A stretch of 59,450 nucleotides of DNA from the NCBI GenBank assembly GCA_021373025.1, contig JAJFTL010000015.1, forward strand, positions 1-59,450, in the 5' to 3' direction. Below, piece after piece: positions 1 to 59,450 of the stretch (its first letter is position 1; the number at the start of each line of letters is the position of its first letter). The DNA comes from a bacterium (GTDB taxonomy: Bacteria; Caldisericota; Caldisericia; Cryosericales; Cryosericaceae). Made by a program: the position numbers and the translations under genes. The notes beneath the pieces were generated by a model. It searched no databases. It was not told the origin of the DNA and saw nothing but the letters and a program-made list of their open reading frames with translations.

Positions 1-372
1 TCAGACAATTGCTTGAACTTCGTTATCTATGTGGGGGAATCATCTTGTTTTGGTGTTGCAGAATGATCTGTGACTGTCACACTGTTAATAGTAGCAACTG
101 GGAGGTGCCTGTAGAAGGGAGTCTCAACGCTTGTCTTTGAGCTCTGAGATTAGAGCGGCTTTCTCCACGACGCGAGTGTGAAGGGTATCGGAGATTGCCT
201 CAGATGTTGCTTTCGGGATCTGAAGCAAGATGGTACGCTTGGATGAGTTCACATATTAGTGTTGCAAATTATAATTATTCGGGCAAACTTGTGAAAGGAT
301 GAGAACTTGAGGTGCTATAGCTCGTTGAAGCACCGCGCGAAGTATGAACTGAGAAGGTACGAGGAGGTACAA
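1..372. other. Non-coding leader region upstream of the surface protein
   Basis: No convincing reading frame is visible. The stretch appears to be the 5' regulatory region of the large surface protein that follows. It holds a good promoter near 248-275 and a strong ribosome site (GAGGAGG, 361-367). Nothing else was identified in the first 240 bases, which could also be the 3' flank of a gene lying outside the window. Confidence 0.5.
248..275 (+). promoter_or_regulatory. Sigma70-type promoter of the surface protein gene
   Basis: TTCACA (5 of 6 to consensus) and a perfect TATAAT are separated by 16 nt. Transcription would start near 282, leaving a leader of about 90 nt before the ATG at 373. 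Confidence 0.6.
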
Positions 373-3300
373 ATGAAGAAGTTGTTGTCACTGGTACTAG
401 TTCTGGCACTTATACTGGGAGCGCTCGGGGGCGTTGTGAATGTAGACGCGGCCATGTCCGGGATTCTTGCAACTGCAAGTCCGAACACCGCAGGATCCTA
501 CGCATCCTATTCGATTCAACTGCTCGGAGCCAATGCTATTGCCTTGGGTGGATGGATTCAGGTCAACTTTCCATCTTCGTTCGTAATGATGCCCGGTAGC
601 ATGAGTCCTACGCTGGTCAGTATCAATGGGACTGTAGCCCCATCCTTCGTCACGATTTTCGGAACCAGCGTCTTCATACAGTTGTCGTCCTCAACAGCCA
701 TTTCCGCTGGAACGATCTCAGTTACCATTCAAGCGAGTCCCGCTATCAAGAACCCATCCGTGGCCGGCAACTACTCGATCAATGCAACGACGACCGGGGA
801 TACGGCGCCGGGTACCGGGTTGATCAGCATCGGCACGACCGGCATCACAGGTCTGTCGGCGTTTGTGACCCCTGCGACGACCAGCGCAGTCGCCTCGTGG
901 TCGCTGAGTTTTGCCACCAGCGCTACTGGCGCTCTCGCGGTGGGACAGACGATCACTGTCACGTTCCCGGCGGGCACGAGGCTTCCGGCTTCTATGCCTG
1001 CAGGCTCCATCCTGATCTCTTCCGGTTCCTACTCGAGCGTACCTGTGACGGCTGCAACAGGCTCAGGATCGGTCCTGACAATACAGGTTCCAGCTGCAAT
1101 GACCGGCGGCATCAGTGCCTCGGCATTTGTAAGTATCCAGATCCTGACAACCTATGGCCTGGTGAACACACCGGTTGCCGGCACGTACTCTGTTTTGCTG
1201 GCAACAGCAGCAGACACCGTCCCAGCTTCCTCCAACCAAGTCTCAATCACAGGGACGACGATTGGCGCCGTCACCGTTGCCGTCAGTCCACTGACTCCAT
1301 CGACAGCTGCCACATATACGCTATTCTTCTCGACAAGCACCTCGGGCGGTCTCGTTCCCGGCGACAGCATCAGCGTGCAGTTCCCTGCTGGAACAGGGTA
1401 CCCCGCGTTTATCAACCCGACGTTGATCCTGGTCAACGGTCAGCCTTCGCTGAACGCGACACGGACGCTGAACACGCTGCAGATATCGCTGCCGCCCGCA
1501 ATGTCGATTCCTGCAAGTGCTTTCGTCCAACTTCAGATCCAGACGACGTTTGGCATCACAAACCCGGCTACCCCGGGCACCTACAAGGTGAATGTGTTTA
1601 CCAGCAAGGATTCGACACCTGTCCAGTCCAACGACTATGTCATCACCGGGACGTCAGTCACGGGGCTGACTCTTGCAGTCGATCCGCGTGCACAGTCGGC
1701 TCTCGCTGAATATCGGCTGACATTCAACACCAGTTCAACGGGCTCCTTGCAGGCGGGCATAGGGACGATCACCGTGGACTTTTCGTCGGGTGTTTCACTC
1801 CCGACGTCGCCAGTCGCCAGTCGCGTTACGGTCAATGGGACCAACGCTCAAACGGTCTCCCGCCCGGACAGTGATACGCTCGTCGTCACGACCCCGGTTA
1901 CCATCGGTGCTCAGGCATCGGTCGTGCTGGTGTTCACACGCGATTTCGGCATCAGGAATCCCGCACCCACGGGGACTACCGTCAATATCAAAGTCAAGAC
2001 TAGCTCGGACTTGACACAGTCTCAGGTGTCATTCGTAACCACGAACTCGTCCATTTCGCAGCCGCAGGTGATCCTTACGACTAATGGAGCTGGCCTGAAC
2101 TCCGGCTACACTGTCACCTTCACGACGGGTCCTGCCGGCGATCTCACAGCCAACCAGGGAAGAGTCTCAATAGTCTTCCCAACCGGCACTAGCATACCTG
2201 CGACTATTGCGACCAATGCTGTTCGTCTCAATGGGCTGATACCATATGCAGTACAGGTCATTGGCCAGCGCATCGATCTCACTGTGGCAGCCAACGTCAG
2301 CGCAAATGCGCAGATCCAGGTCGTGTTCGACAAGGCCGCTGGCATCCGCAATCCGTCAAGCCCGCAGTCTGTGGTTCTTCAAGCTTACACGACCTCCGAG
2401 AACAGCAGTGTGTCGAGCGCGGCGTATCAGATTGTCGCCCTTGCCCATACTACCGCAACGGTGAACCCTGTGAATCCTGATGGACTCAATGGATACTACA
2501 AGACACGCCCCGTCGTTACCATTGCCATCACCAGCGGTTCTAGTGCCGGGTTCTCAATCTATTACCGTATCAACAGCGGTGCAGAGACCCTGTACACGTC
2601 GCCGGTCCAGGTTCCTGACGGAAACATCACGATCACGTACTATGCGCGGGACAACGCACAGAACCAGGAAGATCCGAACACACTGAGCCTCAAAGTGAAG
2701 ACCTCGGCGCCTCAGATCACGATCCTCTCGCCAGCAGAAGGAAGCGTGGGCAGCAGTCAGAGCATGACGCTGACGGGTCGCACGGAAGCGGGAAGCTCGG
2801 TCACTGTAAACGGAGTATCCGCGACTGTCCAACCGTCGGGTGATTTCTCTGCGATCGTCAACCTCAGCGAGGGGGTCAACGCCATCCAGGTCGTCGCGAC
2901 GGACGTCGCGGGCAATGTCGGTCAGACACGTGTGAATGTGACGCTCGACACCAAGCCACCCATGCTCACCATAACGTCGCCGAAGATCTACTCGACGGCG
3001 ATGACGCAGCAGGTGACGGTAGCTGGCAAGACTGATCCCGGATCAATCGTAACGGTCGCCGGCTCACAGGTGAACGTAGCGGCAGACGGCTCGTTCAGCG
3101 TCATGTACATGTTCCCGAAGGAAGGGCTGAACGTCATCGACATAACCTCGAAAGATGCGGCTGGCAACGTTGCCAAGACTGGCCTCCCTGTCACATACGT
3201 GGCGCGTACGCTGATCCGGCTTCAGGTCGGCAACAAGACGGCGATGATCAACGACACGACGAAGGCGCTGCAGGTTGCCCCCGTTAACGTCAAGGGTACA

Positions 3301-3585
3301 GTCATGGTCCCGCTTCGGTTCATCGGAGAAGCATTCGGTGCAACAGTTGAGTGGGAACCAGTATTCAAACTTGTCCGGATTCAACTTGGTTCCACGACGA
3401 TCTATCTCCAGATTGGTTACAACTATGCGTCGGTGAATGGCAAGAGGGTCATCCTCCAGGGTCTGCCGACCATCATCAGTGGCACGACCATGGTGCCCAT
3501 CCGCTTCATCTCTGAGGCATTTAACGCGCAGGTGACGTGGATTCAAGCGACACAGGGCGTAGAGATCACCTATCCGAAACCCTGA
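373..3585 (+). CDS. Secreted repeat-rich surface protein with C-terminal copper-amine-oxidase-N (stalk) domain
   Basis: A large exported cell-surface protein of 1070 residues. The ATG at 373 is chosen because GAGGAGG lies just upstream and MKKLLSLVLVLALILG opens a clear signal peptide cleaved near residue 27; the frame stays open further upstream without a ribosome site. Residues ~30-690 are about five degenerate repeats of roughly 120-130 residues, each with motifs like FPAGT and FGIxNPxxxGTY, probably beta-sandwich modules. A chitobiase-like segment follows (~692-785), then two Ig-like glucodextranase-B-type repeats (~780-945, motif ITILSPAEGS). Residues ~945-1070 carry two MVPLRFI/MVPIRFI motifs typical of the copper amine oxidase N-terminal domain, which in Firmicutes and Thermotogota-like bacteria is a cell-wall or stalk module rather than an enzyme. 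A structural or adhesive surface role is inferred. Confidence 0.85.
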   Translation: MKKLLSLVLVLALILGALGGVVNVDAAMSGILATASPNTAGSYASYSIQLLGANAIALGGWIQVNFPSSFVMMPGSMSPTLVSINGTVAPSFVTIFGTSVFIQLSSSTAISAGTISVTIQASPAIKNPSVAGNYSINATTTGDTAPGTGLISIGTTGITGLSAFVTPATTSAVASWSLSFATSATGALAVGQTITVTFPAGTRLPASMPAGSILISSGSYSSVPVTAATGSGSVLTIQVPAAMTGGISASAFVSIQILTTYGLVNTPVAGTYSVLLATAADTVPASSNQVSITGTTIGAVTVAVSPLTPSTAATYTLFFSTSTSGGLVPGDSISVQFPAGTGYPAFINPTLILVNGQPSLNATRTLNTLQISLPPAMSIPASAFVQLQIQTTFGITNPATPGTYKVNVFTSKDSTPVQSNDYVITGTSVTGLTLAVDPRAQSALAEYRLTFNTSSTGSLQAGIGTITVDFSSGVSLPTSPVASRVTVNGTNAQTVSRPDSDTLVVTTPVTIGAQASVVLVFTRDFGIRNPAPTGTTVNIKVKTSSDLTQSQVSFVTTNSSISQPQVILTTNGAGLNSGYTVTFTTGPAGDLTANQGRVSIVFPTGTSIPATIATNAVRLNGLIPYAVQVIGQRIDLTVAANVSANAQIQVVFDKAAGIRNPSSPQSVVLQAYTTSENSSVSSAAYQIVALAHTTATVNPVNPDGLNGYYKTRPVVTIAITSGSSAGFSIYYRINSGAETLYTSPVQVPDGNITITYYARDNAQNQEDPNTLSLKVKTSAPQITILSPAEGSVGSSQSMTLTGRTEAGSSVTVNGVSATVQPSGDFSAIVNLSEGVNAIQVVATDVAGNVGQTRVNVTLDTKPPMLTITSPKIYSTAMTQQVTVAGKTDPGSIVTVAGSQVNVAADGSFSVMYMFPKEGLNVIDITSKDAAGNVAKTGLPVTYVARTLIRLQVGNKTAMINDTTKALQVAPVNVKGTVMVPLRFIGEAFGATVEWEPVFKLVRIQLGSTTIYLQIGYNYASVNGKRVILQGLPTIISGTTMVPIRFISEAFNAQVTWIQATQGVEITYPKP

Positions 3586-3619
3586 ACCCAGCAGGTAACG
3601 AATCACAGGGGTGTGCAGC

Positions 3620-4330
3620 ATGAAGCATGAGGGAGTGATCATTAGTCTGCTTGTCGTTGCAGTGGCTATTGCTGCGGCGGGACTGGTCCTTGCTGTTGCA
3701 CGCCCTGCCGCACCCCAGCTCAGGGTCGTCGCCGCAACCGGCAGGGCCCAGCAGTCGTTTGTACCGGATGTCGCCCACCTGGACCTTGGCGTCCAGACAG
3801 ATGCCCCAACGGTGGAGAAGGCTCAGGAGGACAACTCCGCCACCATGAACGCCGTGCTCGCTGCCCTCAAGGGAGCCGGGGTGAAATCCGAGGATATTCA
3901 GACCAGCAATTTCTATGTCAATCAGAACTTTGACTATTCCAGCGGGCAGTCGAAACCCACCGGATGGCGGGTGAGCAATACCATGACTGTCCAGATCAAG
4001 CCGAATCTTGTCTCCTCGGTCATCGATGCAGGATCGAAAGCCGGAGTGAACATCTTCAACAGCATTCGCTTCGATATCACCAACCGAGAGGAGCTGAAAG
4101 CGAAACTCGTGAAAAATGCCATGGCGAACGCCCGGGCGAAAGCCCTGGGAACGCTGGAAGGCACGACCCATACCTTGGGCGATATCGTTTCGGTTGCCGC
4201 CGACTGGTCCGGACCTTCACTGGTCCTGGCTGGCGCCGAGGGCATGGGGGGCTATGCAATGTCCGTCCCTGTGGAAACCGGCACGAGTGAGCTGTCTGTT
4301 TCGGTGTCTGTGAGTTTCGAGCTTCACTGA
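3620..4330 (+). CDS. SIMPL (DUF541) domain periplasmic/extracytoplasmic protein
   Basis: A 236-residue protein of the SIMPL/DUF541 family. An N-terminal membrane anchor or uncleaved signal (residues ~5-26, VVAVAIAAAGLVLAVA) precedes the family's typical opening, RVVAATGRAQ...VPDVAHLDLGV, and the conserved QTSNFYVNQ and VSNTMTVQIKP stretches. The ATG at 3620 is preferred over a GTG nine bases upstream because AGGGG lies about 8 nt before it. It starts 34 nt after the surface protein and may share its transcript. SIMPL proteins are of unclear function; some affect envelope stress or oligomerise as channels. Family assignment is firm, role unknown. Confidence 0.85.
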   Translation: MKHEGVIISLLVVAVAIAAAGLVLAVARPAAPQLRVVAATGRAQQSFVPDVAHLDLGVQTDAPTVEKAQEDNSATMNAVLAALKGAGVKSEDIQTSNFYVNQNFDYSSGQSKPTGWRVSNTMTVQIKPNLVSSVIDAGSKAGVNIFNSIRFDITNREELKAKLVKNAMANARAKALGTLEGTTHTLGDIVSVAADWSGPSLVLAGAEGMGGYAMSVPVETGTSELSVSVSVSFELH

Positions 4331-4357
4331 GATTCTGCAGTCATAGCATGCGTTGTT

Positions 4358-4387
4358 CCGCCCCGTGGGCTTCGACCTGCGGGGCGG
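4358..4387 (+). terminator. GC hairpin after the SIMPL gene
   Basis: CCGCCCCG pairs with CGGGGCGG across a 14-nt loop, shortly after the stop codon. There is no clear T-run, so it may terminate weakly or merely stabilise the transcript end. Confidence 0.4.
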
Positions 4388-4584
4388 AGCCATGATTCCG
4401 GTGTTGCATCCGTTCCACAGGGTGCTAGTATGATGCCATGTTCTTCACAATTGAGACTGCACGTACGGCTGAACGTCAGTTTCTGGCGCGACTGGACCGA
4501 GACCGCTGTTCATGCTGCCTTTTGGTTCATTGTCTGTTCACACATGACCGCAACACCGACCTACATCGAGGGTAGAATACAACT

Positions 4585-5277
4585 ATGAGAAAGATACTGG
4601 TAGTCGAAGATGAAGAGAACATCCGTACGCTCGAGAAGCTTTATCTGCAGAAGGAAGGCTACGAACCCGTGCTGGCGACGACCGGAAAGGAAGCACTGCG
4701 CCTGTTCGACGAGCAGAAGCCCGACCTTGTGATCCTGGACCTCATGCTGCCTGAGATGAGCGGCGAGGACGTGTGCCGTGAGATCCGCAAGAAATCGACG
4801 GTACCGATCATCATGGTGACAGCCAAGAGTGACGAGCTTCAGAAGCTTGAAGGCCTGGAGATCGGAGCCGATGATTATGTGACCAAGCCGTTCAGTCCGC
4901 GCGAACTGATCGCCCGAATTAAGGCGGCACTCAGGCGGTACGACTGGGAGCGTCTGGCGGATACGGCACCGGTGGAGAAGCTAGTCTTCAAGGACATCAC
5001 TGTTTATCCAGGCAAGCACCGTGTGGTCAAAGCAGGCAAGGACATCATGCTGACTCCCAAGGAGTTCGAGGTATTCACCCTGCTGGTCAAGGCAAACGGA
5101 GAGCCTGTCTCTCGTTCCAGCCTCATCAAGGAAATCTACGGCGGCAGCGATGACGAGGTCTTCGACCGGACCATCGATGCCTATATCAAGAACATCCGCA
5201 AGAAAATCCAGGACGATCCCGGAAATCCCACGTATATTGAATCCATCTACGGGATCGGATATCGCATCCTGGTATAG
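4585..5277 (+). CDS. OmpR/PhoB-family response regulator
   Basis: A 230-residue two-component response regulator. The N-terminal receiver domain (1-~118) has the acidic pair (VVEDEEN), phospho-acceptor Asp52 (LVILDLMLPEM), a Thr switch (MVTAKS) and Lys101 (YVTKPFSP). The C-terminal winged-helix trans_reg_C domain (~130-230) has LTPKEFEVFTLLVKA and the terminal YGIGYRILV. A sensor kinase starts 9 nt after its stop, so the two form a cognate pair. The regulon is unknown; the upstream surface and SIMPL genes are possible local targets but no operator was identified. Confidence 0.95.
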   Translation: MRKILVVEDEENIRTLEKLYLQKEGYEPVLATTGKEALRLFDEQKPDLVILDLMLPEMSGEDVCREIRKKSTVPIIMVTAKSDELQKLEGLEIGADDYVTKPFSPRELIARIKAALRRYDWERLADTAPVEKLVFKDITVYPGKHRVVKAGKDIMLTPKEFEVFTLLVKANGEPVSRSSLIKEIYGGSDDEVFDRTIDAYIKNIRKKIQDDPGNPTYIESIYGIGYRILV

Positions 5278-5286
5278 CGTGCTTCG

Positions 5287-6456
5287 TTGAGGAAGTGGAC
5301 GTCCAGCTTTCATAGCAGGCTGATCCTCAGCTATGCAGCACTGCTGCTGCTGGTGATGGTGCTGTCGGTAACGGTGGCGGACGCTTTCTTCATGCGAACA
5401 TTCAGGACGTTCCTGTCTGGCGGATATGGATCGCCGTTCGGCGTCACATCGGCGGTAATCGAGCCGGACGCCTATCTGTTGACGGACGCATATCTTCGGT
5501 TTCATGACATGATGCGCATTTCCGTGTGGATCGGGGGATGCGCCGTCATGTTGATCGCACTTGTCGTCGCAACCTGGTTGACACGGCGCTTTTCTCGCCC
5601 CATTGCCAGTTTTGCCGGTTTTGCGGACCGCATCGGTCACGGCGACTACGATGCGCATATCTCGAACAACCAGGGAATGCGCGAGTTTGCTGAGCTGTCC
5701 GACGCGCTGAATCACATGGCCCAAGAGTTGAAATGCCGTGACGAGGTCGAGCGCGAGCTGTTCTCCAATCTTTCGCACGAACTTCGCACGCCCGTTACTG
5801 TTATCAAGGGGTACGTGGAGGCACTTGACGCGGGGCTCATCTCCAGTCCCGAGGAACTGCACTCCGCGACTGAGGCGATTTCACAGGAGACAGCCAATCT
5901 CGAGGTCATGATCAACGAACTGCGGCAGATTGCTCAGATCGACAACAACACTGTCCGTCCTGAGCCCTCCACCTTCGATATAGACGAGGTCCTTGGCTAT
6001 ATCTGGCGGAGGTTTGCCCCCGTTGCGGCAAACAAGGGAGTCCTGTTGTCACACCACTTTGAAGCACATGTGAACGTCCATCTTGACCGCCAGCTTCTCG
6101 ATCGGGCTCTGGCCAATCTCCTGACCAACGCGATTACGGCAACGGCGTCAGGCAATGCGGTCACGCTGTCGAGCAAGGCTGACAATGTTCATGGCATCAG
6201 CATTGTAGTGGAGGACTCGGGCTGCGGGATTCCAGAAGCGGACCTGGCACACGTGTTCGACCGTTTTTTCCGCGGCGACCGTTCGCGGAACAGGAGAAGC
6301 GGAGGGTTGGGGCTGGGGCTGCCCATCGCGAGGGATCTGGTCCAGATTGAAGGCGGGCAACTTGAGATTGCGAGTACAGTGGGCGTCGGAACGCATGTCA
6401 CGATTTCGTATCCGCGATCGGTCATTGTCCGGCAGGAACCTGTCCTGGCATCTTGA
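5287..6456 (+). CDS. Membrane sensor histidine kinase
   Basis: A 389-residue partner of the preceding response regulator. It has two membrane segments (~12-34 and ~79-98) flanking a short external loop of about 45 residues, a HAMP linker (~98-150), a HisKA domain with His164 in FSNLSHELRTPV, and a HATPase domain with N box (LANLLTNAI), G1 (VEDSGCGI) and G2 (GLGLGLPIA). The start is a TTG without a strong ribosome site; translational coupling to the regulator is likely. The small sensor loop suggests detection within the membrane or close to its surface. Confidence 0.93.
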   Translation: MRKWTSSFHSRLILSYAALLLLVMVLSVTVADAFFMRTFRTFLSGGYGSPFGVTSAVIEPDAYLLTDAYLRFHDMMRISVWIGGCAVMLIALVVATWLTRRFSRPIASFAGFADRIGHGDYDAHISNNQGMREFAELSDALNHMAQELKCRDEVERELFSNLSHELRTPVTVIKGYVEALDAGLISSPEELHSATEAISQETANLEVMINELRQIAQIDNNTVRPEPSTFDIDEVLGYIWRRFAPVAANKGVLLSHHFEAHVNVHLDRQLLDRALANLLTNAITATASGNAVTLSSKADNVHGISIVVEDSGCGIPEADLAHVFDRFFRGDRSRNRRSGGLGLGLPIARDLVQIEGGQLEIASTVGVGTHVTISYPRSVIVRQEPVLAS

Positions 6457-6463
6457 TGCGTCG

Positions 6464-6479
6464 CACCTGCTTCCAGGTG
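6464..6479 (+). terminator. Short hairpin after the sensor kinase
   Basis: CACCTG-CTTC-CAGGTG is a perfect 6-bp stem with a tetraloop just after the kinase stop. The T-tract downstream is interrupted, so termination is uncertain. Confidence 0.3.
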
Positions 6480-6539
6480 GTACAAGGTTTTACCGGTGTC
6501 AATGGCCGGTCAAGCAGATTTTGAGGTCGGAGGTGCTGT

Positions 6540-7001
6540 ATGGCAGACAATAATGTGGTGCATGCCGAAGTCGTTCAGACAGAGGGACTGACCTTTGTGG
6601 GGCGCGGACCATCGAATCATTGGGTCGTCCTGGACTCGGCCGAGGCAGGCGGCGGCCACGGGGCTGGAGCAAGCCCCATGGAATTGCTGCTGCTGGCACT
6701 GGGCGGGTGCACGGGCATGGATGTTGTGTCGATCCTCACCAAGATGAAGGAATCTTTCACTGGCTTCCGCGTCGAGCTGACGGGGGAGAAGGCGCTGGAA
6801 CACCCAAAAAAGTACACGCGCGTCTACATCGACTACTACCTGACAAGTGAGAGTGTAGCAACAGAGAATGTGGTCAAAGCAATCTCGCTGTCGGCAACGA
6901 AGTACTGTTCGGTGGGAGCATCGCTGGCGGCAGGTGTCGCCCTGGTCCATCGGTACCATATCATGCGCAGTGCCGGTGAGGAGACAGGCGAGGTTGTCTG
7001 A
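6540..7001 (+). CDS. OsmC/Ohr-family peroxiredoxin-like protein
   Basis: A 153-residue OsmC-family protein, a class of thiol-dependent enzymes that reduce organic hydroperoxides or handle persulfides. The two hallmark cysteines are present: Cys57 in LALGGCTGMDVV and Cys123 in TKYCSVGAS. SPMELLLLALGG and the C-terminal HRYHI also fit the family. GGAGGTG lies just before the ATG. Its position after the two-component system may link it to oxidative stress, but this is inference. Confidence 0.92.
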   Translation: MADNNVVHAEVVQTEGLTFVGRGPSNHWVVLDSAEAGGGHGAGASPMELLLLALGGCTGMDVVSILTKMKESFTGFRVELTGEKALEHPKKYTRVYIDYYLTSESVATENVVKAISLSATKYCSVGASLAAGVALVHRYHIMRSAGEETGEVV

Positions 7002-7014
7002 CAGTCTCGCAGCC

Positions 7015-7443
7015 ATGGGAGCCCCAGGACACAGGAACAAGAAGAAAAAGACACGCGCCACGCCTATCTCGCCCAGACTGGAGCAGTCCGGTGATTCCAT
7101 TCCGGGCGCAGCAGCCGACGTCTCCAGGGATCACACCCTCGATTCCATTTTCGATCCAGCGCACGTCCGCCTGAGCAGCGTCATGCAGCGCCAGTCAGAA
7201 TTGGTGACGCTTGCTCGGCACTTTGCCCTAGCGTCGATCTTTGTTCCGGTAGCGGGCGTTGTCCTTGGGCTGCTAGCCGTCCTGTTTGCGCGCGAGGCGC
7301 AGGACATGTTCGATCTTGTCGGAGGTTCTGCCTTCGATCAAGGCCAAGCGCACAGGGCTCTTGTCACCGGGGGCATCATGACAGGAGTGTGGCTGATCGG
7401 CACAGTCGTCCTGATTGCAATCCTGGCTCCTCGAGGCTTCTAG
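7015..7443 (+). CDS. Small two-helix membrane protein of unknown function
   Basis: An unrecognised protein of 142 residues. It begins 13 nt after osmC. The N-terminal ~65 residues are polar and basic (RNKKKKTR). Two hydrophobic helices follow, about 70-92 (FVPVAGVVLGLLAVLF) and 120-140 (VWLIGTVVLIAIL), with the protein ending a few residues later. No ribosome site is obvious at the ATG chosen, so an internal start is possible. Codon use resembles its neighbours. Probably a real membrane protein, but no family is assigned. Confidence 0.6.
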   Translation: MGAPGHRNKKKKTRATPISPRLEQSGDSIPGAAADVSRDHTLDSIFDPAHVRLSSVMQRQSELVTLARHFALASIFVPVAGVVLGLLAVLFAREAQDMFDLVGGSAFDQGQAHRALVTGGIMTGVWLIGTVVLIAILAPRGF

Positions 7444-7485
7444 ACTGCCACCGCTCGCGGCAATGTCAGAAATCCTCCCATCTGC

Positions 7486-7968
7486 TCAGAACTTGTAGCC
7501 GAACCGCCGCAGCAGAGCCTTCCTATCTGCCGCATCCTGTTCAATCTCAACACCCTTCGGCTTCTGCCCATCGATGACCCCGAGGATGCCGCGTCCTGTT
7601 CCGTCATCCGCAACAATCACTTTGAGCGCGTTTGCTGTGGCAGCGAAGATCGTGCAGACCTCTGGCACCGCCTTGATGGCGTTCAGGACGTTGATCGGAT
7701 ACGCATTGCCCAGCACGATGACAAACATGTGCCCTGCTCCGATGTTCATCGCGTTGGTGCGAGCAAGATCGATGAGGCGCTGGTCCGTCCCTGCACTCCG
7801 TACAAGACAGACCCCTGACGCCTCGTTGAACGCCAGCCCAAACTTCACGCCAGGAACGGCGTTCACCACTGCTTCGTAGATGTCCTCGACACTCTTGATG
7901 AAGTGTGTCTGGCCGACAATGACGTTCATGTCCTCGTCTTTTGTGATCGCTACCAGTTCTAGCTCCAT
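7486..7968 (-). CDS. Adenosine-specific kinase (DUF355 family)
   Basis: A 160-residue protein matching the Adenosine_kin (PF04008) family, known from archaea and thermophilic bacteria, for which adenosine phosphorylation has been proposed. Characteristic stretches are GQTHFIKSVEDIYEA, GLAFNEASG, HMFVIVLGNAYPINVLNAIK and TGRGILGVIDG. Full length for the family. GGAGGTGATGCC precedes the ATG. A promoter (TTGCTG-16-TACAAT) lies immediately upstream. It stands alone on its strand between plus-strand genes. Confidence 0.88.
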   Translation of the reverse strand: MELELVAITKDEDMNVIVGQTHFIKSVEDIYEAVVNAVPGVKFGLAFNEASGVCLVRSAGTDQRLIDLARTNAMNIGAGHMFVIVLGNAYPINVLNAIKAVPEVCTIFAATANALKVIVADDGTGRGILGVIDGQKPKGVEIEQDAADRKALLRRFGYKF

Positions 7969-8326
7969 GGCATCACCTCCATGAGCATTGTAGCGCAGGA
8001 TGCGGTCTCAGCAACGATACGCTCGGAGGGTCGCGCCAAGAAACGCGAAGCCGGCATGACATGGACTGTCAGTGGTTGGCACAGATTGCGTGCCATATCA
8101 GTCGCCCACGGCAACACCCGGGTGTCGTGCACATGTCGCGCTGGATCCAGTACACCATCAGTCCTCATGCATTCGGGGGCGATTCGTTGACACCCGGATC
8201 CTACCAGAGTCTACGATGATAGACGCCTCGACGCCGCCGGCTAGCTGCTTGACAGCAGGGCGGCCTTCTGTACCTTGCTAGCAGGGACAGCAACCTGAAG
8301 CTGCACCCAATTGACAGGAGGAACCC
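7969..8326. other. Intergenic region between divergent genes
   Basis: This holds the promoter of the minus-strand kinase gene and the upstream region of the plus-strand AIM24-like gene. A weak plus-strand candidate is TTGACA at 8249-8254 with a poor -10 (TACCTT, 8271-8276). Several short frames are open but none has a ribosome site or recognisable product. Confidence 0.4.
7987..8014 (-). promoter_or_regulatory. Promoter of the adenosine-specific kinase gene
   Basis: Read on the minus strand, TTGCTG and TACAAT are separated by 16 nt, about 20 nt before the start codon region. Confidence 0.5.
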
Positions 8327-9001
8327 ATGCAGTACAAGATCATGTATCAGCCGTCCTACTCCCTGCTCGAACTTCAGCTCGACCCGTCAGAGTCGATCGT
8401 CGCCGAATTGGATGCCATGGTTAGCGTGACACCCAATATCAGCATCGACACGGGAGCCAGGGGAGGCCTCTTTGGTGCTCTGAAGCGGTCGATCGGTGGG
8501 GAGAGCATGTTCCAGAACACATTAACTGCGCAGGACGGGCAGGGCACTGTGACGCTGGCGCCAACTATGGTGGGCGATATTGCCGCTCGCCACATGAGGG
8601 GTGAAAGCCTGTTTGTCCAGTCGGGCTCGTTTCTCGCATCCTCGCCTTCCATCGATCTCGACACGACGTGGGGTGGAGCACGGACATTCTTCTCCCGTGA
8701 GGGACTGTTTGTGCTGAAGGCGACAGGCACCGGAATGCTGTTCATGTCCAGCTACGGAGCTATCCATTCAGTTACGCTGGCGCCAGGAGAGCAGCTGGTC
8801 ATGGACACGGGGCACATGGTGGCGTTCGATGCGACGATGGGATACCGTGTCCGGGCGATAGGCGGGGTCAAGCAGACACTGTTCTCCGGTGAGGGCCTGG
8901 TCGTCGACTTGACGGGACCGGGGACCATCTATATGCAGACGCGGAACTTTAGTGCTTTCGTGAACTACCTGGTTCCGAGGCTGCCCTCCAACCACACCTA
9001 G
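8327..9001 (+). CDS. AIM24 / TIGR00266 family protein
   Basis: A 224-residue member of the AIM24 (DUF124, TIGR00266) family of beta-helical trimeric proteins. Seen: MVSVTPNISIDTGARGG near the N-terminus, GESLFQN-like repeats, VTLAPGEQLVMDTGHMVAFD, and the C-terminal GPGTIYMQTRNFSAF that is highly conserved in this family. AGGAGG precedes the ATG. Function in bacteria is not known. Its stop codon overlaps the stop of the converging gene in a palindromic CTAG. Confidence 0.9.
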   Translation: MQYKIMYQPSYSLLELQLDPSESIVAELDAMVSVTPNISIDTGARGGLFGALKRSIGGESMFQNTLTAQDGQGTVTLAPTMVGDIAARHMRGESLFVQSGSFLASSPSIDLDTTWGGARTFFSREGLFVLKATGTGMLFMSSYGAIHSVTLAPGEQLVMDTGHMVAFDATMGYRVRAIGGVKQTLFSGEGLVVDLTGPGTIYMQTRNFSAFVNYLVPRLPSNHT

Positions 9002-11055
9002 CCAGCACTTGCCAGCGGGGGAGGGGACATCTGAGGGGCCTCCTGGTGCAAGGGCTCCCTGACGATGATGACTTCCGGCGTGGGAGCATCGCTTTGTAAT
9101 ACTGCCCGCTGGCTGACTGTTTCCCTGAGGTTGCGGCCTTGCGTCAGTTCCTCCCGGCTGAGCAGCATGATCTCGTCACGCCGGTCCAGCTGGCCTTGCT
9201 CGACGAGAAGGTCGCCGGCGTGCAGCAGCAGTATGCGGGCCCGGGACAGCGACTTAGCAAGGTAGAACCAGGCCTTCTCGGTTGTGGCAGATGTCCGTAT
9301 GACTGCCTGATACCGCTTCCGGAGAAGGAGGTCGTTGTCACCAGACAATGTGCTCAGCCATGCGATCGGATCATGGGCTGCTTCGACCCGGGCGGCTGCC
9401 CCGGTTTCCCATGCGCGCAACAGGGCCACAGGCAGAAGGTCTGCACGTTCCCGGAGTGTTGGTGATCCCACGTCAATCACCGCCGTCCGGAAGAAGGCAA
9501 ACGAACGCATGAAGGCTTCGATGTCGCGGAGGACCGTGACATCCGAGCCCAGGATCTGCATAGCCTGTTCGGGACTGCCTGCAGACAGTGCATCTGTGGC
9601 AAGGCGTGCAGTCTGGTCAGAGATGTTGGCCGCGATGCGGTCCAGGTGAGCCCATGGATCCAGGCCGGCGGTGTCATTGGCCGCTTCCAGCGCCTCGCCC
9701 AGATGCTGATCGAGGTGGCGATGTGCCAGTGCACGCCTCAAGCCATCTGACCGCAGCGACGATGAGACCAACAGAAGAAGAAGGTCCAGTGCGAGAGGGC
9801 GCACAAGCGTCAGCAGTTGCTGGACCAAGTCCAGCGTTTCACCAACCGTCGCGGTATCGACATCGACAAGGTCCAGTGCCGTGAGCTGGTCTCGGTTATC
9901 GCTTACCCATCGCTCCAGACGCGGCACAGCCAAGCGCACGGCAAGCGCTGCACGTGCAAGATGAACGACGGCCGGCGACACCTTCATGGTGCCCAGCTCC
10001 TGCTGCAACAGGAGGCCGTTCAGGCTCTCTGGTGGCAGGCCAACCTGTTGAAACAGCGTCTGGACATATCTCGAGTCGATGTACACACGACCCAGAGAAG
10101 CCATGGCCACATCTGGTGGCACAGCAGGCAGTCTTTTCCCAAGGAGCAGCGTTCCGGCATCCTCGACCACGTCGTGGAGCAGTCTGACGACAATGTCTGC
10201 TGCCATCGGGCTGAGCGGGCGCGGCACCAGGCGGTCCATCGGCCGGCACGTGAATGCCCGGATGCCAATGTGCGGGGCGACAGGCAAGGCAGACAGGAAC
10301 ATGAGTTCCTGCCCATCCCATACCCAGTCAAGAGTGCAGGGCTTGCCCATGCGACGTGCAAGGACCGCGGCGAGACGCGCAGATTGCATGATCGGGCGCT
10401 CGTCGACAGGTAACGATCCAGGCCGGTCAAGGATCTTGCCATTGGCAGTCACCGTCCAAGCCCAGGCAGCAGCCTCAGGATCGCTTGCTCCCAGTCGGCA
10501 CTGGACAAGGGCATTTGGTTCTGCCAGTCCTGGATCCGGCGACCACGTGCGGCCGGCGAGGCCGGGATACAGTTCGGCGCGCTGAGCAAGGACAGCCATG
10601 GATATGGCACGCAGATACGATGTTTCTGGTATGCCGGCATCATGAGCCTGCCGTACTATATCCGCGTCCAGGAGCTTCAACCAAGCACCCCGGACGGCTT
10701 CCTGAAGTTCGCCCATTCCGTGACAGACCGTCGGTGTGTCAAACCCTTCCGGATCCAGCCACAACCACGTTCGTGGCACCACCGGTGAACACCGTATCGC
10801 GATGTCAGAACCAAGTGCTTCGATCAGCCGGGTAAAGGATGGAATATCGGTATGGAAGTCATACTTCCCCAGTGCCTGACGGGCTCCAGGCACTGTCCCT
10901 GTTCCAGCAAGAACGCGACCATACGCGCTTGCCGGCAGGAGAAATGTCTCCGGGATGTTGAACCTGCATGCCATCATGGCAAGGATTGCCCTACCCGTCA
11001 TGCCGGGATCCCGTGTGGGCAGCAAGCGCCGTTCCTGCAGACGAATCCAGTTCAT
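8998..11055 (-). CDS. Degenerate PEP-utilising-enzyme homologue (PPDK/rifampin phosphotransferase-like) lacking the His domain
   Basis: 685 residues. The N-terminal third resembles the pyruvate-phosphate-dikinase ATP-grasp domain: RAILAMMACRFNIPETFLLP opens like the family's glycine-rich start, and IAIRCSPVVPR lies where active enzymes have AVRSSATAED. WDGQELMFLSALPV lies where they have DGELYLLQARPI. The C-terminal part (RARILLLHAGDLLVEQGQL, MLLSREEL) resembles the substrate-binding region of rifampin phosphotransferases. It then ends without the swivelling phosphohistidine domain, and the ATP-site motifs are eroded. The ATG at 11055 follows a TTG in frame; no clear ribosome site. Probably a non-catalytic or altered-function relative. 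Family placement is by motif comparison in the sequence only. Confidence 0.65.
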   Translation of the reverse strand: MNWIRLQERRLLPTRDPGMTGRAILAMMACRFNIPETFLLPASAYGRVLAGTGTVPGARQALGKYDFHTDIPSFTRLIEALGSDIAIRCSPVVPRTWLWLDPEGFDTPTVCHGMGELQEAVRGAWLKLLDADIVRQAHDAGIPETSYLRAISMAVLAQRAELYPGLAGRTWSPDPGLAEPNALVQCRLGASDPEAAAWAWTVTANGKILDRPGSLPVDERPIMQSARLAAVLARRMGKPCTLDWVWDGQELMFLSALPVAPHIGIRAFTCRPMDRLVPRPLSPMAADIVVRLLHDVVEDAGTLLLGKRLPAVPPDVAMASLGRVYIDSRYVQTLFQQVGLPPESLNGLLLQQELGTMKVSPAVVHLARAALAVRLAVPRLERWVSDNRDQLTALDLVDVDTATVGETLDLVQQLLTLVRPLALDLLLLLVSSSLRSDGLRRALAHRHLDQHLGEALEAANDTAGLDPWAHLDRIAANISDQTARLATDALSAGSPEQAMQILGSDVTVLRDIEAFMRSFAFFRTAVIDVGSPTLRERADLLPVALLRAWETGAAARVEAAHDPIAWLSTLSGDNDLLLRKRYQAVIRTSATTEKAWFYLAKSLSRARILLLHAGDLLVEQGQLDRRDEIMLLSREELTQGRNLRETVSQRAVLQSDAPTPEVIIVREPLHQEAPQMSPPPLASAG

Positions 11056-11269
11056 CAAGATATCATCGTTTCAGTGCGTGCATAGTGTATCGTCAGGTTT
11101 CCTCGACCGGTCGTCCAACTGTTCGCGTGAAGTCTCTGAACATTGAGCGAGCCTCCCGGTGCAATCTTCTGCAACTTCCTTTCGGAGCCAAACAGCACGA
11201 ACTGCTGATATGTTTGGCTCGAATGAGTCCAATGTGCTACGCTGACAACATTTGTGATCGGTCCCACGC

Positions 11270-11362
11270 TGGCGGAGAGGGTGGGATTTGAACCCACGAG
11301 GCAGGGGTTACCCACCTACTCGCTCTCCAGGCGAGTGCTTTCAGCCGCTCAGCCACCTCTCC
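11270..11362 (-). tRNA. tRNA-Ser (anticodon GGA)
   Basis: On the minus strand the acceptor GGAGAGG pairs with CCTCTCC, followed by discriminator G and an encoded CCA (11270-11272). The D arm (TGGCTGAGCGGC), anticodon arm ACTCGC-CTGGAGA-GCGAGT with anticodon GGA, a long class II variable arm and the T arm GTGGG-TTCAAAT-CCCAC are all present. The long variable arm confirms serine identity. Confidence 0.97.
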
Positions 11363-11440
11363 GCATGGTAAGAACGCGAACACGATAAGTATACGGAAAA
11401 CAAGTCGCAATGCAACGAATAGCAGGATAACAGGGCTCTG

Positions 11441-14400
11441 TCAGTGTGACCCTGGGTGCAGCCGCTTCTGTCCAGCCAGAGTCTCTAGGACGTAGATGGC
11501 GTTCTTCCCATTCTTTTTGGCCTGGTACATGGCCAGGTCTGCAAGGAGAAGTAAGTTCTTTGGATCGGAAACCCGATCGTCGAAGCTTGTCACGCCACCG
11601 CTTACCGTAAGCACGCTGCGGAAGTGGCGGCGATCACGAGCACTGTTGCGCTCGACAGCCAGGCGAATGCGCTCTGCCACTTTGCGGGCATCTTCAGGTG
11701 AGGCCTCGGGCATCAGGATGACAAACTCTTCGCCGCCGTACCTGTACGCCGAATCAACCGTCCGGATGTTCTGGCGCAGGATGTCGGCGATGCCCTGAAG
11801 TGCAAGGTTTCCATCCAGGTGCGAGTAGGTATCGTTATATTTCTTGAAGTCGTCGATGTCAAAGAACAGCAGGGAGAACTTCTCACCGAAGCGGGCCGTT
11901 CGCTCTGACTGCTCTACCGAGTGTGCGACAAATGCGCGGTAGTTGCCCAGACCCGTCAGCTCATCTGTTACCGACAATTCATCGATGCGGTGCACGTACA
12001 GGATATTCTCCGCGACCAGACTGCAATCAGACACGAAGGATTCCACCATGCGGATCTCCTCGTCGGTGATCAGCACCGGGCGTTTGAAGGAAACATACAG
12101 CACCCCGTGCAGGACGCGTTCCAGCATCACGCGCAGTGTCAGCTCGGTCGCTGCTCCGGGATCGAATGGAACCACGCCGCCAGAAACGTCTTGGTGGATG
12201 ATCGTCAAACTGGAACTTGTAAAGGCTTCAGTCAAGATGCCCGGCTCGGCATGCGGCTCCGGCACAAAGCCCACGATATCGGCCTGAGCAGGGTCCAGAC
12301 GCCTGTTGTCTGCGTCAAATGGTATATACGCTGCGCCATCTGCCTGCATGACCTCCTGCAGCTTGCGGGCGGTGGCATCCAGGAACTGCCGAAGGTCTGT
12401 GCGCTTGAAGGATGCGTCAACCAGTTCCTTTGCAGCTAAGCTATACTGCATGAGCATGGCGGAGCTCCTCTTCACGAAGACCCGCTGGATAACCGACTCT
12501 GCATACGCCATGAAGAGGTCGAAGGCACTCGTCTCCCTGTTGCTCAATGGCCTGAAGTCGCCGATCCCCACGACGACAAAACCTACCGGCCTCTCCTCAA
12601 AGTGGAGCTGGCGTACCAGCAGGTCGCGTCCCTGCAGCAGGCCGGCGACCGCACGCGATAGCGAGTGTGTCGCGTCCAGCCGGGCCCGCAGCTCGCTCTC
12701 AAAGAGATGGAGAGACTCTCCTCCGTCCAACCCGCCGGCATGAACCGAGGTCCACGCGCGTGCCAAGTTCCCGGAATTCTCTACGAGAACGGCGCTTCCC
12801 AGCCCGCGGAGGATGCGCTGGAGAAGGCGGCCCAGGTGTACGGTTACCTGTTCTGGTGTAGACACCTCGATGTTTTCCAGTTCGGCTCTATTGATTGCCT
12901 CCTGGATATTGCGTTGGTCTTGCACTTCCTCCCAGGTGAGCCTCCCCTGAAGGAATCCCTGAACCTCCCCGGCAACCGTCAGAATGTCGGACGAAACGTC
13001 GCTGGTGAAGTAGCCGCCTTGCCCGCTCTCGAGGTTCAGGATGGCGATGATACGGCCCTCCGCATTCTTCAGCGGAATGGCCAACTCACTGCCCGTCGTT
13101 TCATCGATCGCAAGATAGTTGGTGTTTCTGGTAACATCGGGGACATTGATGATCGTCCGCTCGCGCAGAGCCTGTGCAAGGACGCCCTGTCCAGCGTTCA
13201 GACGGGCCAGGAGGTCCTGCGGCGGCGGCTTCGGCTCTGGTACGGCATAGAACCGCGTGAAGCGATCATCGTCAACGATCATCAGGCTGAGGCGCGAAAG
13301 TTGAAACTCATCCTTCATGATGGACAGGAAGCTATGAATCTCTTCATCGAAGGGCAGCGGCGAGACGATAGCAGAGGACAGCTTGTTGGTGACGGACAGC
13401 GTGAAGTTCTTGCGCTTGAGGTCTTTTGTCATCGCGGCATTGTCCATAACAGAGGCAGCGATGTTGGCAAACGACGTAAACAGGGCCAGATCATCCTCGG
13501 TGAACGGATTCTGTGTCCCGACGCGACTCACAGAGACCAGGCCATACTTCTGACTGCCCTTGCGCAGAGGAGCGGCCATGATCGATTCTGGCTCCTCGGG
13601 AGTACCGTAGATTTGCACCGCACGCGGGTCGAGCAGAGCATTCTTGATGAGTTCCGGCATGTCGCCGTTGAAGACGCTCCCGAGAATGCCTTCTCCCCGT
13701 CGGATCTTCTGCTTGAAGAGCACGTCCCGGTACTCACTTTTGGCAGCAACGACAGAAAGGTGTTCCATATCGGCATCGACGGTTGCCACAACAGCGTCAT
13801 CGGCAGAGAAAAACATCGCTGCACGGTCCGTGATTGCTTCGAGCACTTGCTCATATTCCTGCGATGCAGCCATGTCGTGGATGATAGCGGTCAAAAACGA
13901 CAGTTTGTGGAAGGCCGCCTGCATGCGTTCCTTATCGCGGCTGATACTGGCAATACGGGCATCCATGGCAACAAGGCTGTGCCTGACATATGCCTCCACA
14001 GCAGAAGCAAGGCATCCAATGCCAGCAACCGCCAGCAAGCCTGTACTGATCGCCCCCCAGTTTGCCGAACGCAGCGCCTGAATGAACCCGATGCCATGCT
14101 GTTGGACACTCCAGGTGCCCTGACTGACCAGCACGCCGATCAGGGCAGCGGCAACATAGATGGCAACATGCCCGCTGTGCAGAACGAGCAGAGCAAGGAC
14201 AAGGAGCGTAGTGCCGATGACAATGCTGCTATCGAAGGGCAGCACACGCGTCCCACCATAGAAGACGGGCCTGCCCATCAGCAGGGGGCTCCCCATTGCT
14301 CCTACGAAGGTATTCATGACAATGAGATCGAACAGGATCTGGTGATGCAGTAGAATGCGTAGGACGCTGGTGCGGGAGGAAAAGCGGTCGATGAGGTCGA

Positions 14401-14584
14401 GGCCGACGTTGAAGAGGATGCTGCCGACAAGCAATGCGAGCGGGACGACCAGGATGGAGCGCCCGGGCGGCTGTCCCAGTGTAGTGAGAAGCCACCAGAC
14501 ACTACCTACGGCGATGATGGCATAGCGAACCAGAACTAGTATTCTGACGGTGTTACGTTGGCCAGGGTTCACGATACGCGCCAC
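11441..14584 (-). CDS. Membrane-anchored multi-GAF diguanylate cyclase (GGDEF)
   Basis: A 1047-residue cyclic-di-GMP synthase. About six hydrophobic helices occupy residues ~10-200, followed by a short coiled coil (ISRDKERMQAAFHKL), then tandem GAF-type sensor domains (~225-390, ~410-550 and at least one more to ~850), and a C-terminal GGDEF domain. The active site is RYGGEEFVILMPE, intact. An RxxD inhibitory site (RTVD) lies exactly five residues upstream, so product inhibition is expected. The start is uncertain. A GTG at 14584 lies only ~2 nt from GGAGAA; a second GTG at 14572 overlaps the stop of a 7-codon upstream frame. A promoter lies at 14599-14625. Ligands of the GAF domains are unknown. 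Confidence 0.93.
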   Translation of the reverse strand: MARIVNPGQRNTVRILVLVRYAIIAVGSVWWLLTTLGQPPGRSILVVPLALLVGSILFNVGLDLIDRFSSRTSVLRILLHHQILFDLIVMNTFVGAMGSPLLMGRPVFYGGTRVLPFDSSIVIGTTLLVLALLVLHSGHVAIYVAAALIGVLVSQGTWSVQQHGIGFIQALRSANWGAISTGLLAVAGIGCLASAVEAYVRHSLVAMDARIASISRDKERMQAAFHKLSFLTAIIHDMAASQEYEQVLEAITDRAAMFFSADDAVVATVDADMEHLSVVAAKSEYRDVLFKQKIRRGEGILGSVFNGDMPELIKNALLDPRAVQIYGTPEEPESIMAAPLRKGSQKYGLVSVSRVGTQNPFTEDDLALFTSFANIAASVMDNAAMTKDLKRKNFTLSVTNKLSSAIVSPLPFDEEIHSFLSIMKDEFQLSRLSLMIVDDDRFTRFYAVPEPKPPPQDLLARLNAGQGVLAQALRERTIINVPDVTRNTNYLAIDETTGSELAIPLKNAEGRIIAILNLESGQGGYFTSDVSSDILTVAGEVQGFLQGRLTWEEVQDQRNIQEAINRAELENIEVSTPEQVTVHLGRLLQRILRGLGSAVLVENSGNLARAWTSVHAGGLDGGESLHLFESELRARLDATHSLSRAVAGLLQGRDLLVRQLHFEERPVGFVVVGIGDFRPLSNRETSAFDLFMAYAESVIQRVFVKRSSAMLMQYSLAAKELVDASFKRTDLRQFLDATARKLQEVMQADGAAYIPFDADNRRLDPAQADIVGFVPEPHAEPGILTEAFTSSSLTIIHQDVSGGVVPFDPGAATELTLRVMLERVLHGVLYVSFKRPVLITDEEIRMVESFVSDCSLVAENILYVHRIDELSVTDELTGLGNYRAFVAHSVEQSERTARFGEKFSLLFFDIDDFKKYNDTYSHLDGNLALQGIADILRQNIRTVDSAYRYGGEEFVILMPEASPEDARKVAERIRLAVERNSARDRRHFRSVLTVSGGVTSFDDRVSDPKNLLLLADLAMYQAKKNGKNAIYVLETLAGQKRLHPGSH

Positions 14585-14592
14585 TTCTCCAT
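14569..14592 (-). other. Seven-codon leaderless upstream frame (MEKWRVS)
   Basis: An ATG sits exactly 6 nt after a TATAGT -10 box and encodes MEKWRVS. Its TGA overlaps an in-frame GTG of the cyclase as GTGA. This arrangement would let ribosomes that start leaderless re-initiate on the cyclase. Whether it is translated is inference. Confidence 0.35.
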
Positions 14593-14598
14593 AGAAAA

Positions 14599-14625
14599 AC
14601 TATAGTCTTCCTCTGGAAAATGCAA
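14599..14625 (-). promoter_or_regulatory. Promoter of the diguanylate cyclase gene
   Basis: Minus-strand TTGCAT and TATAGT are separated by 15 nt (TTTGCA gives 16). The predicted start of transcription falls on or next to the ATG of the seven-codon frame. Confidence 0.5.
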
Positions 14626-14693
14626 ACGGGAAGGCACACGCTGTTCAGCCTGTTCCTGACAGGGTTGGCGAAACCTGGCACCAGTAGATATGC

Positions 14694-14930
14694 CTAGAAC
14701 CCGAATATGATCTCGGCCATACGCGATGAGGCGAGAACAACAAAGAACGATGCGCTGGCCAGAGCCAGTGCAAGGACGGGTGCCCACGGTGTCATGTACC
14801 AGCGCTTCTGTTCCGTGTGTGCAAGTACCTGGCGTCGCAGATGCTCTGGCGCCGTGACACCGTCCAGGATGGCGTGATAGTATCCGCGCAATGCCTGATC
14901 CAGGTCTTCGTCCTTATGTTCGACGGTCAC
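14694..14930 (-). CDS. Putative single-span anti-sigma factor
   Basis: A 78-residue protein. An acidic cytoplasmic N-terminal part (~1-48: DEDLDQALRGYYHAILDGV, APEHLRRQVLAHTE) precedes one membrane helix (~50-70, VLALALASASFFVVL) and a very short tail. It overlaps the end of the ECF sigma gene by 17 nt and starts at a GTG with GAGG inside the sigma coding sequence, so the two are translationally coupled. Size, topology and position fit a minimal membrane anti-sigma factor; no zinc-binding HxxxCxxC motif is present. Function is inferred from context. Confidence 0.6.
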   Translation of the reverse strand: MTVEHKDEDLDQALRGYYHAILDGVTAPEHLRRQVLAHTEQKRWYMTPWAPVLALALASASFFVVLASSRMAEIIFGF

Positions 14931-15423
14931 GATGTGCCTCCAGATATACTCTCAATTCCTGCTTCGCCCGAAAAATGCGTGACTTCACCGTTCCCTTCGG
15001 TATTCCAAGCAATGTCGCAATCTGCTCGTAAGATAGTGCCTTGTAGTAAAAGAAGTAGAGGACATCCCTCAGGTCCCCCGGTAGATGCCGCATGCCTTCT
15101 GTAATATCCTGAACAGTCTCGGCCTGAGCGGGGTCATAGCCCATGCGGTCAGTGCTCGGATCGGGCAGCGCATCTTCGGGGGTGACCAGCGAAAGTTCGC
15201 GCCCTTGGTCACGCCGAAAGCTGCTGGCTTCATTCATCGCGATCCTCATGACCCACGTAGTCGGACTGGCTTCACCCCGAAAGTTCGGCAGAAAGCGCCG
15301 CACCTTCAAAAACGTCGACTGGAAGACGTCGTCGGCATCAAAGCGGTTGCCCATTCGCGCGAGCAGATAAGCATATACTTCGTTGGCGCAGCTGTTCATA
15401 ATCTCCTCAAAATCCCGGGCCAT
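14914..15423 (-). CDS. ECF-type RNA polymerase sigma factor
   Basis: 169 residues with sigma region 2 (DADDVFQSTFLKVRRFLPNF) and region 4 (GDLRDVLYFFYYKALSYEQIATLLGIPKGTVKSRIFRAK), the standard ECF layout. The ATG at 15423 is taken because it lies 5 nt after the stop of the upstream gene and gives a normal family length; the frame runs open further upstream inside that gene. A putative anti-sigma gene follows with an overlap. Two envelope-associated genes lie immediately upstream, which suggests an envelope-stress role. Confidence 0.93.
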   Translation of the reverse strand: MARDFEEIMNSCANEVYAYLLARMGNRFDADDVFQSTFLKVRRFLPNFRGEASPTTWVMRIAMNEASSFRRDQGRELSLVTPEDALPDPSTDRMGYDPAQAETVQDITEGMRHLPGDLRDVLYFFYYKALSYEQIATLLGIPKGTVKSRIFRAKQELRVYLEAHRDRRT

Positions 15424-15428
15424 CGATG

Positions 15429-15884
15429 CTAGAAAAAGTCGGTGAGCCCTGGCAGGATGAGATACCGGTAGATCGAAGCGAGAGCCAGGGCACCGAGCCA
15501 GCTGATAAGCATGCTCGCAGTGAATGCGACACCCCACCAGGTCAACGCCTGTGCGAAGGAGAGCTTCAACACGGCTGAAACGATCAGCGATGCTGCAGCG
15601 AACGCTGCCAGAAACCAGAGAACCCCCCACAGCAGCATGGGCAGGAGTTCGTCCTGTGCAGCCGAGTATTGCAGGAGTACTGTCGTCGGAACAAGAAGCA
15701 CCGGCGCGAACAGGAGAAGGAATGAAACCGCAGAGACAACAAACGCTTTAAACCACGAGAGTCGCACTGGCAGACGATATGCATCATGGCGCATCATCGC
15801 CAGCATCAGAAGAGGTGTAACAACAAGCCCTGCCAGCAGTCCGGTGAGCCGGGCAGTCACAAGGCCTGGAACGACACCGAACAC
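15429..15884 (-). CDS. Polytopic membrane protein of unknown function
   Basis: 151 residues with four predicted membrane helices (~12-31, ~45-68, ~80-105, ~113-140). No family recognised. It lies 9 nt after the preceding secreted protein gene and 5 nt before the ECF sigma gene, so it is part of that operon. The start is a GTG with GGAGG about 13 nt upstream, inside the end of the preceding gene. It may be a sensor or effector of the sigma pathway. Confidence 0.7.
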   Translation of the reverse strand: MFGVVPGLVTARLTGLLAGLVVTPLLMLAMMRHDAYRLPVRLSWFKAFVVSAVSFLLLFAPVLLVPTTVLLQYSAAQDELLPMLLWGVLWFLAAFAAASLIVSAVLKLSFAQALTWWGVAFTASMLISWLGALALASIYRYLILPGLTDFF

Positions 15885-15893
15885 CTGCTTTCC

Positions 15894-16373
15894 CTATCCT
15901 CCAGCCGGCGTCAGCTGCGCACGCAGGACTTTGCACTTGGCCATCAGCGTCTGGGCGCTGCTAATGGTCTTGAGGAAGCGCTCCTGTCCCGCAAGTCCCC
16001 TCTTGAGAAGTGTCCATGCAGCCGCAGTATAGTTGCGGCTGGCAAGCTTGAGGACATCGGCAAGCAGGCGTTCGCTGGACCGCTGGTCCCGGACGATACG
16101 TCGGGTCAAGCTGTCGAGATTGTCGAGCGTGGTCACATATGAGCGGATGGCAGAGGATGTCCGTGGGCCGACTTTGCCCAGCGAACGCGCAAACAATCGA
16201 CCATCGGCAACATAGGCAACCAGTTCCCGTGTATCGTCAGACGTCGCCTTGTTGCGGGTCCTATAGAGGTCCAGATCCGTCGCAAAGGTCGATGCTGCGC
16301 ATGCAACTGGCACCAGTATCAGACAGCCCAACATGAACACCAGGGCAAACGTGACGAGTTTCCACTTTTTCAT
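15894..16373 (-). CDS. Secreted helical protein of unknown function
   Basis: 159 residues. A signal peptide (MKKWKLVTFALVFMLG, cleavage after VACAA near residue 27) is followed by a mostly helical polar domain rich in Arg, Ser and Thr (RTSSAIRSYVTTLDNLDSLT). No family recognised. It is the first gene of the short run leading to the ECF sigma factor, and could be the extracytoplasmic sensor or a target of the sigma regulon. Confidence 0.7.
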   Translation of the reverse strand: MKKWKLVTFALVFMLGCLILVPVACAASTFATDLDLYRTRNKATSDDTRELVAYVADGRLFARSLGKVGPRTSSAIRSYVTTLDNLDSLTRRIVRDQRSSERLLADVLKLASRNYTAAAWTLLKRGLAGQERFLKTISSAQTLMAKCKVLRAQLTPAGG

Positions 16374-16428
16374 CGCATCACCGCTAGTTAGACAGCACAG
16401 ATTCCGGATTTGTTCAACAAACCAGCTG

Positions 16429-17853
16429 CTAGCTCTCGCGGCTTAACTCCAGAAAGGCCTGCAACGCTTCCTCGAACCGCGATTCTGCCAGAAGATTGTT
16501 GGCTTGGCGCATGGTCACTCGCGGAGACTCAAGCGAGGCTTCCGGAGGTTCTCCAGCTGGCGGTTCGGAGTCAGCTTCCCGGGGAGCATCTTGCGGAACA
16601 TCGTGCTGCGGTATGCTGTCAGGGGTGGGCTCAGCGACCGATGACTGCTCACTTTCGGCCACAGGAAGCTCTGGCGCAGCAGAAGCCGCTGCTGAGGCAT
16701 GGGAGATCGGTGTTGGGCCTGCCAGCGGGCGCAAGTCGCGTGCAATGACCTCGGCCTGTTCCAGCAGGCTTGCCATGTGGGACACGATGGGCTGCGAGGG
16801 CTCTGCCAGAGATTCTTCTGCCGATGTTGCTTCGATAGAGGGTGTTGCTTCAACAGCAGGAACGGGGGGCTCCTGGGGCAGGCCGGGAATGGTGAAAGGC
16901 CTGTTCAGTGCTTCAGAGCCTCTTTTCTCGCCTGGCGTTGGAGTATCATCGGCTTCCTGTGGTTGAGTTGTTCCGATAAGGGCTTCAAGCTCATGAACGG
17001 GAAGCACTCGGCCGAAGATGGAATCGGGAAGGTTTTCGAGAGACTTGATGAACGTGATGTGACGCATCGTCTCTTCGTCGAGATTGGAGGAGCCTAGTCC
17101 TGTCGCCCTATCGTTCAGAGGGTCAACCTCCAGGAGTCGCCGGACGAAGGTATCCGCCTTCTCATGATTGCCAAGCTGGTCACCGTATATCTTCGAGAGA
17201 AGATAAAGCTTCTCCGGAAATGCATCATAGCCTGCAAGACCAGTTTCCAGGAGAACGAGTGCTTCGCGGATCTTGCCACTGCGCCGCTGCAGAGATGCAA
17301 GGAGGACTTTCAGCACAGGATCAGTGGGATTCTGCTCCACCAGCTGCTGAACGCTGTCCTCCGTCATGTCCGGAACATGCAGCCTCAGGTTGCTGTATGC
17401 AACAAGCAGAGGATTCTGGAGCTGGGCAGCGCAGAGGGCCTTGCGGTTGCGCAGCCTGAGGTCGGTGAGAAAGGTGTTGTCCGTTGAAAGAGAGAGACAC
17501 TTCAGGAACGCCAGCTTTGCTTCGGCAGTGCGCCGGAGACCGAACAGAAGGCTCGCCTGCACCAGGTGGCACAGAGGGCTGGCAGGGTCGATATTGAGTG
17601 CGTACCTATTTTCGATGAGCGCTTCGCTGGGCTTGTTGCGCACATAGTATCCGAGAGCAATGGCGAGCTGCACGCGGAGGCTCTTGGAGGACACGGACAA
17701 CGAGGCCTCCAGGGCGGATTTCAGTGCGTCCTGTGGACGGTCCAGCAGGATATACAGATAAGTCCTGGCGACGCTAATCAGCCCGTCGCGCGGGTTACGC
17801 TCTGACAGCGCCTCATACAGATTCAGCCGTTCGCTCAGATCCTGCTGTGTCAT
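16429..17853 (-). CDS. TPR-repeat protein with Pro/Glu/Ala-rich linker
   Basis: 474 residues. The first ~270 are tetratricopeptide-type helical repeats (ALSERNPRDGLISVARTYLYILLDRPQDAL, ALNIDPASPLCHLVQASLLF, LVEQNPTDPVLKVLLASLQRRSGKIREAL written in part). Residues ~290-440 are a low-complexity linker rich in Pro, Glu, Ala and Ser. The last ~25 residues form another helix (ANNLLAESRFEEALQAFLEL). No membrane segment or signal. GGAGAGGTGATGCC precedes the ATG and a consensus TTGACA promoter lies upstream. Likely a scaffold; partners unknown. Confidence 0.75.
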   Translation of the reverse strand: MTQQDLSERLNLYEALSERNPRDGLISVARTYLYILLDRPQDALKSALEASLSVSSKSLRVQLAIALGYYVRNKPSEALIENRYALNIDPASPLCHLVQASLLFGLRRTAEAKLAFLKCLSLSTDNTFLTDLRLRNRKALCAAQLQNPLLVAYSNLRLHVPDMTEDSVQQLVEQNPTDPVLKVLLASLQRRSGKIREALVLLETGLAGYDAFPEKLYLLSKIYGDQLGNHEKADTFVRRLLEVDPLNDRATGLGSSNLDEETMRHITFIKSLENLPDSIFGRVLPVHELEALIGTTQPQEADDTPTPGEKRGSEALNRPFTIPGLPQEPPVPAVEATPSIEATSAEESLAEPSQPIVSHMASLLEQAEVIARDLRPLAGPTPISHASAAASAAPELPVAESEQSSVAEPTPDSIPQHDVPQDAPREADSEPPAGEPPEASLESPRVTMRQANNLLAESRFEEALQAFLELSRES

Positions 17854-17873
17854 GGCATCACCTCTCCTGCGTC

Positions 17874-17901
17874 ATTATTGTCAGGCGGACCCTTTTGTCA
17901 A
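17874..17901 (-). promoter_or_regulatory. Promoter of the TPR gene and possibly the ECF operon
   Basis: On the minus strand a perfect TTGACA is followed after 16 nt by AATAAT (17 nt to ATAATG). It lies about 20 nt before the start codon, between feoB and the TPR gene. Confidence 0.55.
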
Positions 17902-17935
17902 AGAATTGGTGAACGTCCGGGGTGCTCATTCCGGC

Positions 17936-19915
17936 CTATCGCATCAACGAGACCAGGTTCCAGCCCCAATTGACCAGTGTGCCAAGAACCAGTGCCATCA
18001 CGACTTCTCCTATGCTGACAAGCGCGGCACGCCGAACGCCAAACTCTCGCTTCAAGGCGGCAATGGTGCTGACGCAAGGGATGTAGAGCATGACGATCAA
18101 GGCAAAGATGTACATCTGCTGCGGCGTCATGACTGTTCCCAGATTCGGGGTGTGCATGAGTGTGGCCAGCATGATCAGAGCAAGTTCCTTACGCAGGATG
18201 CCGAAGACGAGCACGACCAGCGCCACGGGAGGAAGCCCTAGAACGCCTTGCGTGAAGGGTGCAGCCCATGCTGTAACCGCCGAGAGCCACCCCAGCCTGT
18301 CAAAGAGGTACAGGAAAACGGAACCTGCGGCAATGATGGGAAAGGCGAAGGTCACGAAATCCTTGAGCCTGAACCAGGTCTGTTTGGCTGTAATGCGGAG
18401 TGGCGGCCACTTCAGGCTAGGCATCTCCATGATAAGTCCGGGGTTGGTTCCGGGAATGAACCGGTTGAGCAGGCGTCCGACGATGAAGATGATGACGAGG
18501 CTGATAAGATACAGAGACAGTGCCGGCCAGAAGCCCATGAAGGCACCGACCAGACCCAGAATGACGACCGTACGCGCCGAGCACGGGACAAGCGTTGCAA
18601 GCACGCCGGCGATGAACCGGTCGCGGTCGCGCTCCATGATGCGCGTTCCCAGGACGGCGGGCACGTTACACCCGAACCCCAGGATGATAGGTATGAACGC
18701 CTTGCCATGCAGTCCCATGTGGTACATGATGGCGTCAGTCAGAAATGCCATGCGTGCCAGGTATCCCGAGTTTTCCAGGAATGAGAGGATGATGTAGAAG
18801 GGCACGATGTACGGGAGAGCGACAGAAATGCCTGCCAAGATGCCCCGGAGGACGCCGCCCCACAGGAAATCGCGCAGCCACGGAACGATGGGAAGGGTCA
18901 GAAAGGATCGTTCCAGCGATGCAGAGAGGATGTCCAGGGCGGAGGAGAGCCGGCCTCCTAGTACGAAGATGAGACCAAACACGGCAAACATGGCGATGAC
19001 CAGGGTCACCCAGCCGAAAACGCGGTGCAACAGGAGCCTGTCCAGACGATCCCCTGGTGCCACATTCCTCCGCTCGGGATGTCGTACCGATGCAGCAGTG
19101 ATACGGGCGCAGACACTGTATCGTTCGGAAGAGATGATGCTCGTGCTGGATTCTCCATGGATCTGTTCCAGGTCATGGACAAGTCCGGCCAGAACACGAG
19201 TCAGCGAATCGCATGCCTTGCAGCGGTCCATGATGTCAGCGTCTCCCTCCAGCATCTTGATGGCAAGAAAACGTGGAGGATAGTCGGTCATGCCGTCGGG
19301 CAGGATGGTCGTTGCAAGTTCCTTTTCGAGCGCCGCGATGGCCCCTTCAACTTCCTTGCCATACAGGACCGGCGCCGTCGGTGACTTGCCTGCCACTGCC
19401 AGGCACGCATCGATGAGTACATCGAGGCCCTTGCCGGCTGAGCCTGATGTGCGAACAACGGGTACACCCAGGTACGAAGCAAGCTTCGATTCGTCGAGAA
19501 CCAAGCCTTCCCTGGCGGCGAGGTCGATGAGATTCAGTGCCACTACCAGAGGTCTACCCAGTTCCCGAAGCTGGAGCGTGAGATACAGGTTGCGTTCCAG
19601 CACTGTCGAGTCGACCACGTTGATGACGACGTCCGGGTGGGCAAGAGCAATGAATTCCCGCGTGACGACCTCTTCCTGGGAGTAGGCAGACAGTGAGTAG
19701 ATACCTGGCAGGTCGACGACCCGGATGTGCTTTCCCTTGTAGTCAAACGAACCTTCGGCCAGTTCCACCGTCTTGCCGGGCCAGTTGCCGATGATCTGGT
19801 TCATGCCGGTCAGGTCGTTGAAAATCACAGACTTCCCGACGTTGGGGTTGCCGGCTAACGCGATCGTCAGGTCAAAGTGTTCGTGAGAAGCGTCAGCCCC
19901 ACCGGCCCCCGTCAC
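17936..19915 (-). CDS. feoB: Ferrous iron transporter FeoB
   Basis: 659 residues. Start set at the GTG at 19915, which follows GGGAGGAGC and overlaps the upstream stop codon as GTGA. The N-terminal GTPase domain has G1 GNPNVGKS, G3 DLPGIYSL and G4 NLID. A helical regulatory region follows. The membrane part has two Gate segments and FeoB-C (SGYLARMAFLTDAIM, GFGCNVPAVLGTR, PCSARTVVILG) with eight or more helices. It moves Fe(II) across the membrane under anoxic conditions. The overlapping upstream DtxR-FeoA gene supplies the FeoA function and probably iron-dependent control. Confidence 0.96.
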   Translation of the reverse strand: MTGAGGADASHEHFDLTIALAGNPNVGKSVIFNDLTGMNQIIGNWPGKTVELAEGSFDYKGKHIRVVDLPGIYSLSAYSQEEVVTREFIALAHPDVVINVVDSTVLERNLYLTLQLRELGRPLVVALNLIDLAAREGLVLDESKLASYLGVPVVRTSGSAGKGLDVLIDACLAVAGKSPTAPVLYGKEVEGAIAALEKELATTILPDGMTDYPPRFLAIKMLEGDADIMDRCKACDSLTRVLAGLVHDLEQIHGESSTSIISSERYSVCARITAASVRHPERRNVAPGDRLDRLLLHRVFGWVTLVIAMFAVFGLIFVLGGRLSSALDILSASLERSFLTLPIVPWLRDFLWGGVLRGILAGISVALPYIVPFYIILSFLENSGYLARMAFLTDAIMYHMGLHGKAFIPIILGFGCNVPAVLGTRIMERDRDRFIAGVLATLVPCSARTVVILGLVGAFMGFWPALSLYLISLVIIFIVGRLLNRFIPGTNPGLIMEMPSLKWPPLRITAKQTWFRLKDFVTFAFPIIAAGSVFLYLFDRLGWLSAVTAWAAPFTQGVLGLPPVALVVLVFGILRKELALIMLATLMHTPNLGTVMTPQQMYIFALIVMLYIPCVSTIAALKREFGVRRAALVSIGEVVMALVLGTLVNWGWNLVSLMR

Positions 19916-20544
19916 CGCTCCTCCCGTGGGATGACCAGAATTTTCTGGGCGATGCCCCGTCCCAGTGCTACGCACGCCCCGTGGGCTTCCACTTCGACCG
20001 GTCCCCCGGATTGACGGTTGCAGACAGTCACGACAGATCCCTGCCCGAGCCCCATGTCTTCCAGCCGCCGTCGCACCTGCTGACCGCCGCGTATCCAGCG
20101 CACAGTGTATGGCCTGCCCGTAACTGCCTCACCCAGCGTGACAGCGCCAAGCTCCATCAGGCTGGTCACGACGCTCATGTGCTTCTCGAGGTCCGCAGCC
20201 TCGGCATCGGTCAGCACGTGTTCCAGCTTGCACGCTTCTTTGTGTGCAGTGTCCTTCTGAAGTCCGAGCATGCACAACATTCGCTCGGCCAGCTGATGCC
20301 TGCGCACAATGCGTCTTCCGACTGCTCTCCCTTGGCTCGTGAGACTGACTGATGATCCGTTCATCGCAACATCGCCAGACATTGCCAGATCCAACAGGAG
20401 CTCGGACAGGTGCTTGCCGGCGAGGTCCCGTTGGGCCGCCAGTTCCGCGGCCGTCGATGGCCGATGCGCACGTTCCAGGCGGCACAGGGCTTCAAGACAT
20501 TCTTCACGGTCTTCCGAGGTGATCGAATCCTTTTCGCTGCTCAT
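19912..20544 (-). CDS. DtxR-family metalloregulator with C-terminal FeoA domain
   Basis: 210 residues. The N-terminal winged helix (~10-65, RPSTAAELAAQRDLAGKHLS) and dimerisation helices with metal-ligand-like residues (AHKEACKLEHVLTDAEAADLE, in part) match DtxR/MntR regulators. Residues ~130-210 form a FeoA-type SH3 domain (RRRLEDMGLGQGSVVTV, GACVALGRGIAQKILV). The ATG at 20544 is used; the TTG just before it lacks spacing. It overlaps feoB by 4 nt. DtxR regulators often carry this C-terminal SH3-like domain, but here no free FeoA exists nearby, so the domain may also act on FeoB. Inverted repeats upstream are candidate operators. Confidence 0.9.
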   Translation of the reverse strand: MSSEKDSITSEDREECLEALCRLERAHRPSTAAELAAQRDLAGKHLSELLLDLAMSGDVAMNGSSVSLTSQGRAVGRRIVRRHQLAERMLCMLGLQKDTAHKEACKLEHVLTDAEAADLEKHMSVVTSLMELGAVTLGEAVTGRPYTVRWIRGGQQVRRRLEDMGLGQGSVVTVCNRQSGGPVEVEAHGACVALGRGIAQKILVIPREER

Positions 20545-20560
20545 CAACTATATCCTCTCT

Positions 20561-20637
20561 GACCACTGTACGTGGTCTGCCAGGCTGTGCCTGGTCAGTA
20601 ATGCTGACCACTCCGCGAGGAGTGTCTGCCGGTGGTC
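20561..20637 (-). promoter_or_regulatory. Cluster of inverted repeats upstream of the DtxR-FeoA/feoB operon
   Basis: Four overlapping inverted repeats fill this gap: GACCAC-5-GTGGTC (20561-20577), GGTCAG-5-CTGACC (20593-20609), CACTCC-GCGA-GGAGTG (20609-20624), and an outer GACCAC/GTGGTC pair (20606-20611 and 20632-20637). GACCAC/GTGGTC thus occurs twice. Their placement before a metalloregulator suggests operators; they do not resemble the classical DtxR box. Confidence 0.5.
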
Positions 20638-22194
20638 CTACCCAGCCCTCAATTGCTTGATTGCAACAGACAGCGACATGATGAGCTCGGGGGTGCCCAT
20701 TGACTCTTCTCCCATAACCGCGGCTGCCACATCGCCGGCCAGGCCATGGATGTATGCTCCCTGCGCTGTGGCCACATCAGGTGCTACGCCCCGTCCGATG
20801 AACGACAGGATGATGCCTGCAAGCGCATCTCCCATACCGGGCTTGGCCATCCCTGGATTGCCCGTTGTGTTGATGGAGACCGACCCGTCAGGAAGGACAG
20901 TGAGTGAGCGATGTCCCTTGAGATGCACGACGGCGTTTGCCTGAGCGGCAAGGATCTGCACAAGCTTCACCGTGTCGCCCCTTTCGACGTCCTCGAGGGT
21001 CAGGCCTGCCAGACGAGCAAACTCGCCAGCATGTGGCGTCAGGACCGTCGGAGCCTCACGCTTCCACAAGACATCGAGGTGACCTCCACAGGCGAACAGC
21101 GCATCCCCGTCCAGGATGAGTGGCTTCTCAACAGCAGTTGCCAGCTGGAGAACGGCCTCCAGTGTCCGAGGATCTCGACCGAGGCCGGGTCCCAGCAGGA
21201 CCGCAGTCGCGTTCTCCACGAGTTCCAGGATGTGAGGAACATGCTCAACGGTCACAACGTCCCCCGCAAGAGCGTGGACGACAGGTCCGTCCACCTTGAC
21301 ACGGACCACATCTGCAATAGCCTGCGGGACGATGAGGTGAATCGTGCCTGTCCCCGTCGCCAGTGCGGCCTCAGCAGCAAAGACGGGTGCACCGGTATAG
21401 TCAGGAGAGCCCGCAATGATCGCCACCTTGCCATACGTGGCCTTGTGCATGGTCTGCAAGCGCTCGGGGAACGCGGGGGGCTCGGTGAGTTCGACGCGGA
21501 TGGCACTCTGATCCAGCAGGATATCAGGATAGATAAGCTGTTCGACATGAATCTCGCCCGCTGCCTCTGCCCCGGCACCAAGGTATAGGCCCAGCTTTGG
21601 AAGGCCGAACGTGACGGTGTCGCTTGCAAATATCGGTATTCCCAGTGCTTTTCCAGTATCGCAGTCGATGCCGGATGGAATGTCCACGGCGATGACAGCA
21701 TGAGCAGGACTTGCATTGACGATCGTGATGATGTCCTCGGCCACCCCTGATATGGCGCGGTCGAGGCCGATGCCAAACAGCGCGTCGATCACGATCGTAT
21801 CCTCGTCGATCGACTGTTCGATCCTGCCCAGCACCTCCTCGTTCACGACGTCGAAGACGGCGTCTTCAGGAGCGATGCGTTCAAGAAAGGCCCGCTCCAC
21901 AGCAGCATCGTCACTGGGGCGCCCCTTGGCTGGCACCGCAAACACGGTAACGGGAAAGCCGGCGAACAGAAGATCTCGTGCTGCGACAAAGCCATCACCG
22001 CCGTTGCCACCTGTGCCACACAGGACGACAAAGCGAGGCCTCAGTCCGTCTTCTGCATCCTCGTCCACCATCTCAAGGGCGGTTTCCACGACAGCGTGTC
22101 CCGCACGTTCCATGAGCACAATAGAGGGCATGCCATATTCGTTGAATGTGTGTTTCTCGATACTGCGGATCTGACTACGAGTCGCCGCTCTCAT
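20638..22194 (-). CDS. nnr: Bifunctional NAD(P)HX epimerase / ADP-dependent dehydratase
   Basis: 518 residues, repairing hydrated NADH and NADPH. The N-terminal YjeF_N epimerase domain (~1-215) has CGTGGNGGDGFVAARDL and IDALFGIGL. The C-terminal YjeF_C kinase-like dehydratase domain (~225-515) has VLLGPGLGRD, LTPHAGEFARL and GNPGMAKPGMGDALAGI. The last deviates slightly from the usual GTPGMATGGTGD but keeps the Asp base. ATG at 22194 is chosen because GGGAG lies 7 nt upstream; the gene overlaps acpS by 20 nt. The pairing of nnr with acpS is common in bacteria. Confidence 0.95.
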   Translation of the reverse strand: MRAATRSQIRSIEKHTFNEYGMPSIVLMERAGHAVVETALEMVDEDAEDGLRPRFVVLCGTGGNGGDGFVAARDLLFAGFPVTVFAVPAKGRPSDDAAVERAFLERIAPEDAVFDVVNEEVLGRIEQSIDEDTIVIDALFGIGLDRAISGVAEDIITIVNASPAHAVIAVDIPSGIDCDTGKALGIPIFASDTVTFGLPKLGLYLGAGAEAAGEIHVEQLIYPDILLDQSAIRVELTEPPAFPERLQTMHKATYGKVAIIAGSPDYTGAPVFAAEAALATGTGTIHLIVPQAIADVVRVKVDGPVVHALAGDVVTVEHVPHILELVENATAVLLGPGLGRDPRTLEAVLQLATAVEKPLILDGDALFACGGHLDVLWKREAPTVLTPHAGEFARLAGLTLEDVERGDTVKLVQILAAQANAVVHLKGHRSLTVLPDGSVSINTTGNPGMAKPGMGDALAGIILSFIGRGVAPDVATAQGAYIHGLAGDVAAAVMGEESMGTPELIMSLSVAIKQLRAG

Positions 22195-22552
22195 ATACAC
22201 TCCCATATTCTCCCAGGCTCACCATAGCCACTGCGACAGCATAGTCGCGTTCGTGGCTGATGCTCAGGGAACAGTTGAACCATGGCGTTCCACGGATGAC
22301 AGCAATCGGTGCGCCCTCTGGACCTGGTACGATCTGGACCTCGCGCAGTGCCGGAAGCCCCACCAGGGGCAGGAGCTTGATGACCGCCTCCTTGGCAGCC
22401 CAGCGGCCTGCCAGACACTGCCAGCGGTCGGCACGATCACAGCAAGAGAGCTCGGACGGCGTGTAGACGCGGTTCAGAAAGCGGTCTCCATATCGTTCGC
22501 CAAGTGCGCGGATACGCGCCACGGACACTATGTCCACACCAAGCTGTTTCAT
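22175..22552 (-). CDS. acpS: Holo-[acyl-carrier-protein] synthase
   Basis: 125 residues. AcpS transfers 4'-phosphopantetheine from CoA to apo-ACP. Seen: MKQLGVDIVSVARI with the metal-binding Asp, RWAAKEAVIK with the catalytic Glu/Lys, and CSLSISHERDYAVAVA. Normal family length. A TATACT box ends 6 nt before the ATG, with no ribosome site between them, so the message may be leaderless. Overlaps the downstream nnr gene. Confidence 0.95.
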   Translation of the reverse strand: MKQLGVDIVSVARIRALGERYGDRFLNRVYTPSELSCCDRADRWQCLAGRWAAKEAVIKLLPLVGLPALREVQIVPGPEGAPIAVIRGTPWFNCSLSISHERDYAVAVAMVSLGEYGSVYESGDS

Positions 22553-22558
22553 GTGATG

Positions 22559-22564
22559 AGTATA
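22559..22564 (-). promoter_or_regulatory. -10 box of acpS, likely leaderless
   Basis: Minus-strand TATACT followed by CATCAC and then the ATG. The -35 is poor. A start of transcription 7 nt after the box would fall on the start codon. Confidence 0.5.
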
Positions 22565-22629
22565 GCAGGAAAGCGCGTGCAGTGCAGCACCTCTCTTGTG
22601 AAATCAGGCGGATATGCGGGCATGTTCAT

Positions 22630-22656
22630 TTGCATATGCTCCGAGATGAATAAACT
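22630..22656 (+). promoter_or_regulatory. Possible promoter of the PfpI gene
   Basis: TTGCAT and TAAACT separated by 15 nt, about 35 nt before the start codon. Spacing is short, so support is modest. Confidence 0.3.
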
Positions 22657-22691
22657 GTAGATGGAACGCATTCACCATAGAGGAGGCCGGT

Positions 22692-23207
22692 ATGTCAACG
22701 AAGATTGCAGTCCTGCTGGATGAGCTGGTTGAGGAGAGGGAGTTCACCTATCCGTATTATCGTCTGAAGGAAGCAGGGTTTGAGTCTGTCGGCATTGCAA
22801 CCGAGAAGCGCGTGTTCAGGAGCAAGTACGGAATGTCGCTGACTCCGGATGCCGCCATTGGCGATGTGACGCCTGCCGAGTTCGGTGGAGTGATCGTGCC
22901 TGGAGGGTATGCCCCCGATCATCTTCGCAGATCAAAAGAAATCCTTGCCTTTGTTGCAGCAATGAACAGGGACGGCGAGCTGGTGGCAATGATCTGCCAT
23001 GGTGGCTGGGTGGGCATTAGCGCCGGGATTGTCAAGGGACGTACCCTCACGAGTACTGCGGCGATCAGGGACGATCTGACGAATGCCGGAGCCACCTGGG
23101 TTGATCAGTCGGTGGTCGTGGATGCCAACCTGGTCACCTCGCGGTCGCCTGCCGATCTGCCAGACTTTATGCCTGCAGTACTGAAGGTTCTTGCCGAACA
23201 GAAATAG
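22692..23207 (+). CDS. DJ-1/PfpI-family protein
   Basis: 171 residues. The DJ-1/PfpI fold is shown by GVIVPGGYAPDHLRR, the nucleophile elbow VAMICHGGWVGISAG with the conserved Cys-His, and the C-terminal LVTSRSPADLPDFM. Family members are intracellular proteases, deglycases or chaperones; which activity applies here cannot be told. GAGGAGG lies 7 nt before the ATG. It is followed by pyrG on the same strand after 56 nt. Confidence 0.92.
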   Translation: MSTKIAVLLDELVEEREFTYPYYRLKEAGFESVGIATEKRVFRSKYGMSLTPDAAIGDVTPAEFGGVIVPGGYAPDHLRRSKEILAFVAAMNRDGELVAMICHGGWVGISAGIVKGRTLTSTAAIRDDLTNAGATWVDQSVVVDANLVTSRSPADLPDFMPAVLKVLAEQK

Positions 23208-23263
23208 CATCGTCCAAATTGGTGACGTGTCTGGTTCATAGTTCAGTGTAGAGCGGAGGAGCC

Positions 23264-24868
23264 GTGAGTAAATTCATCTTCGTCACCGGTGGTGTCATGT
23301 CATCGCTGGGCAAGGGCATCTTCTCCGCCTCACTGGGACGCATCCTCTTGGATGAGGGCTTCTCGGTGACTATTCTGAAAATGGATCCGTACCTCAACGT
23401 TGACGCAGGCGTGCAAAACCCGTTCGAGCACGGGGAAGTCTTTGTGACCGAGGATGGCGCAGAGACAGACCTTGACCTCGGACATTATGAGCGTTTCCTC
23501 AACCAGAATCTGCACCGCATCAATAATATCACCAGTGGACAGGTGTACCTGTCCGTTATCGAGAAAGAGCGCAAGGGAGAGTTCCTTGGGCACACAGTGC
23601 AAATCATTCCTCACCTGACGGGCGAGATCCGCCATCGTGTCACAAAGGTCGCCGAAGCTTCGAAAGCTGACTTCGTGATTGTCGAGGTGGGCGGTACGGT
23701 GGGCGACATCGAGGGCCTGCCCTTCCTTGAGGCCATCCGGGAGTTCTGGGCCGACGATCCCGCCAACTCCATCTTCGCCCATCTGACATATGTGCCCTAC
23801 CTCGAGACCACGGACGAACTCAAGACCAAGCCAACGCAGCACAGCGTCGGCGAGCTGCGCAAGATCGGTATACAGCCGACGCTGGTCGTCGCCCGTGGCG
23901 TCAAGGAGCTGCCACCCGAGCAGAAGCGCAAGGTCGCCCTGTTCTGTGGCGTCCCGGTGGACCACGTCATCTCACTGCCAAACTTACCCTCCGTCTACAA
24001 GGTGCCCAATTATCTGCAAGAACAGCGCGTCGGCCATCTCGTCCTGTCGGCGTTTGGCATGGCGCCGAGGACAGCCGAGACGGAAACACCCTGGGTACGG
24101 TTCACATGGAGCATCGATCAGGCGAAGACGCCGCGCCGGCTGGCAATCGTGGGCAAGTATGTCCAGCTGAATGATGCGTATCTGTCGCTGCGTGAAGCTC
24201 TTCATCATGGCGCGTGGGCCACGGGATGCGACCTGCACATTGACCTGATTGACAGCGAAGAGCTAGAAAAGCAGGGAACGCACCTGCTGGATGCAGGCGG
24301 GTACGACGGGATCTTGGTCCCCGGGGGGTTTGGAAAGCGGGGGATCGAGGGAATGATTCTGGCTGTCCAGTATGCGCGTACCCATGCAGTTCCGTTCCTC
24401 GGCATCTGTCTCGGCATGCAAGTTGCCAGTATTGAATTTGCACGCAATGTGCTTGGGCTGTCCGATGCCGACTCTCAGGAATTCAAGCCCGATGCCAAAG
24501 ACCTGGTCATCTATCTTATGCCATCACAAAAGGGCGTACAAAAGCTGGGTGGGACGATGCGGCTTGGTGCCTACCAGAATACCATTACCCCGGGGACCAA
24601 AGTGGCCGAGGCTTATGGCACGCTGACCATCTCGGAGCGCCATCGCCACCGCTACGAGTTCAACAACGCCTATCGGGCGGCTTTCGAGGAACACGGTATG
24701 CGGGTTTCAGCAGTGTACCCTGAGGAGGATCTGGTAGAGTCCCTCGAACTCGTGGACCACCCCTTCTTCGTTGGGGTCCAGTTTCACCCAGAGCTTTCAT
24801 CCAAGCCGCTTCAACCGGGACCTCTGTTCGTGGCATTCCTGAAGGCCATGCTTGCACATGATGGGTAA
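23264..24868 (+). CDS. pyrG: CTP synthase
   Basis: 534 residues, making CTP from UTP, ATP and glutamine. The N-terminal amidoligase starts at GTG with KFIFVTGGVMSSLGKGI, and contains KMDPYLNVDAG and HGEVFVTEDGAETDLDLGHY. The C-terminal class I glutaminase has GILVPGGFGKRG and the nucleophile in FLGICLGMQ, and ends with GVQFHPELSSKP supplying His and Glu of the triad. Full length. GGAGGA precedes the start. The next gene overlaps its 3' end. Confidence 0.98.
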   Translation: MSKFIFVTGGVMSSLGKGIFSASLGRILLDEGFSVTILKMDPYLNVDAGVQNPFEHGEVFVTEDGAETDLDLGHYERFLNQNLHRINNITSGQVYLSVIEKERKGEFLGHTVQIIPHLTGEIRHRVTKVAEASKADFVIVEVGGTVGDIEGLPFLEAIREFWADDPANSIFAHLTYVPYLETTDELKTKPTQHSVGELRKIGIQPTLVVARGVKELPPEQKRKVALFCGVPVDHVISLPNLPSVYKVPNYLQEQRVGHLVLSAFGMAPRTAETETPWVRFTWSIDQAKTPRRLAIVGKYVQLNDAYLSLREALHHGAWATGCDLHIDLIDSEELEKQGTHLLDAGGYDGILVPGGFGKRGIEGMILAVQYARTHAVPFLGICLGMQVASIEFARNVLGLSDADSQEFKPDAKDLVIYLMPSQKGVQKLGGTMRLGAYQNTITPGTKVAEAYGTLTISERHRHRYEFNNAYRAAFEEHGMRVSAVYPEEDLVESLELVDHPFFVGVQFHPELSSKPLQPGPLFVAFLKAMLAHDG

Positions 24869-27065
24869 GAGCCGGGCCCGGGCGATTCCGCTTGGGAGGC
24901 ACGCGGGCAAGGTGCTCGACCGTCTGCAGATGATCGGGGGCACCCGACAAGTACGCGCCGAGTCGGAAGAGCATTTGCGGACAGTATTGACACAGACTGC
25001 CTCTGCACTGTTCAGCCGCGAGGAGCTGCCGCGCTATCTGCAGGTGCAGCTGTTCGGAGAAGCAGGAAGCATTCCATCGTGGGAGAATCTGACTGGGGAG
25101 CGCTTGACGCATCTCGGGCTTCCCCAGCATCTGGCGAGCGTGAACGCTGAAGAGTGCGGCACGCTCATTCCCACCCTGGTGCCTGTTACCATCGACTACG
25201 TCGCTCGGGTAGAGGGACGCGAGGTGTGCTCGTCGGCAGGCTATGATCCCTCGGTGACAACGGCATCCTTCGAAGATGGCGTTCACCGTGTTGTCACGAC
25301 GGCTCCCGAGTTGACGGTGACCCGCACGGCGTTTTCTCATAGCCTGATGAGCCTACCCTTTGTCCAGGCGACATTCCGGCTGCGGAACACCAGCGAAGTG
25401 TTCCATTCTGTCACCCTCACGCTTTTTGTGAAACCCTTTGACGAGGCAGGCATCACTAGTCTCGAACACTTCAGCTTCCAGCGTGACAACATCCTCGTTC
25501 TCAACAGGCAGCGGGTTGCGTTTGCCCGCGAAAGGCCCAACAGGATGACAGTGACCGTCTACGATCCTCGAACAGGCAGCATGGTCCCAGCTGATGCGGG
25601 CGCCGAGGTGGTGTCGCCGGAAGGACTCATGCAGCTTCGACTTGCCTTCGATCGCCAGGTTGAACCCGGCGGAGAGACCGAAGTCACGTTCTTCTTCTTT
25701 GTGGATCAGGATCATGCGTCCACGCCGGAGGAGCTGGCTCTTCTGCTCGGACAGAGTGCCGAGATCCTCGAGCAGGAGCATCGACTTGTCCTGACGCAGG
25801 GGCGCCGCACGGGCTACCATACCGGCGACGAACGGCTCAACCGGTTTGCTGCCGACCAGCTGTTTCACCTCTCGTCCCTCGAAGCCATGGCGGGATCGAC
25901 GTTTGATAGCGGGACAGATGCAGTCGCCCTGCCGGCACTCGTTGAGGGGTATGACCGTGTGGGCGAAATTGAGATGGCCGCCGGGCTTCTGCGTTCGTAT
26001 GCCGCTCAGTTGCCACCGCTACCTGCCTTGCACTCTGATATAGTGCTTGCCTATGCCAGCTTTGTCATCGCGCTGGAGTGGCACCTGCGCGTCACACGCC
26101 AGGCCCAGGCCCGCAGGCAACTGCTTCGCGTGGCAGACCAGTTCATCAGCTGGCTCAGCCAGCAGCAGCAGATGCCACTGGAACCCTTCGCTCTGGATGT
26201 GCTGGGACCATTGCGGCGCTCAGGACCTGTCCTGCCGCTGATCCTCGGGAAGGCCATTGAGAGTTACCAGAATATGCTGTCTGAGAGAAATACGGAACGC
26301 CTTGCGCTCTGCGACAGTCTGCAGTTGAGGTTGCTGCAGCAGACAACCGCCCCCGGGCGTTCCGGTGCCAACGGCCTGGACTTCTCCGAGATCGCGCCCG
26401 TTGCTGCCTATGCGCTGTTTGAAGCGCACGGCATCGAAGATGCCAGCCTGACCAGCACTATGGGCGAGATCGATGAGCGCTGGCTGCGCGATGGTCTGAT
26501 TGTGAATCCCTTCGTTGGTAATCTCGGTGACATCCGCCTTTCACTGGTGTATGCCAGGGCCATGGTCCTACGCCGGCAGGCCACGGCGGTGACGATGATG
26601 CGCGATGGCGTAGAACAGCTGGGCATAGCCAACGCTCTTCCCGACTACGTTGACCTGCGTAGCAGACAGGCACTCGGCGGGGTGCGTCACAGCCCTGTCG
26701 CCACGGCTCTTGCGATTGCACTTCTCACGAGCCTCATCTTCGTTGAGCGAGGCACGTATCTGAGTATTATGCCGGTTCCGGTACCCGAGCTGTTTGCTGG
26801 GGATGGCATCGATGTCCATGGTCTGCAGTCTGGATTCGGCGAACTGTCTGTGCGCATGCAGCGAACTGGAGACAAGGTGCAGTTCAGTATGCATTCCGAC
26901 TTTCTGCGCGGCGTCAGCGCCATAGAACTTAACTTTCCCTGGGAACTGCGGGAACTCGTAGCACGCAAAGGAACGGTAAAATACGTGACCGGTGGGACAA
27001 TCGTCATGGAGCCGGCAGACCTCATCGAAGGAGAGGCCGTCGCTGCAAGTCCTGGACCATTTTAG
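24858..27065 (+). CDS. Large protein with beta-sandwich and helical-toroid character, unrecognised
   Basis: 735 residues, cytoplasmic (no signal or membrane helix). The N-terminal ~300 residues look beta-rich (FRLRNTSEVFHSVTLTLFVK), the middle (~320-620) is helical with regularly spaced hydrophobic helices (DERLNRFAADQLFHLSSLEA, GEIEMAAGLLRSYAAQLPPL), and the C-terminal part is again beta-rich. This order resembles glycoside hydrolases with an (alpha/alpha)6 toroid, but no catalytic motif could be pinned down. It overlaps the pyrG stop by 11 nt and ends at a strong terminator. A carbohydrate-active role is only a suggestion. Confidence 0.7.
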   Translation: MMGKSRARAIPLGRHAGKVLDRLQMIGGTRQVRAESEEHLRTVLTQTASALFSREELPRYLQVQLFGEAGSIPSWENLTGERLTHLGLPQHLASVNAEECGTLIPTLVPVTIDYVARVEGREVCSSAGYDPSVTTASFEDGVHRVVTTAPELTVTRTAFSHSLMSLPFVQATFRLRNTSEVFHSVTLTLFVKPFDEAGITSLEHFSFQRDNILVLNRQRVAFARERPNRMTVTVYDPRTGSMVPADAGAEVVSPEGLMQLRLAFDRQVEPGGETEVTFFFFVDQDHASTPEELALLLGQSAEILEQEHRLVLTQGRRTGYHTGDERLNRFAADQLFHLSSLEAMAGSTFDSGTDAVALPALVEGYDRVGEIEMAAGLLRSYAAQLPPLPALHSDIVLAYASFVIALEWHLRVTRQAQARRQLLRVADQFISWLSQQQQMPLEPFALDVLGPLRRSGPVLPLILGKAIESYQNMLSERNTERLALCDSLQLRLLQQTTAPGRSGANGLDFSEIAPVAAYALFEAHGIEDASLTSTMGEIDERWLRDGLIVNPFVGNLGDIRLSLVYARAMVLRRQATAVTMMRDGVEQLGIANALPDYVDLRSRQALGGVRHSPVATALAIALLTSLIFVERGTYLSIMPVPVPELFAGDGIDVHGLQSGFGELSVRMQRTGDKVQFSMHSDFLRGVSAIELNFPWELRELVARKGTVKYVTGGTIVMEPADLIEGEAVAASPGPF

Positions 27066-27093
27066 GTATTTCATCACCATGTATTGTGGCACA

Positions 27094-27119
27094 AACGCCG
27101 GGCTCACACCCGGCGTTTT
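27094..27119 (+). terminator. Rho-independent terminator
   Basis: A perfect 9-bp stem, AACGCCGGG and CCCGGCGTT, with a 6-nt loop and TTTT at the end. It lies between convergent genes and can serve both directions because A-rich sequence precedes the stem. Confidence 0.85.
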
Positions 27120-27142
27120 GTTGAAACAAGGAAGGCCGACCG

Positions 27143-28033
27143 CTACTTCTTGCTGACGCTCAGTCCAAAACGCTTCATGGTCAATGGCTTGCGATTCCAG
27201 TTCTTCTCAACCTTGACGCGGACATCGAGCTCCACGCGCTCACCCAGAAAACGTACTAGGTTCTTGCGGGCGACGTCCTTGATGGTTGCGATGAGTTCAC
27301 CGCCCTTGCCAATGATCATCCCCTTCTGCGAGTCCTTGGCAACGTAGATGCTCACCATAGCACGGATACCCTTTGGGGACTCGGTGATGTCGTCCGTGAC
27401 GACGGCCGCAGAATAGGGCAGTTCGTCCTGCAGGCGTGAGAACAGCTGCTCGCGGACAGTATCGGCCACAATGAGCTCGATCGGATGGGACGTCAGCGTC
27501 TTCTCGTCGAAGTATGGTTCACCTGCGGGCATCGTCTCGATTGTCGCTTTCACCAGCTGCGGAATGCCTGCACCAGTTGCTGCCGACACATGAAAAACGG
27601 CCGTCGGGTGAAGTTTTTCCACAAATGGAGCAGCGACGAGGTCATGGCGCTTGGCTGTGTCCAGGTCCAGCTTGTTGACGACCAAAAAGATCGGTTTGCC
27701 AGGTTTGGTGACAATCGTGATCATTTCTTCGTATTCAGCATCCAGATAAGCCGACTGGTCAATGACGAAGTAGATGAGCTCGATGTCTTCCAGAGACTGG
27801 AGGGCCGTCTCGACGAGATACTTGTTGAGTTTGCTCTTGCTCACCTTATGGTAGCCGGGTGTATCGACAAAGCAGACCTGGGCGTCCTTCCTGTTGAGGA
27901 CACCAAGAATGTTGTACCAGGTGGTCTGCTGTTTTGGTGACACAATGGACAGCCTGGTACCAAGTATCGCGTTCATCAGCGACGACTTGCCGACGCTGGG
28001 CTTGCCAAAAATAGATACGAATCCACTCTTCAT
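27143..28033 (-). CDS. era: GTPase Era
   Basis: 296 residues. Era binds 16S rRNA and assists 30S maturation. The GTPase domain has G1 GKPSVGKSS (Lys-Pro-Ser in place of the usual Arg-Pro-Asn), G3 DTPG, G4 NKLD and G5 VSAATG. The C-terminal KH domain has GMIIGKGGELIATI. The ATG at 28033 gives the normal N-terminus MKSGFVSIFG; upstream ATGs lack ribosome sites. A TACACT box lies exactly 6 nt before this ATG, which suggests a leaderless message. Confidence 0.96.
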   Translation of the reverse strand: MKSGFVSIFGKPSVGKSSLMNAILGTRLSIVSPKQQTTWYNILGVLNRKDAQVCFVDTPGYHKVSKSKLNKYLVETALQSLEDIELIYFVIDQSAYLDAEYEEMITIVTKPGKPIFLVVNKLDLDTAKRHDLVAAPFVEKLHPTAVFHVSAATGAGIPQLVKATIETMPAGEPYFDEKTLTSHPIELIVADTVREQLFSRLQDELPYSAAVVTDDITESPKGIRAMVSIYVAKDSQKGMIIGKGGELIATIKDVARKNLVRFLGERVELDVRVKVEKNWNRKPLTMKRFGLSVSKK

Positions 28034-28039
28034 ACTCAT

Positions 28040-28067
28040 AGTGTACGGGCTTTTGCACCCCACACAA
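28040..28067 (-). promoter_or_regulatory. Promoter of era, overlapping the divergent promoter
   Basis: Minus-strand TTGTGT and TACACT separated by 16 nt. The -10 ends 6 nt before the ATG at 28033. Confidence 0.5.
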
Positions 28068-28080
28068 ACGCGTGTACAAT
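28053..28080 (+). promoter_or_regulatory. Promoter of the acidic Cys-rich protein gene
   Basis: TTGCAC and TACAAT separated by 16 nt. It physically overlaps the era promoter on the other strand, so the two could interfere with one another. Confidence 0.5.
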
Positions 28081-28111
28081 GAATCTGTTCCTATATCATC
28101 GGAGGTCTTCC

Positions 28112-28681
28112 ATGCTGATCCAGATAGCCATGAACAATATCGAGGATATCGAGCAGGGCGAACAGATTCTGAAAAAGTGGCAATACCATCTTGGCGAGGA
28201 TCAATCGTACGTCGTGCTGGAACGGACAGTTGGCGGCGCCACCATCACGATCTCCGGGTTGCATCCCTGGGCCGAAGAACTGGAGGAGGATGAGGCGTGC
28301 TCCTGTGGTGATGAGGAGTGCGAGTGCCATGGGAAGCATGGCATGCAGACCGGGGATGTCGTGGAGGACGAGGACGACGAAGAGGGCGAAGGAGTGGATG
28401 ACGACGAAGACAGCGCGTCTGAGGAATCGGAAGTCATTCACCTTGGCCAGGCATTGTTTGTCCCTGTAGAGGAGCAGGCCCGAACCCTGGCAAACGAACT
28501 GATGGAGGGGGACTACATCGGAACGATCACCGTGTCGACAGATGATGTGCCGCTTGCGGACACAGAGGCTTTCCGCGCCCTGCCGGCGGATACTAAGGCG
28601 GCTGTTATCGCTGCGCTCGAGGAGCTTGGGGACGTCGAGGCCTATCTCTCGATGTACGAGGTCATGGGTCTCGAGTCCTAA
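28112..28681 (+). CDS. Acidic protein with central Cys/His cluster, unrecognised
   Basis: 189 residues. The ATG at 28112 follows GGAGG at 28102-28106. An N-terminal domain (~1-55, YVVLERTVGGATITISG) and a C-terminal domain (~110-189, ALFVPVEEQARTLANELMEG) flank a striking middle. This holds a cluster (ACSCGDEECECHGKHGMQ) followed by a long run dominated by Asp and Glu. Four Cys and two His within 15 residues could bind a metal. No family recognised. Divergent from era with overlapping promoters and followed after 15 nt by a DUF554 membrane gene. Confidence 0.75.
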   Translation: MLIQIAMNNIEDIEQGEQILKKWQYHLGEDQSYVVLERTVGGATITISGLHPWAEELEEDEACSCGDEECECHGKHGMQTGDVVEDEDDEEGEGVDDDEDSASEESEVIHLGQALFVPVEEQARTLANELMEGDYIGTITVSTDDVPLADTEAFRALPADTKAAVIAALEELGDVEAYLSMYEVMGLES

Positions 28682-28696
28682 CAGCATAGCCTGTTC

Positions 28697-29467
28697 ATGA
28701 GTATATTCTCCATCATAACCACTGCCGTCGCCACGACAGCGGGAGCGACGACACACGTAATCCTCCGCTATCCCCTGAGTGCGACCGTCAACGCCATCGC
28801 GGTGCTCGTCGGCAGCCTGCTGGGAATGAGCATCGGCAGGTTCCTCAAAGAGGACATCCGAAACGCTATCTTCATTGCAAACGGCTTGGCGACGTTCTCC
28901 ATCGGTATGGGCATGTCGCTCAAGACTGGCAACGCCGTCATCATGGTCATGGCCATTGTCAGCGGCGTCATCGTGGGAGAGCTTCTCAAGCTTGACGACT
29001 GGGTCAACGCCGCAGCTCAGCGTTTTCAAACACGACTCCATGTCGCATCGGGCAGCCGGTGGGCAGAGGGACTGGTCACAGCGGCTCTTATCTACTGCGT
29101 CGGCCCTATGACGATCATTGGCTCCATTCAGGAAGGAATGACAGGAAATGGCACACTGATCTACACAAAATCCATTCTTGACCTGGTCATCAGCATATCG
29201 CTTGCAGCGGCACTGGGAAGCGGCGTCGCATTCAGCGCGATTCCCGTCTTCATCATCCAGGGAAGTCTTACCTTGCTGGGCTCCGTGCTGGGATTCTTGA
29301 TGCAGCCCTACATCCTCAACGAACTGACAGCGGCAGGAGGCCTGATGGTGGTCGCCATCGGCCTCAACCTGCTGGGCATCAAGAAGATCAAACTTGCCAA
29401 CCTCTTGCCCGGCCTGGTTTTTGCTGTCCTGTACGCCATGCTGTTTCATGCGCTGAAGCTCGTCTGA
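28697..29467 (+). CDS. DUF554 family membrane protein
   Basis: 256 residues with about seven membrane helices. Features typical of DUF554 (YqgA) are TVNAIAVLVGSLLGMSIGR near the N-terminus, SIGMGMSLKTGNAVIM, CVGPMTIIGSIQEGMTG and AAGGLMVVAIGLNLLGIKKI. A transporter role is often supposed but not shown. Possibly co-transcribed with the acidic protein gene. No clear ribosome site before the ATG. Confidence 0.9.
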   Translation: MSIFSIITTAVATTAGATTHVILRYPLSATVNAIAVLVGSLLGMSIGRFLKEDIRNAIFIANGLATFSIGMGMSLKTGNAVIMVMAIVSGVIVGELLKLDDWVNAAAQRFQTRLHVASGSRWAEGLVTAALIYCVGPMTIIGSIQEGMTGNGTLIYTKSILDLVISISLAAALGSGVAFSAIPVFIIQGSLTLLGSVLGFLMQPYILNELTAAGGLMVVAIGLNLLGIKKIKLANLLPGLVFAVLYAMLFHALKLV

Positions 29468-29567
29468 AGCCGCCCACTCCCTGGGCACAGGGGGTTCGGC
29501 GAGCCATTGCCTCCGTATGCCTCTGCATAAGAGGAGAGCAGGGACCTCCCTGCCAAGGAGGAATCAC

Positions 29568-29738
29568 ATGGATGAACTTGTCAAGCTAGTCAGCAACATC
29601 GGTTTCCCGATTGCCATCTCCGTGTACCTGCTCACGGTGTTCGGCAGCAAGCTAGACCGGATGCAGGCAAGCATGGACCGGCTGGCCGAACTCATTGCGA
29701 CCGCACTGCACGTCAATGGTTCAGTCATCACGCCCTGA
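29568..29738 (+). CDS. YvrJ-family small membrane protein, holin-like
   Basis: 56 residues: MDELVKLVSNIGFPIAISVYLL is the YvrJ-type N-terminal membrane helix, followed by an amphipathic polar tail (SKLDRMQASMDRLAELIATA). AAGGAGG precedes the ATG; a longer upstream frame without a ribosome site is discounted. Its TGA overlaps the ATG of the following amidase as TGATG. Pairing with a cell-wall amidase suggests a holin-like role; this is inference from context. Confidence 0.8.
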   Translation: MDELVKLVSNIGFPIAISVYLLTVFGSKLDRMQASMDRLAELIATALHVNGSVITP

Positions 29739-30250
29739 TGCGGCCCCTCACGTACATTATCCTCCACCATAGCGCGACAGATGCAACCCTCGGGGCCGGC
29801 GACCCCGAGGGCGCTGCATTGTGGGCAGCCATCAAGCGCAATCACCAGCGGCACTGGGCAGCCAGCGTGAAAGGGTACATCTGCGACTACCATCTGGCAG
29901 TGGGGCCGACGGGCGTCATCTTCACGGGGCAGCCGCTTGCGATGGTTGCATTCAACTGTGGCAACTCCCGACTCAATGCAGTCAGCATCGCGGTCTGCTT
30001 TCTGGGCAACTTCCAGGTGACGCGCATGCCACCAGCGCAATATGCAGCTGCGCTTCCGTTATTGCGCTCGCTCCTCGAGAAGCATGAAATCGCGGTTCCG
30101 CATGTCATCCTTCACCGCGAAGTCCCGGATGAGAAGACAGGCATTCCTGGATTCACTGCCTGTCCAGGGCGCTGGTTTCCCTCTGTGGCAATGCGGGCTG
30201 CCCTGCAATGTCCTGGAGGCGGCTCGCCGCATGCCGTCATGGCACGATAG
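29738..30250 (+). CDS. N-acetylmuramoyl-L-alanine amidase (Amidase_2/PGRP type)
   Basis: 170 residues. A zinc amidase cleaving the stem peptide from peptidoglycan. Zinc and catalytic residues are seen in YIILHHSATDA (His near residue 10), HVILHREVP (second His) and GFTACPGRWFP (Cys ligand). DYHLAVGPTGVIFTGQP and AVSIAVCFLGNF also fit. There is no signal peptide, so export would need the YvrJ partner or lysis. Endolysin-like; a terminator follows directly. Confidence 0.92.
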   Translation: MRPLTYIILHHSATDATLGAGDPEGAALWAAIKRNHQRHWAASVKGYICDYHLAVGPTGVIFTGQPLAMVAFNCGNSRLNAVSIAVCFLGNFQVTRMPPAQYAAALPLLRSLLEKHEIAVPHVILHREVPDEKTGIPGFTACPGRWFPSVAMRAALQCPGGGSPHAVMAR

Positions 30251-30260
30251 GTATCTCCCA

Positions 30261-30289
30261 AACCTCCGCACATGGTAGCGGAGGTTTTG
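30261..30289 (+). terminator. Rho-independent terminator after the amidase
   Basis: AACCTCCGC and GCGGAGGTT form a perfect 9-bp stem with an 8-nt loop, followed by TTG. It sits between convergent genes and may also serve alr. Confidence 0.8.
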
Positions 30290-30309
30290 TCACAGACAGG
30301 CTCTGGCCC

Positions 30310-31425
30310 TCAGGACTGACGGTCGATATAGATCCGGGGCACTCGTTTGGAGATACCCGTAATGATCTCATAGGAGATCGTTCCGGCGAGTTCGGCGAGT
30401 TCGGCGGCGGTAATGCAGAGGCCATCCTGTTGTCCGATCAGGGTCACCAGGTCTCCCGGAGTGGCGGCGGGCACATCGGTGACATCGATGGCTGCGACGT
30501 CCATGCTCACGCGTCCCACGACCGGAACCAGGCGCCCATGCACGATGACGCTCGCCCTGTTGGAGAGAGACCGCGGGTAGCCATCAGCATAACCGATTGG
30601 GATAAGTCCCATGCGTGTCGGGCGGTCAGTGACAAAGGTTCTGCCATATCCAATGCCGTGTCCGCAGGGCAGGTCCTTGACGACCTCAAGCCTGGTGAGA
30701 AGCGAAAGCGAGGGCTGCACGCGACAGGCTTGAGCAAGAGAAGCTGCAGGTGACAGCCCATACAGCAGGATACCAGGGCGGACTCCATCCAGCGGGCTTC
30801 CATGAACCGAAAAAATACCGGCTGAGTTGGCAAGGTGCACCATAGCGGGATGCAGTCCTCCCGCTCGCACGTCGCGCACGACCTCCGCAAAACGCTCTGC
30901 CTGCATGGCTGTCAGGTCCGGGTCAGACTCCGCCGATGCGAGATGGGAATAGAGACCGACGATATCGATGTTCGCCAGCGTCGCGCTCTCCATAATCTGC
31001 TCGACGGCCCTATCTGCAAGGACGCCCGCCCGACCCATGCCGGTATCCACCTTGTAGTGCACGCGAAGCCTGCCAGACTCTGCCGCAGCCGCATACATGA
31101 CTGCGGTCGCATGGCCATCGGTGGTCAGTGTGACATTATGGCGGATCGCATAGGGGACAAAGTCGGCCGGAGCGTGCCCCAGCACCAGGATCTCCGTCGC
31201 AATGCCTGCTTCGCGCAGCTCGACGGCCTCATCGGGAGTCGCCACGGCCAGCAAGCGGATTCGCTCCTGCTCCAGCACTTCGGCAACACGTACAGCACCG
31301 TGTCCATAGGCATCCGCCTTGACGATACCGATGACTTCTGTTCCGGACGCAAGACACCTCCGAATAGCTTGCAGGTTGCCGCGAATTGCCGCTAAATCGA
31401 TCTGTGCAACAGTAGGCCGATACAT
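30310..31425 (-). CDS. alr: Alanine racemase
   Basis: 371 residues, interconverting L- and D-alanine for peptidoglycan. PLP Lys36 lies in GIVKADAYGHG. The second-domain catalytic region has LIPIGYADGYPRSLSN, and RVSMDVAAIDVTD near the C-terminus is conserved. Family-normal length. GGAGAGGAG precedes the ATG and a very good promoter lies upstream. Divergent from pcp with a palindrome between the promoters. Confidence 0.97.
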   Translation of the reverse strand: MYRPTVAQIDLAAIRGNLQAIRRCLASGTEVIGIVKADAYGHGAVRVAEVLEQERIRLLAVATPDEAVELREAGIATEILVLGHAPADFVPYAIRHNVTLTTDGHATAVMYAAAAESGRLRVHYKVDTGMGRAGVLADRAVEQIMESATLANIDIVGLYSHLASAESDPDLTAMQAERFAEVVRDVRAGGLHPAMVHLANSAGIFSVHGSPLDGVRPGILLYGLSPAASLAQACRVQPSLSLLTRLEVVKDLPCGHGIGYGRTFVTDRPTRMGLIPIGYADGYPRSLSNRASVIVHGRLVPVVGRVSMDVAAIDVTDVPAATPGDLVTLIGQQDGLCITAAELAELAGTISYEIITGISKRVPRIYIDRQS

Positions 31426-31474
31426 CGTCTTCGTCTCCTCTCCAGGTCACGGGCTCATCTGCAGTGTCCATGCC

Positions 31475-31502
31475 ATAATACCGATGCAGGGTGCCGCGTC
31501 AA
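31475..31502 (-). promoter_or_regulatory. Promoter of alr
   Basis: Minus-strand TTGACG and TATTAT separated by 16 nt, each 5 of 6 to consensus. Confidence 0.6.
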
Positions 31503-31504
31503 GC

Positions 31505-31516
31505 GCTTGGCCAAGC
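31505..31516. promoter_or_regulatory. Palindrome between alr and pcp promoters
   Basis: GCTTGGCCAAGC is a perfect 12-nt palindrome. It covers the -35 box of pcp and lies 2 nt from the -35 of alr, a position suited to a shared repressor or activator. Confidence 0.45.
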
Positions 31517-31534
31517 ACTGTATCTTTATATACT
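31507..31534 (+). promoter_or_regulatory. Promoter of pcp
   Basis: TTGGCC and TATACT separated by 16 nt. Transcription would start near 31541, giving a leader of under 20 nt with the GGGAGGA ribosome site. Confidence 0.55.
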
Positions 31535-31557
31535 ATCTCTATTCCAGGGAGGAACAC

Positions 31558-32169
31558 ATGATGACACTGCTGATAACCGGATTTGAGCCTTTTGGCGGTG
31601 AAGAGGTGAACCCGTCATGGGAAGCTGTTCAACGAGTTCGGAGCGGCGCCATGAATGCGCGCATCGAACGCCTGCTGGTGCCGACGACCTACGAGGGAAG
31701 TATCGAGACGGTGACGGAGGCGGTCGTACGGCTTCATCCCGCTGTCGTACTTATGGTCGGCCAAGCAGGGGGGCGGGCTGAGCTGAGCGTTGAACGTCTC
31801 GCCGTCAACCGCGATGACGCCCTGGCTCCGGACAATGCCAGTGTCGTGCACGAAGACCTTCCCATCGTGGACGAAGGACCAGTCGCCTATTTCGCAAGCC
31901 TGCCTGTCCGAGAGATCGTCACCCGGCTCCATGCTGAGGGACTTCCGGCAGCCGTCAGCAACACCGCCGGGTTATTTGTCTGCAACCATCTCTTCTATGG
32001 TGTCCTGCACTACATTGCTACCCACTGCGTGGCTATCAGGGCAGGGTTCATCCATGTACCATTTCTGCCGAAGCAGGTAACCGAACGGCCGGGAACTCCA
32101 TCCATGTCACTGGAAGATATCGTTGCAGGACTCCAGATAGCCGTCGATGTGCTGGCAGGACAGACCTGA
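31558..32169 (+). CDS. pcp: Pyroglutamyl-peptidase I
   Basis: 203 residues, removing N-terminal pyroglutamate from peptides. The catalytic triad is in place at family positions: Glu80 (GGRAELSVERLAVN), Cys142 (SNTAGLFVCNHLFYG) and His166 (GFIHVPFLP). N-terminus LLITGFEPFGGEEVNPSW is diagnostic. The ATG at 31558 follows AGGGAGGAACAC. Confidence 0.96.
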   Translation: MMTLLITGFEPFGGEEVNPSWEAVQRVRSGAMNARIERLLVPTTYEGSIETVTEAVVRLHPAVVLMVGQAGGRAELSVERLAVNRDDALAPDNASVVHEDLPIVDEGPVAYFASLPVREIVTRLHAEGLPAAVSNTAGLFVCNHLFYGVLHYIATHCVAIRAGFIHVPFLPKQVTERPGTPSMSLEDIVAGLQIAVDVLAGQT

Positions 32170-32226
32170 CATCTGCTGTCCTGTGTCCAGAGGTCATTGA
32201 TGTCAGTACGCGACAAAGGAGGAGAC

Positions 32227-33195
32227 ATGAGGCGAAATCGGAAGTTCCTGTCTGTGATACTCATCGTTCTACTGGCGGGGCTGTTTCTTGCCAGTCCGGC
32301 AGACGCATGGAACAGCCACGGGGCGTGTACGAACATCATCATCGGTGATCAGGAGTGGCTCAAGGCCTATGACAACATCACCGTGACCCCGTGGACCTAC
32401 GCAGACGTTGACACGGCCAGTGTCGGGCCCAACTTCGTCCAGCAGTACATCGAAGGTGCCCCTGGCACGGTCACCAGCGCTGCTGCCATCCTCACCAACT
32501 ACGCGGACGAGCCAGACTGGAAGATGGACCAAGACCTGAACCTCAGTCCGCTGCAAGCGCTCACGGGTGGATCACAGGGCTGGCGGCACCAGTATTACGG
32601 TCTCGGCTGGCTGCGCCTTGGGGCTGCCCCGTCTCGTGCGCAGTACTTCTTTGACCTGGCAGGCAAGGCGAACGAGAAGGGCGATCTGTATTGGACATTC
32701 CGCTACCTTGCGCGAGCACTGCACTACGTGCAGGATACGACCGAGCCGTATCACGGCGTTCCCGCCCCCGCTGGACTCATCTTCAAGGGAATCGGTAGCT
32801 TCAGCACCCTCATGGGTTCTGCACTCAATCATCACTACAACCTTGAGGGATACCAGGGTGCAATGATTGCGCGCAGCAGTCCCGTGCTGGTGAACGCTCT
32901 ACGGACAGCAGTGCCCCTGGACACCATGACGGCAACATCTGCCAACTGGCTGTGTCGCAACGGTGCCTACCTGGGCCGGCCTCTTGTGCGAACCCTGTGG
33001 CCACTCGAGAACAAGTTCTTTGGTGACAGCCTCAACAGCAAAGACAGCTGGTATGCTGATGAAACCGGCCTGAACGTCGCGGACCCTGGCACCGACCAGG
33101 CTGCCTACGACCAGGAGCTCGGCGTGCCGCTGGGCCGTATGTCCAGCTACACCAAGACCCTGCTTCTGCTGGCACGCCAGCAGTTCGGCCTGTAG
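32227..33195 (+). CDS. Secreted zinc-dependent phospholipase C family protein
   Basis: 322 residues. A signal peptide (RKFLSVILIVLLAGLFLA) ends in ADA, so cleavage would leave Trp28 as the new N-terminus. This matches the family, where the N-terminal Trp is itself a zinc ligand. Further ligands are seen in ALHYVQDTTEPYH (His, Asp, His) and NHHYNLEGYQG (His, Glu). AAAGGAGGAGAC precedes the ATG. Likely acts on phosphatidylcholine or related lipids outside the cell. The C-terminal ~100 residues show no PLAT-type domain. A perfect palindrome lies downstream. Confidence 0.9.
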   Translation: MRRNRKFLSVILIVLLAGLFLASPADAWNSHGACTNIIIGDQEWLKAYDNITVTPWTYADVDTASVGPNFVQQYIEGAPGTVTSAAAILTNYADEPDWKMDQDLNLSPLQALTGGSQGWRHQYYGLGWLRLGAAPSRAQYFFDLAGKANEKGDLYWTFRYLARALHYVQDTTEPYHGVPAPAGLIFKGIGSFSTLMGSALNHHYNLEGYQGAMIARSSPVLVNALRTAVPLDTMTATSANWLCRNGAYLGRPLVRTLWPLENKFFGDSLNSKDSWYADETGLNVADPGTDQAAYDQELGVPLGRMSSYTKTLLLLARQQFGL

Positions 33196-33215
33196 CCGCC
33201 ATCACCGTCCTCTCT

Positions 33216-33264
33216 CCAATTGTGAATCCCCCTAGTACCAGGTACTAGGGGGATTCACAATTGG
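33216..33264. repeat. Perfect 49-nt palindrome
   Basis: Two 24-nt arms (33216-33239 and 33241-33264) are exact reverse complements around a single A, containing CCCCCTAGTACC and its complement. It lies between convergent stop codons. There is no T-tract, so it is not a standard terminator. It may instead block transcription from both sides or be a mobile repeat. Confidence 0.9.
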
Positions 33265-33278
33265 GTCATCCCTTGGGG

Positions 33279-34895
33279 TCAGGCACCGTGGATATCCTCC
33301 CACGCGGCACGAGCTCGCTCGAAAACCTTGTCAACAGCATCGCTGAAACGTGACCACAGTACTTCCTCTTCTTCTGAGGGAACAGGGCCGGAGAATTTCC
33401 ACTGCTGCTGCAGCTGTTTGGCCTTTTCTTTGGCCTCGAAAGGATCATGCATATCCAGCAGGGCTTCTGCATCTATGCACAATTGTTCCCTGCGCCCAAC
33501 ATTCTCAGCCGTCCAGGCACGATACCCTTCAAAGAAGTGGTCACATGCGGTACGGTACTCCTGCCAGAGTGCTTCGCCCTCTGCATGCGAGACTGGCCCT
33601 GCGCTCATATACTGCTTCTGAAGCATGAGGACCTTGTCGCGGGCGTCGCGCCAAGAGACGTCCTTGCCAGCCTTGTCCGCTATCTCGCGGATGCGCCGAA
33701 TAATGTCGGCTCGCTGTTCCATGCTGTTGCCGCGGAGTGTTCCGAGCCTGGTGACGACAGCCTGACAGGCTGCACGATACGATCTCAGCAGGTCGTCCTC
33801 ACTGGCAGCGGCGACAGGACCGACATCAGCATAGAGCTGCTGGAGTTCCAGCAGGACGGCACGCGTCGCTTTCCAGTTGGGGAGCGGATGCTCTGCCAAC
33901 AGCCGGATGCGTGCAATGATCTTCTCTTTCTGGTTCAGTGCCTTTCTCTCAGCCTCTGTCTGACGGAGGTGAAAGGCGGCCAGGACACGGCTAAACTCCC
34001 GTTCCATGACCTCGTGCTGGTCGTGCGGCAGCGGGCCGGCCTCGCGCCAGTCGTGTTCCTCGATGTTCGCCACCTCGCGCCGCGCTGCTTCCCATGCAAT
34101 CCCGTTCGTGGTGTCCGTCAACGTCTCGATGCGGTGCAGGAGTTCCTCTTTGCGGGCATAGTTGGCATCATACCAGGCATCCCTCCGTTCCTCAAAGGCC
34201 CGCTGGGCAGCTGCGAAACGTGCGGCCAAGGCGGGCTCGTCCCCGCTTGTTCCAACTTTCTTCCAGAGATGAGCCAGCTGCTTCAGGCGTTCCCCCGCCG
34301 CCACCCACATGCTGTCGTCCATGTCGTTCAGCAGCTGCTCCGCTCGGGTACAGAGGTATTCCCGGTATGCATGAGCGGGCGCGCCCTGCAGGCGCTGTTC
34401 GTCGAACCATTGCTCCTGCCGCCGCGTAAACGCCGCCACAGCATCATTGAACGCCTTCCGGTACGGCGCTGTCGCCTCTTCGCTGGACCAGCCGGTCAGC
34501 CGCCACTCGTGTACCAGTCGATCCAGTGCGGAGCGCGTATTCTTCCAGTCCGTGGATTGCGCCAGCGCTACGGCCTGAAAGGACAGCTGTTTCTTGACCT
34601 CGAGGTGCTCGGCCGCAAGTCGCCGCGCCTCCCCCAGCATATGGTTTAACCGGGTGAGCTGCCGATCGGCGTCCTCAGATTTCTTCAGTGCAGCAACGCG
34701 AGCCGCGGCAGCCGTCAGCCTCGGCAGCAGGGTCGCCTTGTCGGGAGCAGCGTCGTACGCGACAGCCAGGGCATCCATAGCGTAGGAAACGACATCCGCC
34801 GATGGGTCGCCCCGCTGGGGAGAATGCGGAGGCATGTCCTCCGCCGCATCTCGTTGCTCCCGGTGCTGGCGCGTCTTCTGCGGTTTCATCCGCAT
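33279..34895 (-). CDS. DUF349-repeat protein
   Basis: 538 residues, all helical and highly charged. About five DUF349-type repeats of ~70-90 residues are visible, each with W, LW/FRxA and FFxxR/W positions (WEAARREVANIEEHDWREAG, LWQEYRTACDHFFEGYRAW, LWSRFSDAVDKVFERAR). No signal or membrane helix. The start lies at an ATG that overlaps the molybdopterin gene by 10 nt; a second in-frame ATG six bases on overlaps its stop as ATGA. DUF349 proteins are of unknown function; tight coupling to the oxidoreductase is unusual. Confidence 0.85.
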   Translation of the reverse strand: MRMKPQKTRQHREQRDAAEDMPPHSPQRGDPSADVVSYAMDALAVAYDAAPDKATLLPRLTAAAARVAALKKSEDADRQLTRLNHMLGEARRLAAEHLEVKKQLSFQAVALAQSTDWKNTRSALDRLVHEWRLTGWSSEEATAPYRKAFNDAVAAFTRRQEQWFDEQRLQGAPAHAYREYLCTRAEQLLNDMDDSMWVAAGERLKQLAHLWKKVGTSGDEPALAARFAAAQRAFEERRDAWYDANYARKEELLHRIETLTDTTNGIAWEAARREVANIEEHDWREAGPLPHDQHEVMEREFSRVLAAFHLRQTEAERKALNQKEKIIARIRLLAEHPLPNWKATRAVLLELQQLYADVGPVAAASEDDLLRSYRAACQAVVTRLGTLRGNSMEQRADIIRRIREIADKAGKDVSWRDARDKVLMLQKQYMSAGPVSHAEGEALWQEYRTACDHFFEGYRAWTAENVGRREQLCIDAEALLDMHDPFEAKEKAKQLQQQWKFSGPVPSEEEEVLWSRFSDAVDKVFERARAAWEDIHGA

Positions 34896-36754
34896 GCGGG
34901 TTCAAGCAGGACCCAGCTGTCGTTTATGCAGGAATTTCCGGCCGGTGTGAGGTCCGGACTGACAAGCAGGTTGACGCCCTCCACGCCCTGCGCTAGCACA
35001 ATCGTCCCGGCAGCAATGCTCTTGTCTAGATGGACGCGCACCTTCAGGGTGCCCAGGTCGTTGCGCAAGATGGCAAGCTGTCCCTCCGTCAGGCCGCGTT
35101 CGTGTGCTAGAGGCGCGGGGATCGATGCGACGGGAGGCAGAACGCGCACATGCGCTTGTCCGGGGTCGATGCCGTTGATGTAATCGCGCACGTGGACAGT
35201 AATAAGGCGGAGCATGCCGGACCGGAACACGGCCTCTGGAATGGTCGCTGGAAAGTGGAAGGTGCCCTGAATACGTGGAACATCGCTCAGGCGCCACATG
35301 CCGGGCCCTGCGGGCGTCAGCCGCTGGTCCTGCTCGACCTCTGTCAGCCGCGCCATTTCGGGCGTAAACCGGTCAGGCAGGCCAAGCCGCGTGGCGACAT
35401 CCCGTATAATGTCCAGTTCGTCGCGCACCCCCCCAGGAGGTTCCGCCACCTGCTCTGTCTTCTGCAGGATGTCATGGAAGTAGCTCATGACATAGTCGCC
35501 GCCGCGTTCCAGGAACACGGTTGTTGGCAGGACAAGCCTGCAGGCGCGTGCGGTGACGCTCATGTGCCAGTCCAGGCAGACCGAAAATGGACACTTCTCC
35601 AGAAACTGCAGCATCTTGCCTGCATCGGGGTTTTGAGATACTGGGTTGCCGCGTACGAACATGGCCGCCTCGATGGGTGGGTCAGCCGCCAGCAGCGAGG
35701 CTGCCAGGTCTGGCCGGGGCACGAGACGGGGATGAGCTCCGGGCACAGTGGCAACGTCGGAAGGCAGCAGGTCGTCGTCTCCCTGATCGAACCAGACGCC
35801 ACCACCGGGGATACCGTGAGTGCCCAGCAGGAACCCCAGTGCGTCGATAGCGTGCACCAGATCGGCACCCCAGTATGTGCGCTGAAGGCCGTAGCCGGTC
35901 CAGATGCTGAGAGGCGGCTGGTCCATGATGAAGCCGACCAGCGCGTGCAATGCCTCAGCCGAAAGCCCCGTCGCCTGCTGCGCATCCTCGGCGGACACCT
36001 GAAGACATGCCCTGGCGAACGCCTCGTATCCCTTGTGGGGGGCTGCCGGTTTGCCGTGAAGCAGGATAGCCTCGTGGCATAGATACAGCACCAGCTTCAT
36101 GTCTGACCCCGGACGAACGATCCAGGAGGAGTCGCTGATGTCGGTGGTGGGCGTGGCGCGGACATCGATCGTCCCCAGCCGAGCCCCCGCACGCCGTGCA
36201 TCGTGCAGGATCGCCAAGAAGTGCACGCTGTTCTCGACGGGATTGCGTCCCCACAGCAGGATGGACTTGCTCTGCAGAGCAGCAAGCGGCTGATCGCGCC
36301 CAACCGTGCCATAGCTTCGCGCAAGACCAACCTTGCCTTCGCTGCCACATAGTGAGCCGGTCGCCATCGTCCCACCGCCCAACATCAGGGGAAGCAGCTT
36401 CTGGACCTTGTTGCCCATAAGCAGGTTACCTGATCCCTCGTAGAACAGGAAGGACTGGTGGCCATGCCGATTGACAGCCGACTGGATCGCCGCCGCTGTC
36501 AAATCCAGTGCTTCATCCCAGCCGATTGGAACAAACGTGCCATTCTTCTGCAGGAGGGGAGAGGTCAGCCGGTCCGGTCCGCGCAGGTTACGCACCCATC
36601 GACGACCCTTATGACAGATGAACCCCCGCGTGTATGGGTTATCTTTGCGTCCCTCGAGCTCTATCAACTGCCCGTTTCGGCTGGTTGCCACCATACCGCA
36701 CGAGTCGGGGCAATCGTATGCACAGACAGTCAGATGTGTTCCATCGGCCAGCAT
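34886..36754 (-). CDS. Cytoplasmic molybdopterin oxidoreductase
   Basis: 622 residues. The 4Fe-4S motif is CxxxCxxxC then a distant Cys (Cys11, 15, 19, 47: VCAYDCPDSCG...FICHKG). The molybdopterin domain has FLFYEGSGNLLMG, SLCGSEGKVGLARSYG, ILLWGRNPVENSVHF and the C-terminal dinucleotide-binding domain (LVLPTTVFLERGGDYV; LRNDLGTLKVRV). No twin-arginine signal, so it is cytoplasmic. The ATG at 36754 follows GGAGGAACCA; upstream in-frame ATGs lack this. No partner electron-transfer subunit is adjacent. Substrate is unknown. A TATACT box at 36788-36793 may be its -10. Confidence 0.93.
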   Translation of the reverse strand: MLADGTHLTVCAYDCPDSCGMVATSRNGQLIELEGRKDNPYTRGFICHKGRRWVRNLRGPDRLTSPLLQKNGTFVPIGWDEALDLTAAAIQSAVNRHGHQSFLFYEGSGNLLMGNKVQKLLPLMLGGGTMATGSLCGSEGKVGLARSYGTVGRDQPLAALQSKSILLWGRNPVENSVHFLAILHDARRAGARLGTIDVRATPTTDISDSSWIVRPGSDMKLVLYLCHEAILLHGKPAAPHKGYEAFARACLQVSAEDAQQATGLSAEALHALVGFIMDQPPLSIWTGYGLQRTYWGADLVHAIDALGFLLGTHGIPGGGVWFDQGDDDLLPSDVATVPGAHPRLVPRPDLAASLLAADPPIEAAMFVRGNPVSQNPDAGKMLQFLEKCPFSVCLDWHMSVTARACRLVLPTTVFLERGGDYVMSYFHDILQKTEQVAEPPGGVRDELDIIRDVATRLGLPDRFTPEMARLTEVEQDQRLTPAGPGMWRLSDVPRIQGTFHFPATIPEAVFRSGMLRLITVHVRDYINGIDPGQAHVRVLPPVASIPAPLAHERGLTEGQLAILRNDLGTLKVRVHLDKSIAAGTIVLAQGVEGVNLLVSPDLTPAGNSCINDSWVLLEPACG

Positions 36755-36843
36755 TGGTTCCTCCATGTTCACCATCTTGCAAGTACCAGTATACCTGAAA
36801 GCGTCGAGCGGGAGTTGTACCTGCTGGAGATGGATGGTCACAC

Positions 36844-36876
36844 TTGTAACATTTGGAACCGTCCCGAATGTTACAA
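36844..36876. repeat. Interspersed inverted repeat, copy 1
   Basis: TTGTAACATT and AATGTTACAA flank a GC-rich core. Its reverse complement nearly matches the sequence at 50714-50746, so this is one copy of a dispersed element. Confidence 0.75.
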
Positions 36877-36878
36877 CG

Positions 36879-36904
36879 AACCCCCGGCTGAGGGACCGGG
36901 GGTT
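36879..36904 (-). terminator. GC hairpin downstream of the DUF4097 operon
   Basis: AACCCCCGG and CCGGGGGTT form a perfect 9-bp stem with an 8-nt loop, next to repeat copy 1. On the minus strand it follows the DUF4097 stop; the following T-run is weak. Confidence 0.5.
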
Positions 36905-36928
36905 GGCAGTGCACGCCGGGAAGGAGAA

Positions 36929-37891
36929 CTAATTCAATTGTACGTCAATATCGCCGCTGCCGGTGCGCACAGAGAGCTCGACAGTTGCCAGGCCCACGGG
37001 GATGCGCTGGTGGCTGGTCTCGATGTCGACGCCCGGCCCCGTCACTGTAGCCTCGCCGGACCTCGTGTTGACGTCCACCACAACGTCATGCTGGTCCAGT
37101 TCGGCACTGATGTCCCCGCTTGTCGTCTTCAGGCGAGCCCCGCCCTGGATGGTGACGCCCTCCAATCGCACGTCGCCACTGAAACTGAGGACGTCGGTGT
37201 CGTTGAGAACGGAGTCATGGACAGCAACATCTCCTGAGTAGGACTTGAGCATGCCACGTATGGTGGAACCCTGAACTTGAACATCGCCAGATTTGCTGAT
37301 GACATCGCCATCGACAAAACACGCTTCCAAATCCACATCGCCTGACGTCGATTGGGCGGATCGGAGGTCTGCCACCCTGCTGACGCGCACATCCCCGGAA
37401 ACGCTGTGCACGACCGTCTCACCGGTGAGGTCACTCACCGTGATGTCGCCAGAAACTGACTTGAGTTCACAGGGCATGTCCGCGGGAACCTCAAGCTCGA
37501 CGGGCTCACCATCTCCACCAAAGCCGAAGCTGAAGGAGAAGCCGTGAAATTCGCCGGCAGTCAGTCCTGATTCGATCTCGACGCTGTTGCCGTTGTGATG
37601 CGTTCGAACAGTCGATTGGCCATGAACGACGCGCACTGCTGCGAGCCCCTGGACGCCTCGCACGTCGAGATCTTCGGAGATAAGACGTACCGTCAGACGC
37701 CCGCCTGCCACCTGAACAGGAACTATTGGAGCAGATGGCTGAACGGACTCGGCCTGCAGCGTTGGCTCCTGAACCGATGCCCGGTTGTTGGTCTCAGCCG
37801 ATTCCAGCGCAGCCAGCAGCTCATTCATCTGTTCCTGGGTGATGAGCCCTTTGTCCCTCAGTTCATGCACTCGGTCAGTCGTCTGGCTCAT
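36929..37891 (-). CDS. DUF4097 beta-helix protein with N-terminal SHOCT-like segment
   Basis: 320 residues. The N-terminal helix pair (VHELRDKGLITQEQMNELLAAL) is the SHOCT-like segment also found in the other proteins of this operon. A Pro/Ser-rich linker follows. Residues ~65-320 form the DUF4097 repeat with recurrent SGDI/SGDV motifs (SVSGDITVSD, SVSGDVRVSR, STSGDVDLEA, SKSGDVQVQG, SFSGDVRLEG), expected to build a beta-helix or adhesin-like fold. No signal or membrane span. Overlaps the DUF2089 gene by 17 nt. Similar gene sets in Firmicutes are linked to envelope-stress responses. Confidence 0.88.
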   Translation of the reverse strand: MSQTTDRVHELRDKGLITQEQMNELLAALESAETNNRASVQEPTLQAESVQPSAPIVPVQVAGGRLTVRLISEDLDVRGVQGLAAVRVVHGQSTVRTHHNGNSVEIESGLTAGEFHGFSFSFGFGGDGEPVELEVPADMPCELKSVSGDITVSDLTGETVVHSVSGDVRVSRVADLRSAQSTSGDVDLEACFVDGDVISKSGDVQVQGSTIRGMLKSYSGDVAVHDSVLNDTDVLSFSGDVRLEGVTIQGGARLKTTSGDISAELDQHDVVVDVNTRSGEATVTGPGVDIETSHQRIPVGLATVELSVRTGSGDIDVQLN

Positions 37892-38273
37892 CCGTTTCCC
37901 CCCTGATGGTCTTCAAGACTGCGTCGACGCTCAGGTCACCCGCTTCCAGCTTGTCCAGCAGAGCCATGACGTCGGGTTTGCGTGCGGACTTGTCTGAGGA
38001 CTTGTCATCGACAGCCAGCCCCAGTGTCACCAGCACCCTGTCCAGACGGCCGCGCACGGTCGGGTAGGACAGGCTCAGGCGGTCCTGAACCTCCTTCAGA
38101 TTGCCACGGGCCGCCAGAAAAGTGAGCAGAAATTGCTCGTCTTCGCCAGACAGTGCTGCAAACCGATCGAGTGGATACGCTCCCCGCACCGTCGTACCGC
38201 AGGACGGGCAGTGCAACTCGGCGATCTCCAGCTTTGAGCTGCAGGACGGGCAGATTGTCGGCAGACGCTTCAT
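37875..38273 (-). CDS. DUF2089 family predicted DNA-binding protein
   Basis: 132 residues. An N-terminal zinc ribbon (CPSCSSKLEIAELHCPSCG) precedes a helix-turn-helix region (NLKEVQDRLSLSYPTVRGRLDRVL) and a C-terminal SHOCT-like helix pair (ALLDKLEAGDLSVDAVLKTI). This matches DUF2089, thought to be transcription regulators. ATG at 38273 is chosen because GAGG lies 5 nt upstream and the start is 7 nt after the preceding stop. Probably regulates its own operon. Confidence 0.9.
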   Translation of the reverse strand: MKRLPTICPSCSSKLEIAELHCPSCGTTVRGAYPLDRFAALSGEDEQFLLTFLAARGNLKEVQDRLSLSYPTVRGRLDRVLVTLGLAVDDKSSDKSARKPDVMALLDKLEAGDLSVDAVLKTIRGETDEPDD

Positions 38274-38280
38274 GTCAGCC

Positions 38281-38676
38281 TCACTCCACACTGAGGACGA
38301 CATTCGTTCCGTCGCCCGTGTGGACTGTCATGATCTCACCCGCAAAGGCAGGATCCGAAATCAGGCGTCTGACCTCGCCCACGTCGATTGGGACTTCCTG
38401 GCCGTCGACATCAATGGTCGTCTTGCCCCTTCGGGCAAGCATGTTCAGTCCAACATCCATGAGAGCCATGGGAAACTTCAGATCGACGTGATCGCCGCCT
38501 GTCTCGTCGATGCGGATATGGAAGGTGCGGCGCCGATGAGGCTGCGCACCCTGCACGGGTATGCGAGCCTGCCCCGACTCGTTTAGTTCCAGAGCTGCCA
38601 GCAGTTCGTCTGCCTCGGCCCGCGAAAGCTTCCCCTGCTCGACCATGCGTTCAATCTTCTCGCGTTCTTCAGACAT
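38281..38676 (-). CDS. SHOCT-like domain protein
   Basis: 131 residues. The N-terminal segment (REKIERMVEQGKLSRAEADELLAAL) is a SHOCT-like helical pair. The C-terminal ~80 residues (RTFHIRIDETGGDHVDLKFP, INxMLARRG-like) resemble the short beta/alpha module often found with DUF4097 and DUF2089 neighbours. GGAGGAAGAC precedes the ATG at 38676; the frame is open further upstream but runs through the small gene described next. Confidence 0.8.
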   Translation of the reverse strand: MSEEREKIERMVEQGKLSRAEADELLAALELNESGQARIPVQGAQPHRRRTFHIRIDETGGDHVDLKFPMALMDVGLNMLARRGKTTIDVDGQEVPIDVGEVRRLISDPAFAGEIMTVHTGDGTNVVLSVE

Positions 38677-38704
38677 GTCTTCCTCCCATTCCTCGAAGTG
38701 TGGT

Positions 38705-38833
38705 TCAGTCCTCAATGCTGTCTTCACGCTTGTCCCTGACCGCCCAGACGGCGTTGAACAAGAACGCCGCCGCTCTTTTGTCCATCCTACCATCATGCAC
38801 GGTACCCATCAGGCTTGCCACCACAGTGGTCAT
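38705..38833 (-). CDS. 42-residue leading protein of the SHOCT operon
   Basis: A short gene: MTTVVASLMGTVHDGRMDKR...DSIED. GGGAGGCACGCA lies just before the ATG and a promoter (TTTACT-16-TATTAT) upstream of that. It ends 28 nt before the next gene. No family recognised. The strong ribosome site and its position as first gene argue that it is translated. Confidence 0.6.
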   Translation of the reverse strand: MTTVVASLMGTVHDGRMDKRAAAFLFNAVWAVRDKREDSIED

Positions 38834-38872
38834 TGCGTGCCTCCCAATAGAATGTTGTTCACTAGCAACTAA

Positions 38873-38900
38873 ATAATATTAAGTCGTGGCGAAAAGTAAA
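38873..38900 (-). promoter_or_regulatory. Promoter of the SHOCT/DUF2089/DUF4097 operon
   Basis: Minus-strand TTTACT (4 of 6) and TATTAT (5 of 6) separated by 16 nt, about 35 nt before the first start codon. Confidence 0.5.
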
Positions 38901-39189
38901 GAGGATAGAACGAGAATGATGAGCAAAGTGTGAATCACTGAAGCATATGCAATATACTGGAGTTGTTAAGAGACATGCAGAAGTATGGCTTTGTGGTAGT
39001 ATATGATAATATTATACATGTTCGTACACCGGGAATGTCCCGCACCGGGATCAGGTTTCCACCGCCTGGTCTGCTGGGATGATTGAGACCCATCGCGACG
39101 AATTCCAATTGTGGGGTTGCCGAGAACGTGTTGTACCTGGACCGTTTTGTTCAGCAATCGAGCGGAGTTTGCTGCCAACACGGTGCCTG

Positions 39190-39216
39190 TTGATTCATTT
39201 CTGAACTTGATATAAT
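39190..39216 (+). promoter_or_regulatory. Promoter of the sodium-pump operon
   Basis: TTGATT and a perfect TATAAT separated by 15 nt. The leader would be about 100 nt. Confidence 0.5.
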
Positions 39217-39323
39217 AGATTGGCCTATTTGGAGCTGTTGTCGAAGTTGGTTGTCAGGACGCGGGGCAAAGCAGAACGCCCTCCCAAGCGGATGTCAGGA
39301 TGACGGGAAAGGAGATGTTGGCG

Positions 39324-40079
39324 ATGCAAGATACTGTTGCATCAAGCCTCTGGCTGTCTCTGGTGGACATGCTGGTGGTGTTTGCTGTCTTGACTCTTCT
39401 GATGCTCATCTGCTATGGTCTGAGATTCTTCAGTCGGGGCATGCTCGTCGAAGGGTCCGGCATCCAAGAAGAGAACGGCACGGTCGATGCCGCTGCGGGG
39501 GATGAGCCCGCTTCCGAGTTTCCCATGCTTCAGCACCCGTCTCGACCATCCAATGTTCGCGAGCAGCCCACGCAACTGGTCTCAGTGTCTGAATCAACGC
39601 CTGAAGTGTCAGGAGACGTTGCCGGGGAGGTCCAGGGTCCGGCCCGGGCCGCAGGGTCCCGTACTTTCAGAATCGCAGTGGACGGCAACCTCTTCGATGT
39701 CGAGGTGCGTCAGTCAGAGGTTGGGCAGCCTCTGATTCAATCCTTTGGCCAGACCACTGCGGCAGCTCCTGGCATTGCACCTGCCGCTGCTCAACCACGA
39801 ATCGCCGCTCCATTGTCTCCCACAGATGTGTCCCCCTCCGGTCCTTCGATGCACAGCGCTGGCGCGTCAAACATCATGAAGTCTCCATTGCCCGGGAAGA
39901 TCCTCAAGGTGTTCGCTGCCCCCGGCAAGGCCTTCAAGAAGGGAGACACGCTGATGATCATTGAAGCCATGAAGATGGAAAACGAGATCCTCGCCCCGCG
40001 TGACTGTGTAATCACCGAGGTCAGCGTCGAGGTCAACCAGTCCGTCAAGACCGGCGAGCCTTTGTTGAGGATGGAGTAG
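39324..40079 (+). CDS. OadG-like gamma subunit fused to biotin carrier domain
   Basis: 251 residues. An N-terminal membrane helix (~12-35, LVDMLVVFAVLTLLMLICYG) and short tail match the gamma subunit of sodium-translocating decarboxylases. A Pro/Ala/Ser-rich linker leads to a biotinyl domain (~175-251) with the biotin-accepting Lys in IIEAMKMENEI. Fusion of gamma and carrier parts is known in some decarboxylase systems. The ATG at 39324 is used because AGGAG is 9 nt upstream. The beta subunit follows after 4 nt; no carboxyltransferase alpha subunit is in the window. Confidence 0.85.
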   Translation: MQDTVASSLWLSLVDMLVVFAVLTLLMLICYGLRFFSRGMLVEGSGIQEENGTVDAAAGDEPASEFPMLQHPSRPSNVREQPTQLVSVSESTPEVSGDVAGEVQGPARAAGSRTFRIAVDGNLFDVEVRQSEVGQPLIQSFGQTTAAAPGIAPAAAQPRIAAPLSPTDVSPSGPSMHSAGASNIMKSPLPGKILKVFAAPGKAFKKGDTLMIIEAMKMENEILAPRDCVITEVSVEVNQSVKTGEPLLRME

Positions 40080-40083
40080 AGCC

Positions 40084-41256
40084 ATGAGTGTCATTCAGAG
40101 TGCAATAGAGGGCTTCAAGAGCTTTTCCGGGATCTACAACTTCACATGGGGCAATGCGATCATGCTGGTCGTAGCCTGCGCACTCATGTACCTGGCGATC
40201 GGCAAGAACTTCGAGCCGATCCTGCTCCTGCCAATTGCGTTTGGCTGCTTTCTTGCCAACATTCCGGCGGCCAAGGGTGCCTTCTTCAGCATCAATCCTG
40301 ACTACGTCCGCGATCTCACCGGCACCGTCAAGCCAACAGCGCTGCTCGATTTCTTCTACTTTCTGGTCAAGTCAGAGATCCTCCCCCCACTCATCTTCCT
40401 GGGCATCGGCGCCATGACGGACTTCGGTCCGCTGTTGGCCAACCCTGTGTCGCTGCTGCTCGGTGCTGCTGCCCAATTTGGTGTCTTTGTGGCCATGGTG
40501 GCGGCCAAGCTACTGCACTTCACGATTGGCCAGGCGGGCGCCATCGGCATCATCGGAGGGGCGGATGGTCCGACGGCGATCTACACGGCTGCGAAGCTTG
40601 CCCCGGAGCTCCTGGGTCCCATCGCAGTTGCTGCCTATACGTACATGTCTCTTGTGCCGCTGATCCAGCCACCCATCATGCGCCTGCTATCGACCCACGA
40701 GATGCGCAGCACCGTCATGGAACAGCTGCGCCCCGTTGGTAAGGTCGAGCGCATCCTCTTTCCCATCGTCACGACGTTCGTCATCGGAATCCTGCTGCCA
40801 CCCGTGGCGCCCCTCGTAGGCATGCTCATGCTGGGAAACCTGATGCGGGAGAGCGGCGTGGTTGACCGCCTCAGCAATACGGCCGCCAACGAACTCATCA
40901 ACATCTGCACGATCTTCCTCTCCGTCGCGGTGGGCGCCTCCATGAATGCCGAATCCTTCCTCAACCTCAAGACACTGTACATCATCGGGCTGGGCGTCGT
41001 CGCCTTTGGATGTAGTACTGCAGGAGGAATGCTCCTGGGGGACCTCATGTGGGTGCTGTCGGGACACAAAATCAACCCGCTCATCGGTTCAGCGGGCGTA
41101 TCGGCTGTTCCAATGGCCGCACGTGTCAGCCAGAAAGTCGGGCAGGAGGACAACCCTGCGAACTTCTTGCTGATGCATGCCATGGGTCCAAATGTCGCCG
41201 GCGTCATAGGCACGGCAGTTGCCGCAGGGATCATGATCAGCATTCTGCAGCATTAG
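40084..41256 (+). CDS. Sodium-translocating decarboxylase beta subunit
   Basis: 390 residues with about ten membrane helices. It carries out the decarboxylation of carboxybiotin coupled to Na+ export. Diagnostic stretches are PIAFGCFLANIPAAKG, FLGIGAMTDFGPLLANP, GGADGPTAIYTAAKLAP with the functional Asp, IQPPIMRLLST, and GSAGVSAVPMAARVSQ. Near-complete match in length to OadB/GcdB/MmdB; which acyl substrate is used depends on the missing alpha subunit. Confidence 0.95.
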   Translation: MSVIQSAIEGFKSFSGIYNFTWGNAIMLVVACALMYLAIGKNFEPILLLPIAFGCFLANIPAAKGAFFSINPDYVRDLTGTVKPTALLDFFYFLVKSEILPPLIFLGIGAMTDFGPLLANPVSLLLGAAAQFGVFVAMVAAKLLHFTIGQAGAIGIIGGADGPTAIYTAAKLAPELLGPIAVAAYTYMSLVPLIQPPIMRLLSTHEMRSTVMEQLRPVGKVERILFPIVTTFVIGILLPPVAPLVGMLMLGNLMRESGVVDRLSNTAANELINICTIFLSVAVGASMNAESFLNLKTLYIIGLGVVAFGCSTAGGMLLGDLMWVLSGHKINPLIGSAGVSAVPMAARVSQKVGQEDNPANFLLMHAMGPNVAGVIGTAVAAGIMISILQH

Positions 41257-41277
41257 CCGGAGCATGTTCTTGACACT

Positions 41278-41305
41278 GAGGCCAGCAGCTGCAGCTGCTG
41301 GCCTC
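41278..41305. repeat. 28-nt perfect palindrome after the sodium-pump operon
   Basis: Two 14-nt arms, GAGGCCAGCAGCTG and its exact reverse complement, adjoin without a spacer. It can form a hairpin for either strand between convergent genes. No T-tract follows. Confidence 0.6.
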
Positions 41306-41342
41306 CTCTCCTATGCTAGAGAGTACGAGCATCAGCGGGAAA

Positions 41343-41858
41343 TCAGGACGGTTCCTCAAACGCCTGCCGGACGGCCTCCGCAAGATGAACGCCTTCAGCC
41401 ACCAGTTCTTCGTCCGATGGGCGGACGGCCTTGGGGTCGGGGATATATCCCGGTACATCTGCATGGCCGATGACCAATGCTCCGCGTGACGTCACCCTCT
41501 TTGCCAACCTAGCTATGGCACCGGGATTGCCCGTTGTCCCGCCGACCGCGATGACGAATGTCCTTGTGCCTCTGAGCGCGGCATTTTTCACGAACGTCGT
41601 GACAGCCGGCGTCGGGCGACCAAGCCAGACAGGCGTCATGATGACCACCCGTGCATCTGGTTCGATACTATAATCAGGATCAATCAGGGTTGTTCCACGG
41701 CCAACCATCGTGGAGCGAAGGGCGCGGAACATGCCGCCATGTTCCATCTTGCGACTGTCCACGAGTTCCCGCAGGGTACCCCCAGTTGCTGCTGCCAACC
41801 CTTGAGCGATCAGCCTGGTCGACCCCTCGCGGCTGTAGTACACGATGAGGAGATTCAC
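41343..41858 (-). CDS. Flavodoxin-family protein
   Basis: 171 residues. FMN-binding P-loop VYYSREGSTR at the N-terminus, MTPVWLGRPTPAVTTFV for the 60s loop, and TFVIAVGGTTGNPG. The start is a GTG without its own ribosome site that overlaps the stop of a 24-residue frame as GTGA, so translation is probably coupled. Normal length for a flavodoxin-like domain. A role in low-potential electron transfer is likely. Confidence 0.88.
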   Translation of the reverse strand: MNLLIVYYSREGSTRLIAQGLAAATGGTLRELVDSRKMEHGGMFRALRSTMVGRGTTLIDPDYSIEPDARVVIMTPVWLGRPTPAVTTFVKNAALRGTRTFVIAVGGTTGNPGAIARLAKRVTSRGALVIGHADVPGYIPDPKAVRPSDEELVAEGVHLAEAVRQAFEEPS

Positions 41859-41929
41859 TGCTGTCTCAGTGCTGGCGCTACAATTCTGGTGGAGCCCGTT
41901 CTGCTGTCGTACATGACCAATGTATCCAT
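41855..41929 (-). CDS. 24-residue mini-cistron resembling a flavodoxin N-terminus
   Basis: MDTLVMYDSRTGSTRIVAPA followed by four residues. This looks like beta1, phosphate loop and helix 1 of a flavodoxin, the same segment with which the next gene opens (MNLLIVYYSREGSTRLIAQG). GAGGAGG lies 4-5 nt before the ATG. It is either a translated leader peptide that couples translation, or the remnant of a duplicated flavodoxin. Confidence 0.55.
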   Translation of the reverse strand: MDTLVMYDSRTGSTRIVAPALRQQ

Positions 41930-41983
41930 GACGCCTCCTCGTCCTCGATGAGCTGGAACTTGTCTCGAGTACGCCATCTTTTG

Positions 41984-41992
41984 TGGTATTAT
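41984..41992 (+). promoter_or_regulatory. Extended -10 promoter of the aminotransferase-like gene
   Basis: TGGTATTAT matches the TGn extended -10 form. The -35 at normal spacing is weak. It is divergent from the flavodoxin pair. Confidence 0.4.
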
Positions 41993-42138
41993 AGAGGAGT
42001 ATTGATACTGTGCAATCGGCTTTCGGGTCGGGGCGAGGCCCGCACAGGATGGTTGATGCAAATGATATTGTCGGGCACGACGGTGCCTGGAAATGCGAAG
42101 GCAGATGGGGGTGGAACAGCCCTGAAAGGAGTCATGCA

Positions 42139-43263
42139 TTGACTGATCGAGACACATCACTTTCGGAACTTCGGGAAGCGCCCACCGGGACGAGTCGCTA
42201 TGTCCTGTTGGCACCCGGACGCGCGCGAACGGCAGTGGACGTCCTACAGGCCTCTGCCACACCCTTTGACAACTGGCACCAGGTGGAGCACGCAGACACA
42301 GAGTGCCGTGACGCACTGAGGTCTCTGGTCGGGAGTACGGGGGCCGAGATCGCAGTAGTCCCCGGAGCAGCATCTCTTGGCGTCGAGGTCGCAATCGTTG
42401 CGGCCTCGCCCCCGGGAGCAGTTGTTCTCGTACTGGAACACGGTCCACAGGGAGAGCATACTGCCTATGTGGTGTCGCGGCGCGGTCGCATCGCAGATGT
42501 GCTGCTGGCTGGAGAGGATGGCAGGGTCGATCTGCAGACGTTGCGTGCACGTCTGCTTGAGACGCGCCCGTCGACCGTCATGGTATCTCATGTCGATGCA
42601 GAGAGTGGCATCGTTGCGCCGATCGATGACTATGCCGCGGTCATCAGCGAGGTTGCACCGCAAGCGTTGCTCGTTGTCGACGGGACCTGGGCCACCGGCT
42701 GCATGTTGCAACGCATGGACGACTGGCATGCGGACCTGGTATTCACCGACAGCGGGTCCGTGCTGGGAGGCTGTTCGGGACTGGTCCTGGTGGCTGTCAG
42801 CAGCCGCCTCAGCATGCGCAGGGTACGCCGTGACGCAGCCGTGCCACTCTATATCGAGCTGAGCCGGTGGTCGTCTCCTGCAGGAGCAGAGGTACCTGCA
42901 AACCTGATCTTCGCACTGCGCGCGGCCCTGCAGAGCATTCAGGCCGAGGGACTGTCTGCTCGGTTCGGGCGCTGCAAGGAAACTGCCGATGCGTTTCGGG
43001 AAGAAGCGGTTGCTCACGGATTCGGGGTGTTTGCGCCACCCGGGCGGGAGGCGCCGACGCTCACAGCTTTGAGGCCTGCTGTAGGCGTGGACACTGCAGC
43101 ATTGCACGCTGAACTTGAGCGCCGCGGGGTCGAAACAGGCTTTGGCCCGACGGGCCTGATCGTGGCACATACTGGAGGGGTCGATCCCGGCGATCTCCGG
43201 TACTTCTGGCGTGTCGTCGAGGATCTGGAGCCCTCAGGAGATCAGCTCCCCGAGATCAGCTGA
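42139..43263 (+). CDS. Class V aminotransferase homologue lacking the PLP lysine
   Basis: 374 residues. The TTG at 42139 is chosen because AAGGAG lies 7 nt upstream; the frame extends upstream without a ribosome site. The fold of small-subunit class V aminotransferases is suggested by VMVSHVDAESGIVAPID, LLVVDGTWATGC (Asp of the cofactor site) and DLVFTDSGSVLGGCSGLVLVAVS. In active enzymes the last segment reads like TGSQKALGGPPGL; here the Lys position is Ser. The whole protein has only about one Lys. It cannot form the usual Schiff base. A binding or other non-aminotransferase role is likely. Its 3' end overlaps the converging gene by 8 nt. Confidence 0.75.
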   Translation: MTDRDTSLSELREAPTGTSRYVLLAPGRARTAVDVLQASATPFDNWHQVEHADTECRDALRSLVGSTGAEIAVVPGAASLGVEVAIVAASPPGAVVLVLEHGPQGEHTAYVVSRRGRIADVLLAGEDGRVDLQTLRARLLETRPSTVMVSHVDAESGIVAPIDDYAAVISEVAPQALLVVDGTWATGCMLQRMDDWHADLVFTDSGSVLGGCSGLVLVAVSSRLSMRRVRRDAAVPLYIELSRWSSPAGAEVPANLIFALRAALQSIQAEGLSARFGRCKETADAFREEAVAHGFGVFAPPGREAPTLTALRPAVGVDTAALHAELERRGVETGFGPTGLIVAHTGGVDPGDLRYFWRVVEDLEPSGDQLPEIS

Positions 43264-44140
43264 CAGAGGCATGCTCCTTTCGTCTGCCAAGCGGCAGGCC
43301 CAGGGACAGAGCGTTCTCCGGACAGACGGCAACGCAATCGCCACAGCGGATGCACTCGGTGCTGGTGGAATTGATGGAGGGATCAACGCCCATCTTGCAG
43401 ACGACTGCGCACATCCCGCAGTGGGTGCACTTGTCCTTGTCCAGAGACAGCTGGACAACGCTGACGCGGTTGAACACCCCATAGATGGCTCCCAGGGGGC
43501 AGACAAAGCGGCAGAAGGGGCGGTAGGTTACGATCGATGCTGCGATTGTTCCGCCCAGAAGCGTGAGCTTCCAGAGAAACAGCCAGCCAGCTGCTCCGCG
43601 CAGCGAGGCATCGAGAGCCATCAGCGGCAGTGCCGCTTCCAGGGTTCCGGCGGAACACACCAGCTTACAGAACCATGGGTCGCCCACGCCGTATTGATCA
43701 CGAACCAACATGGGCATGAGGATAACGAGTATGATCAAAACTGCATACTTGAGGCAGCGCAGGCGCGTCGGACCGATGCGCACCTTGCGCGAATGGATGC
43801 GGTACAGCAGTTCCTGGATGAGGCCGAAGGGGCAGACCCAGCCGCAGATCGCCCGTCCAAACCCAACGCCGAACAGCGCGATGAACCCAGAGACATACAG
43901 GGAAACGCGAGTCTTGCTGCCGTTGAGCACAGCCTGCAGAGAGCCGATGGGACACGATCCCCAGGCGCCTGGACACGAATAACAGTTCAGCCCCGGAACG
44001 CACACTCCCTTGCTGGAACCGCCCCAGACACGACCCCGGACGAACCCGGAGAACCAGGAGTTCTGAAGGACGGCGGTGACAGCCTGAGTCGCAGTCCTGC
44101 TCCTGCGTACCTTGCTGAGCTTCGCGCTGTTGAGACCCAT
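43256..44140 (-). CDS. Polytopic 4Fe-4S membrane protein (NapH/YccM-like)
   Basis: 294 residues. Two CxxxCP motifs on cytoplasmic loops (CGWVCPFGLIQ and CRFVCPLGAIYG) lie between about four or five membrane helices. Two 4Fe-4S clusters follow at the C-terminus (CTHCGMCAVVCKMGV; CIRCGDCVAVCPEN). An N-terminal Cys-rich segment (CVPGLNCYSCPGAWGSCP) adds further ligands. ATG at 44140 lies 5 nt after the CD1871A-like gene. Role: electron transfer between cytoplasm and an outside thiol system, probably serving the TlpA protein. Confidence 0.88.
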   Translation of the reverse strand: MGLNSAKLSKVRRSRTATQAVTAVLQNSWFSGFVRGRVWGGSSKGVCVPGLNCYSCPGAWGSCPIGSLQAVLNGSKTRVSLYVSGFIALFGVGFGRAICGWVCPFGLIQELLYRIHSRKVRIGPTRLRCLKYAVLIILVILMPMLVRDQYGVGDPWFCKLVCSAGTLEAALPLMALDASLRGAAGWLFLWKLTLLGGTIAASIVTYRPFCRFVCPLGAIYGVFNRVSVVQLSLDKDKCTHCGMCAVVCKMGVDPSINSTSTECIRCGDCVAVCPENALSLGLPLGRRKEHASVS

Positions 44141-44144
44141 GCGC

Positions 44145-44288
44145 TCAACCGATGCCGATGCACTCCAGGCACACCCTGGTGGCCTTGGTAAGAACGGTCT
44201 GAACCTCGCCGTTCCTGGCGCCAAGGACGATGCCGGAGACGGCAAGAGCGGTCAGCAGGACGCGCAGGAACCAGACCCGCCTGTTCAT
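44145..44288 (-). CDS. CD1871A-family CXXC mini-protein
   Basis: A 47-residue protein: MNRRVWFLRVLLTALAVSGI forms one membrane helix, then GARNGEVQTVLTKATRVC and the C-terminal CLECIGIG with the CXXC. This ending matches the small CD1871A family seen in Clostridia beside 4Fe-4S membrane proteins and TlpA-like redoxins. It begins 3 nt after the TlpA stop and ends 4 nt before the 4Fe-4S gene. Probably a redox-active bridging subunit. Confidence 0.85.
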   Translation of the reverse strand: MNRRVWFLRVLLTALAVSGIVLGARNGEVQTVLTKATRVCLECIGIG

Positions 44289-44291
44289 GCC

Positions 44292-44930
44292 CTATGACCC
44301 GGCCGGCAGGCTGGCCAGCACGCCCTGAATGATGCTGGTCCATTGTGCCTTGCTTTTGGAGCCCGTCAGGACCTCGCCCACCACAGTGCCCGTGCGATCG
44401 ACAAAAAACGTTGTGGGAACGAAATTCACACTGACCAACAGATGCTGCATAATGGAGGCGTCAGGGATGATACTCGGGTAGCTCGCTCCAGCGGCACTCA
44501 TCTGCTGGCGCGCAGTATCCTCGGTAACCTTGTTGGCATCCGTTCGCTGGAAGGACGTATCAGCGACGATGCCCAGCAACGCGAAGTCCGTGGACGGGAA
44601 GACTGAGGGCAGCTGTGCAAGGTCAGGCATCTCCCGAATGCATGGTCCGCAGAACGTGCCCCACACGTTGACCATCGTCAGGCGCTGCTTCGCGAAGAAA
44701 CTGTTGTCTATGATGTTCCCCTGGAGGTCCATTGCTCTGAACGCTGGAATGACATAGCCCGTGCCCAGGCTGGATGGAGCAGTTGATGTGCCTGTTCCAG
44801 TGGATGGCGCCGACGAATGTGTGCCCTGCAGTGCCGAGCCGATAATGACTGCGACAAGGATCGCTGCAGCCGCGAGAATCAGGATGGTCAGGTTGCTTGC
44901 CAGTTTCTTGTTCTTGGGTTTGGTCTTCAC
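44292..44930 (-). CDS. TlpA-like membrane-anchored thiol-disulfide oxidoreductase
   Basis: 212 residues. An N-terminal helix (~13-34, NLTILILAAAAILVAVI) anchors it outside, followed by a Ser/Thr-rich linker and a redoxin domain with the active site VNVWGTFCGPCIREMPDL and cis-Pro segment VPTTFFVDRTG. The start is a GTG preceded by GAGGTG. First gene of a three-gene operon with a good promoter (TTGCAC-17-TATCAT). It likely reduces or resolves disulfides in exported proteins. Confidence 0.92.
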   Translation of the reverse strand: MKTKPKNKKLASNLTILILAAAAILVAVIIGSALQGTHSSAPSTGTGTSTAPSSLGTGYVIPAFRAMDLQGNIIDNSFFAKQRLTMVNVWGTFCGPCIREMPDLAQLPSVFPSTDFALLGIVADTSFQRTDANKVTEDTARQQMSAAGASYPSIIPDASIMQHLLVSVNFVPTTFFVDRTGTVVGEVLTGSKSKAQWTSIIQGVLASLPAGS

Positions 44931-44956
44931 TGTTCACCTCGCATGGAATCGCGAGT

Positions 44957-44985
44957 ATGATACTCCTTTCCTCACCAAGGTGCAA
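44957..44985 (-). promoter_or_regulatory. Promoter of the TlpA/CD1871A/4Fe-4S operon
   Basis: Minus-strand TTGCAC and TATCAT separated by 17 nt, about 27 nt before the GTG start. Confidence 0.55.
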
Positions 44986-45118
44986 GAGCAAATGTCAACA
45001 TAAGAGCATTGACGCGTACTACCCATGTCATACTTTTCGCGGGAGGCACGTCGACGACGCCCCGGAGGGGCAGTCTTCTGTCACCGAACAGGTCGCAGGA
45101 CCAAGCCAGGCGCGAGCG

Positions 45119-45694
45119 TTACCCGATGATCAGGTCATCCAGGGAACGCTTCGGCACGTGATGCGTCCCATCGGCATCCCTCCAATACTTGATGTCGCCA
45201 TCGGGGCCGACAGGATCGATCACCACCTTTTCCTTTGGCTTGCCGATGGCAAGCACGAACAAGATCTCCAACCGGTCAGGAATGTTCAACGCCTGCTTGA
45301 GAGCTGGCTTGTTGACCGTGGCGATAATGCAGCCACCAAGTCCCTTTTCCACAGCCCCCAGCAGGATGCTCTGCAAACCAATGCCGGCGTCCACGTTGAA
45401 GTTGGCGGCGACGTCCTTGTCCTTGTCGCCCAGCACAACGATATACGCAGATGGGCGCTCTCCCTCCTGTGGTCCGGACCAGTCCTTGAGATAGGCAGCC
45501 CATCCGATGTTGGGGAAGATCACGGCATTCCTCTCCCTGGTGCATGACAGGATGTATTGCAGAGGCTGCTTGTTGGCGGCGGATGCAGACAGCCGTGCCA
45601 GGTCAACAAGTTCGCGCAGCGTGGACCAATCAACAGGCACATCCTCATAGAACCTACGGTAGCTCCTGTTCTTCAGAACCAGATCCTTGATCAT
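45119..45694 (-). CDS. Nitroreductase-family flavoprotein
   Basis: 191 residues. Family features are NRSYRRFYEDVPV at the N-terminus with the FMN-binding Arg residues, ASAANKQPLQYIL, AGIGLQSILLGAVEKGLGGC and FVLAIGKPKEKV. Uses NAD(P)H with FMN; physiological substrate unknown. GAGGAGGTTGCC precedes the ATG. The 190 nt to the TlpA operon contains its own promoter, so the two are separate units. Confidence 0.92.
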   Translation of the reverse strand: MIKDLVLKNRSYRRFYEDVPVDWSTLRELVDLARLSASAANKQPLQYILSCTRERNAVIFPNIGWAAYLKDWSGPQEGERPSAYIVVLGDKDKDVAANFNVDAGIGLQSILLGAVEKGLGGCIIATVNKPALKQALNIPDRLEILFVLAIGKPKEKVVIDPVGPDGDIKYWRDADGTHHVPKRSLDDLIIG

Positions 45695-45923
45695 GGCAAC
45701 CTCCTCTTCAGGTTACACATACCTATGTTGCTCTCACACAATTCTGCAACGTGTGCTTATCCTCGCCTTCCTTTGACAACATGATAGGAGATCGTCCATG
45801 AGCGTCAACTTGTGGTGGGGCTCAGCGACACTTGTTGGATCATGCTGGGGCACAGCGCCGGGTCCGTACCGTCACATAGAGGATGCTCTTCAAGTTGTGT
45901 TCAGCGACTGTGAAGCCCGAATA

Positions 45924-45951
45924 TTGTTTCTCATGCATTTCAGCCTATACT
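45924..45951 (+). promoter_or_regulatory. Promoter of the TetR-ABC exporter operon
   Basis: TTGTTT and TATACT separated by 16 nt, both near consensus. Confidence 0.6.
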
Positions 45952-45960
45952 TTCACCCTG

Positions 45961-45976
45961 TTGACTGACAAGTCAA
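45961..45976 (+). promoter_or_regulatory. Probable TetR operator
   Basis: TTGACT-GACA-AGTCAA is an inverted repeat with 6-nt perfect arms located at the predicted start of transcription. The position fits autorepression by the TetR protein encoded just downstream. Confidence 0.55.
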
Positions 45977-45995
45977 TCAAAGGAGTCGACCAGGC

Positions 45996-46616
45996 ATGCC
46001 GCGCAGTGAAGAAGCGAACATACAAATCAAGGGCGATCGACGGAAGCAGATTCTGCTTGCCGCCCTCAACGTCTTTATCAACCGAGGATTCGCCGCTGCG
46101 AAAGTGAGCGACATTGCGACGGAGGCTGGCATCAGCTACGGTCTCAGTCTCATGTATCACTACTTTCAGTCCAAGGAAGAGATCTATGCTGAACTGGTCA
46201 CAGAGGCCGTCGAGTCGTCGAAGCGCGGGATCGAGCACGTACGGGCGAGCGGTGCGGAGCCGATCGACATGATTCGGTCGATCGTCGGCCTGGTTTTCAA
46301 AGCTGTCGGGCAGCACCAGTCCGTGGGCTACTCCTTTCTGCTGTGGATGGAAGCAATGACGAGCCGCGGCGATGCCTTTCCCCATCTTGAGTACCCGATC
46401 GGCCATGGGGCTCCATTCCACATGCTTTCGGACATGATCGAAGAGGGACAGCGCAAGGGTCAGATCGCCCAGGGTGACCCTGCAGAGCTTGTCACGATGC
46501 TTCTCTCGGCCATGCTGGGGCTTGCATCACTGAGAGTCTCCGGTACCATCTCGACCATGCCTGACCCTGATATCCTTATGCGGATCTTCCAGCCTGCACT
46601 ACCGACAAAACGTTAA
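45996..46616 (+). CDS. TetR/AcrR-family transcription regulator
   Basis: 206 residues. N-terminal helix-turn-helix: RKQILLAALNVFINRGFAAA, then VSDIATEAGISYGLSLMYHYF and the typical YFQSKEEIYAELV. The helical C-terminal ligand domain (~65-206) is unique to the member. AAAGGAG is upstream of the ATG. It lies 15 nt before two ABC exporter genes; the operator-like palindrome suggests it represses the operon until an exported compound binds. Confidence 0.95.
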   Translation: MPRSEEANIQIKGDRRKQILLAALNVFINRGFAAAKVSDIATEAGISYGLSLMYHYFQSKEEIYAELVTEAVESSKRGIEHVRASGAEPIDMIRSIVGLVFKAVGQHQSVGYSFLLWMEAMTSRGDAFPHLEYPIGHGAPFHMLSDMIEEGQRKGQIAQGDPAELVTMLLSAMLGLASLRVSGTISTMPDPDILMRIFQPALPTKR

Positions 46617-46631
46617 CGACGAGGTGAAACT

Positions 46632-48371
46632 ATGCGCAACCTGTTCAAGCTATATCGAAATCTGAAACCATTTATCCTGATGATCCTGGGAGCCATCGTG
46701 TTGACGTTCCTGCAAGTCATGGCCAATCTTGAGCTGCCGACACTGATGTCGAACATCGTCGACAAGGGCATCATCACGGGCGACATCGCCTACATCTGGA
46801 AGGAGGGCGGCTACATGCTGCTGATCGCAGGCGGTGGTGTGCTTTGTGCCATCCTGGCTTCGCTCATGGCTGTGCGGACGGCTATGGGCTTGGGAAAGAT
46901 CCTGCGTAACAAGGTCTTTGACCATGTCGAGCACTTCAGCCTGCACGAGTTCAACAAATTCGGCGCCTCAACGCTGCTCACCCGGACGACCAACGACATC
47001 ACCCAGATCCAGATGAGCACTATCTGGCTGCTCACCATGACCGAAAACGCGCTCTTCACCAGTGTGGGAGCGCTCATCCTTGCGCACTCCGCGGACCCGC
47101 AGTTGACGCGCATCTTGTATGTGGTTCTGCCCATCGTTGCCTTGGTGATCGTCATCGTTAGCATCCTTGTGGTGCCGCTCTTTGGCCTGGTCCAGAAGCA
47201 GATTGACAAGATCACGCGCGTCGTGCGCGAGAACATCACCGGCATTCGCGTGGTGCGCGCGTTCAACCGCATTGACCACGAGAAGGAGCGCTTTGCACGT
47301 GCCAATGCGGATGTCACCAACACGTATATCAGGGTTAACCACATTATGGCCGTGCTGATGCCGCTCATGATGATGTTGTTGAACGTCGTGACTGTCGCTG
47401 TCCTTTGGTTTGGCAGCAAGCGTATCGACACCGGCAACTTGAGCATCGGCCCCATGCTTGCCTTCATGCAGTATGCACTTCAGATCCTGATCGCCCTGGT
47501 CATGCTCACTGTCCTGTTTATCCAGCTGCCACGCGGTGCGGCGGCCAGCGACCGAGTCATGGCCGTGCTGGAAACTGTGCCCGAGATCTCAGATTCGAGC
47601 GATCCGAAGCACATTGTGGCCATGACACGTGGTCAGGTCAGGTTTGATGATGTGACGTTCAGTTATGACGGCGGCGAAGAGCCAGCACTCAGCAACATCA
47701 CCTTCGAGGCTCATGCCGGTGAGACAACAGCCATCATCGGCAGTACCGGCAGTGGCAAGTCCACGCTGGTCAATCTGATTCCGCGCTTCTATGAGGTAGA
47801 CAGCGGCAAAGTGCTGGTCGACGGCGTCGACGTGCGCGACCTGACCCAGCAGGATCTGAGGAGCAGGATCGGGTTTGTGCCCCAGAAAGCCATCCTGTTC
47901 ACAGGCACTGTGGCGGACAACATACGGTATGGCAAGGAAGACGCCACAGACGAGGAGATCGTGCATGCGGCAACCGTGGCACAGGCAGCCGAATTCATTG
48001 AGACGATGCCAGACGGATATGCCACGATGCTTTCCGAAGGAGGCCTGAACCTGTCGGGTGGCCAGAAGCAGCGACTTGCGATAGCCCGTGCGTTGGTGCG
48101 CAGGCCAGAGATCTATGTCTTCGACGACAGTTTCTCCGCGCTCGATTTTAAGACAGATGCAAAGCTGAGGGCGGCTCTCCGGGGTGAAACAAGGGATGCG
48201 ACCGTCATCATCGTCGCCCAGCGAGTCGGCAGCATCATGAACGCTGACCGCATCATTGTCCTCAATGAGGGCAAGGTGGCGGGGATCGGCACCCACAAGG
48301 AATTGATGGCTACCTGCGACGTGTACCGCGAGATCGTGTACTCGCAGCTCTCTGAGGAGGAATTGGCATGA
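46632..48371 (+). CDS. Heterodimeric ABC exporter, subunit with degenerate catalytic site
   Basis: 579 residues. Six membrane helices (~1-310) and a nucleotide-binding domain. Walker A GSTGSGKST and signature LSGGQKQR are canonical, but Walker B reads YVFDDSFSALD, with Asp in place of the catalytic Glu. This asymmetry is typical of one half of heterodimeric exporters such as TM287/288 and LmrCD. The next gene overlaps by ATGA and supplies the other half. Multidrug or lipid export is likely. Confidence 0.95.
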   Translation: MRNLFKLYRNLKPFILMILGAIVLTFLQVMANLELPTLMSNIVDKGIITGDIAYIWKEGGYMLLIAGGGVLCAILASLMAVRTAMGLGKILRNKVFDHVEHFSLHEFNKFGASTLLTRTTNDITQIQMSTIWLLTMTENALFTSVGALILAHSADPQLTRILYVVLPIVALVIVIVSILVVPLFGLVQKQIDKITRVVRENITGIRVVRAFNRIDHEKERFARANADVTNTYIRVNHIMAVLMPLMMMLLNVVTVAVLWFGSKRIDTGNLSIGPMLAFMQYALQILIALVMLTVLFIQLPRGAAASDRVMAVLETVPEISDSSDPKHIVAMTRGQVRFDDVTFSYDGGEEPALSNITFEAHAGETTAIIGSTGSGKSTLVNLIPRFYEVDSGKVLVDGVDVRDLTQQDLRSRIGFVPQKAILFTGTVADNIRYGKEDATDEEIVHAATVAQAAEFIETMPDGYATMLSEGGLNLSGGQKQRLAIARALVRRPEIYVFDDSFSALDFKTDAKLRAALRGETRDATVIIVAQRVGSIMNADRIIVLNEGKVAGIGTHKELMATCDVYREIVYSQLSEEELA

Positions 48372-50710
48372 GTGACGAGAAAAAAGTTGAGCAGGTGACC
48401 CCACGTGGCCCGATGGGCGGCGGAATGCGTGCTGGCGGCATGCGCGGAGTGGTGGAAAAGCCCAAGGACTTCCGTGGCACACTGAAGCGTCTGGTCCGCT
48501 ATCTCAAGCCACAGACAGCCAAGCTGGTTATTGTCATGCTGCTGGCCATCGCGAGCACTGCGTTCGCGGTGTATGCTCCCAGGATCAGCGGCAATGCAGT
48601 GAACCTGCTGATGAACGGGTTTGTAGCAAAGAGCATGGTGAGCCAGATCTCCAAGGCACAAGAACAGGCAGTGCCCCAGATCCAGAAGATCCTGCAGGAA
48701 ATGCAGACCGCTGAGGATGCGGCTGTAGTACAGGCAAAGGCAGCGGCCAAGGCAGCAATCGATCAGCAATTCGCTGCAAGGTTCCCAGGTGTACCTATGG
48801 AGAAGATCCCAGGATACGCGACGGCACTTGCTGCGGCTCAGGAAAAAGCCGCGGATGCGGCGAAAGCCGCCGTGGAGAAGAGCTTTCTCGATACTGCAAA
48901 GTTGACACCAGAGCAGCTTACGGCCATGCAGCAGTTCGTCGCCCTGCCTGTTGTCAATACGATCACCGATTACAACACCAAGGCCGATACGGTTCAGACC
49001 ATCATTAATCTCAGCAAACTCATGCCCGCGACCGGTCAGGAGAAGACCATCGACATCTCACAGACGGACATGGACAAGGGCATTGCCGATATCCGGGAGA
49101 ACGGCGGCACGATTCCGCTGCCTGCGATCGGCAAGACCCTGCTCTTCCTGTTGGCCGTCTATGCGTTGAGCGCAGTGCTCAATTTTCTCATGCACTACCT
49201 CATGGCAGATGTCGCCCAGAAGACGACCTACACCATGCGCAAGGAACTCGACGACAAGCTGGCAGTTCTGCCCCTGCGCTACTACGATTCGCACTCGAAC
49301 GGCGAGATCCTGAGCCGCATGACCAACGATATGGACACCATCTCCACGACCCTGCAGCAAAGTATCACGCAGCTTATCGTGTCCGTGTTCCAGATCCTGG
49401 GCTACATTTACATGATGCTCACCATCAGCGGCACGCTGACACTCATCGCTCTTGCCACCCTTCCTCTGTATATTGTCGTGACGACCATCATTGCCCGGAA
49501 CTCACAGAGGTTCTACATGGCGCAGCAGGCGCACCTTGGCAGGCTCAGCAGTCATGCTGAGGAGATGTACACAGGGCACAAGGTCGTCAAGGCGTTTGGG
49601 CACGAGCAAGATGCCATCGCGACGTTCAAGGCGGTCAACGACGACTTGTACCAGGCCGGGTGGAAGGCCCAGTTTATGTCAGGCATCATGATGCCGCTCA
49701 TGAACTTCATCAGCAACGTTGGCTACGTCTTCATCGCTGTGTTCGGTGGCATCTTTGTCACGCGGAACCTGCTCAACCTGGGCGACATCACGGCGTTCAT
49801 TCAGTACTCACGATCCTTTTCGATGCCAATCGTGCAGACTGCGAGTATCGCCAACGTCATTCAGTCTACCCTGGCGTGCGCCGAGCGTGTCTTTGGCGTG
49901 CTCGACGAGGAGGAGGAGACTCCTGATGCTGCTGACGCCATGGTCCTGAGCGATCCTCGTGGCAACATCGCCTTTGACCACGTCGACTTCAGCTATCGGC
50001 CGACCGAGCCTCTCATCAAGGATATGAACCTCGACGTCAAGCAGGGCGACACCATCGCCATCGTTGGTCCCACCGGCGCCGGCAAGACGACACTGGTCAA
50101 CCTGCTGATGCGCTTCTACGACATCCAGGACGGTGCCATCACCTTCGATGGCGTCGACATCCGCAAGATGCGCAGAGGAAACCTGCGTACCATGTATGGC
50201 ATGGTCCTTCAGGATACCTGGCTGTTCAACGGTACCATCCGCGAGAACATTGCCTACGGACGCGACAATGCCACCGAGGAGGAAATCGTGGCGGCAGCCA
50301 AGGCAGCACATGCTGACCACTTTATCAGAAGCTTCCCGGATGGCTATGACACGATGCTCAATGAGGAGGCATCCAACGTGTCGGCGGGTCAGAAACAGCT
50401 GCTGACGATAGCCCGCGCGTTCCTGGCAGATCCAGTCGTGCTGATTCTCGACGAGGCGACCAGCAGCGTTGATACCAGGACCGAGGTGCTTATCCAGAAG
50501 GCCATGGCGCGCCTGATGGCAGGCAGGACCAACTTCGTGATTGCTCACCGCCTCTCGACCATTCGCGATGCGCATCACATCCTGGTCATGAACCACGGGT
50601 CGATCATCGAGCAGGGTACGCACAAGGAGCTGCTCGCCAAGGGCGGCTTCTACGCCGACCTGTACAACAGCCAGTTCAGCGGCCCGCTCGTCGAGGAGCA
50701 AGCCGTCTGA
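48368..50710 (+). CDS. Heterodimeric ABC exporter, subunit with large extracytoplasmic insert
   Basis: 780 residues. Walker A GPTGAGKTT, signature VSAGQKQL (degenerate), and Walker B VLILDEATSSVD with the catalytic Glu, so it complements its partner. Between membrane helices 1 and 2 there is an insert of about 150 residues (~85-250), Ala/Gln/Lys-rich and predicted helical or coiled-coil (KAQEQAVPQIQKILQEMQT, AVVQAKAAAKAAIDQQFAAR). The insert lengthens the protein well beyond the usual ~600. A Gly-rich basic N-terminal tail (MGGGMRAGGMRG) precedes helix 1. Confidence 0.93.
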   Translation: MSDEKKVEQVTPRGPMGGGMRAGGMRGVVEKPKDFRGTLKRLVRYLKPQTAKLVIVMLLAIASTAFAVYAPRISGNAVNLLMNGFVAKSMVSQISKAQEQAVPQIQKILQEMQTAEDAAVVQAKAAAKAAIDQQFAARFPGVPMEKIPGYATALAAAQEKAADAAKAAVEKSFLDTAKLTPEQLTAMQQFVALPVVNTITDYNTKADTVQTIINLSKLMPATGQEKTIDISQTDMDKGIADIRENGGTIPLPAIGKTLLFLLAVYALSAVLNFLMHYLMADVAQKTTYTMRKELDDKLAVLPLRYYDSHSNGEILSRMTNDMDTISTTLQQSITQLIVSVFQILGYIYMMLTISGTLTLIALATLPLYIVVTTIIARNSQRFYMAQQAHLGRLSSHAEEMYTGHKVVKAFGHEQDAIATFKAVNDDLYQAGWKAQFMSGIMMPLMNFISNVGYVFIAVFGGIFVTRNLLNLGDITAFIQYSRSFSMPIVQTASIANVIQSTLACAERVFGVLDEEEETPDAADAMVLSDPRGNIAFDHVDFSYRPTEPLIKDMNLDVKQGDTIAIVGPTGAGKTTLVNLLMRFYDIQDGAITFDGVDIRKMRRGNLRTMYGMVLQDTWLFNGTIRENIAYGRDNATEEEIVAAAKAAHADHFIRSFPDGYDTMLNEEASNVSAGQKQLLTIARAFLADPVVLILDEATSSVDTRTEVLIQKAMARLMAGRTNFVIAHRLSTIRDAHHILVMNHGSIIEQGTHKELLAKGGFYADLYNSQFSGPLVEEQAV

Positions 50711-50713
50711 GCC

Positions 50714-50777
50714 TGTAACATTCGGGACGGTTCCAAAAGTGTAACACTCTCGGGGGCGGCAACGCCCCCGAGAGTGT
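50714..50777. repeat. Interspersed repeat, copy 2, with strong hairpin
   Basis: A 33-nt part (50714-50746) nearly matches the reverse complement of copy 1 near 36.85 kb. It runs into a 14-bp perfect stem, ACACTCTCGGGGGC and its complement (50744-50757 and 50764-50777), with a 6-nt loop. The hairpin probably closes the ABC exporter transcript. Confidence 0.75.
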
Positions 50778-50786
50778 CGCGCTTCG

Positions 50787-50810
50787 GCTGGTTCAAATCC
50801 AGTGGCGCGT
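50787..50810 (+). other. tRNA T-arm-like fragment
   Basis: GCTGG-TTCAAAT-CCAGT folds as a 5-bp T stem with the canonical 7-nt loop and is followed by GGCGCGT like a 3' acceptor strand. No D or anticodon arm precedes it. It may be a tRNA remnant left by integration or deletion, or chance. Confidence 0.3.
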
Positions 50811-50830
50811 TATGATCAAGTTTTTTCTCC

Positions 50831-50858
50831 TTTACTGCGACCCCGGCTTGGCTATGAT
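50831..50858 (+). promoter_or_regulatory. Possible promoter of the glycosyltransferase gene
   Basis: TTTACT and TATGAT separated by 16 nt, about 50 nt before the start codon. Confidence 0.4.
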
Positions 50859-50911
50859 GGACACGTTCTTGAGGAACGATACATGGGGTAGGCTCCCGCG
50901 GAGATGAACGA

Positions 50912-52174
50912 ATGCATCTGGACGTACACGTTCTACAGCAACTAGGGTATGTGGCGCTGGCGATTCTGCAGGACAGCATTTTTGTGTTGTCGCTGTACCA
51001 GTCCGTGATGTCGCTGTTCGGTTTCTGGAAAAGGCGCAAGCCACCGCTCAGGGAACCAGCCACGCGGTTCGCCGTGGTTGTGGCCGCACACAACGAGGCC
51101 CAGGTTATCAGCGATGTGCTGGATTCGCTGGCGGGGCAGGCGTATCCGCGCGAACTGTTCGATGTGTATGTCGTCGCGGACAACTGCACGGACGAAACGG
51201 CTGACGTAGCCCGCCGGCACGGCGCCATCGTGTATGAACGCACCGATTCCGTGCTCACTGGCAAGGGACATGCCATCGGGTGGCTGCTTGCCCGCATCAA
51301 ATCGTTGGGGACGCCGTACGACATGATGGCCATGTTCGATGCTGACAACCTTGTCAGCACCAACTTCTTGCGTGAGGTGGACCGCTATGCTCAGGCCGGA
51401 CACCGAGCGATCCAGGGCTACCTTGACATGAAGAACCCGGGGGACACATGGGTTTCGCTGTCCTACGCCATCGGCTACTGGTACACCAATCGTTTCTGGG
51501 ACCTCGCACGGAGCAACGTGGGCCTCGCGTCTATGCTGGGCGGCACCGGTTCCTGCATAGCTATGTCCCTCGTCGACGAGATCGGATGGAATCCTTATTC
51601 CATTACCGAAGACCTGGAGTTTACCATCAAGTGCGTCCTGCATGGCATTCATCCGACCTGGGCACGGGATGCGCGCGTCTATGATGAGAAACCACTCGCC
51701 ATCCGCGCTTCGTGGAACCAGCGCATGCGATGGATGCGCGGCCATTTTGCACTGGGCTTCCTTTATGCGGGGAGTCTCATCAAGCGCCTTGTGACTCACT
51801 TTGATCTGGCTTCTCTCGACATGCTGGTCTACCTGAGCCAGCCGGTATGGATGGTCTTTTCCTATTTCCTGATGATTGCCAACGTCGTAATCCACTTCGC
51901 GCATACCGCAGTGCCCGTCTGGGCATCAGCCGGCATTGCCGCCCCCTGGGTCTGGGTCGCGCTGTTTGCTCTTCAGTGGTTTTCACCGCCCATGCTGGTC
52001 GCGGCTCTGCTGCTCGAGAAGGTCAAGCCCAAGTACTGGTGGGGCGTTTTCGTCTTTGCAATCTACGGGCTGACGTGGGTGCCACTCGACGTTATCGCTT
52101 TCTTCACGCGCAATGACCAGACCTGGTTGCACACAGTCCACAAGCCGGCGACCACATCCACGGGACACTTGTGA
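50912..52174 (+). CDS. Membrane glycosyltransferase family 2, processive type
   Basis: 420 residues. One membrane helix at the N-terminus, a GT2 catalytic domain (VVVAAHNEAQVISDVLDSL; MFDADN; TEDLEF; QRMRW in the QxxRW position) and three to four helices at the C-terminus. The D, DxD, TED and QxxRW motifs are those of hyaluronan/cellulose synthase-like enzymes, which polymerise and export a polysaccharide. Here it stands alone with a phosphodiesterase gene behind. Product unknown. Confidence 0.92.
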   Translation: MHLDVHVLQQLGYVALAILQDSIFVLSLYQSVMSLFGFWKRRKPPLREPATRFAVVVAAHNEAQVISDVLDSLAGQAYPRELFDVYVVADNCTDETADVARRHGAIVYERTDSVLTGKGHAIGWLLARIKSLGTPYDMMAMFDADNLVSTNFLREVDRYAQAGHRAIQGYLDMKNPGDTWVSLSYAIGYWYTNRFWDLARSNVGLASMLGGTGSCIAMSLVDEIGWNPYSITEDLEFTIKCVLHGIHPTWARDARVYDEKPLAIRASWNQRMRWMRGHFALGFLYAGSLIKRLVTHFDLASLDMLVYLSQPVWMVFSYFLMIANVVIHFAHTAVPVWASAGIAAPWVWVALFALQWFSPPMLVAALLLEKVKPKYWWGVFVFAIYGLTWVPLDVIAFFTRNDQTWLHTVHKPATTSTGHL

Positions 52175-52203
52175 CCCATCGCCTGGACTGGAGAGGTACA
52201 TAA

Positions 52204-52680
52204 ATGCAGATCCTCGTCGTTGCTGATTCGCATGGGGACACATCTAACATTCGGGAGGCGATGCGCCTGCATCCAGACATCGCGCGTGTGCTACACTGCG
52301 GCGACGGGGAGGCGGACGTTGTCGCACTGTCCCGGGCATATCCGCTCGTGGACTTTGACGGTGTGCACGGCAACTGCGACCGCGGTGCACTGTTTCCGCT
52401 TGATCGTCTCCTGCGTATCGGTGGCAGGCGCATCTTCATGACGCATGGCCATTCCTTTGGTATCAACTACGGCGTCGATGGGCTCGTGGAGCAGGCGAAG
52501 AAGGACCGAGCCGACGCGGTCCTCTTCGGACATACGCATCGTCCGCTCATCGAACAGGTGGGTGGCATCCTCTTGGTCAACCCCGGCAGCATTGCCGGCC
52601 GCTTTCCCGCCCGTAAGGCCACTTATGCCATTCTGGACCTGTCAGCAAGCGGCATAACTGCGACAGGCTTCGAACTGTAA
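52204..52680 (+). CDS. YfcE/MJ0936-type metallophosphoesterase
   Basis: 158 residues. All metal-binding motifs are present: DSH (VVADSHGD), GDxE (CGDGEAD), GNCD, THGH and GHTHRP. Family enzymes are small phosphodiesterases with broad activity. GGAGAGG precedes the ATG. Its stop codon lies within repeat copy 3, and it may be co-transcribed with the glycosyltransferase (29-nt gap). Confidence 0.95.
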   Translation: MQILVVADSHGDTSNIREAMRLHPDIARVLHCGDGEADVVALSRAYPLVDFDGVHGNCDRGALFPLDRLLRIGGRRIFMTHGHSFGINYGVDGLVEQAKKDRADAVLFGHTHRPLIEQVGGILLVNPGSIAGRFPARKATYAILDLSASGITATGFEL

Positions 52681-52715
52681 CATGCTCGGGGGCGTTGAAC
52701 TCACATGCTCGGTGC
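52676..52715. repeat. Interspersed repeat, copy 3
   Basis: TGTAACATGCTCGGGGGC followed after 13 nt by a second GCTCGG. The stop codon of the phosphodiesterase is inside the first motif, suggesting insertion at the gene end. A small stem, GATATGC-TCC-GCATATC, follows at 52717-52733. Confidence 0.6.
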
Positions 52716-52831
52716 AGATATGCTCCGCATATCAATTCATCTGTACCACCACGCATCGATTTACCAGCTGACCCCAAGGGAAAAGATCAGTCTGAGGATA
52801 GCGTAGAAGAGCCTGTGTGCAGGACCTGATG

Positions 52832-53656
52832 CTATGGCGCTGGCGGGATGAGTGTCACACTCACGGCACCGAACACTGGATCGCAGCCGTTCCAGCCGCG
52901 CAGCCCCGCCATGCCTGACCTGAAGGTGTCATCGTAAAAGTCCAGGACGACTGCACCATCGATGCTGATGACATGATGACTCCCCTCGACGGCAACGCTG
53001 ATCTCGTGGGGACTGCTCAACGCAGCAGCAACTGGTTCCGGCATGGGGACGGACTGAAAGGGCTCAGACTCAGAGCCATCCGTGACCTTGCGTACGACCA
53101 ACCTCCCAAGACCACGGTCAAACTGGAAACAGTATCCCGTGATGCCAGGCGTGAAACCTGCCTTGCCATCGGCACGGTAGTAGATGCCATAGCCATTTCC
53201 AGCGGCGAGGGCTGCTGTCACATGGACGACATAGTCGGTCCAGCTCAGCTGTCCGAACACGACCCGGTTCTCGTCGTCGGGGTTCCTGAACCGCAAGCTG
53301 CCGTCGGAAACCGTGACCCCCTGCCCGCACAGCACCATGATTCCGCTTGCTGTTCCATCGTAGACAAACGCCGGCGGCTCAATCAGAGCAACAAGGTCCC
53401 TGAGGGCCTTCGCGGCATGGAAGCGGAGCGATGTCCTCGCCGGAATGTCCATCTTCTCTCTCGTCCTGGGATTAACACCGGCGCGAGCAGCACGGGTGGT
53501 GACCTTGAAGGTACCAAAGCCGGCCAGCGTCACCGAATCGCCGTTCTTCATCGCCAAGGAAATAGCGCCGATCATGGCATCGATGGCATGGCCAGTGTCC
53601 TTCTTGGTGAAGCCCGTCCTAGCAGCTACTGCGTTGACAAGATCTGTCTTGTTCAT
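52832..53656 (-). CDS. HU-family DNA-binding protein fused to a lectin-like beta-sandwich domain
   Basis: 274 residues. Residues 1-~92 are a complete HU/IHF protein: MNKTDLVNAVAARTGFTKKD, GDSVTLAGFGTFKVTTRAAR and GVNPRTREKMDIPA with the Pro of the DNA-binding arm. From ~100 a second domain looks like a LamG/DUF1080 jelly roll (TDYVVHVTAALAAGNGYGIY, GYCFQFDRGLGRLVVRKV, ISVAVEGSHHVISIDGAVVL, SGMAGLRGWNGCDPVFG). The ATG at 53656 follows AAAGGAGGTC. HU proteins are usually ~90 residues; such a C-terminal sugar- or ligand-binding-type domain is not standard. There is no signal peptide. Confidence 0.85.
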   Translation of the reverse strand: MNKTDLVNAVAARTGFTKKDTGHAIDAMIGAISLAMKNGDSVTLAGFGTFKVTTRAARAGVNPRTREKMDIPARTSLRFHAAKALRDLVALIEPPAFVYDGTASGIMVLCGQGVTVSDGSLRFRNPDDENRVVFGQLSWTDYVVHVTAALAAGNGYGIYYRADGKAGFTPGITGYCFQFDRGLGRLVVRKVTDGSESEPFQSVPMPEPVAAALSSPHEISVAVEGSHHVISIDGAVVLDFYDDTFRSGMAGLRGWNGCDPVFGAVSVTLIPPAP

Positions 53657-53830
53657 AGTTCTGACCTCCTTTGCCGCTGCGTCTGCACATATCGCTGTGG
53701 CCAAGACTTGCAAAATCATGATACCGCAACTTGAATATAAAATCCACTGATGGACATTGCCAGGAGGTGCCGTCGTGACGCTCCCGCGTTCAGCAGAAGA
53801 CATTGCTCGTGCCTGGAAAGCGTGCTGATG

Positions 53831-53859
53831 TTGCGGCACAAGAGAGAGGGTTGTATACT
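53831..53859 (+). promoter_or_regulatory. Promoter of the ADP-ribosylglycohydrolase gene
   Basis: TTGCGG and TATACT separated by 17 nt. A related stretch (GTTGTATAGTAA) precedes the decayed duplicate of the gene near 57.35 kb. Confidence 0.5.
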
Positions 53860-53911
53860 AATACCAGAGACGGGCGCTTCTGACACCGCCCGCGATGCAA
53901 GGAGGCATACC

Positions 53912-54691
53912 ATGTTGGGAGCGGTGGCAGGTGACATAATCGGATCGGTCTATGAGTTCGATCCCACCAAGAGAACGGATTTTTCTCTGTTCAGCAAACA
54001 TTCGAGCTTCACTGATGACACGGTTCTGACGATGGCCGTGGCAGAGTCGCTGCTCACAGGCCGCCCCTATCAGGAGACACTGCGTGAGTTTGCGCTGGCA
54101 TATCCGGACCGAGGCTTTGGCAGCATGTTCTGGCAGTGGTTCACCACGCCTGGCGCGAGACCCTACAACAGTTTTGGCAACGGGTCAGCCATGCGCGTAA
54201 GTCCTGTAGGTTGGGCGTTCAACACGCTGGAAGAGACCATGGCGGAAGCACAACGGTCCGCCGAAGTAACCCACAACCATCCAGAGGGCATCAAGGGAGC
54301 ACAGTCCGTAGCCGCAGCCATCTTCATGGCGCGCCAGGGGTTGTCGCAGAGCGAGATCCGGGATGCTCTGGAGACCCGGTTCGGGTATAATCTGCACCGT
54401 ACCTATGAGGAGATTCAGCCGTCCTGCTCCTTCGATGAGACCTGCCAACGCTCCGTTCCCGAAGCCCTCATCTGTGTGCTAGGCTCCACGTCGTTCGAGG
54501 ACGCGATCCGCCGTGCTGTTGCCCTGGGTGCCGATGCTGACACGCAGGCGGCCATCGCCGGTTCTGTTGCCGAAGCTCTCTATGGTGGTGTCCCCAAGGA
54601 GATCGCCAGGGAGGCACGCGCGCGCCTGACCCTCCAATTCATTGATATCCTCGACGCATTCCAGGAAAAGTACCACATTGCACGGGCATAG
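53912..54691 (+). CDS. ADP-ribosylglycohydrolase family protein
   Basis: 259 residues. Family motifs in order: MLGAVAGDIIGSVYE, SSFTDDTVLTMAVAESLL with the metal-binding TDD, YNSFGNGSAMRVSPVGW, THNHPEGIKGAQ and RAVALGADADTQAAIAGSVAEA with the second set of metal ligands. Hydrolyses ADP-ribose from proteins or other targets using Mg2+. The ATG at 53912 follows AAGGAGG; the frame is open further upstream without support. A truncated, frameshifted copy lies 3.5 kb downstream. Confidence 0.95.
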   Translation: MLGAVAGDIIGSVYEFDPTKRTDFSLFSKHSSFTDDTVLTMAVAESLLTGRPYQETLREFALAYPDRGFGSMFWQWFTTPGARPYNSFGNGSAMRVSPVGWAFNTLEETMAEAQRSAEVTHNHPEGIKGAQSVAAAIFMARQGLSQSEIRDALETRFGYNLHRTYEEIQPSCSFDETCQRSVPEALICVLGSTSFEDAIRRAVALGADADTQAAIAGSVAEALYGGVPKEIAREARARLTLQFIDILDAFQEKYHIARA

Positions 54692-54711
54692 CTGGTCCGA
54701 CGAGTCGATCT

Positions 54712-54773
54712 GCCCCCGAGCACTTTTGTGCCGTGCCCCAGAGTATGTTCGTTCAATGCGAGGGGCGTCTCTG
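54712..54773. repeat. Interspersed repeat, copy 4
   Basis: GCCCCCGAGCACTTTTGT then GCCCC-GAGTATGTT and a trailing part, about 80% identical over ~60 nt to copy 5 at 58.5 kb. On the minus strand it reads as two CTCGGGGGC-type motifs about 14 nt apart. Confidence 0.65.
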
Positions 54774-54837
54774 AGAGCGCTTCAGGCACAGGCGGAAGTC
54801 CAGTAGTGTCCAGGTATACTCTGCGCTCTGCGACGCG

Positions 54838-57240
54838 CTAGTCGGAGATGGAGGGCGTCCAGTACTTGTTGTCGTAGATATCGGTCAGCCGATACGTCAT
54901 CTGGTACTTCCGGTCACCGACCGACAGGTTCTCGATCTTCCACGTACCCGTTGCGGTGGATTGCTTGCCGAGGTAGTACGAGTCGCTGTAGGTGCCGGCA
55001 TATGTGTAGTAGTCACACAGGTAGTCGATCTTGTCTCCCCTTGCAATGGTCAGCAGGCCTCGCGGCACGGTTCCGGTCTGCTTGGTGACGTCGTACTTGA
55101 CCTGGGCGCCCAGTACGACGCCTTCCGGGTTCTCGTTGTCGAACGACACGATGATGTCGACCAGCTGCCCGTTGAGCATGGCGGGGATGCGCCCCCGGAT
55201 CGTGTAGGTGTCGCCGTCGCGGACGTCGCTCGTCATGTAGTAGCTGACGATGTGTCCGTTCAGTGCCAGCCACGTGCCGTCATATTCCATGATCAGGTCG
55301 CCACTGTCGTTGAAATCGAAGACGTTGTCGAGGCCGAGGTCGATGAATCCCTTCCCGTCATCGATGAAGACATTCTGCTCGAGGTCCTGGACGAGTGCCC
55401 ACTGCTCCTCTGAGAGTGCCAGGACGCGCTGCCCACCCTTCTCGGTGACGACAAGGGCAGATGGGTCGAACTGATGGTCCTGGTAGTACTGCAGCGAGGC
55501 CTTCATGCGATTGACATCGAGCCAGCCCGTGGTGCCCGCCTTGCCGCCTGTGATGCTGCTATAATCGCCGCTGGACAGAAAGGCGTTGAAGAGCTGCTGC
55601 AACAGGTCGGCACTCTGCGACGCGGATGACGGCGCACTCTGTGACCCATCCGATAGTGCGTTCAGCAGCGTGTCCAGCAGGTTCCCGCTGCCGGTCGCGA
55701 CGACCTGTCCACCAGCCGCGACGCTTGCAAAACTCGTGATACACCTGCTGTACTCCGCGTCGATGCCGATCTCGTCGTAGGTCTGCAGCATCGGCGTGAG
55801 TTCTGACAGCTTGTCATACGGGAAGAAGATGGAGATCCCGTTTGCGTTGGTGATATTGGACGAGGTGCGATTGTACTTGATGCACCCGCGAAGCACATCA
55901 GCAAAGGCCTTGGCCTCACTGGTACCGAGATTCTCCGCAAAATTGATCAAGTCGACCTGGTTGATCGCAGCAGAGACCGCGAACTCCCGGGCGCCTGCAC
56001 GTGCGTCGGAGACGACCTGGTACTTGTTCGTGTCGATGAGGCCGGTCGTCGACGTCGCAAAAGCTGTGAAGGACGAAGGGACGGTCCCCTTGAGTTCCGC
56101 AAGATCGACAAGCGAGAGCGTAGCCTGGTTCTGGGACGACTCGGCGACCGATGCCTTGATGTAGTCGTCAATCACCACCTTGCCGAGGTCGGTCGTCGGT
56201 ATCGACGTGTTGCGGGAGAGCGCGCTCAGCCAGCCCGCATAGTACCAGCCACCCCCGGGCTCCACTTCCTCCGATGCGATCATGTAGTCGGCGTAGGGCT
56301 CCAGCACGAGTGCGTTCTCAAGGGTTCCCATCAGGCATGCGTCGAAGCCGACCACGTCGAATCGGCACCCACCGCTCCGGAGAGCAGTGCCGATTTTGTC
56401 GAGGGTCATGCTGGCATTCGGGAAGAACTGGTCATACCCGTAGCCGCTCAGCGAGCCGCCGCCGTGGTCCCACATGACGAGCATATAGCGGTTGGCTGGA
56501 TAGTTCGCCTTGCTGTACTGGATGAAGTCAGCAAGCGTCGACGGGCTGACCATCGATTTTTTGCCCAGGTTCTTGACCAGCGGTTGGAGACCCTGTCCCG
56601 TCACGCGATAGATCTGGTTTGTCTGGCTGCTGATAATGTTGTTCTGCCACTTGGATGCGCCGCCCGTCTCGACGATGATGTTCACCCTGTCCGAGATCTC
56701 CGCGTCCAGCATCTCCTGGAGGTCGGCTGTAGCCAAGCCTTCCTTCGACTCGAGGTCAGTCCCGCACATGTACACCATGACGGTCGCCGTGTCGTTGCCA
56801 TTCCCCTTCAGCGTGGTGAACTTGTCGCGAGCGAGCGTGGAAACCGAGGTGGTAACGGGATGAGCGCCTGTGTCGACATATGTTGGTGAATTGGTCGATG
56901 CAGGAGGCTGAAAGCCTGTGTCGTCCGCCATCTGAAGCCCACCGGTCAGAAAGTTGCGCAGAAAGAAGAAGCCAATGAGGACGACTGCAATGATCACGAA
57001 GTACCGAAGGCAGCCACCGGGCGCCTTGCTCTTGCCCCCACCTGACGGAAAGCCGCCAAAGCCACGGTTCGGGCCACGTGACTGGTTTGGCGCCCCACCC
57101 GTGTTTCTGTCGGAGTAGCCCCCGGCATTGCCCACCGGTCCGCCTGTCTGCCCACCACGACCGTCGCCGCGCCTGCTGACGTCGCCGACGCCCGAGCCGA
57201 CGTGCTTCTCCCTTCCTACTGGCCTGTTGCCTCTATCCAT
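54838..57240 (-). CDS. Clostripain-family (C11) protease, membrane anchored
   Basis: 800 residues. A Gly/Arg-rich cytoplasmic N-terminus (~1-75) leads to one membrane helix (~78-98, YFVIIAVVLIGFFFLRNF). The clostripain-type catalytic domain has TATVMVYMCGTDLES, catalytic His near 256 (LVMWDHGGGSLSG) and Cys near 299 (VVGFDACLMGT). A GISIFFPYD segment follows. The C-terminal ~200 residues are beta-rich with an acidic segment (DDGKGFIDLG). GGAGGTCC precedes the ATG. Clostripains cleave after Arg; the target of this anchored form is unknown. Confidence 0.92.
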   Translation of the reverse strand: MDRGNRPVGREKHVGSGVGDVSRRGDGRGGQTGGPVGNAGGYSDRNTGGAPNQSRGPNRGFGGFPSGGGKSKAPGGCLRYFVIIAVVLIGFFFLRNFLTGGLQMADDTGFQPPASTNSPTYVDTGAHPVTTSVSTLARDKFTTLKGNGNDTATVMVYMCGTDLESKEGLATADLQEMLDAEISDRVNIIVETGGASKWQNNIISSQTNQIYRVTGQGLQPLVKNLGKKSMVSPSTLADFIQYSKANYPANRYMLVMWDHGGGSLSGYGYDQFFPNASMTLDKIGTALRSGGCRFDVVGFDACLMGTLENALVLEPYADYMIASEEVEPGGGWYYAGWLSALSRNTSIPTTDLGKVVIDDYIKASVAESSQNQATLSLVDLAELKGTVPSSFTAFATSTTGLIDTNKYQVVSDARAGAREFAVSAAINQVDLINFAENLGTSEAKAFADVLRGCIKYNRTSSNITNANGISIFFPYDKLSELTPMLQTYDEIGIDAEYSRCITSFASVAAGGQVVATGSGNLLDTLLNALSDGSQSAPSSASQSADLLQQLFNAFLSSGDYSSITGGKAGTTGWLDVNRMKASLQYYQDHQFDPSALVVTEKGGQRVLALSEEQWALVQDLEQNVFIDDGKGFIDLGLDNVFDFNDSGDLIMEYDGTWLALNGHIVSYYMTSDVRDGDTYTIRGRIPAMLNGQLVDIIVSFDNENPEGVVLGAQVKYDVTKQTGTVPRGLLTIARGDKIDYLCDYYTYAGTYSDSYYLGKQSTATGTWKIENLSVGDRKYQMTYRLTDIYDNKYWTPSISD

Positions 57241-57408
57241 CTCAGGACCTCCATCTCATGAAAACGTGCGACAGGATCTCACTACCAGACTATACCGCCA
57301 ATCCCCCGAGTTTCCAGATGAGTGCGGCGCCCGGCTCTGCCCCGCGGGAAGTTGTATAGTAACCATGTAAGAAAGCATGTTCGAGTGCTCGCCGCGAGGA
57401 GAATACAG

Positions 57409-57681
57409 ATGCTAGGGGCAAAACAGGAGACATCATTGGTTCGGTCTATGAACTTCATCCCATCAAGAGGATGGAGTTCCCGTTGTTCAGCACAGGGTCA
57501 GAGTGGACGGACGACACGGTTCTGACTCACGCTGGAAGAGACCATGGCACAACTGCAACGGTCTGCCGAGCTAATCCACAACCACCCTGCGGGCATCAAG
57601 GGGGCGCAGGTAACAGCGGCTGCCATCTTCCTTGCCTGCCAGGGGGCCGGTCAGGGAGAGCCCTGCTCGCAGCGGGATGAG
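57409..57681 (+). pseudogene. Decayed duplicate of the ADP-ribosylglycohydrolase gene
   Basis: From an ATG with GCGAGGAG upstream, the bases follow the intact gene at 53912: GACATCATTGGTTCGGTCTA corresponds to its GDIIGSVYE codons, then GACGACACGGTTCTGAC (TDDTVL). An internal deletion of about 190 nt then joins to ACGCTGGAAGAGACCATGG, running on to AACCACCCTGCGGGCATCAA and the CAGGGG segment. At least two frameshifts and loss of the second half make it non-functional. The promoter area (TTGTATAGT, near 57.35 kb) is also duplicated. Confidence 0.85.
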
Positions 57682-57825
57682 TTCGCCTGTTTGCTTCGTA
57701 CGCTGCTCGCGGCAATTGAGGGTTGCCGCAGAGACATCGAGAAGCACGCCGAGGTTCTGCCTGGTGACGTATGGCATTTGTGCAAGCGCCTTCTGCACAA
57801 TTAAGCGATCCGTCTTTTGCTCCAC
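57571..57825 (-). other. Possible fragment of a helix-turn-helix protein gene
   Basis: Reading from a GTG at 57825, the minus strand encodes RLIVQKALAQMPYVTRQNLG then VLLDVSAATLN, which looks like a winged-helix DNA-binding start. The rest of the frame runs antisense through the decayed glycohydrolase. Probably a remnant gene truncated where the two pieces join. Family unknown; it could be a chance frame. Confidence 0.3.
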
Positions 57826-58032
57826 TTTTATGATACTTCTTTCGTAATAGTGGAGCAAAACGAAGACAATGTCAGGAGGAAAGCCCACAGGAGAGGACAA
57901 GACTACCGGCCGGAAACCGGCCCGTACGGCAATCTCTGTCCTGCTGGATCCGGCGGACGCCGTGCCCGGCGCTACGGCATGCAAACGCTAGTCCGTGACG
58001 CACGGGGACCCAGCATGCGCGTGCTTCAGCGT
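57682..58032. other. Remnant-containing intergenic stretch
   Basis: Apart from the inverted repeat and HTH-like fragment, no intact gene is seen. A 40-codon frame from 57869 (MSGGKPTGEDKT) has no ribosome site. Together with the adjoining pseudogene it appears to be decaying DNA. Confidence 0.4.
57815..57860. repeat. 12-bp inverted repeat in a decayed region
   Basis: TTTTGCTCCACT (57815-57826) and AGTGGAGCAAAA (57849-57860) are exact reverse complements with a 22-nt AT-rich spacer. It may be an operator of the truncated HTH gene or the ends of a small element. Confidence 0.6.
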
Positions 58033-58347
58033 CTAGAACCAGCCCGCCTTCTTCATTGCCTCCTGAGCGATCCTGCCACTTGGACCGTCACCCCGCGCAA
58101 CCGTGATACCAACGTCGGGCCCCACCAGTTCCTGAATCTCGGCAACATCCTTATGCGTGAAGCCCGGGCACAGGATGATGGATTGAATGCCCTCCGCCTT
58201 GACCAGCTTCCTGCAGACGTCCAGCGCCTGAGCCTGGCCCCTGACCAATCGTACGTACAGCTTGTACTTCTCCGTCCCAAGCATGCAAGCATCCCTCTCG
58301 GGATCCGCATCGGGCACATGTGCCATGAACAACGTTGTGAATGTCAT
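58033..58347 (-). CDS. DUF6506 family protein
   Basis: 104 residues. TTLFMAHVPDADPERDACML, QALDVCRKLVKAEGIQSIIL, CPGFTHKDVAEI and ITVARGDGPSGRI match the DUF6506 family, common in anaerobic bacteria and of unknown function. AGGAGATGAATT precedes the ATG. A promoter with a perfect palindrome over its -35 and spacer lies upstream, indicating regulation. Confidence 0.85.
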   Translation of the reverse strand: MTFTTLFMAHVPDADPERDACMLGTEKYKLYVRLVRGQAQALDVCRKLVKAEGIQSIILCPGFTHKDVAEIQELVGPDVGITVARGDGPSGRIAQEAMKKAGWF

Positions 58348-58383
58348 AATTCATCTCCTGGAGTATTTTTCCCAGATTGAGCA

Positions 58384-58412
58384 ATTTTACATCATTCTAT
58401 AGATCTATACAA
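58384..58412 (-). promoter_or_regulatory. DUF6506 promoter with overlapping palindrome
   Basis: Minus-strand TTGTAT and TAAAAT are separated by 17 nt. The perfect palindrome TATAGATCTATA (58398-58409) overlaps the -35 and spacer, a likely operator. Confidence 0.5.
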
Positions 58413-58516
58413 CCTTGTTGAAGAGATCGGGGACGTTTTGGTCTGTATCATTGCAGAATGTTTCAGAGGCGATCCAGCGCCCCGTTTGACTCCTGACAGA
58501 TCTTCCTTCCTCACTT

Positions 58517-58574
58517 CCCCCGAGCCCTTTTGTCCAAGCCCCCGAGTATGTTAGATACAAGAGGCGCTTCTGAG
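58517..58574. repeat. Interspersed repeat, copy 5
   Basis: CCCCCGAGCCCTTTTGTCC then GCCCCCGAGTATGTT and GAGGCGCTTCTGAG, aligned with copy 4 at 54.7 kb. Both carry the paired CTCGGGGGC core on the minus strand. Confidence 0.65.
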
Positions 58575-58639
58575 GCAGTCCTCGGCGCAGATGGGGGATC
58601 CACGCTCGTTGCTCTGATCCAGCAGGTCCGGCAACGATT

Positions 58640-58667
58640 TTGATTGGTCCGTGTTCGGTGGTATTAC
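58640..58667 (+). promoter_or_regulatory. Possible promoter of the DUF3800 gene
   Basis: TTGATT and TATTAC separated by 16 nt, about 55 nt before the start codon. Confidence 0.35.
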
Positions 58668-58723
58668 AAACACTATGTTTTGGAGAGAGAAACTTAGTCG
58701 GTGCCGCATGCGGAGGATATCTG

Positions 58724-59365
58724 ATGAAATTTCTGTTCCAGGACGAGAGCGGTGATCTTGGCTTTGATTTTTCGAAACCAAAGACATCGCGTTTCTTTGT
58801 GATTACTCTTCTCGTCATGGACGAAGCGACTAAGAGAAGTGGCGATAAAATTGTCAAGGATACATTTAGAAAACACGCCAATCGGAAGTCTCATAGAGAT
58901 GGTACATTGCATGCATTCAAGGAAAAGCCCTCTGTTAGGAAATATTTATTACGACGTATCTCAGAAAAAGATGTGAGCGTGTATGCAATAGTACTTCATA
59001 AAGAACATGTAACAGAGCAACTGAGAGATAAGCCCGACAAACTCTATAACTACATGACAAAAAAGCTCCTCAAATACGTGTGCAAGAGTAATGCTCTGGA
59101 TACTGATAATAATCTGCTGATAGCCTCTCGCCGGGAAACAAACAGGCTGTTAAATAAAGACTTCTCTACATATGTGCAAAGTCAAGTTAGTGAGCTGACT
59201 CCTGGTTGCTTTGAGGTAAGAATAGCATATCCCTATGAGGAGAAATGTTTGCAGGCAGTCGACTGCATATGTTGGTCGATATACCGTGCGCGAGAGCACG
59301 GAGATGACTCGTATGAGATCCTGGTCAGATCTAGAATAGTAAAGATTCTTCCTTTTCTAGAATAG
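58724..59365 (+). CDS. DUF3800 family protein (predicted nuclease-like), AT-rich
   Basis: 213 residues. DUF3800 features: MKFLFQDESGDLGFDF with paired acidic residues, LHAFKEKPSVRKYLLRRI, LLIASRRETNRLLNKD, and CLQAVDCICWSIYRARE, which matches the family's LQxAD segment. DUF3800 has an RNase H-like fold and often occurs in mobile or defence contexts. GGAGG lies upstream of the ATG at 58724. The gene is clearly richer in A+T than the rest of the window, suggesting recent transfer. A 26-nt tandem duplication supplies its present stop codon. Confidence 0.88.
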   Translation: MKFLFQDESGDLGFDFSKPKTSRFFVITLLVMDEATKRSGDKIVKDTFRKHANRKSHRDGTLHAFKEKPSVRKYLLRRISEKDVSVYAIVLHKEHVTEQLRDKPDKLYNYMTKKLLKYVCKSNALDTDNNLLIASRRETNRLLNKDFSTYVQSQVSELTPGCFEVRIAYPYEEKCLQAVDCICWSIYRAREHGDDSYEILVRSRIVKILPFLE

Positions 59366-59381
59366 TAGAGATTCTTCCTTT
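59330..59381 (+). repeat. 26-nt tandem duplication at the DUF3800 stop
   Basis: Two copies of a 26-nt unit starting TCTAGAATAGTA and ending ATTCTTCCTTT adjoin, differing at one base. The second copy introduces the stop codon. With a single unit, the frame would continue for about eight more codons. Confidence 0.85.
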
Positions 59382-59392
59382 ATATGACAAAA

Positions 59393-59439
59393 CCTCGTGT
59401 GCTTTATAACGAGGAACCTATAGAGCCCCACACACGAGG
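59393..59439. repeat. Inverted repeats at the window end
   Basis: CCTCGTGTG (59393-59401) pairs with CACACGAGG (59431-59439); a shorter pair CCTCGT/ACGAGG lies inside (59393-59398, 59409-59414). These may form a terminator for the DUF3800 gene or the edge of an element that continues outside the window. Confidence 0.5.
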
Positions 59440-59450
59440 ATTTACTTGTC

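Follow-up and report, generated by a model that had tools for sequence, protein, structure and literature searches.

A single gene in the 59,450-nucleotide stretch of Cryosericaceae DNA analysed here (the window) encodes an HU nucleoid protein joined, in one reading frame, to a predicted carbohydrate-binding module of the CBM66 type. Few bacterial DNA-binding proteins are as conserved as HU, which is almost always free-standing. In no other lineage surveyed was a dedicated lectin domain found on a member of the HU family.

Gene start and HU half

The HU-CBM66 fusion gene lies on the minus strand at 52832..53656 and encodes 274 amino acids followed by a stop. Structurally, it consists of an HU (DNABII) domain (residues 1-90; 53387..53656), a linker predicted to be disordered (residues 91-106; 53339..53386), and a CBM66-like β-sandwich or head (residues about 107-271; 52844..53338), all on the same strand. 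No stop codon occurs at the join of HU and head. The GC content of the gene is 59.5%, and both GC and GC3 match those of the neighbouring genes. A strong and conserved Shine-Dalgarno sequence, AAAGGAGGTC, adjoins the ATG at 53656; the element AAAGGAGGTCA (53662..53672, minus strand), directly 5′ of this ATG, is kept in all three aligned fusion genes. The in-frame stretch further upstream shows a dN/dS of 0.88 between the fusion genome (G000) and its relative G011, has no third-position bias, and contains a hydrophobic run which is absent in G011. An upstream start at GTG 53839, with the hydrophobic segment ILYSSCGIMILQVLATAICA acting as a signal peptide, was considered and rejected because this region is under no coding constraint and the Shine-Dalgarno sequence stands at the ATG. 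On sequence grounds, ATG 53656 is taken as the true start; therefore, the protein has no signal peptide, as the original prediction had stated. The identity of the fusion as a type IV pilin was also rejected, since the N-terminus is HU, there is no class III leader followed by a hydrophobic helix, and the upstream extension is noncoding.

The HU half matches PF00216 over residues 1-89 with an E value of 1.4e-28 and 99.4 bits against a curated Pfam cutoff of 22.4. In the AlphaFold2 model, it is formed by helices 3-14 and 18-37, strands, and a helix at 83-90, and HU structures match the model in Foldseek at a TM score to target of 0.74-0.91. The alignment shows that the arm keeps R55, R58, and the Asn-Pro tip (N62-P63). 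The claim of a full N-terminal HU with its DNA-binding arm is thus borne out by the domain match, the fold, and the arm residues. The usual R53, K59, and R61 of HU are T53, A59, and V61 in the fusion, V61 being common to the resident HU of the same genome. The HU domain of the fusion has a pI of 11 and a net charge of +8, as compared to +15 for the resident HU. Given the neutral T53, A59, and V61, its affinity for DNA may be lowered.

The fusion genome (1.6 Mb, 97.9% complete) also has a normal free-standing HU, on contig C12, so that the fusion represents an extra HU. The HU half shares 44% identity with this resident protein and up to 60% with HUs of Bacillota and other groups. A recent duplication of the resident HU as its origin is not supported, given this 44% identity and a tree placement, itself weakly supported, apart from the HUs of the Caldisericota class. 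The match to PF18291 (HU-HIG) reaches 25.8 bits and falls below the cutoff of 26.2. Elsewhere in the genome (contig C20, 25816-26070), there is a diverged HU-like frame with 33% identity; as it has no obvious start codon, it may represent an HU gene in decay.

Identity and origin of the head domain

The C-terminal part had been predicted to be a lectin-like jelly roll of the LamG/DUF1080 type. Structure prediction and fold search of this part returned a β-sandwich with CBM66 as the best match, so that the fold stands and the assigned type does not. The AlphaFold2 model of the whole protein has a pLDDT of 80 and a pTM of 0.56, with HU and sandwich both confident; pLDDT is below 50 in the linker (92-106) and mostly 75-90 in the β-sandwich (108-269), and the head modelled alone reaches a pTM of 0.81. 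CBM66 takes the first Foldseek rank whether the query is the full-length model or only the domain (TM to target 0.77-0.82); in the domain search, no other among 350,542 chains scores better (TM to target of 0.80-0.82 at an rmsd of 2.3-2.4). As a single sequence, the head matches levanase CBM66 weakly (E 0.02). A nine-member family profile of the head retrieves three B. subtilis levanase CBM66 chains at E 4e-14 and the putative glycosyl hydrolase 4jqt at E 2e-7. LamG/DUF1080 (3-keto-disaccharide hydrolase) was rejected as the identity of the head because the match to PF06439/DUF1080 is 22.3-23.7 bits, below the Pfam cutoff of 26.8, and the enzyme structures rank below CBM66. No NCBIfam match was found for the head domain of the window. 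From profile and predicted fold, the head is better named CBM66-like than generic LamG/DUF1080.

The head (pI 4.7) carries the motifs GYGIYYR, GITGYCFQFD, RK..DG.E, and DFYDDTF.SGMAGLRGW. All family-invariant residues are kept, in head numbering G64-Y65-G66, G83-Y84, F86-Q87, D89, R98, G103, E105, H126, D151, G157, G160, R162, and W164, and the pattern GYG...GY(C/T)FQ(F/Y)D.G...R...G.E...H...D...G..G.R.W is common to pilin-borne and HU-borne heads. The window copy departs from the family in having FQFDRG where FQFDPG is usual. The net charge of the head is −8 to −11 in the fusions versus −2 in the sister pilin domain. This acidity as an adaptation to DNA is suggestive only, as some pilin heads are more acidic.

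All relatives of the head with readable N-termini carry export signals. The head is preceded in them by class III pilin leaders or similar sequences (GFTLIELLIV, or of the GQSILEYSLIIAV type), and the pilins bearing the closest related heads are type IV or Flp-like. Pilin-borne heads occur in Coprothermobacterota (L035), in Thermoleophilia-type Actinomycetota (L036, L037, and genome G082, whose loci are L125/L128), in the Christensenella order (L129), and in three genomes of another family of the same class (L011, L021, and L119). The sole non-pilin exception among the resolved relatives is an exported repeat protein of Christensenella (L079); L124 is cut at a contig edge and resembles the pilin group. 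The weaker matches L126 and L127, together with L120, stand outside this tally. The CBM66-headed pilin subfamily (L129, L125/L128, L036, L037, and L035) is thinly spread over several phyla, with two members in tandem in G082, and is apparently without a curated family of its own.

In the tree, the three fusions cluster (94/97) as sister to the Coprothermobacterota pilin head (95/92), within the pilin group. Because the fusion clade nests inside the pilin-head group, the most economical interpretation is that a pilin lectin head was captured by an HU gene, the export signal appearing to have been lost. Viral, plasmid, or phage spread of the head was considered and rejected, no match to the head domain being found in viral contigs, phages, or plasmids.

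Relatives, selection, and genomic slot

Among the nearest relatives, those with named records are Caldiserica metagenome-assembled genomes (MAGs) from Lac Pavin. The fusion occurs in three genomes, all of one genus, of which the two named ones, G011 and G010, are MAGs. In G011 (JAPLGL010000100), it is intact and in frame, with 71% identity over 271 amino acids. In G010 (JAPLGH010000073), it is broken between two contigs, which overlap at their ends within the HU half. It was not found in the remaining genomes of the genus among 14 examined; free HUs are present in three of these, G004, G009, and G013, whose completeness is 91-96%. Between G000 and G011, the Nei-Gojobori dN/dS of the HU part is 0.18 and that of the head 0.31. 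Between G011 and G010, the ratio is 0.66 on few changes and carries little information on selection. Since the fusion is common to these relatives with a low dN/dS, both halves are judged from the sequences to be under purifying selection in one reading frame, and the join of HU and head is judged older than the split of the fusion-bearing genomes. That the fusion is an artefact of sequencing or assembly, or really two separate genes, might be suspected from the MAG status of the named relatives and from the break of the G010 copy at contig ends. Against this stand the intact frames in two assemblies, which differ by a synonymous excess at 71% protein identity, the overlap of the G010 contig ends within HU, and the uninterrupted join, and the possibility of an artefact is practically negligible.

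A search for other HU-jelly-roll fusions was rewarded in G010 and G011 and yielded none outside the genus. No HU-CBM66 fusion outside the genus was found in 54 genomes of the phylum, nor was any found in the sampled 299 genomes of the Thermoleophilia-type class, 200 of the Christensenella order, and 399 of its phylum; these surveys beyond the phylum are samples with strict cutoffs of 1e-20 to 1e-25, which remote fusions could escape. A scan of 85k species, which could likewise overlook remote fusions, used exact peptides of the fusion protein as queries (80 of its 295 confirmed matches are listed), and all 74 free HU matches checked in the genome scan are 87-92 amino acids long with nothing attached. 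No open paper on an HU with a carbohydrate-binding module was found, which is a weak test.

The gene is flanked, both on the plus strand, by a YfcE-like metallophosphoesterase (52204..52680; PF12850, E 2e-33) and by a divergently transcribed ADP-ribosylglycohydrolase (53912..54691; PF03747, E 5e-35), each conserved with or without the fusion. Between them, BLASTN blocks delimit an accessory insert of approximate limits 52683..53853. In G002 (C36, L154), the slot is near-empty, the two flanking genes lying about 270 bp apart with no such gene between them. A fabK-fabZ-fabH cluster occupies it in G001 (C37) and G009 (C14), and G007 has a similarly sized gap. As the slot is a variable site, the neighbour is not evidence of function. 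The original prediction had read the adjacent ADP-ribosylglycohydrolase as a hint of a role in chromatin, modification, or ADP-ribose recognition. This reading is not supported, and a functional tie between the two genes was rejected: the neighbour is divergently oriented, occurs at 79-82% identity in five fusion-less genomes (G001, G002, G007, G009, and G013), and was not found in the fusion-bearing G010 (71% complete), so that genomes with either gene alone exist beside the near-empty site of G002. In G010, one of the two contigs places the fusion next to an AAA ATPase and the other next to a RelE-like toxin-antitoxin pair, both named by reading the sequence. In the window, a glycosyltransferase lies two genes from the fusion, and no other sugar-metabolism gene directly adjoins it.

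Two side observations may be added. A short repeat with GGGACGGTTCCA is seen near intergenic sites (window 36854-36865 and 50724-50735; L158 2029-2040 and 2927-2973; L154 737-748; L132 6171-6182 and 7831-7842), in L158 beside a gene resembling a REP-associated (Y1-type) transposase and, as one copy in G002, inside the slot. Allowing up to 2 mismatches, its count in the window does not exceed chance expectation. In addition, an ORF at window 57544-57804 resembles an internal piece of an ADP-ribosylglycohydrolase (RSAELIHNHPAGIKGAQ), possibly the remnant of a second copy.

Possible role and comparison with known systems

HU dimers bind DNA without much sequence preference. The fusion HU would likewise dimerize and bind or bend DNA via its kept arm, each dimer bearing two CBM66 heads on flexible linkers. 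Because they retain the family-invariant residues, the heads would bind the ends of a carbohydrate, probably one similar to that recognized by their relatives on pilins. In this way, the dimer would link DNA to glycan. Members of CBM66 bind polysaccharides such as fructan ends and XLT-xanthan (PMC11002231), and glycan binding has been proven for the lectin module carried by the pilin PilC of S. sanguinis (PMC9934059). Extracellular HU is widespread and occurs in biofilms together with extracellular DNA (eDNA); ligands of HU-family proteins include LPS, lipoteichoic acid, and hyaluronic acid (PMC9445418). Taken together, the likeliest function of the fusion is that of a bifunctional DNA-glycan adaptor, wherever it acts, a proposal in which belief and doubt are evenly balanced. 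The place of action is its least certain part. The extracellular matrix or the cell surface is favoured over the cytoplasm, though only tentatively. There, the protein would be released with DNA like other DNABII proteins and would glue eDNA to exopolysaccharide, which assumes that it leaves the cell without a signal peptide, a route with precedents among HU proteins. It is possible, if rather doubtful, that the protein is a purpose-built, two-headed DNA-polysaccharide cross-linker, in which the pilus stalk has been swapped for HU and which joins DNA, probably extracellular, to one specific carbohydrate.

The cytoplasmic form of the adaptor idea, differing in place and purpose, requires an internal ligand. 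The heads would bind, in the cytosol, a small sugar, a sugar phosphate, or a storage polysaccharide, the ligand would alter the hold of the HU dimer on DNA, and nucleoid structure or transcription would follow the carbohydrate status of the cell. The missing signal peptide, the normally cytoplasmic location of HU, and the flexible linker of the model fit such a protein. It is nonetheless unlikely, as the head has exported relatives, CBM66 modules are known for binding polysaccharides, and the variable slot offers no directly adjoining sugar-metabolism gene, bar the glycosyltransferase two genes off.

A chance fusion in which the head is a passenger is improbable as well. HU would work as usual, and the acidic CBM66 tail, without a ligand, would cut DNA affinity or aid solubility; CBM66 serves well as a solubility tag in E. 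coli (PMC8715580), the fusion heads are more acidic than the sister pilin domain, and of the two halves, the head has the higher dN/dS. Yet the head is under purifying selection and keeps the family-invariant residues across lineages about 29% diverged, and some pilin heads are also acidic. More remote still is a defensive or modified-DNA reader, whose head would recognize glycosylated bases, for example of phage DNA, after HU binds, as a sensor or shield. An accessory, patchy gene in an intergenic slot which takes other cargo too, and the presence of lectin and DNA-binding domain together, would suit this role; the lack of any head match in viral contigs, phages, or plasmids, the absence from the protein of any effector domain, such as a nuclease or toxin, and the housekeeping-like appearance of the neighbour genes argue against it.

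Whatever its role, an HU-lectin fusion under selection offers a natural, testable example of a nucleoid protein that has its own carbohydrate reader. The case is relevant to the function of HU outside cells, where eDNA and polysaccharide meet in the biofilm matrix, and it illustrates the transfer of a pilin head module to a carrier of another kind.

As compared to HU/DNABII proteins (PF00216), the fusion shares the full 90-residue fold, the arm, and the Asn-Pro tip but carries in addition a 180-residue carbohydrate-binding module. CBM66 is the fructan-binding module of Bacillus levanase. The head resembles the CBM66 of the B. subtilis levanase SacC (PDB 4azz, 4b1l, and 4b1m) in fold (TM 0.8) and profile, whereas identity is about 19% and the fusion has neither the GH32 enzyme nor an export signal. 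Lectin-headed type IV pilins (L035-L037) bear heads of the same subfamily, with 42-53% identity, downstream of the pilin part; the fusion has HU in place of pilin leader and stalk. The lectin of S. sanguinis PilC is a ConA-like module. HU-HIG and HU-CCDC81 (PF18291, PF18289, and PF14908) also contain a domain of the HU superfamily, which HU-HIG combines with other modules, but the fusion matches them weakly, below curated cutoffs, and these families are not known to carry CBM66. Mycobacterial MDP1/HupB and streptococcal HlpA are not known to have a dedicated lectin domain. These two resemble the fusion, as proposed here, in being HU proteins of reported extracellular occurrence which bind polysaccharide or lipoteichoic acid (PMC9445418).
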